DNA from: Mucor racemosus
Taxonomy: Eukaryota > Mucoromycota > Mucoromycetes > Mucorales > Mucoraceae
DNA length: 64,000 nt
Reading direction: 5' to 3'
Assembly (NCBI GenBank): GCA_027405735.1
Contig: JAPEHQ010000002.1
Span: forward strand, 992,001 to 1,056,000
Part shown: positions 1 through 64,000 of the stretch, piece by piece
Layout of the letters: every line of letters starts with the position of its first letter
How positions within the stretch are numbered: position 1 is the stretch's first letter
Made by a program: the position numbers and the translations under genes
Notes under the pieces: generated by a model
The model's input: only the letters and a program-made list of their open reading frames with translations
What the model was told of the DNA's origin: nothing
Database searches by the model: none

Positions 1-492
1 TTCCTTTTTCATTTTACCATTAGCAACATCTAATCTACGGAATAATTCATCGATAGATTCAATAACATTACGCTTCTTTGTCTTGATATTGGAGACTAAA
101 CTACGTTCAAATTCATTAGGCTCGGCTTCAGTTTCGCCTCCCATAATAACTGTCAAAGGTCTAATCGCGTCCAACTTTTCCATAAGTCTTAATAAAAGCT
201 CATTGGAATGGGCCAAGGTATATTCTTTTTGTTTAAAAGATTTTTCATCACAATCTTGGTCCTCAATGTTTCCTTCAACTTTTTTGATATTTAACTCGAT
301 AGCTTGTTGTTCTTCCTTGGTTTGATGCAATAAACGCAAGGCAGTACGCTCTGCGCGACGGCCTGCCTTTCTACGCTTGACTTGTTTATCATCTTCAAGA
401 ATATAATATGCAATACCTGAACCGACGAGAGCCAAGGAAATGGCAGTGGCACCGTAAAGCCAAATGGTACGATTATTTTGTGTATTTGACAT
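1..492 (-). CDS. BAG-domain Hsp70 nucleotide-exchange factor, Snl1-like (partial)
   Basis: Reads from an ATG at 492 and runs off the left edge, giving 164 codons without a stop. Residues about 10-30 form one hydrophobic segment (WLYGATAISLALVGSGIAYY), followed by a strongly basic stretch (KRRKAGRRAER), as expected of a tail-in membrane anchor facing the cytosol. After a charged linker, the part from about residue 95 (LLRLMEKLDAI, then NIKTKKRNVIESIDELFRRLD) has the spacing of a BAG domain, which binds the Hsp70 ATPase domain and drives ADP release. A membrane segment plus BAG domain is the layout of yeast Snl1, an ER/nuclear-envelope cochaperone; that name is inferred from layout, not full alignment. 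The C-terminus is outside the window. The leader strand upstream is CT-rich (GA-rich on + at 511-538), common in fungal promoters. Confidence 0.72.
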   Translation of the reverse strand, partial: MSNTQNNRTIWLYGATAISLALVGSGIAYYILEDDKQVKRRKAGRRAERTALRLLHQTKEEQQAIELNIKKVEGNIEDQDCDEKSFKQKEYTLAHSNELLLRLMEKLDAIRPLTVIMGGETEAEPNEFERSLVSNIKTKKRNVIESIDELFRRLDVANGKMKKE

Positions 493-1812
493 GGGTTAAA
501 AATAAATAAAAGAGAGAGAGAGAGGCGAACGAGAGGGATTAAAATCTGTCAAACCTGCACTAAAATTTATAGCTGATTTTTAATACAATTTCATTTTATA
601 TGGGGAAAAAATGAGACATTTGGTAAAATTAACAAGAATATCTGATCATTTTAATTAAAAAATTAAAAGGTTAGTTTATAGATATATATATTATCATCTA
701 CTATTTTATATTATCGCTCCTTTCTTTAGGCCAGAGGTGATGAAAAAAAAAGCATCAAGCAGTTTTAACATTTAGAGGTTATTGAATTTCAAGTGATTTC
801 TGACCCAATGAATAATATTTATTGAGCTTTAATACCCTAGTTTTGGTCAATACACCACTGTTTTTGTATTTTGCTAAATGAGAGAACTCCAAAATCAAAT
901 CACTAAATGCATCTTGAACTGACCAAAAGAGTACTTAACTCTAGAAACAGCCAAAGATCTAGCAAAATAAATCCAAATTAGCATTGGAAATGCTGAATTT
1001 CAGTCGTTTGCGGCCATTTCTAACACTCAAAAGCATGCTACCATTTAGTAGATTCATTCTAAAGCATTCCTGCAATTTTTTCTTGATCAATTTTTTTTTC
1101 TCGAATTTTGCCTTACCATAGCTCATCTAAAATCTCAATGTACACAAAATTCAATTTTTCGCCCGAAAAATGACACATTTTACTAAGGTATATGCTGGAA
1201 CTATAAGACTCAAATGAAGCCATCTTCATGATAGGAATGTTTATTTTGGGATTGTAAGCCAATTTTCTGGACATTTTTTGAAAAAGCGAAAAATGTACTT
1301 TATCGTAAATATCTAAACATTTTATGTCAAAAATACACTTAAATAAAATACTGTATTATAAAGCATTAAAATTTACATTTAGCTCATTAGAATATAATTG
1401 AATCTTATTGTAAGATTTGGGTTGCAAAAATCCTTTAAACGTTCAATTTTTTCAAAATTGTCAAACCGATCCAAAAATCTGGCTGCTGCATTTTTACAGT
1501 TTAAACTCCGCCATCCTCTATGTGCAAAACTTCTGTTTTTAAGTTGTATTGCACTATATGTTGTTCAACGTTAGGCATAATGTATTTCATACACATACAG
1601 AATGACTTGGATGTTTCGTTCTTTGTCTTGTTACACTTGACTAATATAGTAACTATTATACTCGCAAGATTCTATGTATTTTCTTTACTACAAACATCGA
1701 GTTAGACGATATAACACTGATAACACATAACTTGTGCCGCTATAACACATATTATAGTTGTATGGACAATCTCTTATATTCAAATTCAGCATATTTAAGC
1801 AGAGTTTTTTAT
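493..1812. other. Intergenic, with old dispersed repeat
   Basis: No gene supported. A GA-rich tract at 511-538 lies just upstream of the BAG gene. The part from about 940 to 1500 resembles other intergenic stretches of the window. The run ACAAAATTCAATTTTTC near 1143, followed by GCCCGAAAAA, recurs near 5225 with one change. The words around 1010-1060 recur near 53310. Short ORFs here have no protein-like composition. Confidence 0.6.
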
Positions 1813-4000
1813 TTACAAATAATCATAACCAGCACCACTTCTAACCTTGACATGTTTTTTTCCCTTTTTATGTTTTTTGGACTTTGCATCACCAACATCA
1901 GCCAAATTAGCTTGTACCATAGCCATACGGGCCTTTCGACTCATAGGCAAAGGTGTGCCATCATCCGCAAGGACTCTTTGATGAGGATATAATGTAACAC
2001 GACCACCTGTCATTGAAGAAGCTACTGAAGTCTTCCCGCTTACTTGGGGCTGTGAGATTTGTTTTTCAAAAAAGGCTTTATCTACTGCATCAGTTTTTGA
2101 TCCAGATTGATTTCTTGTACCATCAGAGGGTGCGACATAATTTAATGCGGTAGATGGAACACGAGTTGTAGGTGCTAATTTCTTGAATACTTTAAGAGCT
2201 GCTTCGTTAATTTCTTTATTGAAATCTGAGGCATTGATATTGGGAGGAGGATGACAGAATAGAAGTTTACCCTATAAAATAATATCGTCAATCATCAAAT
2301 AAACACATATCAAATATAAAAACTTACATTAACATAATCCTTCAAAATATATCTAGCAGCACGAGCTTCATCAGGATTACCCTGACTAGAACGAACATAA
2401 CCACGGGCAATAGCATATGTAGAACAGAATTCTGCACTAGTAGGAATACCAGTACCACCATCTTCAATAGGAACTGTACGAATACGAATACCATAAGTAC
2501 TCTCAAGGACTTCCTTGGGAATACGCTTAGCAACCAATGTACAAGGACCTGTGTGTTCACGAAGTTGATCGATAGGTAAAACACCGTTACAAACTTGATC
2601 TGCCTTGGTAGTAGAGAAAGTAGGGAAAACCAAACCAGGACAATCACAAAGAACAAGACTATCGTTCAAATGAATAGTTTGGAAATGCTTGGTTTTACCG
2701 GGAGTAGCAGAAACAGATACACGTTTTTCACCGATGATTGCATTAATAGTACTGGATTTACCTACATTAGGATAACCAACTAAACCAATAGTCATTTTCT
2801 CGATTTCTCCGTTTTCATTCTTGACAACAGGAGTTTGTTCAATCAACAAATCTAACAAATCAGTAGTTGTACGGACACGAGTACGTTCATCGTCCTTTTC
2901 TTCGCTTTCAACACCAAGAGATGCCTTTGATAAAAAGTCAGTAATCTTTTCAACCTCTTCCTTCTTTTCCTCGATCTCTACAGCTTCTTCTACGACATCC
3001 TCCTCTTCTTCGTCATCGCTATCGTCATCATCATCACTGTCATCGCTCTTGGCTTGTTGTGCTTTTAAAGATTCTTCTAATTCTTGACGTTGTCTTTCCT
3101 CTTCCTCTTCTTCCATGGTCTTTGCGGCAATAGCAGCAGAGAAAAAAGTATACTTAATACCTTGAGAATCGAAATAATCAGCCCAAGATTTTCTTTGCTT
3201 TGCAGTCAAGAAATCAGCCTTATTGATCAACAACAAATTAGCCTTGTTTCCATCTACTTCCTTGACATATTTTTCCAAATCAGCAGATCTAAACAACATG
3301 GGATTACGAGCATCTACAATTTGTACAATCAATTGAGATCTTTCAATAACTCTCCACAATTGACGCCAAACTTCGAGATTCTTTTCAAAAGGTGTCAATA
3401 ATAAACCCTCTTCATCTTCCAATGTAGCCATATCACGACGCCAGTTCAAAAAGCTTTCACGTTCGTTACGTTGAACTTGCTCAGCGGTCATGGATTTCTC
3501 CCAATGAGGTCTACGAGGTACTGAAAGTTTATCGACATTTGCTTCTTGCTTTTCAATACGAGTGATTTCTTCTTGCTCAGAAATCAAGAATGGATTTTGA
3601 TAATCATTTTGAATAACCTTGACATTCAATCTCTCTATTAAAACATGGATGTTAATTTATATGATGGCGTAGTTTGTGCATTCATAAATTTACCAGCTGT
3701 GAAATCAGTTTCGGCAAGTGCGGCAGTACTCAAGAAAGCATCCAAATCATTTTCTTGGGTAATACTTTGCAACTGAACCCACTTGGGTCCTTCATTAACT
3801 TCAGTAGTATGCTATTATCCCAGAAATATCAAATTAGCATTTCAAATCTTTTTTTTTTTTTTTTTTTTTTTGGTAAAATGTCATTTTGCAAAACTTACAA
3901 GCTTGCCTTCATCAAGAGCAATGGCTTTTTGTCCTTGGAAACGAGACTTAATAACAGCTCTACCGAGAGAACTGGTTTGCTTCTTCTTTGGTGGAGGCAT
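1813..4000 (-). CDS. LSG1: Large-subunit GTPase Lsg1 (60S export/maturation)
   Basis: Four exons, 3899-4000, 3694-3811, 2328-3634 and 1813-2271, join to 662 codons (661 aa), close to yeast and human Lsg1. Lsg1 is a cytoplasmic circularly permuted GTPase that acts with Tif6 and Nmd3 on late pre-60S subunits and releases Nmd3. The permuted order is visible: G4 NKAD (LLINKADFL) comes first, then after an acidic linker G1 GYPNVGKSS, switch residues ATPGKTKH and G3 DCPGLVFP. The N-terminus MPPPKKKQTSSLGRA and the basic C-terminal tail (KSKKHKKGKKHVKV) are typical. The start at 4000 is chosen because it gives this family N-terminus; upstream in-frame codons in a longer ORF do not fit. Intron 1 carries a T run of about 23 bases on + (3849-3871). 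The phase of all joins is consistent. Confidence 0.95.
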
Positions 4001-6137
4001 ATTTTGCTTAAATAAAGAACGTATAGTACTAGTATCAATTAGAAAAAGATTTTGTGCATTTCTTTTACTAAAAGAACTGATTTCTCGGATAGTAAAAGCC
4101 GTCCCCAAGCCACTAGAGTTTGTAAGCATATTTTGCTGACTCAGTCCATGATTATGAATGATGTCTTTACATGAGATTGATAATAACATAATTATTTGCT
4201 GAGCCAAGATATAAACATCATCTAAATTGCTTTTCAGTATTTACTTTTTTGAAAAAAATCTATCAAAATCAAGCAAAAAGCAATGCTTCTCAGCGATGCA
4301 TGAATGGTCAATCATCAAGAATCTACTCAAAAATATAGGTGAAATTTAATGAGTATACAGTTTAATATCAGTAAAAACCTTGGTCCGAATTAAGGATCTC
4401 TTAATTTAATGCTTATTACTTTCATCAATGTAGTAAAGTATATAGTGATAACGTCTAGGTACATGCAATTACTGATTTGGATATGAAATTCGATTTTTAA
4501 AAACCAGACGACCCTAGTAACCTTTAAAAGATTTTATATTACTCTTTTCATTATATCACTGTTTAAAATATGTTGGATCACAATTTTGTATATGGTTAAC
4601 ATTATTCTGTATTTTTTTTTGCTTCAATATCTAGCAATAAAATGTGATTACCTTATACATTCAAATGATATATCATACCAAAATTGAAGCGGCGTTTCGT
4701 TTACACTCATCACCCTATTCATCCATTTACAATAAAACTGATGTTAACTAATTGTTGATGATTCAAATTGATGAATAAAGTACAATTGAATGGAAAAAAG
4801 TACTTTTTACTACGTATTCTATGATACCAAGCATTCAGCAGCTAAAAATAGGCTTCACACATAATCTGTTTATTAGTGATGACTTTGCGTCTTGAGTGAG
4901 CAGGATTTATAAACTACAGAGCTCAAAAACTTCAGATGATCATAGCTTGAAGCTAGTTCTATAATGCACATGAAATGTAACCTCTAAGGCCTCCTTCATA
5001 TAGAAGAATGCTCCATTGAGCTTCGCTGTTACACTGAAATAGCATAAATTACACTTTAAACAACGAATTTTGATGGTTTACGGATTCATCTGATGCTCGG
5101 AGGCACACCAAACAATAGCTCTCAATTGGTAGTTATATCCAAATGTAATTTTGCACGATTTCCAAATCATAATTTTTCGACGACTTTTCCATGAGGTATA
5201 CCTCATGGAAAATCTGAATTTGAACAAAATTCAATTTTTCACCCGAAAAAAATCATTTTTCATTAAGATATGCTTTAATATAAATTATAGCTAAAGTTAT
5301 GCTCTTTAATATAGAATGGTTTGTTTGATAATTTAAACTTGAAATCTTAAAGTTTTCCTCATAAAACCATTTTTTAGGTTTTCTGATAATAGCTCAATAA
5401 TTTCTGAAAAAAATAGTTCAAAAAAAAATTCATCGTATTTAACGCTTAAATATGTATATGTTTTATTAAAACACCAAATAATATTAAATATGTATGTAGT
5501 AGAGAAAAAATTCCCCAAACATTTTTTTTAAAAAAAAAATGGCAATCTGATCGAAAAATAGACCTTGGTGATTTAACGTTTTTAAATCCCGCTAGCCTCT
5601 TTTTTTTAGTGCTGAAAACGTAAAATCAGGGTATTTGGTTCAATATTACCCTTCCGAATCTATTATAAATTGTTTGAATAGACTTGCATATACATTGGGA
5701 TCACTTGAATTTAAAAATGAAGCAAAAACATGCTTTTTTCCCTAATTTCCTCGAATACAAGGTTTATATTTATTTTACTGGATGTCAATGTATTTGAAAA
5801 ATTAACCTTTCTTGGTTTTCTGATTGCAATAGTTCAACTACTACACTCCTTTACTTGGATTGTTGATTTTGTGATAAAACTTCAGACATAAGCTTAACTT
5901 TTCATTGACAACTTGAAAGAATTCATTTCATAAAATAGGAATCAAAAGTTAAAATGTTTAGCCATTACGGATAAAAGCGTGTCATGACCTTTTAGACTAT
6001 GGAATTCGAAATAAAGTTTGTGCCATGTATGTACCCCATCTTTTTTTTTTAAATTCGGGAAATAATTTGAGACTCCAAAGGCAAAACGAGGATGAGAAAG
6101 ATGGGAGGAGGAGGGGGGTCTTTACTATTGTTACATT
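4001..6137. other. Intergenic repeat-rich stretch with perfect palindrome
   Basis: About 2.1 kb without a supportable gene between divergently placed LSG1 and the Sel1-repeat gene. It contains a perfect 28-bp palindrome (5185-5212) and a segment from about 5215 to 5280 similar to 1130-1190. A G-rich patch (GGGAGGAGGAGGGGGG, around 6102-6118) lies directly upstream of the Sel1 gene and may be promoter or 5' UTR. Confidence 0.6.
5185..5212. repeat. Perfect 28-bp palindrome (half-site TTTTCCATGAGGTA)
   Basis: The 14-bp half TTTTCCATGAGGTA at 5185-5198 is followed directly by its reverse complement at 5199-5212. The same word with one central change occurs at 48617-48646. Function unknown; it may be the fused ends of a small inverted-repeat element or part of an old repeat family. 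Confidence 0.9.
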
Positions 6138-7606
6138 ATGTCAAACAAACGAGTGCTTTTACGTCTCGGGGCAGTAATTGTTCCCAAAACAAGATACACT
6201 GTAGTTATGCCTAAAAGGCATTATGCAAGTCGTCCTAAAAAACTTGAAGCATCCATGGGAGGAATATTCGAGCCTTTTCTTACTGATAAAATGTATTTGT
6301 AAACTTGATATAAAAGCATATTTTTATATATTAATTCAGTACAATGCAATAGAGATAAGAAATTGATCAAAGAAGAGCCTATCTCTGCTCAAGAGTTACT
6401 GAAAAAAGCAACTGTTAAAGGTAGCTATATAAACGGTTTGATTAGAAAAAGATTCTGACTAATATTTTCAATCAATGATAGACCTTTTACCAGATGATGA
6501 TGTATTGAAGCTTTCTTTGGAGCACAAACAAACAACTTTACCTATTGAGAAACAAAAAGAATTAACCGCTGCAGTATTGGATTTAGTGAAGAACGAAAAG
6601 CATGATGCAGAACAAATTTTGAAATGTAAAATTAAATATATTAATTCGTGATTTATGCCAACTAAATTTATTTGAATGCTTATATAGTTGTGGATAATAA
6701 AGCAACAGAGCTTACAGCCTTTGGTAATATATTGTTAAGAAGCTCGAAATGTAAGGGATTGATTAGAATAAATACAACTATTTAAAGTATTGATGCTTTC
6801 TTATATATATATTAGACGGCGCTCCTTTAGCATTGGAACTGTACAAATATGCCATGGAAAAGGGAGATGATCGTGGTGCTTTCAGTTATGCCAACATGGT
6901 TTATCGAGGATACAATGGAACACCTAAGAATGAAGATGAAGGTATTCGTATCATGTCAAAATTAGCACAAAAGGGACATCCTTATGCACAAATGAACCTT
7001 GCAGCTATTTTGATGCGAACTCAATCAGATCAAGTACCAGCAGCTGTCAAATTATATGAGCTTGCAGGTCAAGCTGGATTAGATAGCGCATACAGTGAAT
7101 TGGGCCGTATGTATCGTTTAGGTTATGGTGTACACCAAGATCATAAAAAAGCAATTGAATATTTTACAAAAGGTGCGCAATCTGGAAACCCTCAATGTAA
7201 TTTCATGTTGGGGGTTTATTACTCTTCTGGTCTTGGTAACGACGAAAGAGAACCAGATCAAAAGAAAGCATTCAAACACTTTCAAAAGGCAGCTGTTAAG
7301 GGTTTGTCAGAGGCACAATACAATGTTGGTTTGAGATTTCTCAAGGGACATGGCGTGGAAGCCAATAGCTTCAATGCTGCAGAATTTTTTAGAATGGCAG
7401 CATTGCAAGGTTTTCAGTTAGCTCAAGTTAATTTAGCGGGCATGTATTCCGAAGGAAGAGGTGTTAAAAGTGATTTAGATGAAGCACGTCAATGGTTAGA
7501 GAAAGCTGCAGCACAAGGTGGCTCCATTGGTAAAGATGCTCAAAAGAGAATAGAACAACTTGATGAAATTCAAGGCAAAAAACGAGATAAATGCAACATT
7601 ATGTAA
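6138..7606 (+). CDS. Sel1-repeat (TPR-like) protein, probably mitochondrial
   Basis: Five exons (6138-6298, 6353-6420, 6482-6625, 6688-6723, 6816-7606) sum to 400 codons, 399 aa. The N-terminus (MSNKRVLLRLGAVIVPKTRY, then RHYAS) is basic and lacks acidic residues, resembling a mitochondrial targeting sequence with a RHYAS-type cleavage region. From about residue 137 onward there are six or so Sel1-like repeats of about 36 residues, with the usual pattern A-x2-LG-x2-Y-x2-G-x-GV-x2-D-x2-KA-x2-Y(F)-x2-AA-x2-G. Examples are GRMYRLGYGVHQDHKKAIEY and AGMYSEGRGVKSDLDEARQW. Such solenoids are adaptor surfaces, so the partner is unknown. Two donors are possible for intron 1 (GTAAAC at 6299 is preferred over GTATTT at 6293). 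The gene ends tail-to-tail with the RidA gene, 77 bp apart. Confidence 0.85.
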
Positions 7607-7683
7607 TAAAAATAACATATTTACAATACAAATGTTGATTTTGTTTATTTATAATGGTTTCTTTACAATTTATGAATATTGAG

Positions 7684-8327
7684 TCAATCAGTCAAAGCGA
7701 CACATTCGATTTCAACAGCAACATCCAAAGGAAGGCGAGCAACTTGAACGGCAGAACGGGCAGGTTGATGAGTGGGGAAGAACTATAAAAATTAGATTTA
7801 GCACAAATAGAAATGTAACAATGAATAATCAAAACTTACAGATCCGTAAACCTCGTTCATGGCAGCAAAATCATTCATATCTTTAAGGAAAACAGTGGTC
7901 TTGACAACCTTTTCAAGGCTAGAACCAGCAGCCTTAAGGACTTCAGTCAAATTAAGGAAGACTTGTTTGGTTTGTTCCTTGACCTCGCCTTCAACAACCT
8001 TACCTAAACACGCCATCAAAATTAGCATTAAATTTATTAATTGCGTTTTTGTCTTTTATATTTTACCAGTGGCAGGGTTCAAAGCAACTTGACCAGAAGT
8101 GTAGACAAAGCCATTAGCCTTGATAGCTTGAGCTAAAATAAGATGATTTTTCGTTTAGAATTAGCGACGGAACGCGGTTAAATGTTAATTTCTATGGCAA
8201 CTTACCATAGGGGCCAACAGCGGCAGGAGCAGAATCAGTATCTATTACCATCAATGTTTGACCGTTAGGATTTAAGGGTGTATAGAGTTTTATGCGGATA
8301 TCACTTACGAACACGGGTCAAAGACAT
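7684..8327 (-). CDS. RidA/YjgF/UK114-family enamine/imine deaminase
   Basis: Five exons (8309-8327, 8206-8241, 8067-8132, 7840-8003, 7684-7782) join to 128 codons, 127 aa, the usual size for this family. RidA proteins hydrolyse reactive enamine/imine intermediates (2-aminoacrylate and relatives) made by PLP enzymes; fungal homologues are Hmf1 (cytosol) and Mmf1 (mitochondria). Family landmarks are [11 protein letters not shown] near the N-terminus, [11 protein letters not shown], the middle block [26 protein letters not shown], and the C-terminal [20 protein letters not shown], which holds the conserved Arg and Glu of the trimer-interface active site. The absence of a basic leader suggests the cytosolic form. 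The density of introns (four in 384 coding bases) is notable. All phases agree. Confidence 0.95.
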
Positions 8328-8960
8328 TTTTATGATGAATGGAAAGATAAAGAAGAACTACTAGAATGAGAATGAAACTCAAGGTTTATATAGGCAACTC
8401 AAACTTTTTGATGTTTACAAATGAGTCTATGGAGATGATTTGATGTGATTGGATGATCTAGTGAAAGCATCGCTGTAGGTAATGTTGGAAGTTAAAAAAT
8501 TCATCCAAACAATTTTGAAAATTGCATTACTAAAATTTGACAAGTTGCTTTAGAGCCAAATAAAAAATATATACAGATGGCCCTAATGATACATAACTCA
8601 AATACATATTGCAATATGACAAAGGTAGGCTTGCTCCTGGATTTACAATTGTTTAAAGATGAAAACTCGAATACAAATTAGTCATTGTCAATGATTTTTT
8701 ATAAATAACCTTTTATGGTTTGATAAATTACATATAGTTTTTATTTCAAAAATTGGTAGTGTTCAAATACAAAAAGAAAATAGGGAAGTTAAAAAGGGAG
8801 GAGGAGGAGGAGGACATATAATCGCCATGTAGAAGGAGTAGTGGAGTAGAGAGGTAGGGGGAGAAAGAGAGGCAGAGAGGCAGAGAGGCAGAGAGAAAAT
8901 ATTGTAAAAAGGTATAATAGATAAGAAAAAGGGAAGAAGAAGGTTTTAGATATGAATTGT
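8328..8960. other. Intergenic/3' UTR with purine-rich microsatellites
   Basis: Contains the upstream region of the RidA gene and the probable 3' UTR of the G-beta gene. On + there is a (GGA)n run at 8798-8813 and an octamer array GGCAGAGA x3-4 at about 8870-8895. No gene is supported; ORFs across this stretch are readings of low-complexity sequence. Confidence 0.6.
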
Positions 8961-10225
8961 TTATGCCCAAATTTTGAGATAACTATCCCAACTACCAGTA
9001 CATAAAGCCATGCCATCATTTGATACACCAAGACATGAGACTCTATTTTCATGACCTGTCAAAATACCAACACGTTCTCCCTTCAGAGTATCCCATATAT
9101 GACTACTGAAATCATCATAACCTGCAAATAATAATCTACCTGAAGCAGAAAAGGCAATTGATGTAATACCATGCGAAATGCTTTCATCAGTATAGTTATT
9201 CAATTCACGATCAGCTCGAAGATCAAATAAGCGACAACTGGCATCATCAGAGCCAGTGCCAATGGCTGTACCACTTGGGAAAAATCTAATTTAATTTTAG
9301 TATATTAAAAAACTGATTCATTTGAATATACATATATATATATATACATATACACATATATATTTATACATATACACATATATATTTATACATATACACA
9401 TATATATTTATATATATTATATAACTTACTGCACAGAATTAATATCACTTTCATGTCCAGTAAATGTCTGCACACAAGATCTTGTTCTGATATCCCAAAT
9501 CTTGGCAGTTGAATCACAAGCGCCTGAAACAAACATATTGGGATCGTTAGGATTAAGTGAAACACTCATTACATCACCCATATGATCAGCAAATTCATGA
9601 GTCTTGACGCCTGCATCAATATCCCAAAGGAAGCAAGTCATATCACCAGAACTTGTCAAAATACGACGATCATCTAAAAATCTACAGCAACTCAAATAAC
9701 CAACATGAGCAGATAATTCCCGGGCAGGTCGAACAGGGCCATCATGAGAATTTAAATTGTAGATGGAACAAATATTATCAAGACCACCACAAGCAACAAA
9801 ATTACCAGATGGAGCATATGCTGCTGTCATAACCCAAGCAGAACGAAGAGGAATAGCATGTAATTTATTTGTAGTATAAGCATTCCAAACGATCAATTTA
9901 CCATCTTGAGAAGCAGATACAATATGTTGGCTATCGTTTGCCCAATGCATAGCATAAATCTTGGCTAAATGGCCTCTCAAATTTCTACGTACTTTCATTA
10001 CAATTCGAGGTAATGGTTCTACATCTTGAGCCATTTTTCTCACTACAAAAAAAAAAAAAAAAGAGGTTGTTTCAGCGAGGGGGGGGGATTATTTATTGAC
10101 AAGATTCAGGGCTTACAAGTTGTATCAGCTAATGCTTCTTTTCTCTGTTTAATTCTTTCTTTCAATAGATCTGCATCTCTACGAGCTGCTGCTATTCTTT
10201 CTGAAATATCGTCTTGGTGTTGCAT
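8961..10225 (-). CDS. Heterotrimeric G-protein beta subunit (7x WD40)
   Basis: Three exons (10117-10225, 9430-10042, 8961-9285) join to 349 codons, 348 aa, the standard G-beta length. The first about 45 residues are a helical coiled-coil stretch ([20 protein letters not shown]) that pairs with the gamma subunit. Seven WD40 blades follow, beginning with [13 protein letters not shown] and [10 protein letters not shown], and ending [11 protein letters not shown] at the C-terminus, exactly as in G-beta. The protein couples GPCR-bound G-alpha to downstream effectors (MAPK or adenylyl-cyclase signalling in fungi). The start is the only ATG preceding the coiled coil. Intron 2 (9286-9429) contains a 22-bp AT-rich tandem repeat. 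Mucoromycota often carry several G-beta paralogues; which one this is cannot be told. Confidence 0.97.
9345..9415. repeat. 22-bp AT-rich tandem repeat in G-beta intron 2
   Basis: About three copies of CATATACACATATATATTTA plus TA, flanked by TA dinucleotide runs, lie wholly inside the intron. Confidence 0.85.
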
Positions 10226-11115
10226 TTTAAAAGTGTATTTGTTATTGTTTATTTAATATAATCTTATTCGCACCGAGAAAATATGGAGTTTTTATTTGCC
10301 TTTCTGTAATTTTATACTGTCCAAGTTATTTTTTATAAAGGAATGGCTGTATTAAATCAATAAAAATAGATACAAGGAAAAAAAGAACCTTATAAAATTA
10401 ATATAAAAAAAAAGAAGAAAGAAAGGGAGAGAGCAAAAAGCTTTTATTAAAACCCGAGATACCTAAGGGAAAAGCTTTTTATTTTCAATATTTAGAGTCG
10501 TACCAGGTACAAAAGACGACAATCTAAAGGCCGAATTCTCTTTTTTCGTTTTATGTATGAAATTATAGTCATTTTGATTCACTTGAATCCGCACAGTAGT
10601 AGATCAATGCTTGAATTGGCATTCTGCACTGAATAAGTCGTATGTTTCATGGATTAAACTGTCGCTTTTTGTTTGTTATAAACATTTTTTTCAATAAATA
10701 CTGGCTAACGAAAAAAGCAGTTAGAACCATTCAGCGGAGAACATGAGGCACGTTTTTTTTGTATTTTTTCGACCTTTCTATAGTTTTGATTCTAATGACA
10801 CAAAATCCAAATCCTCGCATCCGGAGATAAATGAATCTAGCATTTAACGGTTAATTTACTTTTATAACCTTTTGCAGTATAGGATTGTACTGTATAACCT
10901 TTTCTATGCCGAGATTAATGATTATATATTTATGAAATGTGTGTATATGAATGTGCACATATAGTCGTATATTCCATGTGATATCATTTTTGTGGAACTG
11001 TAAATATTTGATGGGTGATTATCTGCATATTTATCACTATTTTTTTTTTTTTTTTTTTTACTCCTTGTATATTTGAAGGTTCTTCTTTTCATCAAATATT
11101 TCTTGCTGGATCATT
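10226..11115. other. Intergenic, upstream of G-beta and of MYST pseudogene
   Basis: About 890 bp between two divergent genes, so it should hold both promoters. Visible are a GA/A-rich patch (10405-10435), an alternating CAT/TGTG stretch at 10930-10975 and a T run at 11040-11059, just before the MYST start. No ORF or RNA gene recognised. Confidence 0.5.
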
Positions 11116-11769
11116 ATGCCAAGGAGACCAAGACATTCCATTATAATCGACCATACAGTGGCAAAGGTCATTAGTAAAAAATCAACTAAAATTTCAACAA
11201 GAAAGCCTCTTGAGGGAAAGAAACAACTCCATGACACGACTTTGAAGGCAATAAAACCCCATTATCGCCTCTCAGTAGAAAAGTCATCAACTAAGACCAT
11301 TGGCAGCAAACTTATAAAAAAGGTCAAGAAAAGTGTTGAATCAAAAAAGCAACAGCAAAAATGTCTCAAAACACAGCCTAATCCCATTGATTCATTACGA
11401 TACGAATTTGCTTGTAAAAACTTGACATTATCTCATGCTTTGGAATCAACTAAAGAGAATAAACGACACAAAATACAATTTGGAAATTATCTTATCGACA
11501 CATGGTTTATATCTCCTTATCCACCTGATTTTTATACTCAATCCAAATTCTTTATATGTGAATTCTGCTTTACTTCTATGAAGACAGCCTCAATGGCTAA
11601 AAGACACAGCAGCAAATGTTTCGTAAAATGTCCTCCTGGTGATGAAATTTACAGGCAAGGGAAAATATCCATATTTGAAGTAGCAGGCCATAAAAACAAG
11701 GTAAATAAATATGCACTCTTTTATAATACCTTTACTAAATTTGGGTTAATCATCTTAACTATAGATGTA
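11116..11769 (+). pseudogene. MYST histone acetyltransferase, 5' fragment
   Basis: An exon from ATG 11116 encodes a basic N-terminus, then from about residue 125 the start of a MYST domain: IDTWFISPYPPDF, then the C2HC zinc finger FFICEFC...KRHSSKC, then PPGDEIYRQGKISIFEVAGH and KNK at a GTAAAT donor (11700). MYST enzymes (Sas2/Sas3/MOZ type) acetylate histone H3/H4 lysines. The next exon begins after TATAG at 11765 with ATG-TA and is cut by the Fanzor element at 11770. The matching 3' part lies at 20903-21361. The roughly 95-residue segment that carries the catalytic Cys/Glu and the acetyl-CoA Q/R-x2-G-x-G/A motif is found on neither side, so the gene was probably defective before insertion. 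Sas2/Sas3-like assignment is by the IDTW and CEFC motifs only. Confidence 0.85.
11768..11769. other. TA target-site duplication, left copy
   Basis: TA directly before the CTGTAACGGTATA element end; its partner is 20903-20904. Keeping one TA restores the MYST codons ATG-TAT-TTA-ATC. Confidence 0.8.
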
Positions 11770-11782
11770 CTGTAACGGTATA
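11770..11782 (+). repeat. Left terminal inverted repeat
   Basis: CTGTAACGGTATA; matches the right end at 12 of 13 positions. Confidence 0.85.
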
Positions 11783-11938
11783 GCAAGCTAAGTAGTTCAA
11801 AAAGGAAAGAGAGATTTGATTAGTTGACTGGGCAACAAATGTGGAAGGATTTTACTTACCAAAGGTGAATTTGAATTTAGAAGATTAAAGAATGAATTGA
11901 TTTAGTATTGAGTTATGTCTAATGAATATAAACTTACC
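11783..11938 (-). ncRNA. Candidate guide (omega/fRNA-like) region of Fanzor copy 1
   Basis: The 156 bp between the copy-1 stop codon and the element tip is noncoding. In TnpB and Fanzor systems the guide RNA scaffold is encoded at the 3' end of the nuclease gene, running to the element end. Segments shared with the equivalent part of copy 2 are CTCTTTGAGGTA(A/G)GT across the stop, TTGGTAAGTAA, ACTAATCA and the terminal 30 bp. The role is inferred from position and partial conservation only; no structure was computed. Confidence 0.4.
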
Positions 11939-14900
11939 TCAAAGAGCCGAAGCTCTCGTCGTACTACCCCCAACGGAGGGCCAGCTTGTCTGCTGTTTTC
12001 TATCCGAAAATACCAGAGCTAATTGAGAAAACATTGCTTGTTTCGCTGTTGTGTTTTTTGGATCAAAGCAAGGAAAGGTGTAACCAAGCATAAGCTGAGC
12101 AGCACCAGCGAGGCCAATCGCTAATGCAGAAAGACAATCCCTGCTCATGACGACAGACTTATTTGGGCAGGCATCGTTCAAACAAATGAATGACCCATTA
12201 GTCTTCTTGACTGTACCATCTTTTGCAGTATACGGATGTGATAATTTGCTGAAACACCAAAGGCAGGTCTGAGAACTGTTGTGTTCATTAGTAATCAATG
12301 TAGGCGTATATCGAGAATGTCTCAGTTCTTTCCAATATCCACCAAATCGCAAATGTCCTTTAATAGGAGACCTGATTGCATGCCCACGATCTCCAATAAA
12401 CATAATAGGGGACGATGATTTCGTAAATTTTCGTTCCTTTGATGCAAGTCTATCATAAAATCGATTTTTCGTTAATTCTAATCGTCTTTTTTATTAGCAG
12501 TCGATCTTGAAAAGTAAAATTGACGAATACATGACTTTGCTTGAGAATGGCGAGTGAATGTTGCATCCAGTTCATCAATTGTACCACATTGCTGTATACT
12601 GGACTCAGAAAGATCGCTTTCAAGATCAGCAACATTTTGACCTAAGACTGTGAGGCGCTTTCTTCTATTGAGCGAAGACGAAAAAGAAGCAAGACCACTA
12701 TGTTGGCGGAGGGCGGCACTCCTTACCTTGAATGATGTGGGCAATTTCTTCAACTGAGCGTCTTCTTTCTCTTCCATATAAGCGTCTTCTAAAATTTGTG
12801 CATTGAAAATTAGCCACAAGCAAGATATCAACGAGCATTAAATTACCTTGATCTTGTAATACTTGAAAGCGATTGTACAAACGAAGATGATATTTCAACC
12901 TATCGACACCAAAAGCAACTGTCTCCGTGACATTAATAATACCGTTGTCTGTCCCTGAAAATACAAGTTGGTCTTTATCTACTTTTTGATCAATAATACA
13001 CTCCTCCACCTTGTGATGGCAAGGTTTGTTGGGCTCGACTGGTATTATCTGTCTTCTTTCAGTAGAGGAGGTAGCGTCATATCTCTGCTTGTAGATGTTA
13101 TTATTGGCACTGGACAGTTCTTGCTTTGCTTTCACTACTTCTTGAATCAATTGTCTCTTCTTTTTCTTGGCCACTTGTATCTCTTTATGCAGCGAGTCTC
13201 TATCTATATTTTCATCATTCCATTTTTTTTTCAGTTGAGAAGCACTTTCTGAACCAAGTAGATATTTATTAAGTGTAATTTGAGCGTTCTTCAACCTTTT
13301 CTCTACTGTGATCTTCTGGTCAATCAATGCTGCAATTCTGCTGTTGATCTCATTGCTTCTTGTGGATGTCTGAGTCACAGGAGGTTGCTGTTTATTCTTC
13401 TGTTTATGCTTTTGGTAATTTCTAGTACCAAGGATTCTCACACACTGAAGTCCAGGTAGTACATGCATACGGTAGGCAAATTGCGACCCGTAGCCAGCAC
13501 ATATTGTTTTTAGACGATCTATGTCGAAAAAACTACTAAACACAGCATCCTTTTGAGACGTAACTGAAGCCGCACGAATGACGTTCCCTTCGAAATCATG
13601 GAGTACCATCTTATGTTCCAGCTTTCGAGCACAAAACAAAGAGTGTAATGTAGTAGCATCAATCCATAACGCGTGCAGATTTGTAGGCCTGATGATGGGG
13701 GACAATTTCACCACTTGCCCATGGTAACCAACAGAACGCAATACTTGATTAACCATCAAGAGAAAGGGAATTTGATGTGAAAAGACATGGTATGTGGCTC
13801 TAGATGCCATGTATGGCTTTACGAATTTAATAATCTTCAAGATGACCTCCACTTCTTTGTCGCTAATGTTGCTCAATTTACCAACAAAATATGCTTTGCA
13901 AATTGTTTTTTCCTCAAAAAGAGCTGCTCTTGTTATCTGCTTTAACTGGTTTATTCTTTTTCGCGAGGTGTCCTCTTCTACCAAAATATCTTCCATGTCA
14001 ACATCTTGAATCTCTTCTTCTACCAACGCTTCTTGCATTTTGATACCTTGCTCTTCTTGTTGTTGATGTTGCTGCTCTCGTCTCACTTGCCGCTTTTGTT
14101 TCTAGAAGAAGGATGTTTAATATACTTGTTCAATTCGATTGTCCATCAATCTTACCTCTCTTTGCAAAACATCTGCATATGAGTTCAGTCTTTGCTGACA
14201 CAAGCTAGCTTTCCATTGCTTGACAACCCAATATCCTCCTTTCTCGATATAACGATTCCTTTTTTTAATCTCATCAGCGAAAAGCCTTCTGCGTCCATTA
14301 TAAGTTTTGTTGATGAGTGACATTGAGTTTACTGGAATGGCACAATTGTTGTTGGGAGGCTGTCTATTTTTTCCTTTATTCTTTCCTTTGAGCTCCTCGC
14401 GTTTCTTCTTGAATTCTTGATCACGAGCAGGAGATAAATGGACAATCAATAGAATATTCAAGAGCCTGTTCAATGCTTTGTTTACGATTGTATTATCTGC
14501 CCACATATTCATGAAATTGGCGATATAAACATTTCTTGCCATTTTCATAACGTGAGACGACAAACCATTGTAAACATTCTCTTCATCACGCCCAAGTAAA
14601 TTTACTATTACTTTATGAAGTCGTGCCGTATTCGGGGTGGATTTGCTAATTCCTTTTGATCCAAAGTAAGTTGAATGGATTTGATCAAAGTGAGCCTCTT
14701 GGAATAATGCATTGTACTCTTCTTTCAGGCTATCAGTCTGCAGGAATTGACTATTTAAGGGCTTAGGCACAATCACATCCTCGTGTAGATATCCTACTGG
14801 TAACACTGGATTGAGACTTTGTCCCTCTTGGTGCACTAATTGAATATTGCCGCTATTTGTGATAAATTGATTGTCTTTGAAAAGCAGCAACATTTTCATT

Positions 14901-15550
14901 ACTTGCTTGCTGAAATCAGCCAAGTAATCTGAAGCTTGTTCAATGGTTTTATTGATAGTACCAATGAATGTTGATCGACAATTTTGTGGCAAATCCTTTC
15001 GAATAACTGATGAGAAGGATGTGGAGCAAGTTCTATGTGCTACGTCGTCTTCTACTTCATTATCATCTATTTCTTCCGGTTCTTCTTCATCTACTTCTTC
15101 TTGCTCTTCAATGCCTTCTTGAGCTGCAGTGGATTCTTCTTGTATCGTTACTGAATCTTTGAGGGATTCGAAATTTTCTTTTACATAGTCTTTCCAATGT
15201 TCAATGCTTTTCTTTTTGGTTGTTCTTGTTACACGATTTAGATACACTACAATTGAATTTACTGGTGCATTGATGCTCTGTTCAGCGCTCGAGACCACAC
15301 CTCTTGGAAGTTGTTTTAACTGCATCAATGTTTTGTATAAATCATCGAAAGACTCGTTTTTATCATGGCATGTTTTGATATGCTTTATGATTCTATGTCT
15401 AAATTGAGTTTTCAACGAGTTCATATAAGCTTCATCATCATCAGTTGTTGCTCTTCTACGACTAGTTGTTTGTGTTTCCAAAGTTGCTGGTAAATTTCTC
15501 CTTGTAGTTCCAGGAACGTATATATTTAATTGTTTTCTTTTTATGTGCAT
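11939..15550 (-). pseudogene. Fanzor-like RuvC nuclease (TnpB/OMEGA family), copy 1, one frameshift
   Basis: Three exons: 14156-15550, 12847-14101, 11939-12788. They total 3500 nt, one short of 1167 codons. The missing base maps to an A6 run (T6 on +, 12487-12492). After it, the frame matching copy 2 (KRRLEL..., RFYDRL) continues to the stop, so the product would be about 1166 aa. The first about 700 residues are not recognisable by eye; a charged coiled coil covers about 715-805. The C-terminus has the TnpB/Fanzor signature: RuvC-I Asp in FSGTDNGIIN (about 850), a GDRGH...KG segment, Glu in NEHNSS (about 1052, the displaced Fanzor-type glutamate position, inferred), a zinc finger CLWC ... 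CLNDAC, and RuvC-III Asp in SRDCLSALAIG (about 1101). Such proteins are RNA-guided DNA nucleases. A single homopolymer error in the assembly would make it intact. Confidence 0.85.
12487..12492 (-). other. Homopolymer frameshift in Fanzor copy 1
   Basis: Six T on + (six A in the gene). Upstream frame ends SRSTANKKDD-stop; downstream frame begins KRRLELTKNRFYDRL, aligned with copy-2 QRRRLELKKGRFYDKL. Confidence 0.8.
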
Positions 15551-15619
15551 TGAGATGTTATTACAATAGACAAAGAAGAAAAGAAAGATCAAATGTTGTC
15601 GATGCTAATACATTCAATG

Positions 15620-15661
15620 TTGGCCAACAGCGGGGTTTCCTCGCTCACGCTGTGGGGCCAA
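15620..15661. repeat. GC-rich stem-loop upstream of Fanzor copy 1
   Basis: Imperfect inverted repeat: TTGGCC and ACAGCG on the left pair with CGCTGT and GGCCAA on the right. An alternative inner stem is AGCGGGG/CCTCGCT. It stands out as GC-rich in an AT-rich element. Role unknown. Confidence 0.6.
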
Positions 15662-15760
15662 ATCAGTCCAAATGATTTATTTGGTTTTGCAGAATGTCAA
15701 GTTCGCAAGTTGTTAAAAAAGGTTAATTGCAGATATATGAACCTCTTTGTTGTTTTGATA

Positions 15761-15937
15761 TTATACCGTACATGCCCTAGTGAAACTTTCAGTATCAGGT
15801 ACAAACGTTGGGTGATTTTGATCTACAGTATCCATGAGAACATACTGGTTTTCGATTTCTGCTTCGATTTCTTCTTCATCTTCAATAATAAGACGTCTTT
15901 TATAAATATTATTCTCAGTAGGAGGTGGGGAGCTCAT
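15761..15937 (-). CDS. Small acidic ORF between the Fanzor genes
   Basis: ATG at 15937 opens a 58-codon frame: MSSPPPTENNIYKRRLIIED, then an acidic stretch (EEEIEAEIENQ) and DQNHPTFVPDTESFTR, ending at 15761. Its composition is protein-like and the strand is that of copy 1, so it may be an upstream exon of copy 1, a small element-borne protein or a remnant. A possible donor (ACTAG/GGCATG region) is not convincing. No family recognised. Confidence 0.4.
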   Translation of the reverse strand: MSSPPPTENNIYKRRLIIEDEEEIEAEIENQYVLMDTVDQNHPTFVPDTESFTRACTV

Positions 15938-16149
15938 GTTTCGTTTTGTATAAAAATAATGCTTTAAGTAAAATATTGATGACAAGTATGTAGATTTTGA
16001 TTATTTATTATCTAGTAGCTAATATATTAGGTAAATCTACAGGAGAATCAAAAGATAGTTTTCTTTATTTATAGTGTTTTCAAGGGCTATTAATACAAAT
16101 AAACCGAAACAAACTACTGTGCGACTCTTATTACCAACATGTCAAAGGT

Positions 16150-16175
16150 TTTTCACAAGTTTTGACTTGTGAAAA
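16150..16175. repeat. Perfect hairpin, 11-bp stem
   Basis: TTTTCACAAGT, loop TTTG, ACTTGTGAAAA. Lies in the divergent region between the two Fanzor starts. Confidence 0.85.
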
Positions 16176-16307
16176 CTACTACTGTCCATGCATATTTTTT
16201 AGTATAAGCAACTCAAACCAAGTATCGTCAAGTTTATTGACTTCCATATTTAGAAATAGACAAAAATTAACTGGATGAAACTGGTTTTAAGTAGGGAAAT
16301 TTTTGGA

Positions 16308-16332
16308 TTTATTCAGTGTTTGACTGAATAAA
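16308..16332. repeat. Perfect hairpin, 10-bp stem
   Basis: TTTATTCAGT, loop GTTTG, ACTGAATAAA. Similar geometry and TTTG-containing loop to the hairpin 150 bp away. A third palindrome, TTCCCCTTGGGGAA, lies near 16505. Confidence 0.85.
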
Positions 16333-17101
16333 GCTCACAAAAACCAGGGAAAATTTCAATAAAAAATAATAAATTCTGGAAGTAAAACTCTATCATGAAC
16401 CTGTCAAGCTTAATCTAATATTAATATTTGAATTTTTTTATTAAACAACTTAATATTTAACTCTGATTTGTACTTTTAGTTATTATACATTTTATTATGT
16501 ATTATTCCCCTTGGGGAAAGCAAGTGTTTCACTTTTAAAGCCTTTATACTCGCTAAGAAATCAACATGTATAGAAATAACTCTTTTGGCAATATTCTGTA
16601 GAATCTCAAGTATAGCCTTGCATTTTTTATTTTCTGATTATCCATTGAAATAGGTGCAGGCTCCGATTTTGAATCTGACCATATAAAATTATATATTTTG
16701 CAGATATTTATACTTGACTGAGCTTAAATCCACATCTGCCAAATGCATTTTATTTTCACTGTTTGTATCGACATCGTAGACATTATGACTCAAACTCATC
16801 TGAAAGGGGGAGAAAGCTTAAACTATTTTGAATGATAGCTCAGTACAGAGAAATCTTTGTTAGTTATTGCATATACATACATATAATTGATTATTAGTAA
16901 AGCCTTTAAGCGACTATCCATTACAGCAATTTGCTAGACATTTCCATTGAACCTAATTTATCAATTCGATTGTTATCAATGTCAATTTAACATTTAATAC
17001 AACAGGACTGCGCCTTTAAAGCTGTTTATTATGTACGAGCACAATATTTGAGCCCTCTTCCTTTTCTTTATCTTGTTATAGCATATACATTATTATTCAA
17101 A

Positions 17102-20100
17102 ATGAGAAGAAGAAAAAGACAATTAGATGTTTATATTTCAGGCACAACCACCATAAACCCTCCAGTCTCATTTGAAGATGATGGCCAAGGATGTCATAAT
17201 AGGAGGCGTTTAACATCCTATGACAAAGCAAACTACATGAGTGTTTTAGAATCTCAATTCAAGATTAGACTTGTAAATTCAATCGAGCAATGTAAAGACC
17301 AGAAATATGATAAACTTTACGAGATTCTTCTGAAAGGTATAAGACTTCCCAAGGGTGTGGTAACCAATGCTGCAGCAAGTATCAATGTCGATGCTGCTTC
17401 TGTTGAATCATTTTTGCGAAATGAGTGTAAGAAAACAAAGAAAAAGAGCGTAGAATACTGGACAGATTTTGTTCGAAAAAACTTCGTCACCGCAAAGCAC
17501 TCTATTTTGAACAATGAAGCAAGTACATCATCTACTGATAACAGAAGAGATGATGATGATGATGATAGTAATGATGATAGTAACGATGATATGGATGAAG
17601 ATTAAGATGAAGATGTCGATGATGAAGATATCGGTGAATATGAATACAGCACGCAGTACAGAGCCTACTCTACTTCTCTTCGATCAGTGCTTCGATCAGA
17701 CTTATCTCAACAAGCTCAATCATTGTTTACAAGCACTATCAACGACAACATGCAATCTGTCTCAGACTATATATCTGATTTTAGTAATCAAGTCTTCAAA
17801 ACAATTCTCGTATTCAATAAATATAATTTTGTCTTGGAAAATCATGCTGTGTCACTTGTCGCTCATGAGGGCAACAAGATATCTCAAGCCTTGCCTGAAG
17901 GGTACTTGGAAGAAGATGCTTCAGTTGCTAAACCCTTGAATCCTAACTGTTTAGAAGATGAAGACTTCAAGGCCAACTACGACAAACTGTTTCAAGACTC
18001 ACATCTGGAACTCATTCATTCAACATTCTATGGTGCAAAGGGCGCCCAAGACTCGTCGTTGAAGACACATATTCTTCATAAATCAATAGTAGATGTATTG
18101 GGTCGTGATGAAGTAAACCTCTACAAAGACTTATCTTCACACGTGACAAAGATGGCTCGCCAGTTGTATTGCATCAATTTTCATAAAATGTGGTCAGACA
18201 ACACCATTGTGAACAAACTGCTGACAAGGCTCTTGCGATTCCTCTTAATCATACATCTTTGCCCTGATCAAGATAATGATTTCAAGGCTAACAAGGCAAA
18301 ACATCAGAATAAAGGCAAAAAAGCAACGAGAAGGGTTACTAACTGCAGAATACCAGAGGAACGTATTTCTTTGTTACGTATGACCAGGAATGGAAGAAGA
18401 AGGCTGTTTGCTAATGAGGAAAAGAAACGAATCAAGTACTTACAAAAGGGAAAAGAGTTATCTGCAAGTTCGTGCCAGAGGAGATTAGACACATACAGAC
18501 AAGTACTTGAAAGAGAGGTAAACATACTTCAACTTTGAATATTACAAGGGCATTAAATAACATTTTGTGTTACTCATGTAGCGTGAAGAGAGGGATTCTG
18601 GTTGGAAAGAAAAGCCGGAAAATAAGAAAGGACGAAAAGATGACAATGATGATGATGTAGAGGATGTTTTAGTTAGAGATGATATCAATGCTGAAAAGAC
18701 CAAGGATACTCCCAGAAGAAAGATTGGACAATTGTTACAAGTTACAAGTAACAAGATCAGCATTATTTCAAACACAAACGGTTACAAGACGCTATTTTGA
18801 AATGAAGCTCAAGAACCTTGGTGACAAAGAATATAAGACAATCATAAAGATAGTGAATTTCGTAAAACCCTATATACCATATAAAGATAACTATTATCTC
18901 TTTCAATATCAAGTCCCTTTTGTCTTGATGGCAAATCAAGTGTTACGATCAATTGGATACGATGGTCAAGTTGTGAAATTAATGCCAATTATCAAACCGA
19001 CTGCTCTCCACTCCTTCCTTGTTGATACAACAATGCTTTATGCGCTCTTTTGCTCAAAGCAATGCAGACAAAGAATGTTTGTTTTGGATTTCAAAGGCAA
19101 CCGTATCAAACAAGGTTCAGCCCTTGCTAATAAAGATGCTGCCTTTAGCGCATTTTTCAATATGGATCAACTAAAAAAGATATCGTCAAGCTACGGACTA
19201 CAGTTTGCAAATAGAATCCACATTCTTCCTGGACTGAAGACTATCAGAATATATGGCACAGTAGATTATATTCAACAACGTCAGAAAAAACCAAAAGCAA
19301 TCAATAAATCAATAGCTCAGGATGAGGATGACAGATTGAAGGCTTTGAATAATCGTAGATCTGATTTGGAGACGTTGTTTAAGGAACGAAGAAAAGAACT
19401 GGATCAGTTTATTTTTACAACCAAGAGTGTTCGTGCTTCGAAAAGAGATTGGAAAAACAAGGTAGCTGATCGAAATAAGTACTATCGTGAAGTTGAAATG
19501 ACAAAGTTGAAAAAGAGGGAATTAATGATTGGCATTCGCGATGTACGACAAGATCTTCAGTCATTAAAACGACAAATATCCGAATATCGAAACCCCTCAA
19601 CTGCTTTAACATCGACTACATCACCGAACCCATTTATTATCAATAGCAAACCTTGTCATAAAAAAGTTGAAGAATATATGCTTGATACTGACGTGAATTT
19701 AGATGATGTAGTATTCAGTGGAACTGACAATGGCATCATCAAGACTACCGAGACAGTTTATTTTGATATCAATCGATTTACATTCCATTTAGAGCTATAC
19801 AATCGATTCCAAATCTTAGGTAATATGACACAATAGTCCTTAAGCACATGCAAGATAAAACTAATCTATACGCTTATCAATGTTAGAGGATGCCATGGAT
19901 ACAGACGATATGTACAATTTAGAATGCATGAAACTGCCTCTTTCTCTCACGATCGGTCCAAAGGAAATCAATTAAGGTGGTGGATTGGATTCATATACCA
20001 AACCAATTGTTCAAAAGAAAAAGTCGACAACAGAAGGGTATGTGGTCTTGGACGAAGAAGAGAAGTTATCAAATTACAACTTACATCAATGCCAAACAGT

Positions 20101-20725
20101 TGAAGAGTTACAAGAAGCAATCTCTCATCACTGCGATGCTCGTGAAAAATTGCGTTCGTTTTATTACAGCAATTCGCAGTGTAAACAGAGACGAAGATTG
20201 GAATTGAAGAAGGGAAGATTTTACGACAAGTTGGCAGCAGATGAAAGAAAAGCCTCTGGAGCTAAAAGGCCTATTATGATGACTGGTGACCGTGGACACG
20301 GTATAGGCTCACGTATAAAGAAGCATCAGAGATTTGGCGGGCACTGGAAAGAGTCAAGACATGGTCTTTATACACCTACCCTTATCACAAATGAGTACAA
20401 TAGCTCTTAGACATGTCTCTTCTGCTACTCCAAGCTTTCTCATCCTGTTGGTGTTGTTGCTGGTAGAATCAAGACTGTCAATGGTTCGTTTATATGTCTC
20501 AATCAAAAATGCCCAAATGCATTTAAAGTGGTGTGTCGGGACCAGGTATCGGCGTTGGCTATTGGTTTGGCTGGTGTGGCCCAACTTCTTTTTGGTGTCA
20601 CTTTTCCTTGTTTTGATGAAAAGTCAAATTATACAAATCGGATCAAATTCAATGATTTAGCCCTTGATTTTTTGTACAGGAAACAACGAATGGGCTCGCC
20701 GCTTGATGGCGGCAATACTCTTTGA
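17102..20725 (+). pseudogene. Fanzor-like RuvC nuclease (TnpB/OMEGA family), copy 2, multiply broken
   Basis: Three exons at positions equivalent to copy 1: 17102-18517, 18582-19819, 19887-20725, 3493 nt. Removing a 7-bp tandem duplication (TTACAAG x2, 18735-18748) leaves 1162 codons in one phase. In-frame stops are TAA 17603-17605 (acidic linker), TAA 19973-19975, and TAG 20408-20410, where copy 1 has a CAG Gln. The alignable regions include the start (QLDVYISGTT against QLNIYVPGTT), FVKPY...VNQVLRSVGY-like blocks, RuvC-I GTDNGIIK, the GDRGHG...KK segment, NEYNSS, the zinc finger CLFC ... CLNQKC and RuvC-III CRDQVSALAIG. Similarity to copy 1 is moderate, so the two are old paralogues, not a recent duplication. 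It is not expected to give a full-length product. Confidence 0.88.
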
Positions 20726-20889
20726 GGTAGGTAATACATAGCTTATATAGAATGATGTACTAAATATTACTTACTCTTCAAACCCTTTTTCAAATCAAAT
20801 TATTTTTATTGGTAAGTAATCAATTTATACTCTTTTTATGCACTGGACTAATCAGACTCCCAATTGCTTCTTTTGGACACATAAGTTAA
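20726..20889 (+). ncRNA. Candidate guide (omega/fRNA-like) region of Fanzor copy 2
   Basis: The 164-bp noncoding tail from the copy-2 stop to the right inverted repeat is nearly the same length as that of copy 1 (156 bp), with shared short blocks (GGTA(A/G)GT after the stop, TTGGTAAGTAA, ACTAATCA). Assignment as guide RNA is inferred from the known 3' location of Fanzor/TnpB guides. Confidence 0.35.
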
Positions 20890-20902
20890 TATACCATTAC
20901 AG
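20890..20902 (-). repeat. Right terminal inverted repeat
   Basis: TATACCATTACAG on +, the inverse of the left end with one change; followed by TA (20903-20904). Confidence 0.85.
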
Positions 20903-21361
20903 TATTTAATCGATTTTAGCTATCTACTGACTAGGTATGAAAATAAAATTGGCACACCTGAAAAGCCATTATCAGCTTTGGGGCTATTGGGATACCACAA
21001 ATACTGGAATTATACCATTTTAAAGCATTTTAGTCTGAAAACAAGTGGAAAACATGAAAGTATTGATGGTAAAGCATACAATTATACACATTCCCATGAT
21101 CTTTATGCACTAAATCTTCCATATATAATTATAGACATTTCTATAAAAACAGGAATGACTCCTGATGATATTATCGCTACATTACAAAGAAATAATTTAC
21201 TAATTTTCAATAACGGTCAATATGAGTTACATATTAATAAACAAGAGATCAAGCAAAAAATCGCTAAAATAGTATCAAAAAAACAGATCAAGATTGATTC
21301 AAGCAAATTAAAATGGATGCCTTACACCGATGTCAACAGTCTTGATTTCATGCAGGTTTAA
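20903..21361 (+). pseudogene. MYST histone acetyltransferase, 3' fragment
   Basis: Read in the frame set by the TA duplication, this gives YLIDFSYLLTRYENK, then GTPEKPLSALGLLGYHKYW and, near the end, SIKTGMTPDDIIATLQ and DSSKLKWMPY. These are the hallmarks of the C-terminal part of a MYST domain (LIDFSYLLS...SPEKPLSDLG...YW; DI-x-TLQ; L-x-W-x-P). There is no stop between 20903 and the TAA at 21359-21361. Together with 11116-11769 it is one gene interrupted by the Fanzor element. Without its 5' half and promoter this piece should be inactive. Confidence 0.88.
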
Positions 21362-21461
21362 ATATTTTACGTATAAATGTCAATGTCATTCACAACTACA
21401 CCAAGTAAAACGACAAATTTTTTATGGGTACATGTACACAATATTATTTAGTCATTATATT

Positions 21462-21499
<38 letters not shown>

Positions 21500-22845
21500 A
21501 GTTTGATACATGAAAAATGCAGAATATAATAAAATCTTGCAGTGAATGATACATAATATGTTCTTGGGATGAAGAGATTTTAAATAGTTTGCAATACATA
21601 TATATATATATATATATATATATGTATTAAATTTCTTTTCTGATAAAGGCAACAGCACATTTTAGCAAGAGGTCTCCAATAATAGCACTGTTAACTACAA
21701 AAAAAATATAATGGGTCGTTGTCAAAGCCCGAAAGTTGTCTCTTTTCTATTAGTAACTCATACTAATCACTTTTTAACATATACCTTAGACACTGCTAAA
21801 CAGATATGAATTGGTCGCATTATGATACCTGTTCCTAGACTTATTTTATATCCCACGAAAAACTCAAAAACTGGTAAAATTCACTGCGTTTTTCTTGAAA
21901 ACTGAGCCTCACTTTTCATCCCTGCTCTATTTTTTTTTTTTCATTAAATAACACCAAGAAAAAATTATATGACAATGTACCTGAGATAATCAACGTTAAT
22001 CCAAAAACGAGTATCCAGAAATATCCTATTTTTTGCAGTTGATATAACTTTTCCAGTGTTAATGTTTCAGATTTTTACACGTATTTCGCTACTAAAAGTT
22101 AAAAAATTTGAGCCTTGATATGTCTGCGATCAAATAATTAAACTATATAGCAATTTCTAATAATAAAACTTACTTGATTTAAAGTGCTCTATAACATATG
22201 CAAGTACAAATAAATTCTGAATACCTTTTTTTTTTATTCTAGTTCTATTGATTAAAAGAATTCTGCTCTGTCTTTTTTACCGAGTGATTGGCCTGTAGAT
22301 GAGAACTAGCCATCGCTTTGATGAAAAAACTGAATTATATACCAGAGACATGCGGAAGTAGACGTACTACATCAACAGCGATTATATTCATAATTTCTTT
22401 GTAATGATCTGTAATCTTGGTCAAATATTATGGTCAGAATGATATGCTGCTAATGATATTATGTTTTACTTGTTCATGTACTTGATTAATAAGAAAATGA
22501 CTCTTCTTCTCTTCTCAGATTGGTAGGTTTTTTATGGTAAGGAACATGCCACAAGATGTATAATAAGGTTCACCGTGATTTAATAAGTGAAATCAGCATG
22601 TTTGCTAGGTGGTGATATTTGAGATTGATTACAACCTTGTTATTAGATTAGTTATAATGTTAAATTACACAATTTATAGATTTCATATATACAGAAATAA
22701 CTACAATTATTAATAAGGGATTTTTAGTTTTTATATATGACTTACAGTATTTTACGAAGCTCCCTTTATTTTAGTTTATATATTTTTTTATTGTATTACC
22801 TTCAGCTTACTCTCAATCTTCTTTGTATCCTTGGAATATAAAACA

Positions 22846-23800
22846 ACACACGTAGAAAAAGATTTTCAAGGCGTTACATTATTTAGCGCAATTAAAACCC
22901 TGCTAAATTGCAAAAACGAGCCCGTAGAGTGACGCCGTAATTGAGCATAGCAATATTGAACAGCTAAGTCTCTTATACTATGATATACCTAATTTTTAAA
23001 TAAAAAAGAGGTTTTTTTTTAAACTTTTCTTATATTTAACCATGTATGGTCTGAAAATTCAGATTTTGTAGCGGACATTTTCGGGACTCATTTTATCCTT
23101 ACCAACACTCATGATTTTGATCAAAAAATAGAAAAATCAAATTTTGATACCGAAATCAACGTTTAAATATATTACATTGTCAGAGAAAATTGTACCTATA
23201 GCTAATATACATTTTATAAAAGCTTAATATTAAATGTTAAGTAATGAAAATTTGTACTTTTGCCCCAAAAACGGATTTTTGGTTAAAGGATTTTCATGTT
23301 ATATTTTGCAATAAAAACGTTTGTTATTTTTTATTGAGCAGATAGAGCGCTAAATTCTGCATATGTGTATATTTTTTGTTTTTATAATTGGTAGTATCAT
23401 TAACTCTAGATTTGCAAAACCAAAAAAAAAAATTTAAAAAATGTCAAAATTGATGATCTGGACAAAAATAATTTTCTAAATTAATATTCCGCTTATAAGC
23501 CTTGTAAGTTTTAAAAATAAGAGATTTTATAATACTGGAGAACTTTTTCAAGAATTTACGATGCTGTACCCACTTGATTCAAGTTTATTACTGTAAATTT
23601 TTATACATGATAATATTGTGTGGTAATTTATTTGATGATAATATAGTCTTACTTTATAATTATTGCGATAGAGAAGATTTACATTAATTTTTAGTCTTAC
23701 CTCTTCAATATCATAAACCATAATAAACATAAACTTGGCCATCACTGGAATCTATTACCGCCTTTTTACTCTCTTTATACCAAGCCAATTTATTCAATTT
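22846..23800 (+). repeat. Dispersed repeat, copy A
   Basis: About 950 bp noncoding; starts near ACAACACACGTAGAAA and ends near CAAGCCAATTTATTCAAT. Its reverse complement occurs at about 59100-60890 with an extra 120-bp block and a nested solo LTR. No termini typical of a known class are visible. Confidence 0.8.
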
Positions 23801-25394
23801 TTTACCAAAACAAACTTACTTTTGACCTATAAAAATTGATTTATTAGTAAAATCAATTATTAATAACAAGCTAATACGTGCTAATTATGGTGTACCTTTG
23901 ATAGCTGGTAGTGATATACAAGACAACATCTTATTTTCGTCTTCTTAGCTGTTGGCCACTAAATAGAAATAAATGCTTTTTAGAGACTAAAAGACTAATA
24001 CGAGTTTATTCATTCATTCAAATTATGTCAATACTAGCTATACAACATACTTTTATAACCACCAGTTTTTCTCCAGGTAGATATCGACTTTAGACCAAGA
24101 AAGCATTGATTATAACGTAGATAATGGAACCAAATAATGAAGTAGCCTTGGATGCTTTTTTTGTTCGAGAAAAATATTATAATACGCCCTAACATTAATA
24201 GTTAATAACTTATTTCGAAACAAACATTAGGAAAAACATCATGTACTTGTACCTGCTACTTGATTTCAGTTGATAAAAAATATTGGTCTTTTCGTTGTAG
24301 TTTTAAACATAAATAAAAGAGCCCAGGAAAGAATGGGGATGAAAAAAGAAAAATAATTATAAATCAGTCGTTTTTGCGTGTTACAAACAGAAATTTACAA
24401 AGGGGTAAATACTTTTAGTGTTGCCAAACAGGTTGTTGTCATTGTTTTTATTTAGTCCCCGAAAGAAGAACATGGGCAGAACTCTTTCAAGCCCCAAATT
24501 TCAAATTGATATATCTCGTCAATAAAGCAATTCTGTTGAATCAGAGTAACTCACATCTGTTTTAAACTATTCAAATGATCTTCGTTATTAATTATATAAT
24601 GATTGATATACTTTAGTAAATTGACTAAAAAAACTTGATCTCATTGCTCTGCTCATCTGGGCTGCCTGATCTGCACAAAAGTTTTTATTCTGCCCATCTG
24701 TGCAGATCATTATGCCCATGGGAAGTATAGTTCGGCCAGTGTTGTTATAGTAAATCAACATGGGTCAGCATTGATTTATATCATACTCTTAGATAGTAAA
24801 CCCTTGTAATAGGTATAACGAGTTTATACACATTATACAGTGCATCCTCTGGGTGTATGGTTAATAGAAATGTAATAATATTTTCCCTTTTGACATTTCA
24901 AGTAACTAGATATAAAGTGTCATTCAATTAAATAAAAGATGGGTATTACCGTGTGATTTGGCGAAGAATTTCATCGTCATCCTTCCAGCTTTGTAAAATG
25001 TAAATGAAGAGATGATTCAAATAGTCCAAATTGCTGAAATGAGTACTATGATCTTATAATAGATTGAGTTTTTTAAGAAAGAAGTGCTAGAGATAGACGT
25101 TGTTGATGTTACTAATTGTAGTTGACTATTACTTTGATAAATGCTTACTATGTATTAAATGTGATTAATATGTGACAAGTAGTATTAAGTAATAATAGGT
25201 CGGTTATGGTTGCCCTTCATAAGTTCATTTGATTAAAATTATTAATAAAGAGAATAGATATTTTTACTAATGTTGAATATCTGATTTAACATTTGTATAT
25301 TTATATGAATTATGCAACTGAAACTAATTAATGCTATTATCGTTGAAACACCATGTAATGTGAATCATTACAATTGCTCTCTTCCTTAAGGAGC

Positions 25395-26060
25395 TGTTCA
25401 TAAATGATGGGCGGCATCCTCCGATGGAGTATAATCCTCATGTTTGTGCTGTTCACAAGAAAGTTTGATTAAACAAGAAAATATTAAATCATATTACAGC
25501 TTAAAACCAATGATGGCTGAGTTCCAAAATCTATTTGTCAAAACGATCAAAAAATGGTTCAAAAAACAAAGCTGTTTAATAGCTCATGAACTGCAAAATA
25601 AGTAGACCTAGCATATTGAACAAATTTTTTACAGTTTTGGATTCTGCATTCATTTAAACAAAGTTCAGAAAAATGTTTCACGTTAACTTTTGCGTAAAAT
25701 ACGATTGAAATTTTGTAGGTTTTTCGAAGATTCAGATCACTTTTTATAAGTATATTTTAAATACAACGAAGATAATACACAAAAAAAGTGTCTATTTATT
25801 GGGTTATTGCTGAACCTTCTAGCTGCATGTTTCGTAGAGAAAATAAGATTTTGTTATTTTTTTAAAGCAAAACCGAGGACATTCTTTTGTACACATTTTT
25901 GAGAAATCTTCATGAAAAATCAATATTTTGAACAGAACTAAATGGCATCTGATAGAGTCCAACAAGTTCTAGCATAAATTTTAAAAAATACTGCTTACGT
26001 TCACAAATATTTTGAAATCTACTGCAAAAATGCCAAAAAAGAGATCTTTATTAAAAGCAA
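25395..26060 (+). repeat. Dispersed AT-rich repeat family, copy 1
   Basis: Shares its first half with 38420-38763 (AATAGCTCATGAACTGCAAA, GATTCTGCATTCATTTAAA) and its second half with 40060-40390 and 36115-36300 (GAACCTTCTAGCTGC, CGAAAAATCAATATTTTGAA-like words). Noncoding; class unknown. Confidence 0.7.
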
Positions 26061-27079
26061 CCAAGGAAACAAAACAATTGTTTCGCGTATTTATTGAATG
26101 CTTTGTTTATCGTCATCAATGGATATATATGGGATCCTAAGCAAGTTCCTATGGTTTTATCCTTATTAATCAATCAGGAATGACCCAATTTCTGCAATTT
26201 GAAGGAAACATTATACTAGGTGTCCAAATAGAACATCCTGCATTGCTAATCCTAAGAATTGATGAGATATGCTACTTTAATTCATATTTACGGCACATTT
26301 TGCTGCTAAATACGTTGTGATTGTAGCTGATCTGGGGGTTTTCAAGCTTAACGCTAATTATTTGATGAGAATATGTCGACTTTAGGCTCTAGGCCATCTG
26401 ATTAATAGAATTTCACTCAATTATCATCAAAGCTATCAGAATACAGGCATATTGTCGGGTTTCTAGAATATTAAACAGCCATTTTTAGAGCCAATTCCAT
26501 TTCTAATGCATATTAAAATGTAATTCATATAAATAGCCTTTTAAACCAAGACTTAGAAGTTCTTGGTTCTTTCTTTTGCCATTAGTTTTTCTAGTAATAA
26601 AGCCTACGTTCTCCATGATAAATGTTACTAGTCTTTATTATTATTCTTTCTATAAATAAGATATTATATCTGTAAACTCTCATATATACTGTTATGTCAG
26701 AAGATGCTATAACGAAAAATACTCTGTTAAAAGATACATTTTATCAATTTATTGATATTTTCTATTTATGTGTTTTCTAAATGGTTATATGATTATGTTA
26801 ATAATCATATAAATATTATATGTTGGGGTATAAGTATGGATTGGGGAGAGATTATATAGTACGTAATATATGAAATTGGGGTAGTTGGTAAGTTGGTATA
26901 TATCTGATTTAAATGTTGGGATTGTCTTTGTTTTGTTGCTTCTTATTATGGTTGTGTTTATTGATATTTGTTGTTAATGCTGCTGGTTCGATATGACATT
27001 CAGTATTAGTTACTAAATGTCATCTCATTTTGAATTTCAATGATCGAAGTTGGATTTTCATAATTGTTCCTGAATCTAT

Positions 27080-27833
27080 AATTGTTAGATTTTTGACATA
27101 TCATATACCTTCTTTAGCGGAACTTCCAATCTCAAGAAATGGGCCAGACTACCTGTCGCATATTCAAAGCACTTTCCTGTGAGATTTGCAAGCGATATTA
27201 GCATGAAGAGTCTTATAAATAGATACTACTCTATAAGCATTACACCATCAAATCTTTTGTTTAGCAAGAAAATCGAGATTTGGTCATCAGAACCATATTC
27301 AAATATGGTCGTCATTCAAAAAGAAAATGGAACACAATCCTACTTATTATGTCCTGTTAGACAGCTACTTCATCAATGCATTACTGCAATACGCTTCAGA
27401 TACAAACATGTTACTATTTGCTTTGATTTAGGTGTATGTATAAGCTTTTGGACAAGGCTATGATTACTATTAGGTAATAATTTGAGCTTTGAAATAAGGT
27501 TGGCACACTAGGTTTGAAATCTCTAAAAACGCATGCTTTTCACCATCTCGCAATGCAGCTTTATACTTTTGAACTTATCTAAATCATACATCAGTATAGA
27601 AAACACAGCGTCTCTTGATCTGCGTAACATGGATTAATGATTTAATGTTGTCTTTTAGTAAAATCAATTAAAAAACAGAGACTCTCTGGAGAGCAATTAG
27701 CGGCGCTTGGTAGGCCTCGGTAAGCTTTGACGTTGTCATCTAATCTTAACATACCTTTGCATTACTTGTGGCAAGCAAACTGGCTTAGTAAGCCCAATTG
27801 AGACTTTCAAGGATATTTTCACCGATATGGCCG
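27080..27833 (+). pseudogene. Possible decayed intron-containing gene, unknown family
   Basis: A 94-codon open stretch (27179-27463) with protein-like composition (YSNMVVIQKENG, YLLCPVRQLLHQ) follows an adjacent frame reading HIPSLAELPISRNGPDYLSH, needing a frameshift. Further on, exon-like pieces bounded by TAG and GTAAG read RLSGEQLAALGRPR, then SPIETFKDIFTDMAA-stop. I recognise no family. It could be chance or a remnant of a mobile-element gene. Confidence 0.25.
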
Positions 27834-28161
27834 CTTGATAATAAATGAATTTGAATACAGTATCAGTAAACCTTCCCTAGTAACATACTTTCAAATTATT
27901 TAATTTGTTAAGAAACAAATAAAAACAGCGCGATCAACCAAATGTTGACCTAATAAAATAAACAAAATACTGCACACTTTTGACATGCACAATCCTGCTC
28001 GTGAAACGTTGAACGATTATGTCATGTAGAGTAGACACGCTTATTTCTTATTTGAAACATTTTACTTTTTTCCAAATTCACACTTCTACTTTTTTCAAAT
28101 CATCAGTTATCTAAGTAATTGATTATTTGTAAGCTAACCAACAAGATTGCACGTAAAATAA

Positions 28162-29016
28162 ATGGCTACAAATAAATATACACGACAACAAGAATCAAAG
28201 CAAGTAGAGGACAATTTCAGTGAAGAGAACATATCGCAAAACTCTTTAAAGCAACATAATGAAGAGGTCAAGACGATGGCTGTAAATCAAACTCGTGTTG
28301 AAAGTCCTACGCATTCCAAAGCTGAAGCTGTACAACGCATTATATTTGCACGCTACCTCAACAATAAATTCTCAAACAAAGAGGACTGGAAGAGAGTTTT
28401 ATGGACGGCCAATTTTCGTGTACAAGGCATAAAACTATGGGCGTGCATGTCGTACCAAGATGCAGGCAAAATACGCCAGGTGGATTTGGAACTCTCTCCC
28501 CACGATTTTCCTCCACCAAATTACAAAACAGAGAATTATTTGAAAGTTTTGAGAAGCGAAGTAACAAAAGTATTGAAAGCGCACAATATACCAAAGAGCC
28601 ATTGCATTTTACAAACTGATCCAAACTGCACCGATAACGAGGTTTTCGCTTGGATTCATGCAAAGAAAACCCCTGTTGGCGGTTGCATCTTTGGTTGGCC
28701 TGATAATTCGATGGATTTGCATCCAATGACTGGAATAATTGAATTATTCAAGAAAAACCTTCCTGATTTGAAAGATATGAACAAAGCAAACCAAGCGCAT
28801 GCTATAACAAGCGTATGGGATACAATGCCTAAAAGAGAAGCTAAAAAGAGCATTGACAAGATGCCATATCGGTTAAATGCTGTGTTAAAAAGCAATGGTC
28901 AAGCAATTGCTCAACCATATAGTACTTATTGTCTCGAACCAGATGAGCTCCTACAATATAAACAGGAGTTTGATAATAACAAAGGCTTCAAGGTACTTTA
29001 TTCAGGTTTCCCTTGA
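28162..29016 (+). CDS. Tc1/mariner transposase-derived protein, catalytic residues lost
   Basis: Intact 284-codon single-exon frame. From about residue 75 it follows the C-terminal half of a Tc1-like transposase: DWKRVLW, KLWACMSYQDAGKIRQV, HCILQTDPNCTDNEVFAWI, GWPDNSMDLHPMTGIIELF, and VWDTMPKREAKKSIDKMPYRLNAVLKSNG. These parallel the family blocks WGC-x2-Y-x-G-x-G, FQQDNAPxH, WPxxSPDLNPIENLW and W-x-x-IP...M-x-RR-x-AVI-x-x-xG. The second Asp is kept (QTD). The first is replaced (WTANF where SDES is usual) and the third, Glu of PIE, is Thr (PMT). The N-terminal helix-turn-helix DNA-binding part is absent. It therefore cannot be an active transposase; an open frame despite this suggests either recent decay or domestication. 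It ends 24 bp from the tail of a decayed minus-strand region. Confidence 0.7.
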   Translation: MATNKYTRQQESKQVEDNFSEENISQNSLKQHNEEVKTMAVNQTRVESPTHSKAEAVQRIIFARYLNNKFSNKEDWKRVLWTANFRVQGIKLWACMSYQDAGKIRQVDLELSPHDFPPPNYKTENYLKVLRSEVTKVLKAHNIPKSHCILQTDPNCTDNEVFAWIHAKKTPVGGCIFGWPDNSMDLHPMTGIIELFKKNLPDLKDMNKANQAHAITSVWDTMPKREAKKSIDKMPYRLNAVLKSNGQAIAQPYSTYCLEPDELLQYKQEFDNNKGFKVLYSGFP

Positions 29017-29039
29017 AAGGATCCATAAGTTTTTGTTAA

Positions 29040-29961
29040 TTAATGCATTATTATTAAGATTAGCAATATTGCTAGTAATAATAATAAAATAATGTTAAAA
29101 ATAAATTGTGTATTCAGTAAAGTATTATCTTCGATTTGTTTATGAGAGTTAATTTGGTTTTCTGGAGGAAAACAGAGTTGCCAAAGGTCACATTTGCCGT
29201 GTGTTACTTCCAGTGCTTTGATGCGCTTATTTAATTGGCTATTTTCTTTTGGTACCTTGATTGAGCAATCAATCACGTCTTTGAGCTACCTAAAATTCCA
29301 ATCATGCCTACAATGATTACATAATTTCTTCTTGGCTGAATTCAAGGAGGCATGGATGCAAACGTTACCCTGGTGGTAATGATGTTTCTTGATAATGTCA
29401 TTCAACCTTATGTAAGCTGTTTTATGTTTAACTCGTGTGTCTTTAGCGTGTAAAGTGTAAACATTGCCATATAGTCAAATCACATTGTAAAGTATCAGGT
29501 TCCACACGTGGTTCTGTGATCAAAAACTGTTTGGGGCATTTTGTATTACTATTGCCTTGTTCCTCCCCGATACAGGCATAAAACATAAACACAGATGATG
29601 ATAAAGCAATGTTTTTGGCAAATGGCTTTTTGTAAGCTACATGTCTGATTATTTACTTGCATTGTATGCGAATAGAACAAGGAATTGCTTGTGATAATTG
29701 GATAGCTTAACTGATAAACAGCATATACGGACCTTGGCTTATTATCAGGTTTAATTTCATATATTGTTTCCATAGAACTGTTTTTCTTCTGTTCCATTCT
29801 TTGTTAATGTTGATTGTATTAGCTGTAACAGCGTCAAAACTGATTGTAGCACCCAATGTGGCACTTAATTTTGTAATCACCTCATCGATGGTGGAACTTC
29901 TGATAAACACCTCCTCGTAGGCTGGTGGATTTGTGATTTTGATAAAAGTAAAAGTCTCCAT
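29040..29961 (-). pseudogene. Decayed coding region, unknown family
   Basis: Starts METFTFIKITNPPAYEEVFI at 29961 and stays coding-like through ANTININKEWN. It then needs a frame change to TIYEIKPDNKPRSVYAVYQ. Further pieces are FLITEPRVEPDTLQCDL, KDTRVKHKTAYIRLNDIIKK, and KKKLCNHCRHDW with two Cys and a His. The last piece is KVPKENSQLNKRIKALEV followed by a hydrophobic tail (FIFNIILLLLLAILLILII) and a stop near 29040. Several frame changes and stops separate the pieces, and no clean splice set was found. The hydrophobic tail would be a membrane anchor. Family not recognised. Confidence 0.4.
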
Positions 29962-30388
29962 TTTTTATCTGTTTTGTTCAAATTTTTCAATGCAAATAAT
30001 CATTTTATACTTTTATGCTTCTTGATTCTAGATGTAATTGATACGATAGCATTTAAAAGAATTTAATTTGCATTAAATTCACATTGTTAATTGTACAATT
30101 ACCATTTGATCTATAAATCTGGACTTCAATTGCAGTTTAAGAAGAAGAGCAAAAATAACTGATAGATGTCTGATACATGCAAAATCATTTAAAATATCAT
30201 ACAGATTGTTTATGTATATTTAAATATATATATATTTATGTAAATAATAATAGATAAAAGGAAATGTCATTTTGATGCTAATTAATAATATAAGTTTTTT
30301 TTTAGGGGAAAGAGGAAAAGAAGGGTATTACATTGTATTTGAATCATGAGAAGATTATATGCATAAATGCTTGTATTAATGGAATCAA
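29962..30388. other. Intergenic, AT-rich
   Basis: Contains ATATATATTT repeats around 30220 and the downstream region of the KH gene. Nothing else seen. Confidence 0.5.
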
Positions 30389-33300
30389 TTAAATATTAAA
30401 TCTAGTATAAGGTTGTTGGTTTGAATTTCCTGTATTGCTGTATGATGATCCGTTAATTGGGGGAGGAGGAGCATTTGAATATACAAAGGGAGAATTCTGT
30501 GCAATCATGTCGAATTGCTGTTGATATTCTATAAATATGTATAATTAGAATGAGTGTCTGAAAAGCACATGTATTTTATATATGCTTACTATTTATCATG
30601 GGTAAAGGTTTATTTTGATAATATCCATGTTTTTGTATAGATGGGGATGGAGTTGAACTTGTGGTTGTGCTATTAGGGTAAAGCTCAAATGCATATTGTG
30701 TACTGGCAGATGCTCTTCTAGATGGCAAAGTATCGAATAAATCTCGACCACCGAAAAAGACATCTGGCCAAGATTTATGATGCGGTTGTTGCTGTTGTTG
30801 TTGTTGCTTGGTTCCAATAGTAGGAGCGCTTGTAGAGGGTCTCATATGGATGTTTTTCTGTTGATTTAATGGAGACGACCCTTGATGTAACATGTTGAAT
30901 GATTGCTGATAAGATAATTGCTGAGATGGTGGTGAAAGAGGTGGTTGAATACCAGGAGGATATTGATTTATATAATGCATTCTTTCATCATTTTGAACAA
31001 TAGGAGGTATAATCTATCACAATTTTAAGTACATTGATAACGCAAACAAGTCCTAAAAATCAAAGCTTACATTGTTATTTTGTATGCGAGGTGATGCCCA
31101 TATGTTTCTAGCAGTAGGAAATGGAGCAGAAAGCAAAGAGGACGCAACAAAAGGCATCAATGTTGCTGTATTATCATGAGGATGATATGGAATTTCATAT
31201 GATTCTGATAATGGAGGACTAGGTGTAGTATCAAGCATATCAAACAAGGGATCTTCCGACATGGCTGGTGTATTAGCTAGTATTGAAGAAGGCAATAAAT
31301 GATTTTGCACATCTATGGACTATTAGTACGAATATTTAGTTTTTTAACAGTGAATGTTTACCTTCAGAAACGTAATTTGGCTCGTTCTTGGTAGCAATAA
31401 GTTCATTGAAGGAGGCTCCTTTTGATTCAACCAAAATTTTAATGATATCCTTGGCCTTTTCCATGTCTTGCATATGATGACTAGAATCGTGGCATACCAA
31501 TCTAAAAATCATAATCTTGCCATTATTAGTACGATAGCCTGAATTCCATTCTAAAACATCATTTTTGTAGATTGGGTGATCAATAACAATGGCCTGTACC
31601 AACTCAATATCTTGCAACGTAGTATGAATTTTCATTTGAATATCTGAAATAAATTCAGCATCAGACAGAACAGTTTCCATTTTATCTTGTAAGGCAATAG
31701 CAATATGTTTTTCCTGGAAAACAAACTGAGATAAATATGCCATAACTGAAGAGATTTGTGTTTGAGGACCATAAACGATAACATTTTCAGAGCCAAGGCG
31801 CTCTGGCCACCAGATCTTTGCATTGTTTGTACGACACATATCACGCAATTGGACGCTATATTTAGCTGGTATGATACGTTGCAGATCATATGGAATAGCA
31901 ACGGTTATCGAAACGAAATCCTTGTCTTTTTGAAATCCAATAAACTCGGTAACAGAAAGTTTAAGATGTTCTAAATTCATTTGATTCTTCATTGGAGTAC
32001 GAGCAACTACGTTATCTTCGTTTTCAAAGTAGCCACCAAGTGAAGCGAATTCTTCAGCACCTGAAAATTTAACATAAACACCATATTTCTTCATAACTTT
32101 TTGAATGTTCTTGCCGGCAACACCGATAATGCGACGATGGTAAATTTCGGGAACGAAAAACGAAGTTTCAGCAGGAAGTTCATCCTGAAGCATAGTAAGA
32201 CCTTCAAGTGCTTTAATATGATTCGTGCTTTCAACAATAATACAAGAATTATATTCATTTGAAACAGTGAAACGAATAGTAACAGCACAAGTTTTCATTA
32301 TCTTGTTAATCTTGCCATTCTTTTTACCACTAACAAATTCACGTTGATCTGTTGCTAATTCCAATGAAAACATTGTAAATTGGTGGTTTTCCTTGATAAA
32401 AGGCATATCTCCCAATAATCTGTACGCATTACAAACTTGTCTTTCAGTACCAAATAATTCAATCTTGCGAATTTGTGGTTGATAGACGACATCTACGCCA
32501 GAAGATTGAGACAATTGAGACAAAACAAGCGCCGTGTCTTCATTTTGAATATCATTTATCAATTCAAATGAAGCTTCATAAATACTGGAACACTAAATGC
32601 AGGTAAATTTTAGAAACGTTTATGGTGCTAATCTAATATATTAATTACCAAATGGTTTAATAATCGAATTGATCGTTCAACGTAGATTCTATTTTCCGCA
32701 TAAATGGAAACAGAGTTGCTGCCTGAACCTAATGCTGGAAACTTGAAATACGAGCCTAGAACGGAAATTTTTATAAGTGTTGTTATTTTGCAATTGGATT
32801 AACAGTTGAATTTACCATTATCTCTCATTATTTTTCGAAGTTCGTCTCGTTTGTTTAATAAAATCCAATCTAATTTCTTGGTATCCATATTGGAATCTTT
32901 ATGGTGCATCGACTTTACCTAGCATAGAATGGAATTTAGCTTTTAAAATGCAATCTCAAATACGTGGATAATTTTACTTTTTGTGCTGTCAATTTCTTTA
33001 GTAAATCTTTAGCTCTAACTAAGCCAGAATTAGAATCACCAGTCAAGTGAATAAAACCCTCGTCTCTATCTTCAGTAGTCAAATGGCTGAATGGCGATTG
33101 CAAATATATATTTGTTGATGTTTCTTCCATGATGGCTTGCAATTGAACATGTTTACGACCCGATAAAAGGAAATGCAAGTAATAAGGTATATCTTGTAAA
33201 ATATCGACTTTTAAGCCAGCCTTATTGTATATATTTAAATTTAGATTCTAGTTGTGCTATAGTATATTATATTTACCAATTGATCTAATAGCACGAGAAT

Positions 33301-33736
33301 CTTCACGCGTGCTAATTCAACTGAATCAATGGATCCAACAATGTGAATTTCGGGTTCCGAAGTTGAGTAAATCTTGATTTCTACATTGTATTCTTTGGCA
33401 ATGTCAGTTAAAGAGCTTTTAATTTCCGGATGATACATGGAATTCATATTAGGTGACTTTATTGTCAAGATGGTCTAATGAAATTGTTAGATTATTTGCT
33501 TGTGTTTGCTCGGATTAAATTACCTTGGCTGGATTGTTTCTCAATATTATGCCTCGAGTATTCAAACATGCTGAATGCTGACCTTTGATTGAGACACTTA
33601 ATGCATTACTCTCATAAAGAGGGATAAATTCTACTTGGGTTGAATCATTTGAAAATTGTTGATTCAATTGGTTGAAATCAAGTTGTTTAATCTGATTGCT
33701 ATTATGAGCTGTTAAGCAAAAGGAGTGAATATTCAT
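30389..33736 (-). CDS. Multi-KH-domain RNA-binding protein (Bicaudal-C/Khd4-like)
   Basis: Nine exons (33524-33736, 33277-33474, 32978-33220, 32816-32918, 32649-32755, 31362-32592, 31071-31312, 30590-31013, 30389-30528) sum to 967 codons, 966 aa. Several KH-type segments are visible. Early ones are degenerate, such as EIKSSLTDIAKEYNVEIKIY and LSGRKHVQLQAIMEETSTNIYL. Two in the middle carry the RNA-binding loop: FVSGKKNGKINKIMKTCAVTIRF and RRIIGVAGKNIQKVMKKYGVYVKF. The last about 230 residues are disordered, rich in Pro, Gln and Ser (one run of eight Gln). Multi-KH proteins of this layout bind mRNAs and control their stability or transport; fungal Khd4 and animal Bicaudal-C are the nearest models, inferred. 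The ATG at 33736 follows a CT-rich leader (GA-rich on + around 33770-33800); an upstream in-frame ATG would add a hydrophobic stretch and is not used. Confidence 0.85.
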
Positions 33737-36114
33737 AATAACAATATGGAAAAGAAAACAAAAGAAAACGAAAGAAAAGGAAAAGACAGAGAGAGAGAAG
33801 CAAGGATAATATTTTGACACTTGGTTCAAATTGAATTGACCAAAAGTTTATTTAAATGTATTATGTTTTTGATTAAATAGCCGCTTTTCTTTTTACACTT
33901 GCTAAATAATGTGATCATTTGTATGTATTTGTATAATCTTTGTTGAGAGTCAAGCCTCAATTTGGATACTTTTCATCCAGATTTAGACATTTAGCGCTTG
34001 TGGAACGGAAAAATAATAATAAATAGCATCATGACGAGAGAATGATCTTGTTTACTGTAGTGGTAAATAAAAAATAAAAAAAAGGTGTTCGGTTGATCTT
34101 TAAATGGGATATATTTATGTTGAATTTGTAAGTTTATGAAATCACATTGCTTATACTTTATATGTGATATACTTGTGTGTATTCATTCATCATGTTCCAA
34201 TAAAACCATACTACTACAGTTGCGCATATCTAAAGCATTCCGTTTTAAGATTTTGGGATTATTAAATTTACAAATAAATGCTCTGCTCTTACTACAATTT
34301 TGAAGGTGCAATTTTTATATAAAGCACCGTGCTTGATTTAGAATGTCTGTTGTTATGGCTTTTCCTCGTTTTTACTAAATGGGAACTAAATTGCGGCGGG
34401 TTTTTGTTTCTAAATTGCGCTCTTTTGAGGCTATTTTTTTATTTTAAAAAAGCATAAAATGATCATATACATAGTCATATATATACAGAGACTTTACTAG
34501 ATTATACTAGTTGTATCTTTCAAAAAAAAAAACTCTTTAAAGAGCTATTAATTTCTTTTTTTTTTTTTTTTGGAAATTTTTAGCATTTGATATTCCGTCA
34601 AATTCTGTGAAATGTGGACCCTTTTTAAATGTACCGAAAGCACCAATATAAGCAATTTATCAGAAATAAAAAAAATACTGGAGTGTTTTTCATTTCTCCA
34701 ATAAACCAAAGTCAATGATTTATAATAAATATTATCTATTAGATTGTTGTGAAACTTCTTTAAAAGAAAATTTTATCTGATTTTAAGTCTAAATAAAATT
34801 AATGTAATTTATACTTCTGGCACTACTATACCCATACCTGGAGTCGAGGGTTTTAAAATGTAGTAGTTTGGTAAGGACTTGTACAGAAATACATATATAC
34901 AAACGTGCAAATAAAAAAATGCGTATCATATATGATTTGCAAATAATTTCAACATATTATCACCCAAAGATATACCAAACTGTTCGCTAAGTGTTGAGTA
35001 ATAATTCCTTGAATTCGCCATGATAAAATATACCAAAAATATGGAAGAATGTGAAAAATCTTTCATGAGATGTATATATATGATCAATTCTTAAATTTTA
35101 TATCATTTAGACACTCAAAAATGCTGCTAAATAAAATATGATTACCGGGGATGGGATGCATTTTTGCATTTGTTTTATCATCAATAATTTAGAAAATACT
35201 CAAGCAAGGATGTTTTTGAAGTTTGACAGCAAATTATATAGATACCAGTATTTGTCTTTTGTAGCCCATCCAATTCTGAATTGGTTTATGATTTTCAAAA
35301 AAAAAAAAAAACTACTCCTAAATGTTTCATAAATAGAGATTTTTTACTGCTTGTATTTTCAATAAATCCTTCAAAAATGTATCTTTTTGAGAATTTAAAA
35401 AGTGTCCAGTAGACAATAACGCTATATACCGTACCTACTATTTGTTTTGTTATTGACTGCTGACCACATAATAAAACAACCTGCTTATTAACAAAACAGG
35501 GTTTACGAACACCTGATGTTTTTTTCTGGCGATTATTGCATATAGTTTGGTAAAATTTATAATGATGAATGCTCAAAGATTTTCTAAAAAAAAAATAGAT
35601 GTAAAAGACATTGCACTACAATTTTGATCATAGAAGAGGGCATTTGTTTATTAGTTTCTGTAGTTGCCATTGCTGTTTATGCCGGTTTTCGATTGATTTG
35701 CGCCATTTCTAATTCAAAATGGTTTGCTGAGCCATAAAACTCACTTGGAAAAAGTACACGTTTAATTCCCACAGTTTAATCAGAAAATTGATGGGATGCT
35801 TAAAATATAGATCTGAATACTGTTACAGCTGTAGTATCTATTTTAAAAATTCCAGACCGTTTAGATCAATACTCATCAAATGCGACCATTTTGGGTCATT
35901 TTGCGAACGCTAGATTTGGTAAAACAGTAATCTGCATAGATAGTAGTAGAAAGTGGTGATAATTATAAAAGGAATGCTACCATTCCAGATTAGTTAGCTC
36001 ATTTTTATAATAAGAATTACAATGCAACTCAAAAGGTTCATTATTATCTTAAAAGTTACTATAATAGCCTGTGAACGTAACACAGAATTTGGAATGAGGA
36101 TATACACATTATTT

Positions 36115-36500
36115 TTTTCGAGCAAAACCGAGGATATTCTTTTGTACACATTTTTTGAGGACATCTCCACGAAAAATCAATATTTTGAAGAAATTTAAAC
36201 TGGGACCTAGAGAGCTCAACGAGGTTGATGATATGAATGTAAAAAAATTCTGCACAATTTAACGAATATTTTGGAATTTATTACGAAAATGTCAAAAAAA
36301 ATGAAATTAAAAAAAAAAATGCCCAAATTTCTCAAACTCAGATATGTTAAAGAGAATTTTAAAACAAGTAAGTTTTGTTATAAAAAAGTTTTTGAGCATC
36401 TTAATTTTTTGCAGAGATATTAAGGCTCAAAGTTTCAATTTTTCATATTTAAGCCGTAAAAACCAAAATTGGAAGAAAAAATTATCGGTTTTTCCGAATT
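36115..36500 (+). repeat. Dispersed AT-rich repeat family, copy 2 (middle part)
   Basis: Matches 25870-26050 and 40160-40520 (CGAAAAATCAATATTTTGAA, then AAATGTCAAAAAA and TTTTTTGCAGAGATAT). Confidence 0.65.
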
Positions 36501-37584
36501 TATTCGACAGATGCTATAGTGATAGTCTGTAGACAATTAATTGTTATTTGTAGCTCTTAAAAATCTGTATCCAATCAAACTAATTTCAATAAAAGGGTTT
36601 TACTATTTTGCTATGAAAATCGCTCAAAATCGCGATTTTTGGATGGGGGTTGGGGTCAAAAAACAAGAGTACACCTTCAAATCTTCACTAATCCTTGAAA
36701 AATTAATTTTTTTGAAAAAACTAAAAACGGATCTATATATATTGCTGCTCGCAATTATTTTTATGGAACTGTCATTTTGTTTGATAACTTACTGGAAAAT
36801 GATATTAATAATTTACACGTTTTTGGTGTATTTTATGGGATAAATTCTTTGAATTTTTATTTTGGCTCTATTTGTATCTAACAAATAATATACCTATAAT
36901 ATAGACAAAAAACTTTTATTATAATTGCAAGTAATGTTTACTTAATAAAATCAATAGGTATGCTTGTTTTTCTGATATTCCTATAATTTTTTGAACGGCT
37001 ATATCTCCGCAAAAAAAATAGCTAAGAATATATGAATAGCACCATAATTATTGCAGCATTAACTTGTATTAGAGTCCGCTCTTACCTCAGCATATGAGAA
37101 AATTTATGGGAAAAATGTTGGAGATCTGATTTTTAGGAAAAAAAATCCATTTTAAATTGTGGAGTGTAACTTTTATAGTATATGGAGTGTAACCTTAATG
37201 GTATTATTGGCTATGTATGGACCTAGGAATGTTTACGTAATCTCTCTGATGAAAGATGAAAACTATATAAAGAGGACATTTATTTATTACAAAAGTCTTC
37301 AAGTAGAATTTAACTCGATAATAAAACCCTAATGTTATCTAGCCGAATTCCTATTGTTTTTTTTTATATTTTTTCAGTGAATATCCCTACCTATTCCACA
37401 TTATCAGCCAAATATATATTGCATACTACAGTACAGCTATACATTTTGAATGCGAAGTAAATTCAAATATATCAGAAGAGAAGCTAGTAATTTATTGAAA
37501 GGTAAAACGTTTAAAATTAATCAAGTGAAAAAGTACAGTTTTATTATGAGATTATAGAGAGGTAATGATCGCAATAATTGAGCA

Positions 37585-37745
37585 GTGCGAGCATAAGCAA
37601 GCGAGCGAGTCCTATGCTCGGGCTCGCTTGGATTGCGCTTTTTTTAGGTTAGTACTTGCTTTGGCCTGCTTGATTAAATTTTTTAAGCAATTTCCTGCTT
37701 GGCGCTCGACGAAAACATTGAAAGCTTGCTTGTATGCTTGCTCGA
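37585..37745. repeat. Low-complexity GCTCG/GCTTG patch
   Basis: Words GCGAGC, GCTCG and GCTTG recur about a dozen times in 160 bp, on both strands, in otherwise AT-rich DNA. Could be an eroded tandem array. Confidence 0.5.
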
Positions 37746-38419
37746 GATTGATTTATCGAGACTTCGTAAATTGAAATTAAAGTAAAAAGTACCGCCTATT
37801 AGAATGCATTAAATGTGGGTTTATATAATTACTGGGTTTGTGTGGTGAGATCTAATAGACAGGGATCCATTATTAGATGTGACAATATAAATTATTGTAA
37901 TGATCCAGTTACATTACATAAGCAAATTGCACATATAAATAACAACCAAGAACGGATCAATTGCACATTAGTGAATTTATCTGTTCTTTCCTTTCCTCTT
38001 ATTATATTTATAACCACAATCCAAATAAATATATATTGTTACTTATTTATCATTGTTACTTATAACCAATTATTATATAACTCCATATAATCAATCATAG
38101 GTAATAATCGTATACTAGTAATAGCAATTACAATTAGTAACACCAACCCTCATATCCAATCATAGAATCAAAGTCAGACATATAATCCTCTATATTATAT
38201 ATCCAGTTTGACAATCCATTGATCTATTACAATTATTATTAGTCGATAAATGTGTATGGGTATAATATGTTATATTTAAGTAGGAATATTGCTATAAGTT
38301 ATGTTTTATTATTGGTTTTTAGGTGACAGGAATCAGTTACTGAACAATAGGTCTTGCTAAATCTGTCTATATTTGGAATATTGTAGTTCTGATAGAACAT
38401 GCACAAGATAGACCTAACT

Positions 38420-40870
38420 TGAAGCTACTCTGCGTTTTTTGTTTCAGCAAAAAATACTGATTTTTTGTTGAGATTATTAAGGTAGTAGTTTGCATTACTG
38501 TTTAAACCCTATAATGACTGAGTTACAAAAGCGATTTGTTAAATCGAACAGAAAATGATAAAAAAACAAGTTCGTTTAATAGCTCATAATCTGCAAAATA
38601 AGTGAAACTCACGTATTAAATGGTTTTTGTATAATTTTAGATTCTGCATCCATTTAAATAAAATTCAGGTAAATGTTTCATATCAAAATTTGCGTAAAAT
38701 GCGATTGGAATTTAGGGTTTTTTTCAAAGATGCACATTAATTTTCATAAGCATATTTTGAATAACGTGCCACCAGCTTTAAACCTGCACAAATTTTAACT
38801 TTTTTTAAGAGCTATCAACTCACCCAAAACTAACGATACAATAAAAAAAATCCATAACAATCATTATTTAAACCTTTGTAAACAATTGTTATGGCTCGAA
38901 TACTTAATTTTACTATAAAATCATTCTGTTGATAGCCCTTGAAAATAGACGGTATTTCAAAATTTAAGCTGTGTGCTCTTAGGTGAGGGTAACTTTTGAA
39001 ACAAGGATACTCTGTGACACATAACCTCCTTACCTTAAACCCAGCTTACTTAAGCAATGCGTGAAATCAGCATTTTCGCTATCAACTTTCCGAAAAATAA
39101 AGATATAATAAATCAGAGCCATAACAATCATTATTTAAACCTTTGTGAACAATTATTATGACTTTAATAGTTATTTTTATTATAAAATCATTTTACTGAT
39201 ACCCAAAGTACCATTGCGAATGCAATTGGATCAAAATGTACTGTGGTGCTGCCAAGAGGGAAGCTCGTTTGCGATGTGACTATACATTCAAGTCTCTGGA
39301 GAAAAACATCCATTCTTTTCTGGATACCTCTGGTAACCTGACTCAAATCAGACATTATTTCAGAAGGTCGCTGGACTACATCGAAGCTTATAGCAAATGT
39401 AGAGAAGTTGTCCAAGAAGTTAAGAAATTTGTCAAAAAAAATATTTATCTCACAGAAAATTTAGAATTCCTAAAGATTTGTTATAAAAATAAAATGTTTG
39501 TTTAAACTTATTATACTTCTCAATCTCTCAAATAACAAATGAGCTACATTATCTGCCATGAGATGCCTCCAAAAAAAATATATATATTGAAATGGCGGAG
39601 TTCCAAAATAAATAAAAATTGAAACAAAATTAAAGTTTGTTACGCCAGGAGATTATATCAATCTCAAAGCTAAAATATGTACTAAATCATTTAATAAAAA
39701 TAAAGGAAAACTGTTATAAAATGAAAGAGCACACTAAAACTAAAGAACTTTATTATAAGATCGAACCATCTTCTTTTATATTCACATTCTCTAATTATAT
39801 GACCTGTTTAAAGGAGTCTATTTATATATATACATATATCCAATCAAGTCTAGGTGACACAAACTAGTTCCATATTCCTGCATACACGGAGCTTCATAAC
39901 ATAATACACAGCAATGTAGAACTTAACATATCAAACTGTGTCGTAATCTTAACCAAGGAATGCACCCAGATCTGTGGATGTAACAAAGTTTACACAGATT
40001 TAAAGCTGGTGGCACGTTACAAGTAATGGAGATGATGCGTAGCAAAATTTTCTATCGATTAAGCCATTAATGAACCTTCTAGCTGCTTTTTTCGTAGAGA
40101 AAATGAGATTTTTGTTAATTTTTTTTTCAAATTTAGAATTTGGGATGAGGGTATACAAGGGAAAAATTGAAGCTAGAAACGAAAATATTTCTTTATACAC
40201 ATTTTTGAGGATATTTCACGAAAAATCAATATTTTGAAAAAAAACTAAATTGGGTCCAAGAGAGCTTAACGAGCTTAACGAGCTTAATAACATGAATGTA
40301 AAAAAATGCTACTCAATTTAACAAGTATTTTGAAATCTACCACAAAAATGCCAAAAACATGCCAAAAAAATAAAATTGCTTAGAATCTTTTGGTACAAAA
40401 TATGTTTTAGAGCTCGTCAAAACAAATAAGTTTTATTATTAAAAAGTGTTAGTATAGCTTAATTTTTCGTAGAGATACGAGGTCTCAAAATTTCCAATTT
40501 TTAGCAGTAAAATATCTGTAAAAATCTGAAACATTAGCACTGAAAAATCAATAACAACTGCAAAAAATAATATATTTCCAGGTACGTATTTTTGGTTTAA
40601 AACTGAACATCGCAGATTCATTGACATATAATTTTTTCTTCACGTTAGTTAGTAGAAAAAAGTAGAGCAGGGATGAAAAGTGAGACGCAATTTTCAAGGA
40701 AAAAACAATGGATTTTACCTGTTTTTGAGTCTCTCATGAGGTATAGAATAAATTTAAGGATGTGTAACATAATGCGACCAATTTATATATGCTTAGTAGT
40801 GTCCACGATATACCCTAAAAAGTGTTTAGTATGAGGTTGGTTGTAGAAAAGAGGGGACATTCCGATTTTG
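38420..40870 (+). repeat. Dispersed AT-rich repeat family, longest copy (interrupted)
   Basis: Left part 38420-38763 matches 25490-25770. Right part 40020-40870 matches 25790-26050, 36115-36500 and, inverted, 21700-22160. The two parts are split by the TIR element at 38764-40017. This defines a noncoding family of at least 1.2 kb. Confidence 0.7.
38764..40017. mobile_element. 1,254-bp TIR element with TA target duplication
   Basis: Left end ACGTGCCACCAGCTTTAAA (38764-38782) and its exact inverse at 39999-40017, then (C/T)CTG(C/T) also matching. TA precedes (38762-38763) and follows (40018-40019). The element sits inside a dispersed repeat whose uninterrupted copy is at 25395-26060. Inside is a direct duplication of about 130 bp (38811-38940 and 39066-39210), each with CCATAACAAT or similar inverted arms. 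A 90-codon open frame (39236-39505) has no recognised family. The TA target suggests a Tc1/mariner-type nonautonomous element, inferred. Confidence 0.8.
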
Positions 40871-41224
40871 AAGGCTGAAAACTACGAGAATTCAAATTTT
40901 GCACGAGCAGGTACCTACTCTTAAATTATTTCGTAATACGCTATGGTGTATATTCGTTTCGATAAAATTTAGTTATATTCCTCTTGTCATCATACTACTG
41001 CTGTGGAATACTACTGCTGTGAAATATTATATGAAATATATTTTGATAATTCATACAGTGGAATGACTCTTTCAGGGCATAGTTTGTATGCATACATTGT
41101 TTAAAGAAAGATACACTGTCTTTAAAGACATTTTATTATAGTAAAAAAAAAGGGGGAATAAAATTATAAAATTATATACAAATACAAATTAAGAATTAAA
41201 AAATTACAAGATAGATATTACATA

Positions 41225-43219
41225 TCAAGATCTATGAATATTACTACTGCTGATATTACCACTATCGCCTTCATCATCATCGTCGTCGTCGTCATCATCC
41301 TCATCATCATCCTCATCATCATCGTTATCGGAAGCAACCTGTGGTCCTCTTGCTAAATCAGATATGATTTGCTTTCTCCATCTTTCAGTTCGATCTCTTA
41401 ATCGAAGCAACTTATTGACTTGATTATTTTGCTTTTCCAATTGAGATTCTAATTGAGACACATGAGCTCTTAAATGAGCTAATTCAGTTTCCATGGATGC
41501 TACTTTTGTATCATTTGCCATGCAATTGGAACACGAAGAGAGGGGAGGAATAGACAAAAGAGATAATGGTGGAGGTGGTTGTCTAGAAGGAAGGGGTGGT
41601 GAAGATAAAGGCAATTTAATAGTGGCAGGAGATGACGATGACATTGAAAAAGTAGAATTTGCTGGTGATGATGCTGCTATTTGTTTATTCATAAAAGATG
41701 GAGATGCGATTGCTGATTTGTTGGTAAAGGAAGGTGATGCTGTATTGCTGGATTTTGTAATAGAAGATGATGCGGGTGACATATTAGTAACATTAGGAGA
41801 AGCAATGCTTGGTTTGGTGACAACAGGCGAGGCTATTTTTGATTTTACAGGTGATATGGATAGAGGGGGTTGTACGTTGGTCGATTTAGGTGGTGAAGGA
41901 TTCACTATAGGTGCAGGTATAATAATTCGTGCTGGTGAAATAGGCGATGATGAGGAAGAAGCCAACTCGTCTTCTTCATCATCAGCAAGTTCTTCTTCTT
42001 CCTCTTCCTCTTCCTCTTCCTCTTCCATATTATCTTCTTCTTCATCATCCTCTTCACTTTCTGCCATTTCTACATCCTCATCTTCACTATTTACATTGGA
42101 TTTCATGTCAGAATCATTCTCATCAACGTCTGATTCTTCTCCTGCATCGTTTCCGTCTTGATCAGAGTCTTCGCTATGGTGTTGCCTCAAGAATTTTTGA
42201 GCATTTTCAATCATTTGTTGACTGTTTTGACTATTATCTCTCATACGTTTTCTACTACCAGCCAACAAGATTGGGATTCGATATCCTTGATCAGCAGGAT
42301 CTTCTTCCAATTCCTCATCATCCGAATCACCTGCTGTCGTATTGACATTATTGTTGTTATTATCTGATTTACGTTTCTTGTAGTTTCCAATCATCAAACA
42401 AGTCGAATATTTTCCTTCGGCTGCATTAAATTGATACTCATTACCCAACAAATAGTCGAAATAACAGTCGATTTTATATCTATTCATCCATCTTTTGACA
42501 CGCTGAGCAAATTGAGGTCGACCTGCCATATCATTTAAACCTAATTGACCTACCAATTGAGACCAATTCTTAATCTAAATCATCAAAAATTTAATAATTG
42601 TATTTAATTCAATATAAAGAAACCAAATACCTCTTGCTTGTGTAATTTCAAAACAAGTTGATAAATATCCCACGTAGTATAAGAAATGTCACCAGTTTTA
42701 GGCACAGATTGAAATTTACGTTTAGCATATACTAAGCTATCGATGCCATCACTTATATAAGATGCATCATGTTCTAAAACAAATTGAATATATCCTTCTT
42801 CTATATTTGCAGACGTAACATTATCGCCTGTAATTTTGACTTTTGGTTTGGGCAATACAGTTTGTGTTTGCTCCAATGATGGTTTCGGTGTTTGTAGATC
42901 ATCTGTTGTTGTTGTTGTAGTTGTATTACTATCAAATGTTATAGGTACTTTTACATTTGATGATGAAATTGCAGATTGTGCTGCTGCAATGGCAATATCT
43001 GATGCAGATGTTTTTGATGTAATAAATGTATTTGTATTAAATTGTGCATGATCATTTTTATGAAGATTAGTTAGATTTTGAGGAAGTTGTGGAGCAAGAG
43101 AAGGAGGGGGAGTCGCATGGTTTGCATTGGACAAGTCGAAATTCTGAAATATATTACGTTGGAATGGAGCAATTAAAGGATAGCCTTTTGACTGTTGTAG
43201 TTGCTGTTGTTGTTGTTGC

Positions 43220-43294
<75 letters not shown>

Positions 43295-43813
43295 AGTTGT
43301 AGTTGGGTATAATTATTAGTCGCTGTGGTAGTAGCTGCTGTTGTTGCTGTATTTTGATTGATATTAGTTGGTAAAAAGTCCTGCTTCAAGTACAAATTAT
43401 TCATATCAGAGGTTGATGTTGTTTGATTCATTGGCTCGATGAGAGAATCTTGTCCATTTATGAGTCCATTGTTATTAAAGAATAGATTATTATTCACCCA
43501 GTCAGTCTATTTTCAATATATTAATATCAATTCACTTTTTATATAAACCTGATGTTTTTACATTTGGCATAGAAAATAGAAACTGCTGATCTTGTCTAGC
43601 GAAATTTGTAAACATATTTGATGGCGAAACATTCGAGTCAATTACATTTTGTTGAAATAAATGAGGGTTATTATAGCCACTAGTCGCATGCGATAACCGT
43701 AAGTTATTTGGAATATTTGTATTATTACTGTTGTTATTATTGTTTGGTGTCAGCACTTTAGTTTTATTGTTATTATCACCCGCAGTTCTATGAACAAGGT
43801 CAGACAAGTTCAT
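41225..43813 (-). CDS. ARS-binding protein 2 (Abp2)-like DNA-binding protein
   Basis: Exons 43562-43813, 42631-43506 and 41225-42574 sum to 826 codons, 825 aa. The conserved Abp2 domain spans the exon 2/3 border, about residues 325-430. It begins GYIQFVLEHDASY, continues VYAKRKFQSVP, TTWDIYQLVLKLHKQE and IKNWSQLVGQLGL, and ends VKRWMNRYKIDCYFDYLLGN. S. pombe Abp2 binds replication-origin (ARS) DNA; other fungal members are uncharacterised. The N-terminal third is Asn/Thr/Gln-rich with a tract of roughly 35 Gln (43200-43300). The C-terminal third has acidic runs, Ser/Pro-rich repeats (IASP, SPA) and a coiled coil (METELAHLRAHVSQLESQLE), ending in an Asp run. For exon 1 the donor AAT/GTAAAA at 43561 keeps phase; a GTTTAT donor nearby does not. 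Confidence 0.85.
43200..43300 (-). repeat. CAA/CAG triplet array coding polyglutamine
   Basis: Nearly uninterrupted CAA codons (TTG on +) inside the Abp2-like gene; a likely length-polymorphic site. Confidence 0.9.
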
Positions 43814-45410
43814 AGTAATGTATATTCAAACAAAAAAAAGAAGAAAAAAAAAGAGATTATATGTATAAAATGTAACAGGAAAAAGATTAGTAAAATGGTT
43901 AATGGGGAATACCCAAATTTGGTACGAAAAAATTATATATACCACTGCAATAAACCACAAACATCTCTGATACGGACACTCCATTAGAATATCCCCATCC
44001 ACACAAAATGAATGAATACATGTTTTAGTGTTTAAACCAATCAGCAGATTGATATCAAAACATCTCAGACATCAACAAGATAATCACGCAGTAAACAGCA
44101 TGATATTACCAAACTGCCCACATTTTGATTTTATGCAACATTTATATATATAAATATAGACTAATTGACGTTTTAAATAGTGATTTATTCATGCTTTTTT
44201 TGCTTCATTTCAAGTATATAAATTATAGTACCCTCGTGTAACATCAAACGTTCAGCTAATAATATCTCGTTATTCCCTGTCGATCGACCCGATATGGGTA
44301 TTACTATACATGAGGAAACTGTGCACTACATTGGTGCCCTAAATCATAAATTATATACAGTGAATCTGTGTGAATAGATTTGATTTGCTAGAAGTCAAAT
44401 GTTGCCGTTGTGGTTGTGGGATATACTGTATGTTGTGGCATGTTATATGACTCCCCACAAAAAGTATCCGGGGAACATTTCTAACTTTAGGTACAGCACA
44501 GTTTGACCCTTTGTGAATAAATCATATTTCGATGTTGATGTGGTTAAAGGATTTATAAATATATTACAGTCTACAATCAAGATCCTTAAGAAAAGCGTTT
44601 ATTATCCTAAATACAGTTTTCCTTCGGGGGGTAGCTAAGTGATTTTACTTACCTTAGAATTTGATACAATGTACTAACCTGTTCTTTTCCATACTTCTCT
44701 ATATTCGTCCTCCTTTGTTGGTTTCATTTATATCTTTTTTACTTAATCTTTGTTTATATTTTATATTTTAATTCTTGAAAATCCGGATACTTTTACAAAT
44801 AAAGTATATCAAATAATACAAAATCACGAATAAAATCATATATCATGGCTGAAATCAAGGGAATATGTCTCCTTTTACTGTTTCATACAGCTTAAAATTA
44901 AGTACAACATTATTAATTTAGCCAGTGATTAAAGATTTATGATATGCATCAAGAATAGTATCAGTAGTTACTGAATACATCAACATTGGAGAATAATATC
45001 AATGTTTCCTTTACCAAAATCTATGTGTTAAATCTGCAAAAACACTACATATATATTAAAGATATTTAATTTTACAAGCGAGGATTATCAGCTCAAAAAG
45101 TCTCATCCTTTCCCTCGTTGTTGTGTTATATGAATACTATTTTTCATCAGTGATAAACAATGTGATTCTTCAGGCAATGTTAAAGAGATTCGAAGCATAT
45201 CTTATCGAAATAGAATTTACATCTTATATTATCTTATTGGTAAATTATGCAAGAAAATATTTATTTATTGATTTGAACAACGCTTTATCTCAAGAAACAT
45301 TTAGATAAGTTGAAAGGTTAACGATAGATCTAGTGTAACAGTATAATTAGAAGGGGGGATAGGCTTTTTACAAAGGAGATGTAACATAGTGAAATCTACA
45401 CTATCATCAT
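43814..45410. other. Intergenic, AT-rich
   Basis: About 1.6 kb. Upstream of the Abp2-like gene there is an A/G-rich leader (43832-43853). No gene, tRNA or repeat recognised; short open frames here (e.g. 45123-45308) lack protein-like features. Confidence 0.5.
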
Positions 45411-46936
45411 TTAAGCTTCTATCTTAACGCCGTTAAGTGCTGCTTCCTTATCAATAACGCTAGCTAATCTACGAAGTGCTTCATCCATATTCTCCTTTGT
45501 AACATTACTGTATGAGACTCGAATAAACTCATTCTTGTTTTGATGAGGCATGAAAGCTAAACCAGGAATTGCAAGAACATTTTCTTTCAGAGCTTTAGTC
45601 ATAACCAAATCATAAGAATCGGTAATACCACCTAATAAACGAAGCCATACAAACATACCAGCATTAGGAATAACCCATTCAGCACGCCCAGTCATTCTAC
45701 GATCCAAGCATTCCAAAAATTCATCACGTTTCTCACGGTAAAAGTCTGCAACACGATCAACATGTTCCAAAAAACCTTTGTGTCCCCACTTTTCTAATAA
45801 ACCAAAGGTCATGGCTTGAGGAACACCAGATGGTTGCAAATTGGTTACCATGGTATGCATATTGATACGTTCAATCAAAGGCTTGGGTCCAGTGATCCAG
45901 CCTAAACGGAGACCAGAAGACAAAATCTTACTCATACTATCACAACGCAAGACACGGCCATCAACATCCATGGAAAGATAAGAGGGTGTACGTTTCTCCC
46001 CGAATTGCAAATAATAATAGGCATCATCCTCAAGAATAAGAATATCATATTTAGAGCAAATCTCATAAACAGCTTGCTTACGCTCCAAAGTGGCTGAAAT
46101 ACCAGTGGGATTACCACCACTGGGGATAGTATAAAGACAATGAGGTCTAGGTTGATCTTTCTTACCACTAGGATTGCTCTCTGGCCAATTGGCGAGCATC
46201 TTCTCCAATGATTCAGGAACAATACCAAATTCGTCGGTAGCAACATCAGCAAGATTACATTTGATTGTCTCGAGAAAAGACAAAGCACCAGTGTAAGTGG
46301 GATTCTCAACCAAAACTGATTCTCCTTCATTGATCATCATTTCAAGTGCCTAATTATTAGTTTGCATTTAGTACAACTCCGCAAAAATGACATTTGTAGT
46401 AGCAGTTACCTTTGTCAAAAGATCTTGAGAACCTGCACCAATGGAAAGATCAAAATCTACAGGAGGTTTATGTTCTAATCTTTGAAGTTCACATAACCAT
46501 TCATTCAAAAGAGGTTGACCAGACTAAAAGATTTTTGAATGTAGTACAGTTAGACTTTGGCTTCGTGTTCTCATCGTGGGAAATAACTTACAGTCAAATC
46601 ATAAGATAAAGATCTATTAAATAAATTGTCATCGATTTCAATCTTTTCACCAGTTTTAAGGGTCACTGTCATGCTAGCAAAAGGAAATGTAGCTGGATTA
46701 GGTTGACCAGCACCCAAAGAAATCTAGCAAGTTTTGTTTAAGCATACAATTATAATTAACCAATTCATAATTCATCTCAATTTACCAGTTCCTTGCAATT
46801 CATATAGGGCATTAAAGCACGAACTATAAATTGAAACATGTCAAAAATGAATCTATGATATTCATCAGTTTCATAACTTACTAGCCGAAGGATTTCTAGC
46901 TTTGCTGTGTTCACTGATGTGCTTTGAGTAATCCAT
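45411..46936 (-). CDS. PLP aminotransferase class I (aminoadipate/aromatic, Aro8/AadAT-like)
   Basis: Five exons (46882-46936, 46786-46823, 46592-46723, 46410-46523, 45411-46349) sum to 426 codons, 425 aa. Fold-type I landmarks: ISLGAGQPNPATFPF substrate-binding start, GAGSQDLLTKALEM cofactor-phosphate segment, ENPTYTGAL, GGNPTG (Asn contacts PLP), EDDAYYYLQF (Asp to pyridine N, Tyr), and SMSKILSSGLRLGW with the Schiff-base Lys. The C-terminal FIRVSYS holds the Arg that binds the substrate carboxylate. The sequence style matches fungal Aro8 and 2-aminoadipate/kynurenine transaminases, so a role in lysine (alpha-aminoadipate) or aromatic amino-acid metabolism is likely; substrate cannot be fixed by eye. 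Probably cytosolic: no basic leader before MDYSKHIS. Confidence 0.92.
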
Positions 46937-49145
46937 AATTTGTAATTGATGTTTAATTTTCAACGAAATTAAGCGAGAAAAAAGGAAATGGGTGGACAAA
47001 GTAGAATGATTAGCCTTTTTATAACTTTCATTAAAAAAAAAAAAGATTATCAATCTATTCTACTACACCGAAGCTTCGCTTCTATGATTGCCTTTTTAGT
47101 GCTCAGTTTCAAAATGAAGGCCGAAAGATAGGGACCAACATTGTTTACCTAGTTCTTTTAAACTGAATGTAAGACATCATTTGTTGTGTTGTACTATGTA
47201 AGCGATCCAGTAATATGATGTATTTTTTCCAGGCTCTTCCGAGGATTCATATTAAAGAAACTAGTGACAAATGTTGAATGTGGAGTTGAAACTGTTTTGT
47301 TAAAATGCTACTATCATTTCAATATATTCTGCTTCACAGAACATTTTTTTTTACAATAATACAAATCCATGATAAATATTACATAATAGAAATTTATCCG
47401 GTTCGTATGGAATGCCAGACTCCCACCTGATAAATGTGTTGTTTATTAATAACAACAAACCTACATTTTAGAAATTTTTGAGTTCCATTATTTAGGTACA
47501 TTTGCAGCTGGATTATTCCGCGGCAAGGTAAAAACCAAGTCTAACAATCGTATACGCTCTAATTTAAAATATGCGGGTCATCTTTTCATGATTTGACACT
47601 TTAAGAATCTGTATGTCCCCCACATAAAATTTAAACTACATGCTGGTGTAACGACATATCCATGATTCCACTTAATCCTTCAATCTTAGAATGACTAATC
47701 AAACGTGTCGTGACTCCAGAATAACTGTGAATCATAATTACAGTACTCATTGCCACCCCAATAAAGCTTGGTTTACTTTGCCGTTGCTTGTGTTCTATTA
47801 TACATGTATACGTAAACAGAGCTAGCATCAGAAATTATGTCCAATATGTTTTTATGAAATGCATTCTAATACCGTGATATGAGCTAAACATAGGGATTCA
47901 TAGGTATTGCCTCATTTTGAAAGGCTTCAATACAAGCGATTCAAGGATATATATATATATAACAGCTCTAAAGTTCAGCATATCTAAAATTAAATACATG
48001 CTCGATTTTCTCGTTGATAAATATGTAATTCTACATATTTTATTAGCATGTATTTTACTAAATCTTCAGCAGGGAAGTCAAAATGAACATTAATTTTTGC
48101 TCAAAAAAAGAGAAAACAAACCAATTGCATATAGATCCAAAGATTCCAATGATGAATTCATTCTGTGTTCATCTCCTTACGAAAAGCAAGCATGAATCAA
48201 CGGTTACCATATCAATCAACGACAAAAAAACTAGCTTTGCGGAGCTCCAAAACCTAAAATCAGACGAGTTCATTTTTCGTTCGTTTTTGACGATTTTGAA
48301 AAAAATAATGTTTCAAGGATTTTTACGTTCCCAATCGTATATGTAGCATAACTTTTGACTCTAACAAAATCAATAGTATCCAAAAATTTCTACTGAATCC
48401 TATTATTTTTTTTATAACTTTTCTCACATAAAAGAGTTGTATTTCAAATATAAAAAAAAGCAGTTTTTTGGACAAAAGTCAAAAAATTCAGTAAGAGAAA
48501 CGCAATTAAACATTTTCAGACAAAGGAATGCTTTGCTACGATTATTTAGTATCAATATATACCATAGTAAAAAGTGCCATTTTTGGAGTTTAAATTGCGA
48601 TTTTCTTAAAAATGGCATTTTCCATGAGGGATACCTCATGGAAAATCATCGAAAAATGAAATACGTTCAAAATCCACAAAAACTTATCAGGATATTTCTA
48701 ATAAACGAGGGCAATCTTCTGATGCAATTCTGAGCATCAGGAAGTGCTTAAATCTATCAAAATGCGCTCTTTAAAGTACTGATTTGTGCGATTCCAGTGG
48801 AACATCGATCATTTACGTAGCACAATCCACCAAAAAGGGGTATAAAAAAACCAAATAAAGCGATTTTTATCATTATAAAATGACGTTACAAAGTGAGTCT
48901 ATCAAATAATTTCGATATGAACCTTCATATTATCTAAAAAGGCGGCCGTTTAGAGTTGGATTATTTGATATCACGCTTCGAGAATTGAATATAAAAAGTA
49001 ATGTGATTGCATGAATAATACGTATTTTGTAACACCAAATAGTTTTGTGACATTGTACCACTCATAACAAACAGTAGTAAATATTTAGTAAGTATTAAAA
49101 AAGGTGCGAAATTTGTTTATTTTACACTTTTTCATAAATATTGTA
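46937..49145. other. Intergenic with dispersed repeat and palindrome
   Basis: 2.2 kb. Aminotransferase promoter at the left. From about 48060 to 48780 the sequence has the look of the AT-rich repeat families (open frame 48083-48346 has no family) and contains the 30-bp palindrome at 48617-48646. Nothing else seen. Confidence 0.5.
48617..48646. repeat. 30-bp near-perfect palindrome (ATTTTCCATGAGG)
   Basis: Arms ATTTTCCATGAGG and CCTCATGGAAAAT around GATA; same word as the perfect palindrome at 5185-5212. Confidence 0.9.
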
Positions 49146-51334
49146 ATGTTCCGAAAGTTGATCGTCAAACGAAATTATCACCATAATTTCACAGATATTG
49201 CAGATGGTCGACGGGTAGTGGACTTGTTGCGCAAAAGGTACGAGCAAAAAAAATTACAGCATATTGATGCAGCCGAGAAAGACAAAGCAACCATTTTTTC
49301 AATGAATACATTGAAACGGCATAAATGGGATAAAAAAGCCTGTATAAATGCTCAAGCAGAAGACATTTGTGGGTTTGGATATACATCTCCAAATGAAGTG
49401 TAAGATACAATGTTTGTGCATGCGTGTTTCTTGTTTCTGATTGATTACATAAATATAGCTTTATCAATAATGAGCTAAATCTGGGCAATATCAAAGTTTA
49501 TGGTTTTGATTACGATGCAAGTATATAGATAAACATCTTGCGCTATCTACAGAATCTAACCCTATCCAGTGCATATATAGTATACGTTAGCTAATTACAC
49601 AAATAATCTATCATTAACAATATATAATTCATTACGAGATATCATTGTGGATGTAATGAGATATCCCAGACAAATTAAAGGTAAAAAGAAAAAATAAAAG
49701 AAAAATAGCGTATATATGGTTGTATGCATTTACTGAAATAGCTTTACTAGACTTTCAATTTGATCCTGATTTCGCTATTCGAGGTCTTCATTATGGTATG
49801 CCATGGCAGTGTGTGAATAATCCAGACTACAATATACTAAACTTTAATTGTGGAAAAAGACTTTAATAATGGTTGGTTAATGAAGATAGACAATATGGCA
49901 AATATACAATTGAATACAGTCCATGGTAAATCTTGTTGCTTTTTGAAATCCTGGCCTTTATTAATTGATATATACAATTAGTGGGAAGAGAACCTATCAA
50001 TAACATTGAGGAAATCATGCAAGTTCATAAAGGAAGACACATTTCACCCGACTACTTGAGAAACAATATGTTTCAATTAAATGATCTATTTTCTATACCA
50101 CAAGCATGTCTAATTAGCGATTTAGTTCAATATTTTCGAGACCATAATATGAAGTAAGCAATATTACATACAAAATTTGATAGGGATTGCTAATATTCGT
50201 TTTGTTTAAGCTTTCATCCTCGCTATCTATCGGATGACGTTAGTACAGCTGCTCGTATCTTGCACACAGGTGCTCATGGCATTGGAGGAACATTACACAT
50301 TGATGTTATGAAAGACATGTCTTGCTATCTGGAGAGAGCGCCAAAATTAGTTGGATATCTTGAAAACCTTCGTAAAAGAGGAAAAAAGACATTTCTATTA
50401 ACAAATAGTACCAATGCATTCATATCAAAAGGAATGAGCTATCTCACCTCAAGTGATGATTGGAGAGATTTGTTTGATTGTGTAATTGTGTCTGCTAGAA
50501 AACCAGAGTTTTATAAATCACATCGCCCATTTCGGAGAGTCCAAGAACCTAATTGGGATAAAGTAGATGCGTTTGAACCGGGCGAGATATATCAAGGTGG
50601 TAATATGAAGGATTTTGCTAAATTAACAGGGTGGACAGGGTAAATTTACTGTGGAGTTTCATGCACATGAACAAATTGATTGATTATTCGAATAAAAAAA
50701 AAATAGAGGAAAAGTGCTTTATTTTGGGGACCATGTATTTTCTGATCTCGTAGATGCATCAATGCAACATGGCTGGCATACAGTAAGTATATCAAGTAGA
50801 AATAATAGCCATTTACTGTATATACCTACAATTTTTAATGTAGGGAGCAATTATCCATGAACTTGCAGAGGAAATTGAGATCAGAAACCAACCTTCTTAT
50901 AGACATTCTCTTTCTTGGTTGTTGCAGCTTGAAAAATTGTTGAACGAAGCACAATCGTGGCGCAAGGATTATCATATCGATGATTTGGATTCTATTATTT
51001 CCGAGTGGAGAGAAGAGAGAAAGCAAGTGAGGATCAAATTAAAGACAGCATTCAATCACTCATTTGGTAGTGTATTCAGAACATATCAAAACCCTTCATT
51101 TTTTGCAAACAAAATTAGGAAATTTGCAGACATTTACATGTCCAATGTTACTAATTTAGATAGACTTGATCTGGATTATGTATTTTATCCAAATAGAACA
51201 TATCTTCCACAGTAAGTTATGTATTCATTTGCAGGAAATTAAGGTCAGAATGCTAATAGTTCCTTGTTTCTAGTGAGAAAAAAATCGAAGAAATCATCGA
51301 TACTGCAGGAGATAAAATGAATGAATATCTTTAA
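49146..51334 (+). CDS. NT5DC2/3-type HAD 5'-nucleotidase-like protein, GC-AG intron
   Basis: Ten exons sum to 546 codons, 545 aa: 49146-49399, 49459-49516, 49581-49680, 49742-49795, 49860-49925, 49982-50153, 50211-50639, 50707-50782, 50844-51211, 51274-51334. The HAD nucleophile motif is VYGFDYDYTLANY (D-x-D-x-T), split by intron 2, which uses a GCAAGT donor. Other motifs: motif [10 protein letters not shown], and motif [13 protein letters not shown]. Blocks [29 protein letters not shown] and [13 protein letters not shown] match the IMP-GMP-type 5'-nucleotidase family (cN-II/NT5DC). The N-terminus [13 protein letters not shown] is basic and free of acids, suggesting mitochondria, as for NT5DC2/3. 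Catalytic substrates of the NT5DC branch are not established. Confidence 0.9.
49517..49580 (+). other. GC-AG intron
   Basis: 64-bp intron with donor GAT/GCAAGT and acceptor ATATATAG. Only this cut keeps phase and rebuilds the HAD D-x-D-x-T motif; the nearby GT (GCAA/GTATAT) gives a stop after six codons. Confidence 0.85.
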
Positions 51335-51776
51335 TAAAATTATAACCACATGCTACGATGAATTGCATAAAATGCTACGTAAACAAGTAATTCGCAATAT
51401 TATCTGGTTAGTGATTAAGACTCAGAAACCGTAATTTGATGCAAAAACTAAGCAAATTGCTTTTTTTTTGCAATAAAAACATATATCAAAAATACTAGCA
51501 AATATTTTGACATCTCATTATCATTTTTGATTATAATATATCTTATTCAATTGTGTCTTTTTTTGCTTCTAAAAATCCTTTGAAAACTAGTACTTTTGTC
51601 CGCAATGCTGATGATGTGCGGAACATTTTACACACAAACGAATGCCGCTCGCGCTTTTTCACGTCCATAACCATGTATATGAAATGATACGTGTTTAAAA
51701 CTACTTGTGACTGTAGCGATATCCTAAATACAACAACAATTCATTGTATTACATTCTTTTTACCTTATTTATTATT
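51335..51776. other. Intergenic between NT5DC-like gene and Sld2
   Basis: 442 bp, AT-rich. It holds a CGCTCGCGC word (about 51646-51654) that could contain an MCB-like cell-cycle element, but no clear ACGCGT is present. Confidence 0.4.
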
Positions 51777-53210
51777 ATGGACCAAGAAGAATTTAAAGCT
51801 TTGCAAAAGAGAGTTTTACGTACAAAGAAAGATCTTCGCAAATGGGAGGCTGTGTTCTCTCATAAGTATGGACGACAAGCTACCATTGAAGATATTAAGC
51901 AAAGGCCAAACATTGGTTAGTTGTTTCTTTTATGAAATCAATCAATAAATTCAAACAACTAATTAACCTGTGTAAATAGAGAAATTCTATAAAAAATATA
52001 ATCATTTGAAAAGAGAGTTAAAGAAAGCGACTGATTCTAATCAGATGGAAGATATTTCCAGTCAAATTTCATCAATTCCTGACTTCCTTGATAGTCAAGA
52101 AATTTCTTCTTCTCAACAACAACAACGTAGAGAATCAGTCGAGTATGTGAAATCACCTAGTCAATCTGGATCAAGGATAAATCAATACTTTCACCATGAA
52201 AATCGTGAAGATTGCCTTAAAGTTAGACGATTATCTGAAGTTGAAGACATGAAAATGGCCATAGCAACATCTAGTTCGACAAGTACAGCCACAAGTAATG
52301 GTGGTGATAGAGTATTAACTGAGGATGAAGCATTTTGGTTGGGTGTTACACCTATTAGTGCTTCACAGCCATTACCAACTATTGCTCAAGAAGACGCTTC
52401 ATCTCCTACATATTCTACAACTTCATCATCTACTCAACCTCCTCGTCTCAAGTTGGGTGGTTCACAACCTAAAAAGAATCAAAGAATGTCTAAAACAAAT
52501 CCATTTCAACGTAGACAAAGACTTGTTCAACAGCAGTTGAAAATTGAACAACAACAATCTAAACAACATTTAGAAGCAGAAGAGCAACAAAGACAGCAGC
52601 AACCACAAGTGTCACTTAGTCAAACTACTGCTTCTCTCATGGATATTTCAGATGATGAAGGTGATGATATGAATGGCATAGAGATTGTGAATCACGAGGA
52701 AAATCCGTTTAGAAATTATGACCCCTCCTTATTTCACTGGGAAGATCCTACATTCTCTGTTGGTCCTGGCTTCTTTGGAAGTTCAAAAGCTTGTACATCA
52801 TTTATGGTCCCGATTCTTAATGAACCTTCAAGAAGAGATAGAATATTGAGAAAGATTGAAAAGGGTACATTAGGTGAAGTATTAGAGGAAAACCAAGCAA
52901 TTGAAGATGAATTGGATGAAGAAATTCGACAGTTTATAATTCTTAATAATATCGACAATCCTCATGTAAGTTGTTTTTGGGGGTGAATCGTATTTTTATT
53001 ATTTCTAATGCTTTTATTATAGAGCCTTGAATCAGCACTTCAACCTATTGATGATAATTTATTAAATACACCAGAATATGTATATAAAAAGAGACCACTT
53101 CAAAAGAGACAAACCAAGTTATTTAAAAGTAAGTAATTGTGATAAACCTGAATCAAATTGGATCAAATACTGATGCATTTAAACTAGTGAAATTTGTCGA
53201 AACTCGATAA
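51777..53210 (+). CDS. SLD2: DNA replication regulator Sld2 (RecQL4 N-terminus homologue)
   Basis: Four exons (51777-51915, 51980-52965, 53023-53128, 53188-53210) sum to 418 codons, 417 aa. The N-terminus TKKDLRKWEAVFSHKYGRQA, then TIEDIKQRPNIEKFYKKYNHLK, is the conserved Sld2/RecQL4 helix-turn signature. Sld2 is phosphorylated by S-CDK and then binds Dpb11 to load CMG helicase at origins. Fitting this, the middle is disordered and has Ser/Thr-Pro sites (KSPSQ, VTPIS, SSPTY). The C-terminus KKRPLQKRQTKLFKMKF resembles the KRTTRR-x-x-MRP tail of the family. The last 7 codons come from a 23-nt exon reached by a GTAAGT intron; reading through instead stops 2 codons after the donor. It is neighbour to no other replication gene except the Abp2-like gene 8 kb away. 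Confidence 0.85.
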
Positions 53211-53873
53211 ACGCCACACCCGCATACACAACATGATATCTAAAATTTACCCACATTACAAAACCCTTGATTGTACATTACATAAAATAAAGAATAATTA
53301 TTACAATAGTTTGTGCCATTTCTAATGCTCAAAAGTATCTCAAGTATCAGTAGATTTGATCTGCAACTTTATATATATATATATATATTTCGGAACGCAC
53401 TTCTCTCAAGCACTAATTGTAATCATTGGCAATGTCTTGGTAAAGCAGAGATTGCTGATAAGGTCTGATCCGGCTAGCTCTTGTTATTTCGTAGAAGGCA
53501 ATCAAAAGTAACTCAAAAGCAACTTTGTTCAAGCTATGGCCTCTTTTCAGAAATCGACATTGAAATTGTTATTTCAATTTTTGTAGAAACTTTTGGACTA
53601 GTAGACAACTCATTTGTTTCAATCAATTCGTTACAAGCTTTAATTTAGCATGAAGAATTGACTATTACAATTTTAATATTTTTTATCATTCATGTTGTTT
53701 AATCACATTGTCCAAGTTTACGCCCATTTTGCATAAATTCTTATGATTGGACATTTAATTTAAAAGAGAATAAACATGGGTTGATTTTTATTTAAATATC
53801 ATATACAAATGCAAAAAAAAAAAAGGTAAGAATATAGTACAGGGTATACAATAATTGACAATATTTGCTGCAA
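53211..53873. other. Intergenic with repeat fragment
   Basis: Contains a TA run (53373-53389) and, at 53310-53360, words similar to 1005-1060. No gene seen. Confidence 0.5.
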
Positions 53874-54182
53874 TTATTGAGATCTTATTTGACGCAAAAT
53901 AGCGTAACCTTCAATGCCTCTTCTGGCATTAGCAAAAGTATTTCTTTCAACAATAATATCTTGTTGTGGATTATCAATAATAGCTTGTTCAGGTTCAGTT
54001 AAAAAAATATGACCTAATGAAGCAGGCATTTGATGAGATTCTCTCATAGCAGAACGATCATAATCATTTGAACTATGAGTATAAAATACAGTTTCGTTTT
54101 CTCCAAAACTAACAGATTTTGAAGAACAAGATGAGCAAGTAGAAGAAGTAGAAGAAGATGATTCACGTCTAACAAGAGGCAT
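53874..54182 (-). CDS. Small fungal protein with VSF...YTHS..DYDRS motif, unknown function
   Basis: Single exon of 102 aa. A Ser/Thr/Cys-rich start (ESSSSTSSTCSSCSS) leads to KSVSFGENETVFYTHSSNDYDRS. I believe this kind of motif recurs in fungal proteins; the KSVSF part also resembles the RVxF docking motif for protein phosphatase 1, so a regulatory-subunit role is possible but speculative. The C-terminal half (NTFANARRGIEGYAILRQIR) is helical. No signal peptide or membrane segment. Start at 54182 is the only ATG before the motif. Confidence 0.65.
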   Translation of the reverse strand: MPLVRRESSSSTSSTCSSCSSKSVSFGENETVFYTHSSNDYDRSAMRESHQMPASLGHIFLTEPEQAIIDNPQQDIIVERNTFANARRGIEGYAILRQIRSQ

Positions 54183-54850
54183 TGCGATAAAAGTATTTGT
54201 ATAGGATAGAAGAAAGCGTTTCCAATAGAGGGAAAAAGTAGTTTAATTCAAAAGCATGATTTTATATTGCTTTTTTTCCCAAGCAGTGTGGGTATTTTCA
54301 TAAAGAGTTTTCTATTTTATATTGGAGTAAATTATGTGGAACAAACATTCAACTCGTTTCATCAGGAGACTTTTTGCATTAAAAAGCCAGGTGGTAAATG
54401 TTTGACAGAAATCGGGAAGAAAATCAATAAATACTGTTATGACCTTATGTTAATTTGTCCACATGAAGGAGGGGTCTACAAGCAAAGAATACACTTGTCT
54501 TTTTGACATGTTCTACACATAACTCTACTAAACATTTGCTTTTCCCTACTTTATATTCTACAATTACTATACTCTCAGACAATCAAAGTTTAATTGGTTC
54601 CAGTCAGTAAGTATCTCCCCACATATGGGGTTCCGTGGTTTTCATTCAAAATCCCTGGCTATGTACAAAAAGGTCCAATAAAATACAATTATGATGTGTG
54701 GTACGTACTATATAGAAACAAATAGCTTTATTAAAAGAGATCAATTGGAATATATGAGACATTATATGGAACGAATTGAATCCACTCAAAACAAAATTTT
54801 CCTAATATGATTGATTTCCAGTAAGTTTTCCGCATAAATTTTCTCATTTA
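54183..54850. other. Intergenic
   Basis: About 670 bp. An open frame on + (54267-54506) has a few Cys but no family; nothing else seen. Confidence 0.4.
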
Positions 54851-55336
54851 CTATTCATGTCGTTTTAAAGGGTAGATGTTGCGTCTTTTTCTAAATGATA
54901 TCTTGAATGTGTATATGAATTTATAATAAATCATTTGAATATATTTTAGAAATCTATGCTTCATTTTTCTTGTCATTTTGCCATGTTTCTTTTTTCTTTT
55001 TCTTTCTAACGGAATAATCGGTAAAGAACTCGTTGAAGGTGCTGGCGTGATCATTGGTATTGTAGTTGTAGCAATTGTTGCAACTACTGTGGAGCTGGGT
55101 TGTTGTGTCGCGGAGTTCATCATAGTATGGGGTACTGGCTGATGAAATAATCCGCAAATAATACATGCAGCTGGGTAGAATAATGGCTCATGATGGTAGT
55201 AATTTGCTGTTGTTTGTGTTGATACCGCTGTTGAATATGGAAATTCTGTCATATTAAAGTCTAAAGATATTGATGATGATGATGGCGACCACATTTGAAG
55301 ATTACTGGTAAATGGAGCATGTTTATAATGAGACAT
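54851..55336 (-). CDS. Hypothetical protein with C-terminal basic region
   Basis: Single exon of 161 aa from ATG 55336. The N-terminal half is Ser/Thr/Tyr-rich (SPSSSSISLDFNMTEFPYST). A CIICGLFHQPVPH stretch carries two Cys and two His. A Thr/Pro/Ser linker follows, then the tail is very basic with aromatic residues (KRKKKHGKMTRKMKHRFLKY, FKISFRKRRN), which could be a nuclear signal or a nucleic-acid/membrane surface. No family recognised. Codon pattern and compositional layering argue it is real, but it could be a fortuitous frame. Confidence 0.45.
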   Translation of the reverse strand: MSHYKHAPFTSNLQMWSPSSSSISLDFNMTEFPYSTAVSTQTTANYYHHEPLFYPAACIICGLFHQPVPHTMMNSATQQPSSTVVATIATTTIPMITPAPSTSSLPIIPLERKRKKKHGKMTRKMKHRFLKYIQMIYYKFIYTFKISFRKRRNIYPLKRHE

Positions 55337-55496
55337 GGTTATATAAGAAAACAAAAGAAAAAGGGGGAAGATTTCCCGAGAATAAAAAATAACCTTTATA
55401 TTATATACATAAAACTAACAAAACGACGATGATATTCCTAATGCATAAAACCCCCGTTCTGTTGTAAATATTATATTTATTTGTTAAACACAATGT
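55337..55496. other. Short intergenic spacer
   Basis: Promoter of the 54851-55336 gene and 3' end of the ENT gene; nothing distinct. Confidence 0.4.
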
Positions 55497-57096
55497 TTAA
55501 ACCATCCATCTAGCTATAAAACTTAATGATCCACCAATAGCTAATCCGACTACAAGTGAAAAACTCATTACACTACCCACTAAAGATTTCTCGTGAGCCG
55601 ATTTAATTGACTCTAATTGTGGTGCTGCCATCATAGCCAAACTACAAATCCATCCATTGCTGACAGCAAATATCCAAATCAAAACAAAATAAACAAAATC
55701 ACTATTGATAAGCACGGGCAATCTTCGTTGTTCCGATACAATCACGTTACACATCAAAAATAAAGGAATAAACACCGTACGCAAAGTGCTCAATAGCACA
55801 AGATATTTAACTTGGAATATTTGGAACAAACTCGACACTGGCATCATTCGACCAACCCAATCGCCAACATTAAATAACAAAAAGTGGAATGCTACAAAAA
55901 TATCATCATCAAAAAAGCGGCCCCCTTTCTCTGTAACACTGTTTTGCGGTCTCCTGACTGATTTGATCAAAGCTGTAATTGAAGGGAATAGCATGAGTGT
56001 AATAATAAAAATATATCCAACAGTAAGGATTAATCCACGCAATTTACGAACAATAGATACAATGCTGACTGGTTCGCTTGCAACGGGATGATGTTGCTCT
56101 ATCAAAACATCTTCCTCTACTCTAATAACTTCATTGCGAGCATTCATTTGGCGACGATAGAATGGTAATCGTACTACTACAACTCGGCCTACCAAGGCAG
56201 CTGCTGTAATCAAAAAGGCAGATAAGAAATACAAAAATGCAGATCGACTAATAGATGATTCATCGGGAGTATCATTTGTATTTCCAGCTAATGCACTAAC
56301 GATAGATGAAACAGCTACAATTACACCTGCGATACCTTGGCCACTATCATAATTTATCAGCGTACACATTTAAAATACAAACGTTTATAAAAGATACCTA
56401 AGCACTGCCTGCATATACATGGGCGGTAATTGACTAGCTTCACTAAATACTGAATTTTGAAAGAAACTTGTTGTTGCACCAGTCAAAACAATCAACGCCA
56501 TGATAAACCAAAAATATCCTACACCTTCTATATGAGTCTCTACTGTTATAGCAAGTATGCCGAATACAATCGTATTGATGAATATGGATATAAAAGAATC
56601 GATATGATAGGCTGACTTGAACAGTTCGTAATGTGATTAATTTAATGTTTTACCAACATGTTGTACATATTTTACCTTGTTTTGCATGTACAAAATAAGC
56701 ACAAATGTCATCAAATTTGTAATTGTGAAATACGTGGAGAAATAATTTTGAAACTTTTCTTCGTATGGAGTTCCTGCAAATCGTCTTGCAAAGTATTCAG
56801 AAGCAGTAATAAACACTAGTAAGTTTGTTTAATATTCAATTTGCTAAGCAACGAATCTGTCTCTATAGCTACCATTCCATGGTAACAACATGGCAACACC
56901 ATAAATAAAATAAATCTGTAAAGTAAAAGGAGAAAAGTCAATTAATCTGTATATCCTGTTAGCTGATAGACACATTTACCCAATATACAAGCTTATATTT
57001 GTCTTCAAGTCCATCATCTTCGACTGATCTTGCCTCTATTAAACGTGCTCTTTCTTCTTCTGTGCCTCCTTTTCTTAGTTTTAGTGAATCAAACAT
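55497..57096 (-). CDS. Equilibrative nucleoside transporter (ENT/SLC29 family)
   Basis: Five exons (56980-57096, 56873-56915, 56676-56815, 56398-56615, 55497-56343) sum to 455 codons, 454 aa, with about 11 hydrophobic segments, the ENT number. Family motifs: IYFIYGVAMLLPWNG in TM1, the NSVFSEASQLPPMYMQAV stretch before TM5, GQGIAGVIV in TM5, a charged central loop (about 240-285), FHFLLFNVGDWVGR in the middle of the C-half (FN-x-x-D-x-x-GR motif) and GSVMSFSLVVGLAIGG in the last TM region. ENTs carry purine and pyrimidine nucleosides down gradient; yeast Fun26 is vacuolar, others are plasma membrane. The short acidic N-terminus (RARLIEARSVEDDG) may hold sorting signals. The location is not determined. 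Confidence 0.93.
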
Positions 57097-58284
57097 GTCG
57101 ATAAGAAAAAGAAGAAAATATGTAAACTATGGTTGGGTATTTATATAAACAAAAAGAACGGAAATAATCAGAACAATAAAGTTTCCCCTATTTGGTAACA
57201 TTCAAATCATGATACAACCTTTGAAAATGTTCGCGTGACTCGTCACGGTAATACTACGATGGATCCAATGGTAATGAAAGCATGAATTGCAAAACTAGAG
57301 GAGCTGGATTGATGTAATATGTGTATTTATGTTATCTCCATTTCATAAGATAAGGCAATTCCGAGGAATACATTGCAGTAGTATGATAAGTCCCATGTTG
57401 ATATTAAGGGGTAATATGGATTATCAACAGTTACATACATTCATTCTTATTCAAATTACCACATGTTACTATATAAGTCTGCTTGTTTGAGCCCCTCTTT
57501 TGCGTGCTCTGTTTGAGCATGCAACCATGATACGGACGAATACCATTAATGATTTGTGTTTTCCTTATTTTATTTGATCTCCTTTCATTTACTCATAGGT
57601 CTGTTGATGTAGATGTAGATGTTGATAAATTTCATACTTTAATGACTGTGGGAAGAATTTTAAGGATGGTTATTGATTACCCCACAAAATATCGAAACAA
57701 ATATTACCTGCACAAATAAAAAGTGATTTGTCGTAGTACTTTATATCAACTTGTTGGCTTAAAAGTAGCTGTGCATAATACATCGTGTAGTACCGTACCA
57801 AGATTGTCAACTAAAGGTTGTTAATAGCCCATCATAACCCTGGATTAATTTCAAAAAAAAATCTTCTAACGTATTCATATATGTAAATCTTTTTACTGCA
57901 AAAATATGTTTTGTGGCCAATAATCAAGCTCACAGTTTGATTTATCAATTATATACACCATCACATATCCATGTTTTCTGAAAAACAGAAAGTCAGCTAG
58001 TACATGATGTCGTATAGGCATGGGTAGATACTACAAGTATATCTGATATCAGCTTGCATAAATTATTGTGCATTCGGTAAATTTAAACAAAAAGTTTATT
58101 ACCTGCTGTTCACGCCCACTAACGTCAGTAAACTCATCGGTTCTCGCCAAATATGGATCCAAATAAGCTCCTGTTGCAATGGTAAGTACGTCTAGTGCTA
58201 ATCCACAGAATTGCAAAAAGATTCAGCCTCCCCGAGTTGCTGTGAAAATAGAGAAATCAAAACTCGTACTTGTTTAAACTACAT

Positions 58285-59050
58285 CTGAGGATCTCAATGT
58301 CAAATTAATATAAAAGGCCATAATTTTATGTTTAAATAAACGATATCTTGTTTTTATTATTCAATTGAAGAACTGATTCATTACTCATTCTCTTTTAATT
58401 GTATTCTTTTTGAAGTATTATTTATTAAACCTGAAAATATATGACAGAATGGGTGAATATAAATGTATAAAGCAAAGCTTGCTTTTGAATCAAAGTATTA
58501 ATTATTCTGATCAACATCAATAGGTTCAAAAAATATAGTTAAGTGCAATCATTGCTACTAAATTGCATAATTTGATATACAGAAAACTCTTGATGCATTT
58601 GTTCTTTTTTTTTGACAATGCTACAAATCATCGTTCAATATGACTGAATATTAATGAATCAGGGAAAATGTAACCGGTAAAAAACTGATGCCCAATGTAC
58701 ATCTACCAGGTCAAGATTGATAAAAAGTGCATTCATTGTGTAGTGGAAATTGCAACATTTTGATGGATAGAAATTACAGGAGCAAGATGTTGTGTTTTCC
58801 TCAGGATTTTTAAAAGGGTTTAAAGCACACTTCATCAAAGTTACTTACATGTTAAATACTCACCATATGTTATTACTATCATCTTGTTTTTTATTTAATA
58901 GCTGTATTATTAAAAATCAAGCTTTTCATAGCTTATATCAAGGACAATGGGATGTTTCTGATTTTAGATTGACATTTATCATAAGGCGCGCTGATGGTAC
59001 GTTCGATACTATTGTGGATAGAACAGTCAATTTAATTTATGGGATTTGTT
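58285..59050 (+). repeat. Direct repeat R1, copy 1
   Basis: About 765 bp, starting ACATCTGAGGATCTCAATGT, nearly identical to 63243-64000 in the same orientation. Contains an 86-codon open frame (58792-59052; QGQWDVSDFRLTFIIRRADG) that also exists, with changes, in copy 2. Family unknown. Confidence 0.85.
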
Positions 59051-59099
59051 GAATTCAAATACAGAGGAACTATTTTTAGGTACTTCAGTTGGTTTTCTA

Positions 59100-60890
59100 G
59101 TAAAGCATTGAATAAATTGGCTTGAGACACAGATGGCAAAAAGGTAGCAATAGGTTCCAGTTATAGCCAAGTTTATGTTTATTATGGTTTATGATATTGG
59201 AGAGGTAAGACTAAAACTTAGTTTAAAATATCTCTAGCGCAATAATTATAGAGTAAGACTATATTATCATCAAATAAACTACCACATAATATTAATATGT
59301 ACCACGTTTTACAGTAATAACCTTGAATCAAGTGGGTACAGCATCGTAAATCCTTTAAAAAGTTCTCAAGTATTATAAAATCTCTTATTTTTAAGGCTTA
59401 CAAGGCTTATAAGCGGAATATTAATTCAGAAAATTATTTTTGTCCAGATCATCAATTTTGACATTTTTCAAAAAAAAATTTCTGATTTTGAAGATTTAGA
59501 GTTAAGTATACTACTCATTATAAAAACAAAAAATATACGCATATACAAACTTTCGTGCTCTATTTGCTCAATAAAAAATAATAAAGCTTTTTATTGCAAA
59601 ATATTACATGTGTGCTGAACTAGGATACTATTTCCCCACATAAGAAATTAAATGTTATCTCACATAAAACCATGCTCTAATATTTCAATAGAGATAACAT
59701 GAATTTAACAGTAAATACAGAAAGTATTAGTAATTTAACATATAAATAAAATAGACCGAATCATAAACAAAGCAAATTGATTCATAAAATAAGCTGAAGA
59801 AACACATAGATCAAAGTAAGGATTGCTCTATGCGGATCATTAACAAATATGCCAAAAACGGGCATTAAAAGACCGCCTTGATTATGTAAATCAAGAAGCT
59901 CAATATAAACTTTAAAATCACAAACAAACTAATTGATTTACCAAAAAGAATAAACATATGGATATTGCATGAAGACAATGGAATCATGCTTCAATCATTT
60001 AATAAGTAGCATGATGATATATGTATGGAATGCAGCATTGTCTGATTCGCATGTTAAACATCACGGTTTGACAGAAGTCCTAAGTTGGTAATTCGGTTAT
60101 TCCTAATTCTGATAGATCACTGACAGTTACGGTGCAACTCCCAGATATAACAAAAGCACAACTAATATAAATAGAGTAGAAATATAGACCTATTGCACAC
60201 TATCCATTTTTTGAATAAAGAAGGATTTAAACTGTATCTTTTTTCAAAGCTTTTATTTTACATTTTACTGCAACATGAAAATCTTTTAACCAAAAATCCA
60301 TTTTTGGGGCAAAAGTACAAATTTTCATTACTTGACATTTAATATTAAGCTTTTATAAAATGTGTATTAGTCATGGCTACAATTTTCTCTCACAATGTAG
60401 TATATTTAAACGTTGATTTTGGTATCAAAATTTGATTTTTCTGATTTTTGACCAAAATCATGAGTGTTGGTAAGGGTAAAATGAATCCCGAAAATGTCCG
60501 CTAAAAAAACTGAATTTTCAGACCAGACATGGTTAAATGTAATAAAAAATTAAAAAAAAGAAACACTTTTTTATTTAAAACTTAGGTATGCCATACTATA
60601 AGAGACTTACCCATTCGACCTTACTGTGCTCAATCACGGCATCGCTCTACGGGCTCGCTTTTCCAATTTTTTAGTGAATGTATGATATGATACACGCGTT
60701 TTCTGTTAAAAAAAATGTATGTTTCAATGATAACAGATATTGTTTATTTTGTTTGATTTATGGTTCATGCGTTGTGATGCTGCTTTTAAATTGGTTGAAA
60801 TGAGCAATTTAACAGGGTTTTAATTGGACTAAGTAATGTAAAGCCTTGAAAATCCATTTCTACGTGTGTTGTTTCTCTCGTTTTGTTTTC
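59100..60890 (-). repeat. Dispersed repeat, copy B (inverse of 22846-23800)
   Basis: Matches copy A along its length after removal of the solo LTR (59611-60272) and of a 120-bp block near 60665-60790. Whether copy A lost or copy B gained the 120 bp is unknown. Confidence 0.8.
59611..60272 (+). mobile_element. Solo LTR, 662 bp, with 5-bp target duplication
   Basis: Begins TGTGCTGAACTAGG and ends TTTTACTGCA, so TG...CA. ACATG flanks both sides (59606-59610 and 60273-60277), while copy A of the host repeat has one ACATG at this point and no insert. Inside, near the 3' end, are TATAAATAG (about 60168) and AATAAA (about 60214), the promoter and polyadenylation signals expected of an LTR. No internal retrotransposon sequence remains, so it arose by LTR-LTR recombination. 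Superfamily (Ty1 or Ty3) unknown. Confidence 0.8.
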
Positions 60891-61937
60891 ATACTCCAAT
60901 GATATATTTACCCTTTGATAAGGCATATCAGACTATCAAGCTTGTATTCTTTTGTTTTATCTGAATACGCATTCTAACAACATAAGAAACTAATGTTTTT
61001 AATAAAAGTAGCAGTCTATATTAAAGACTGATATTTTCATTTAAACGCATTTTAAAATCAAATATCATTATATACTATTGCATTATTGAACGCATTTCTT
61101 CATTACCAGATCAAATCAAAGGCAATGATATTTATACCTAATCAATGAGAAGCTAGAATTGGCTACAAACCCATGAAATGTTCCAAAAAAGTGATAAAAT
61201 TTCGAATGATATAGAAAAAAAAAGAATAATTTAATGTCTTGCCTGTCGTATATTTTCAGGATTGATAAATAGTACTTAAAAAAGAATACAATTATAAAAG
61301 AATGAGTCATTAATCAGTTCTTTTACTGTATAATAAAAACAAGATATCGTTTATTTAGATATAAAAGCACGGCCTTTTATATTGATTTGACATTGAGATC
61401 CTCAGGTTTAATTTAAGGCACCATCGAACCATTAGATCTGCTTGATAGTAATCTATGGATTGAAATAAATCAATCATAATTTAACCGTTCTTGCAGAGCT
61501 TGTGAGTTGTCTTGTTTCAATGCTGCACTAAATGTGCTTTGATGTTGATTTGATAGCTACTTGATTGGTTGACCTCTGGGATGAAATAATATGGTGTCAT
61601 AATTGAGGTCCAAGCGTTCTTGGTAATTACTGGATTAAACTTGACATGCTAGGAGTTTCTTATATCCGATATCCAGACTTGCACTTCGATACATGTCGTA
61701 GTCAATAGATTGTAAGATGTATTGATACTGTAGAAGGTGATAATGTATGATACTAGTAGGAGGTGGAATACAACATTGCCTAATAACCATAGTTCTTATT
61801 GTAGCTATATTTGAAAACAAATCTTTTTACAGCTGACAACAATGGTAAATTTTTTTAAACTTTATATGTGATAAAGTAACATTTATAACCTTAGATTTGG
61901 CTTGCATATAAATTTAAGCAGCAAATGTTATTTAAGT

Positions 61938-62081
61938 TTATGCTCGAGCAAAAATCATTGTTGCTGTAAACATTATTATAGCTATAAGCATATTTACGAA
62001 TGGTGAGAATCGTAAATATATTGGTTCTTGCATGTATTGTTCTACATCAACAACGTATTGAGTTGTATTATTGTCTATAAT
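61938..62081 (-). CDS. Possible terminal exon with C-terminal membrane segment
   Basis: Between a TATAG acceptor and a stop: IIDNNTTQYVVDVEQYMQEP, then YLRFSPF and a hydrophobic end (MLIAIIMFTATMIFA). Lies in the spacer of the palindrome. No upstream exon found, so it may be a fragment. Confidence 0.25.
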   Translation of the reverse strand: MIDNNTTQYVVDVEQYMQEPIYLRFSPFVNMLIAIIMFTATMIFARA

Positions 62082-62666
62082 CTATATTAAATAAAAGCAA
62101 ATGTAATTTAAAACCCCATTCCAGTAAAAAAAATGCAATATAATTTTGAGAACGGCGCGATGCTCATGTACAAACCAATTTGTGCCCATAAATCAGCTCA
62201 TTATGCTCATAGTCAGATTTTATTATTACACACAAATAGGGATAATGATATGCTTATGGGCAATTCTACTATTATGCACACATGTGATATGTGATTAATG
62301 TCATGCATATAGACAGAATCTATAATCCTACTACAACACCTACAGGCTTTTCGTTATGCTCGTGTGCAGTTTCTTTTGTTGCGCCCATGTGCATCTTATC
62401 TTTTTAGCCATTATTCAGTGGCGCAACAACTCATGAGGCTATAGTGTGTAGCCCATCTGGGCACAAAAAAATTATCTAGTGCAGCACAGGTCTGCCGTAG
62501 TGCCTTCTATATATAAATCCTTTAAATTTGTGATGTTATGGATTTTTTTTTTAATCCGGTTATATCATTTTATACGTTTCAAGTTAAATCCGTTATTACG
62601 CTAATAATGTTGTAGGTTGTATTTATGTTTTACTTAAAATAAGCCTTTGGATAATTAATAGCAATA

Positions 62667-62720
62667 CAGTCGAACCTTAATTTTTGTATAAAATTTCGAT
62701 ACCTGCATCTTCTTATAACT
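62667..62720. repeat. Possible pogo/Tc1-like inverted-repeat end
   Basis: TACAGTCGAACCTTAATTTT resembles the TA-CAGTYGAACCT ends of fungal pogo-like transposons, as I recall them. No matching second end was found in the window. Confidence 0.35.
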
Positions 62721-63239
62721 GTTTGGAATATTTAAACAGCAGCGTCCGGGCTGTCCGGTAATTTTTTCGAGAAATTTAAAGCTTGGAAATATCATTAGAT
62801 GGCCGCCTCCGGAGATTGCTCGGCTTTTTTTTTTGGAAGAGTGACCATTGGCAAAAATATGAATCATATACTATGCTGTATGCCACCAAGTACCATAAGT
62901 TATCATCTTCTATAGTATCAATATATCTTACAATCTATTGACTGACTACGACGACATATATTGAAGTCCAAAGTCTTGATATTGAATATAAGAAATTCCT
63001 AGCGTACTAAGTTTATTCGTCAATAAAACAAGAGCGTTTGGGCCTCAATTATGGCACCATATTATTTCATCTCAGCGATTAATCGATCAAGTAGCTATTA
63101 AATCAACATCCAAGCACATTTAGTGCAGCATTAAAACAAGGCAACTCACAAGCTCTGAAAGCACGGTTAAATTATGATTGATCCATTTCAATCCATAGAT
63201 TACTATCAAACAGGTCTAATGGTTCGATAGTGCCTTAAA

Positions 63240-64000
63240 TTACATCTGAGGATCTCAATGTCAAATTAATATAAAAGGCCATAGTTTTATGTTTAAATAA
63301 ACGATAATATCTTGTTTTTATTATACAGTTGAAGAACTGATTCATTACTCATTCTCTTTTAATTGTATTCTTTTTGAAGTACTATTTATTAAACCTGAAA
63401 ATATATGACAGAATGGGTGAATATAAATGTATAAAGCAAAGCTTGCTTTTGAATCAAAGTATTAATTATTCTAATCAACATCAATAGGTTCAAAAATTAT
63501 AGTTAAGTGCAATCATTGCTATGTATTAAATTGCATAAATTGATATACAGAAAACTCTTAATGCATTTATTCTTTTTTTTGACAATGCTACAAATCATCG
63601 TTCAATATGACTGAATATTAATGAATTAGAAAAATACAACTGGTAAAAAACTGATATCCAAAAATGTACATCGAGGCCAAGATTGATAAAAAGTGCATTC
63701 ATTGTGTAGTGGAAATTGCAACATTTTGAAGGGTAGAAATTACAGGAGCAAGACGTTGTATTTGCCTCATGATTTTTATTAAAAGGGTTTAAGAGCATAC
63801 TTTATCATACTTACTTCGATGCTAAATATTCACCATATGCTATTACTATCATCTTGTTTTTTATTTAATAGCTGTATTATTAAAAATCAAGCTTTTCATA
63901 GCTTGTAACAAGGACAATGGGATTTTTCAGATTTTAGATTGACATTTATCATAAGGCGCGATGATGATACGTTTAAAACTATTGTAGATCGAACCAGTCA
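63240..64000 (+). repeat. Direct repeat R1, copy 2 (runs off window)
   Basis: Matches 58285-59050 with scattered substitutions and small indels (for example TATCTTG against AATATCTTG near 63305). Confidence 0.85.

Follow-up and report, generated by a model that had tools for sequence, protein, structure and literature searches.

Elements of the IS607 and IS200/IS605 types carry a serine or Y1 transposase. Where such elements encode TnpB, a motif adjoining the element serves as the TAM and the flank as the guide target, according to the account in PMC10711439. Among mucoralean fungi, PpFz1 of Parasitella parasitica is described as a Fanzor1 with the TAM 5'-ATN (PMC11423790). The Fanzor1 family MCi-2 of Mucor circinelloides has a ATAATTNNNN(N) repeat; in their treatment of these families, Bao & Jurka (2013, PMC3627910) left its classification, like that of MCi-5, open, and they tentatively reported a Fanzor-Crypton link in MCi-2A. 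The CryptonF elements of fungi are tyrosine recombinase elements, and Kojima & Jurka (2011, PMC3212892) describe a 6-bp core for most fungal Cryptons. How transposase-less Fanzor elements spread, and how the nuclease benefits them, are open questions that the locus analysed here addresses.

The window, a 64,000-nucleotide stretch of the Mucor racemosus genome, contains a MYST acetyltransferase gene interrupted by 9.1 kb of other DNA. The earlier note had read this interval as a single element with two Fanzor genes. Several of its observations stand: there are two large divergent genes whose stop codons lie ~170–177 bp from the tips, the inverted tips match (CTGTAACGGTATA on the left, CTGTAATGGTATA on the right as reverse complement), and no transposase was found by a domain scan of 7 of the 9 interval ORFs of at least 120 aa. 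The tips are alike, however, because both are the gene-3' ends of related elements, A and B, which lie head to head and lack their 5' ends at a ~6-bp microhomology (Table 1). On its own the tip pattern is weak evidence, with 20 exact matches in the genome and 12 for a reversed control pattern. TA is present outside both tips, as had been noticed, but it belongs to a CAGTA repeat and is no target-site duplication. We rejected a mariner-type (Tc1/mariner) TA duplication, since in single copies the two ends differ and the flanking repeats are direct repeats of CAGTA.

Table 1 Features of the interrupted MYST locus (window coordinates)
Feature	Position	Strand	Remarks
MYST acetyltransferase 5' part (zf-MYST and first MOZ_SAS residues)	11116..11700	+	Pfam zf-MYST E=3.3e-17; homologues 57–89% identical
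MYST intron (GTAAAT...TATAG)	11701..11764	+	Next exon starts ATG TAC TG = M-Y-C
CAGTA core (TACTG on +), gene-3' end of A, native MYST sequence	11768..11772	-	
Element A (A2 subtype)	11773..16266	-	5'-truncated: ~70 bp and outer core missing; 5' end compared with L009
Fanzor-type gene of A	11939..15550	-	Three coding exons; 1-base coding deletion here
A-B junction	16261..16266	.	~6 bp common to both partners
Element B	16261..20899	+	5'-truncated: ~107 bp and outer core missing; 95.8–96.2% identity to L029–L032
Fanzor-type gene of B	17102..20725	+	44% identical to A gene; broken here by stops and indels
CAGTA core, gene-3' end of B, native MYST codons CAG TA(T) = Q-Y	20900..20904	+	
MYST 3' part (QYLIDFSYLL...)	20900..21361	+	MOZ_SAS (C2:1012900-1013214); P0025 98% identical over matched part

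The history of the locus can be read against an intact MYST allele, P0025, whose product runs MY-CLNLC...RKGYG-QYLIDFSYLL. The exon start after the intron agrees with its MYCLNLC, and the intron position is shared with a paralogue. Removing the 9.1-kb interval does not restore the host gene exactly: the 70 codons between the flanks are missing relative to both P0025 and Mucor P0022, so the reading M-Y-L-I, which had suggested exact in-frame rejoining, is a coincidence. In P0025 and P0022 both CAGTA cores are native MYST codons, 70 codons apart. The earlier note had proposed to look for an empty site in an orthologous MYST gene; the intact allele shows two native CAGTA sites.

A genome search with the left end of the interval matched at least 24 places and one with the right end at least 15, both counts being lower bounds; among the places matched, the window alone has both ends within 10 kb of each other. 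The A-B junction, with up to two mismatches allowed, was likewise found nowhere else in the 53 Mb. We rejected a single 9.1-kb two-Fanzor transposon because no other copy with both ends was found and 70 MYST codons are missing. The window holds two separate small elements in one MYST gene which, with the intervening DNA lost, imitate one large element.

Each of the two families is a ~4.5–4.7-kb Fanzor-only element between direct repeats of CAGTA, a core for which we found no earlier report in the literature. Beyond the window, family A has at least 22 near-identical places and family B at least 14. Over ~4.46 kb the A copy in the window is 97–98% identical to 20 copies that were fetched, of which one is interrupted; two diverged or partial B places (C2:246901 and C5:1743452) and one 5'-end-only place (C2:3020511) were left out of the fetched set. 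The single copies examined have unlike ends, one 5'-side and one 3'-side, with no terminal inverted repeats beyond TAAC. Among A1 copies, CAGTA stands at the 5' side in 19/20 and at the 3' side in 19/20; for short B/A2 copies the counts are 9/10 and 10/10, respectively. One A1 copy (L011), which lacks the outer 5' arm, was excluded. The A1 junctions in this tabulation were located with a search pattern that already had AA in front of the core, and AA precedes the core in all 18 A1 copies properly placed by a search without that requirement. A matching 8-bp CAGTANNN occurs on both sides in 7/10 short B/A2 copies (shuffle mean 2.0, p=0.00065) and in 6/20 A1 copies (shuffle mean 3.0, p=0.014). 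Past CAGTA, the match extends 4 to 8 bases in 6/20 A1 copies and at most one further base in the other 14.

An insertion of B into a host repeat (L031) gave a direct comparison. Eight unoccupied members of the repeat align straight across it; three contain exactly one CAGTATATT, and the other five differ from it by one or two bases. The sequences show a native core at one empty site and in the MYST gene.

The earlier note had suggested a search for relatives that carry a transposase, and three 7.5–7.6-kb long forms of B (L061–L063) were found to encode a CryptonF tyrosine recombinase. NDC10_II is recognized in L062 (E=3.7e-44) and GCR1_C in L061 (E=1.2e-23) and, in part, in L062 (E=1.1e-7). 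The long form thus combines a tyrosine recombinase domain and GCR1_C with short terminal direct repeats and no terminal inverted repeats, as CryptonF elements do. CAGTA flanks two of the three on both sides; the third has CGGTA at its 5' side. Since all three long forms have at least one break in the recombinase frame, no intact source came to light. A 124-bp query from the A1 5' end matched all three long forms and 17 of the 21 A1 places over 109–124 bp at 96–100%, and the A1 3' end, CCCTCT|CAGTA, is the same as in the long form C26. In sharing these termini and lacking the recombinase, A1 agrees with a non-autonomous Crypton derivative. Short B has only its 3' end in common with the long form, in which the short-B 5' end is internal; the 5' end of short B/A2 copies, TAACTCG..., differs from that of the Crypton. 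Because a CryptonF recombinase element that shares ends sits in the same genome, the earlier note's idea of mobilization in trans gains support. From the sequences, A and B are most likely non-autonomous and would be moved in trans by the Crypton through the CAGTA core. A second Crypton family of ~40 copies was set aside as the mobilizer, the core in the one tandem examined being of the AATAATAG type and not CAGTA; in that tandem two units have a single common core, as integration of a circle would predict.

We wondered how far the large proteins can be assigned to the Fanzors. The published Fanzor/TnpB motif, D-X(125,275)-[TS][TS]-XX-[C4]-X(5,50)-RD, is present in A (spacing 204) and in B (spacing 202), in agreement with the identity first proposed. 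It occurs in full in 0/2100 shuffles and in 0/120 control proteins, which were MYST homologues and mostly shorter than Fanzors (median 451 aa). Among the matches listed, 5/18 homologues have the full motif and the other 13 lack at least one landmark stretch. Homology statistics gave no significant profile match to canonical Fanzors. Pfam TNB (PF07282) reached at best 14.5 bits in the window proteins against a curated cut-off of 26.3, a cut-off passed at 5 other places in this genome. A solved-structure search with the A protein or the A1 profile gave no Fanzor match, PpFz1 included; the best library matches of the large proteins were sub-threshold, to RNA polymerase alpha. In a profile test a canonical Fanzor of the same genome ranked ~32nd among 2001 sequences, the rest being its shuffles, and hhalign against it gave a probability of 0.5%. 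These failures favor an unrelated Mucorales transposon protein, a reading that we nonetheless hold to be very improbable given the full motif in A, B and the five homologues, its absence from the shuffles, and the TNE...SQTC stretch and RD..SA standing in the correct order. By the motif, both genes are Fanzor-type.

By comparison of copies, the Fanzor frame is constrained. In family A it is free of stops and frame breaks in 16/20 other fetched copies, and pN/pS is 0.28 over 190 pairs (uncorrected, counting only codons with one difference). In the window, the B gene has insertions as well as two stops and a deletion of 9 coding bases.

Taken together, the two families with a core at both ends, the recombinase gene, the shared ends and the constraint on the Fanzor frame, all seen in the sequence, suggest the following history. 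On opposite strands, A (minus) and B (plus) would each have inserted at a native CAGTA of one MYST gene, the two sites lying 70 codons from each other. A later deletion at the ~6-bp microhomology would have removed the intervening MYST DNA together with the 5' ends that faced each other. For both families, movement would be by recombination at CAGTA, a short core (about CAGTANNN), with a circle as the most likely intermediate and with the long B's CryptonF tyrosine recombinase supplying catalysis in trans. The Fanzor, a predicted RNA-guided nuclease, may use a guide RNA to cut the re-formed CAGTA-plus-flank site, which would favor the element. We regard this explanation as a whole, two non-autonomous Fanzor-only insertions moved in trans at CAGTA by CryptonF and joined by a deletion, as probable. 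Against it, two insertions ~210 coding bp apart are improbable (we estimate ~0.01 such pairs expected for ~38 copies in 53 Mb). The 5' end of short B/A2 is not the Crypton's, and the 8-bp repeat in 7/10 copies also fits a cut-and-paste enzyme. The broken recombinase frames of the long forms and the 6/20 A1 copies with longer matches past CAGTA likewise speak against it.

That low chance of two independent insertions in one gene speaks for one composite 9.1-kb transposon moved by two identical outer ends, as do the inverted, matching tips and the lack of host DNA between A and B. In a variant of this reading, the composite took the place of the MYST stretch flanked by two inverted cores through cassette exchange. 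Against either form, no other copy was found in the genome and 70 MYST codons are missing. Both outer ends are gene-3' ends, unlike those of the examined single copies, and A and B meet at a microhomology where each lacks its 5' end. We consider the composite, both variants taken jointly, highly improbable. The 8-bp repeats lead to another candidate. hAT transposition leaves 8-bp duplications, and a DDE cut-and-paste enzyme of this kind (duplication nnnTAnnn) preferring CAGTANNN targets could account for the matching flanks of short B/A2 and A1 copies, and for the stretch occurring once in the empty-site relatives of L031. The 14/20 A1 copies that share CAGTA and at most one further base do not fit, nor does the absence of terminal inverted repeats beyond TAAC, and A1 and the long B forms have a Crypton 5' end, with a tyrosine recombinase encoded in the long form. 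A DDE enzyme thus appears unlikely, and movement by CryptonF remains the preferred reading.

A more speculative extension, which we think possible but doubtful, is that the Fanzor drives amplification besides the recombinase. CAGTA would then double as the TAM, and the excision site would be cut by the element's predicted RNA-guided nuclease and refilled, so that transposase-less copies could multiply. If CAGTA is the TAM, transposase-less Fanzor elements could reach at least 20 copies, the nuclease would stay under purifying selection and elements could swap Crypton ends among themselves.

Compared with CryptonF as described in PMC3212892, the long B is alike in its domains and ends and differs in the Fanzor downstream, in the recombinase-free state of most A/B copies and in a core of 5 bp (8 with variable bases) as against 6 bp. 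MCi-2, as presented in PMC3627910, is likewise a Mucorales Fanzor element without terminal inverted repeats, with conserved-motif end repeats and differing 5' regions on a common Fanzor 3' part, and one of its subfamilies has a partial Crypton gene. Here the core is CAGTA and not ATAATTNNNN(N), there is an empty site, and both CryptonF domains are encoded by the recombinase gene, although its frame is broken. MCi-5 in the same account also lacks terminal inverted repeats and has 6-bp fixed-sequence repeats; these are ATTTAT, and some copies carry a Harbinger-type transposase. The nuclease-bearing IS607 and IS200/IS605 elements outlined in PMC10711439 also recombine at a short motif, the RNA guide and TAM being predicted here. 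The present families differ from them in the Crypton-type recombinase and CAGTA. PpFz1 (PMC11423790) is a Fanzor1 and, like A and B, comes from a mucoralean fungus; it differs in its TAM, 5'-ATN, and in giving no match to A or to the A1 profile in the solved-structure search. Because Fanzor-only copies and an end-sharing recombinase relative occur in one genome, which also offers a precisely defined core besides an empty site, both open questions become testable, through the action of the Crypton recombinase on A/B ends and through CAGTA as a TAM. The case also shows that two neighboring insertions and a deletion can mimic a new composite transposon.

The flanks of other copies were compared as well. 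Among the matches listed (40 of 93 and 40 of 235 candidates scored), 0/33 joined flanks match another copy's flank, as Fanzor homing into like sites would have them do. A repeat in the right flank of L012 was rejected as a source of empty sites; it is the terminus of a different Fanzor family, a canonical one, whose left flanks are unlike. Reading-frame continuity was uninformative for most of the 33 joined flanks. In L020 the frame is longest with one CAGTA kept (185 aa, next 175). In L027 it is longer once the two bases before CAGTA are omitted (288 vs 95 aa), which counts against AA as target sequence there.

We inspected the window and found the tips, the flanking TA and the two large divergent genes of the earlier note all in place. 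We then searched the genome (53.2 Mb in 54 contigs) with each end as a query, which gives counts that are lower bounds. The left end was present in at least 24 places (the window, 22 matching at 98–100% and one at 67%) and the right end in at least 15 (the window, 12 at 98–99% along most or the whole of the query, one place at 94% and one partial match). Only in the window did the two ends lie within 10 kb of each other, and the sequence joining the halves was detected a single time in the genome, which argues against the one 9.1-kb element proposed before. Of the 22 near-identical left-end places, 20 were fetched whole (L009–L028) and the remaining two as ends only; all 20 matched the left half of the window over ~4.46 kb, with L015 interrupted by an insertion. 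Four of the 14 right-end places were fetched over ~6 kb, and both ends of eight more. In all four, this part is ~4.7 kb long and includes ~107 bp of 5' end absent from the window. Because each half has separate genomic copies and this 5' end is missing, we read the window as holding two elements placed head to head, A on the minus and B on the plus strand, each without its 5' end.

Features at the element borders (window positions)
Feature	Position	Remark
MYST intron, left of A	11701–11764	then ATG TAC TG
A–B junction	16261–16266	~6 bp common to both partners

To the right of B, the MYST reading starts again as CAG TAT TTA ATC. P0025, a publicly available intact relative, is 98% identical over the right part of the window gene and reads MYCLNLC...RKGYGQYLIDFSYLL; the Mucor protein P0022 agrees, and in both proteins MY and QYLID are separated by 70 residues. 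Judged by these two proteins, the TACTG and CAGTA beside the elements are native MYST codons and 70 codons are gone from the window gene, so the exact in-frame rejoining described earlier does not hold. Excision of a single 9.1-kb element fails to explain the missing codons; two insertions into the MYST gene, followed by a deletion, account for them. By our own estimate only ~0.01 such close insertion pairs are expected by chance, so a local preference, or an event linking the two, may be involved. The closest MYST proteins with a named source are mostly from Mucor.

Single copies have the layout, in gene orientation, flank-CAGTA-NNN-5' end ... 3' end-CAGTA-flank. Family A falls into two subtypes, A1 and A2, the window copy being A2. 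Among 20 A1 copies, 19 had CAGTA at the left end and 19 at the right, with AA directly before the repeat in all 20; among ten copies of A2 and short B (B without a recombinase), it was present at nine left and ten right ends, preceded by T in all ten. The three bases after CAGTA were identical on both sides in 7/10 B/A2 copies (shuffle mean 2.0, p=0.00065), 6/20 A1 copies (shuffle mean 3.0, p=0.014) and 0/3 long forms of B. The B insertion L031 lies in a host repeat, and eight unoccupied members of that repeat align uninterrupted across the site; three have exact CAGTATATT and the other five deviate at one or two bases. Judged by these repeats, the core was most likely already in the target before insertion.

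Several features of family A stand beside these counts. Its copies are ~97.5% or more identical to one another, yet A1 (AA) and short B/A2 (T) differ before CAGTA; target context tracks the element ends, not the Fanzor. Four A1 copies (L020, L014, L013 and L017) show a longer repeated stretch of 10–14 bp that merges into the element end via a few shared bases. The 5' ends of 18 A1 copies (L010, L012–L028) contain a palindrome of ~50–174 bp that varies between copies, its middle inverted or shortened, as if this putative hairpin had been rearranged repeatedly.

A candidate for the mobilising enzyme came from the long forms. Three B copies (L061–L063) have a common 5' flank, and in each an A1-type 5' end lies ~2.8 kb upstream; they are thus 7.5–7.6 kb long. 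Their additional DNA codes for a CryptonF recombinase (NDC10_II, E=3.7e-44; GCR1_C, E down to 1.2e-23), its frame having at least one break in each of the three. A query of 124 bp taken from the A1 5' end matched all three long forms at 98–100% and 17 of 21 A1 places at 96–100% over 109–124 bp, with two more matching partly. Short B and A2 have a 5' end unlike that of A1; in the long form this other end is found inside the element, at the CAGTATTT separating the Crypton from the Fanzor part, and the layout resembles a tandem of two elements with one common core. Most simply, A and B would be non-autonomous and, we infer, mobilised in trans by the long-form Crypton. Overall, we hold with good confidence that the window contains two elements and a deletion in MYST, and that both families were most likely moved by CryptonF through the CAGTA core.

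The genome also contains a young second Crypton family of ~40 near-identical copies, for example at G000:C2:980617 (11 kb left of the window), L064 and L065. Some are spaced ~2.9 kb apart; in L064, the one tandem read, the units are joined through a single AATAATAG-type core. In the literature, MCi-2 has a partial Crypton gene and ATAATTNNNN repeats according to PMC3627910, where it stays unclassified; PMC10711439 names Crypton as one of the partners of Fanzor1. Families with a CAGTA core were described nowhere in the accessible text of the literature searched; such a description may exist elsewhere.

The A and B proteins (1166 and 1162 aa) are 44% identical. Both contain the published Fanzor/TnpB motif, as do 5/18 homologues, the others lacking the needed stretches; it appeared in 0/2100 shuffles and 0/120 control proteins. 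Domain-library and structure searches gave no significant Fanzor match, the best library match being RNA polymerase alpha (E=0.0012), far under its cut-off. With the motif present and the searches short of significance, both are divergent Fanzor members as judged by motif. Their named relatives are mostly from Mucor and Parasitella. Across 20 A copies pN/pS was 0.28 and 16 had no stop or frame break; across four B copies it was 0.40 and none was broken. That the frame is kept working in elements without a transposase suggests that the nuclease aids their persistence. By the TnpB logic set out in PMC10711439, CAGTA would be the putative TAM and the 3' flank the putative guide target. A canonical Fanzor family is also present, at L078 and G000:C11:327917, with PF07282 above its cut-off and DPG and RDINAAKN motifs; the A1 copy L012 sits in a member of this family, at the CAGTA of one of its tips.
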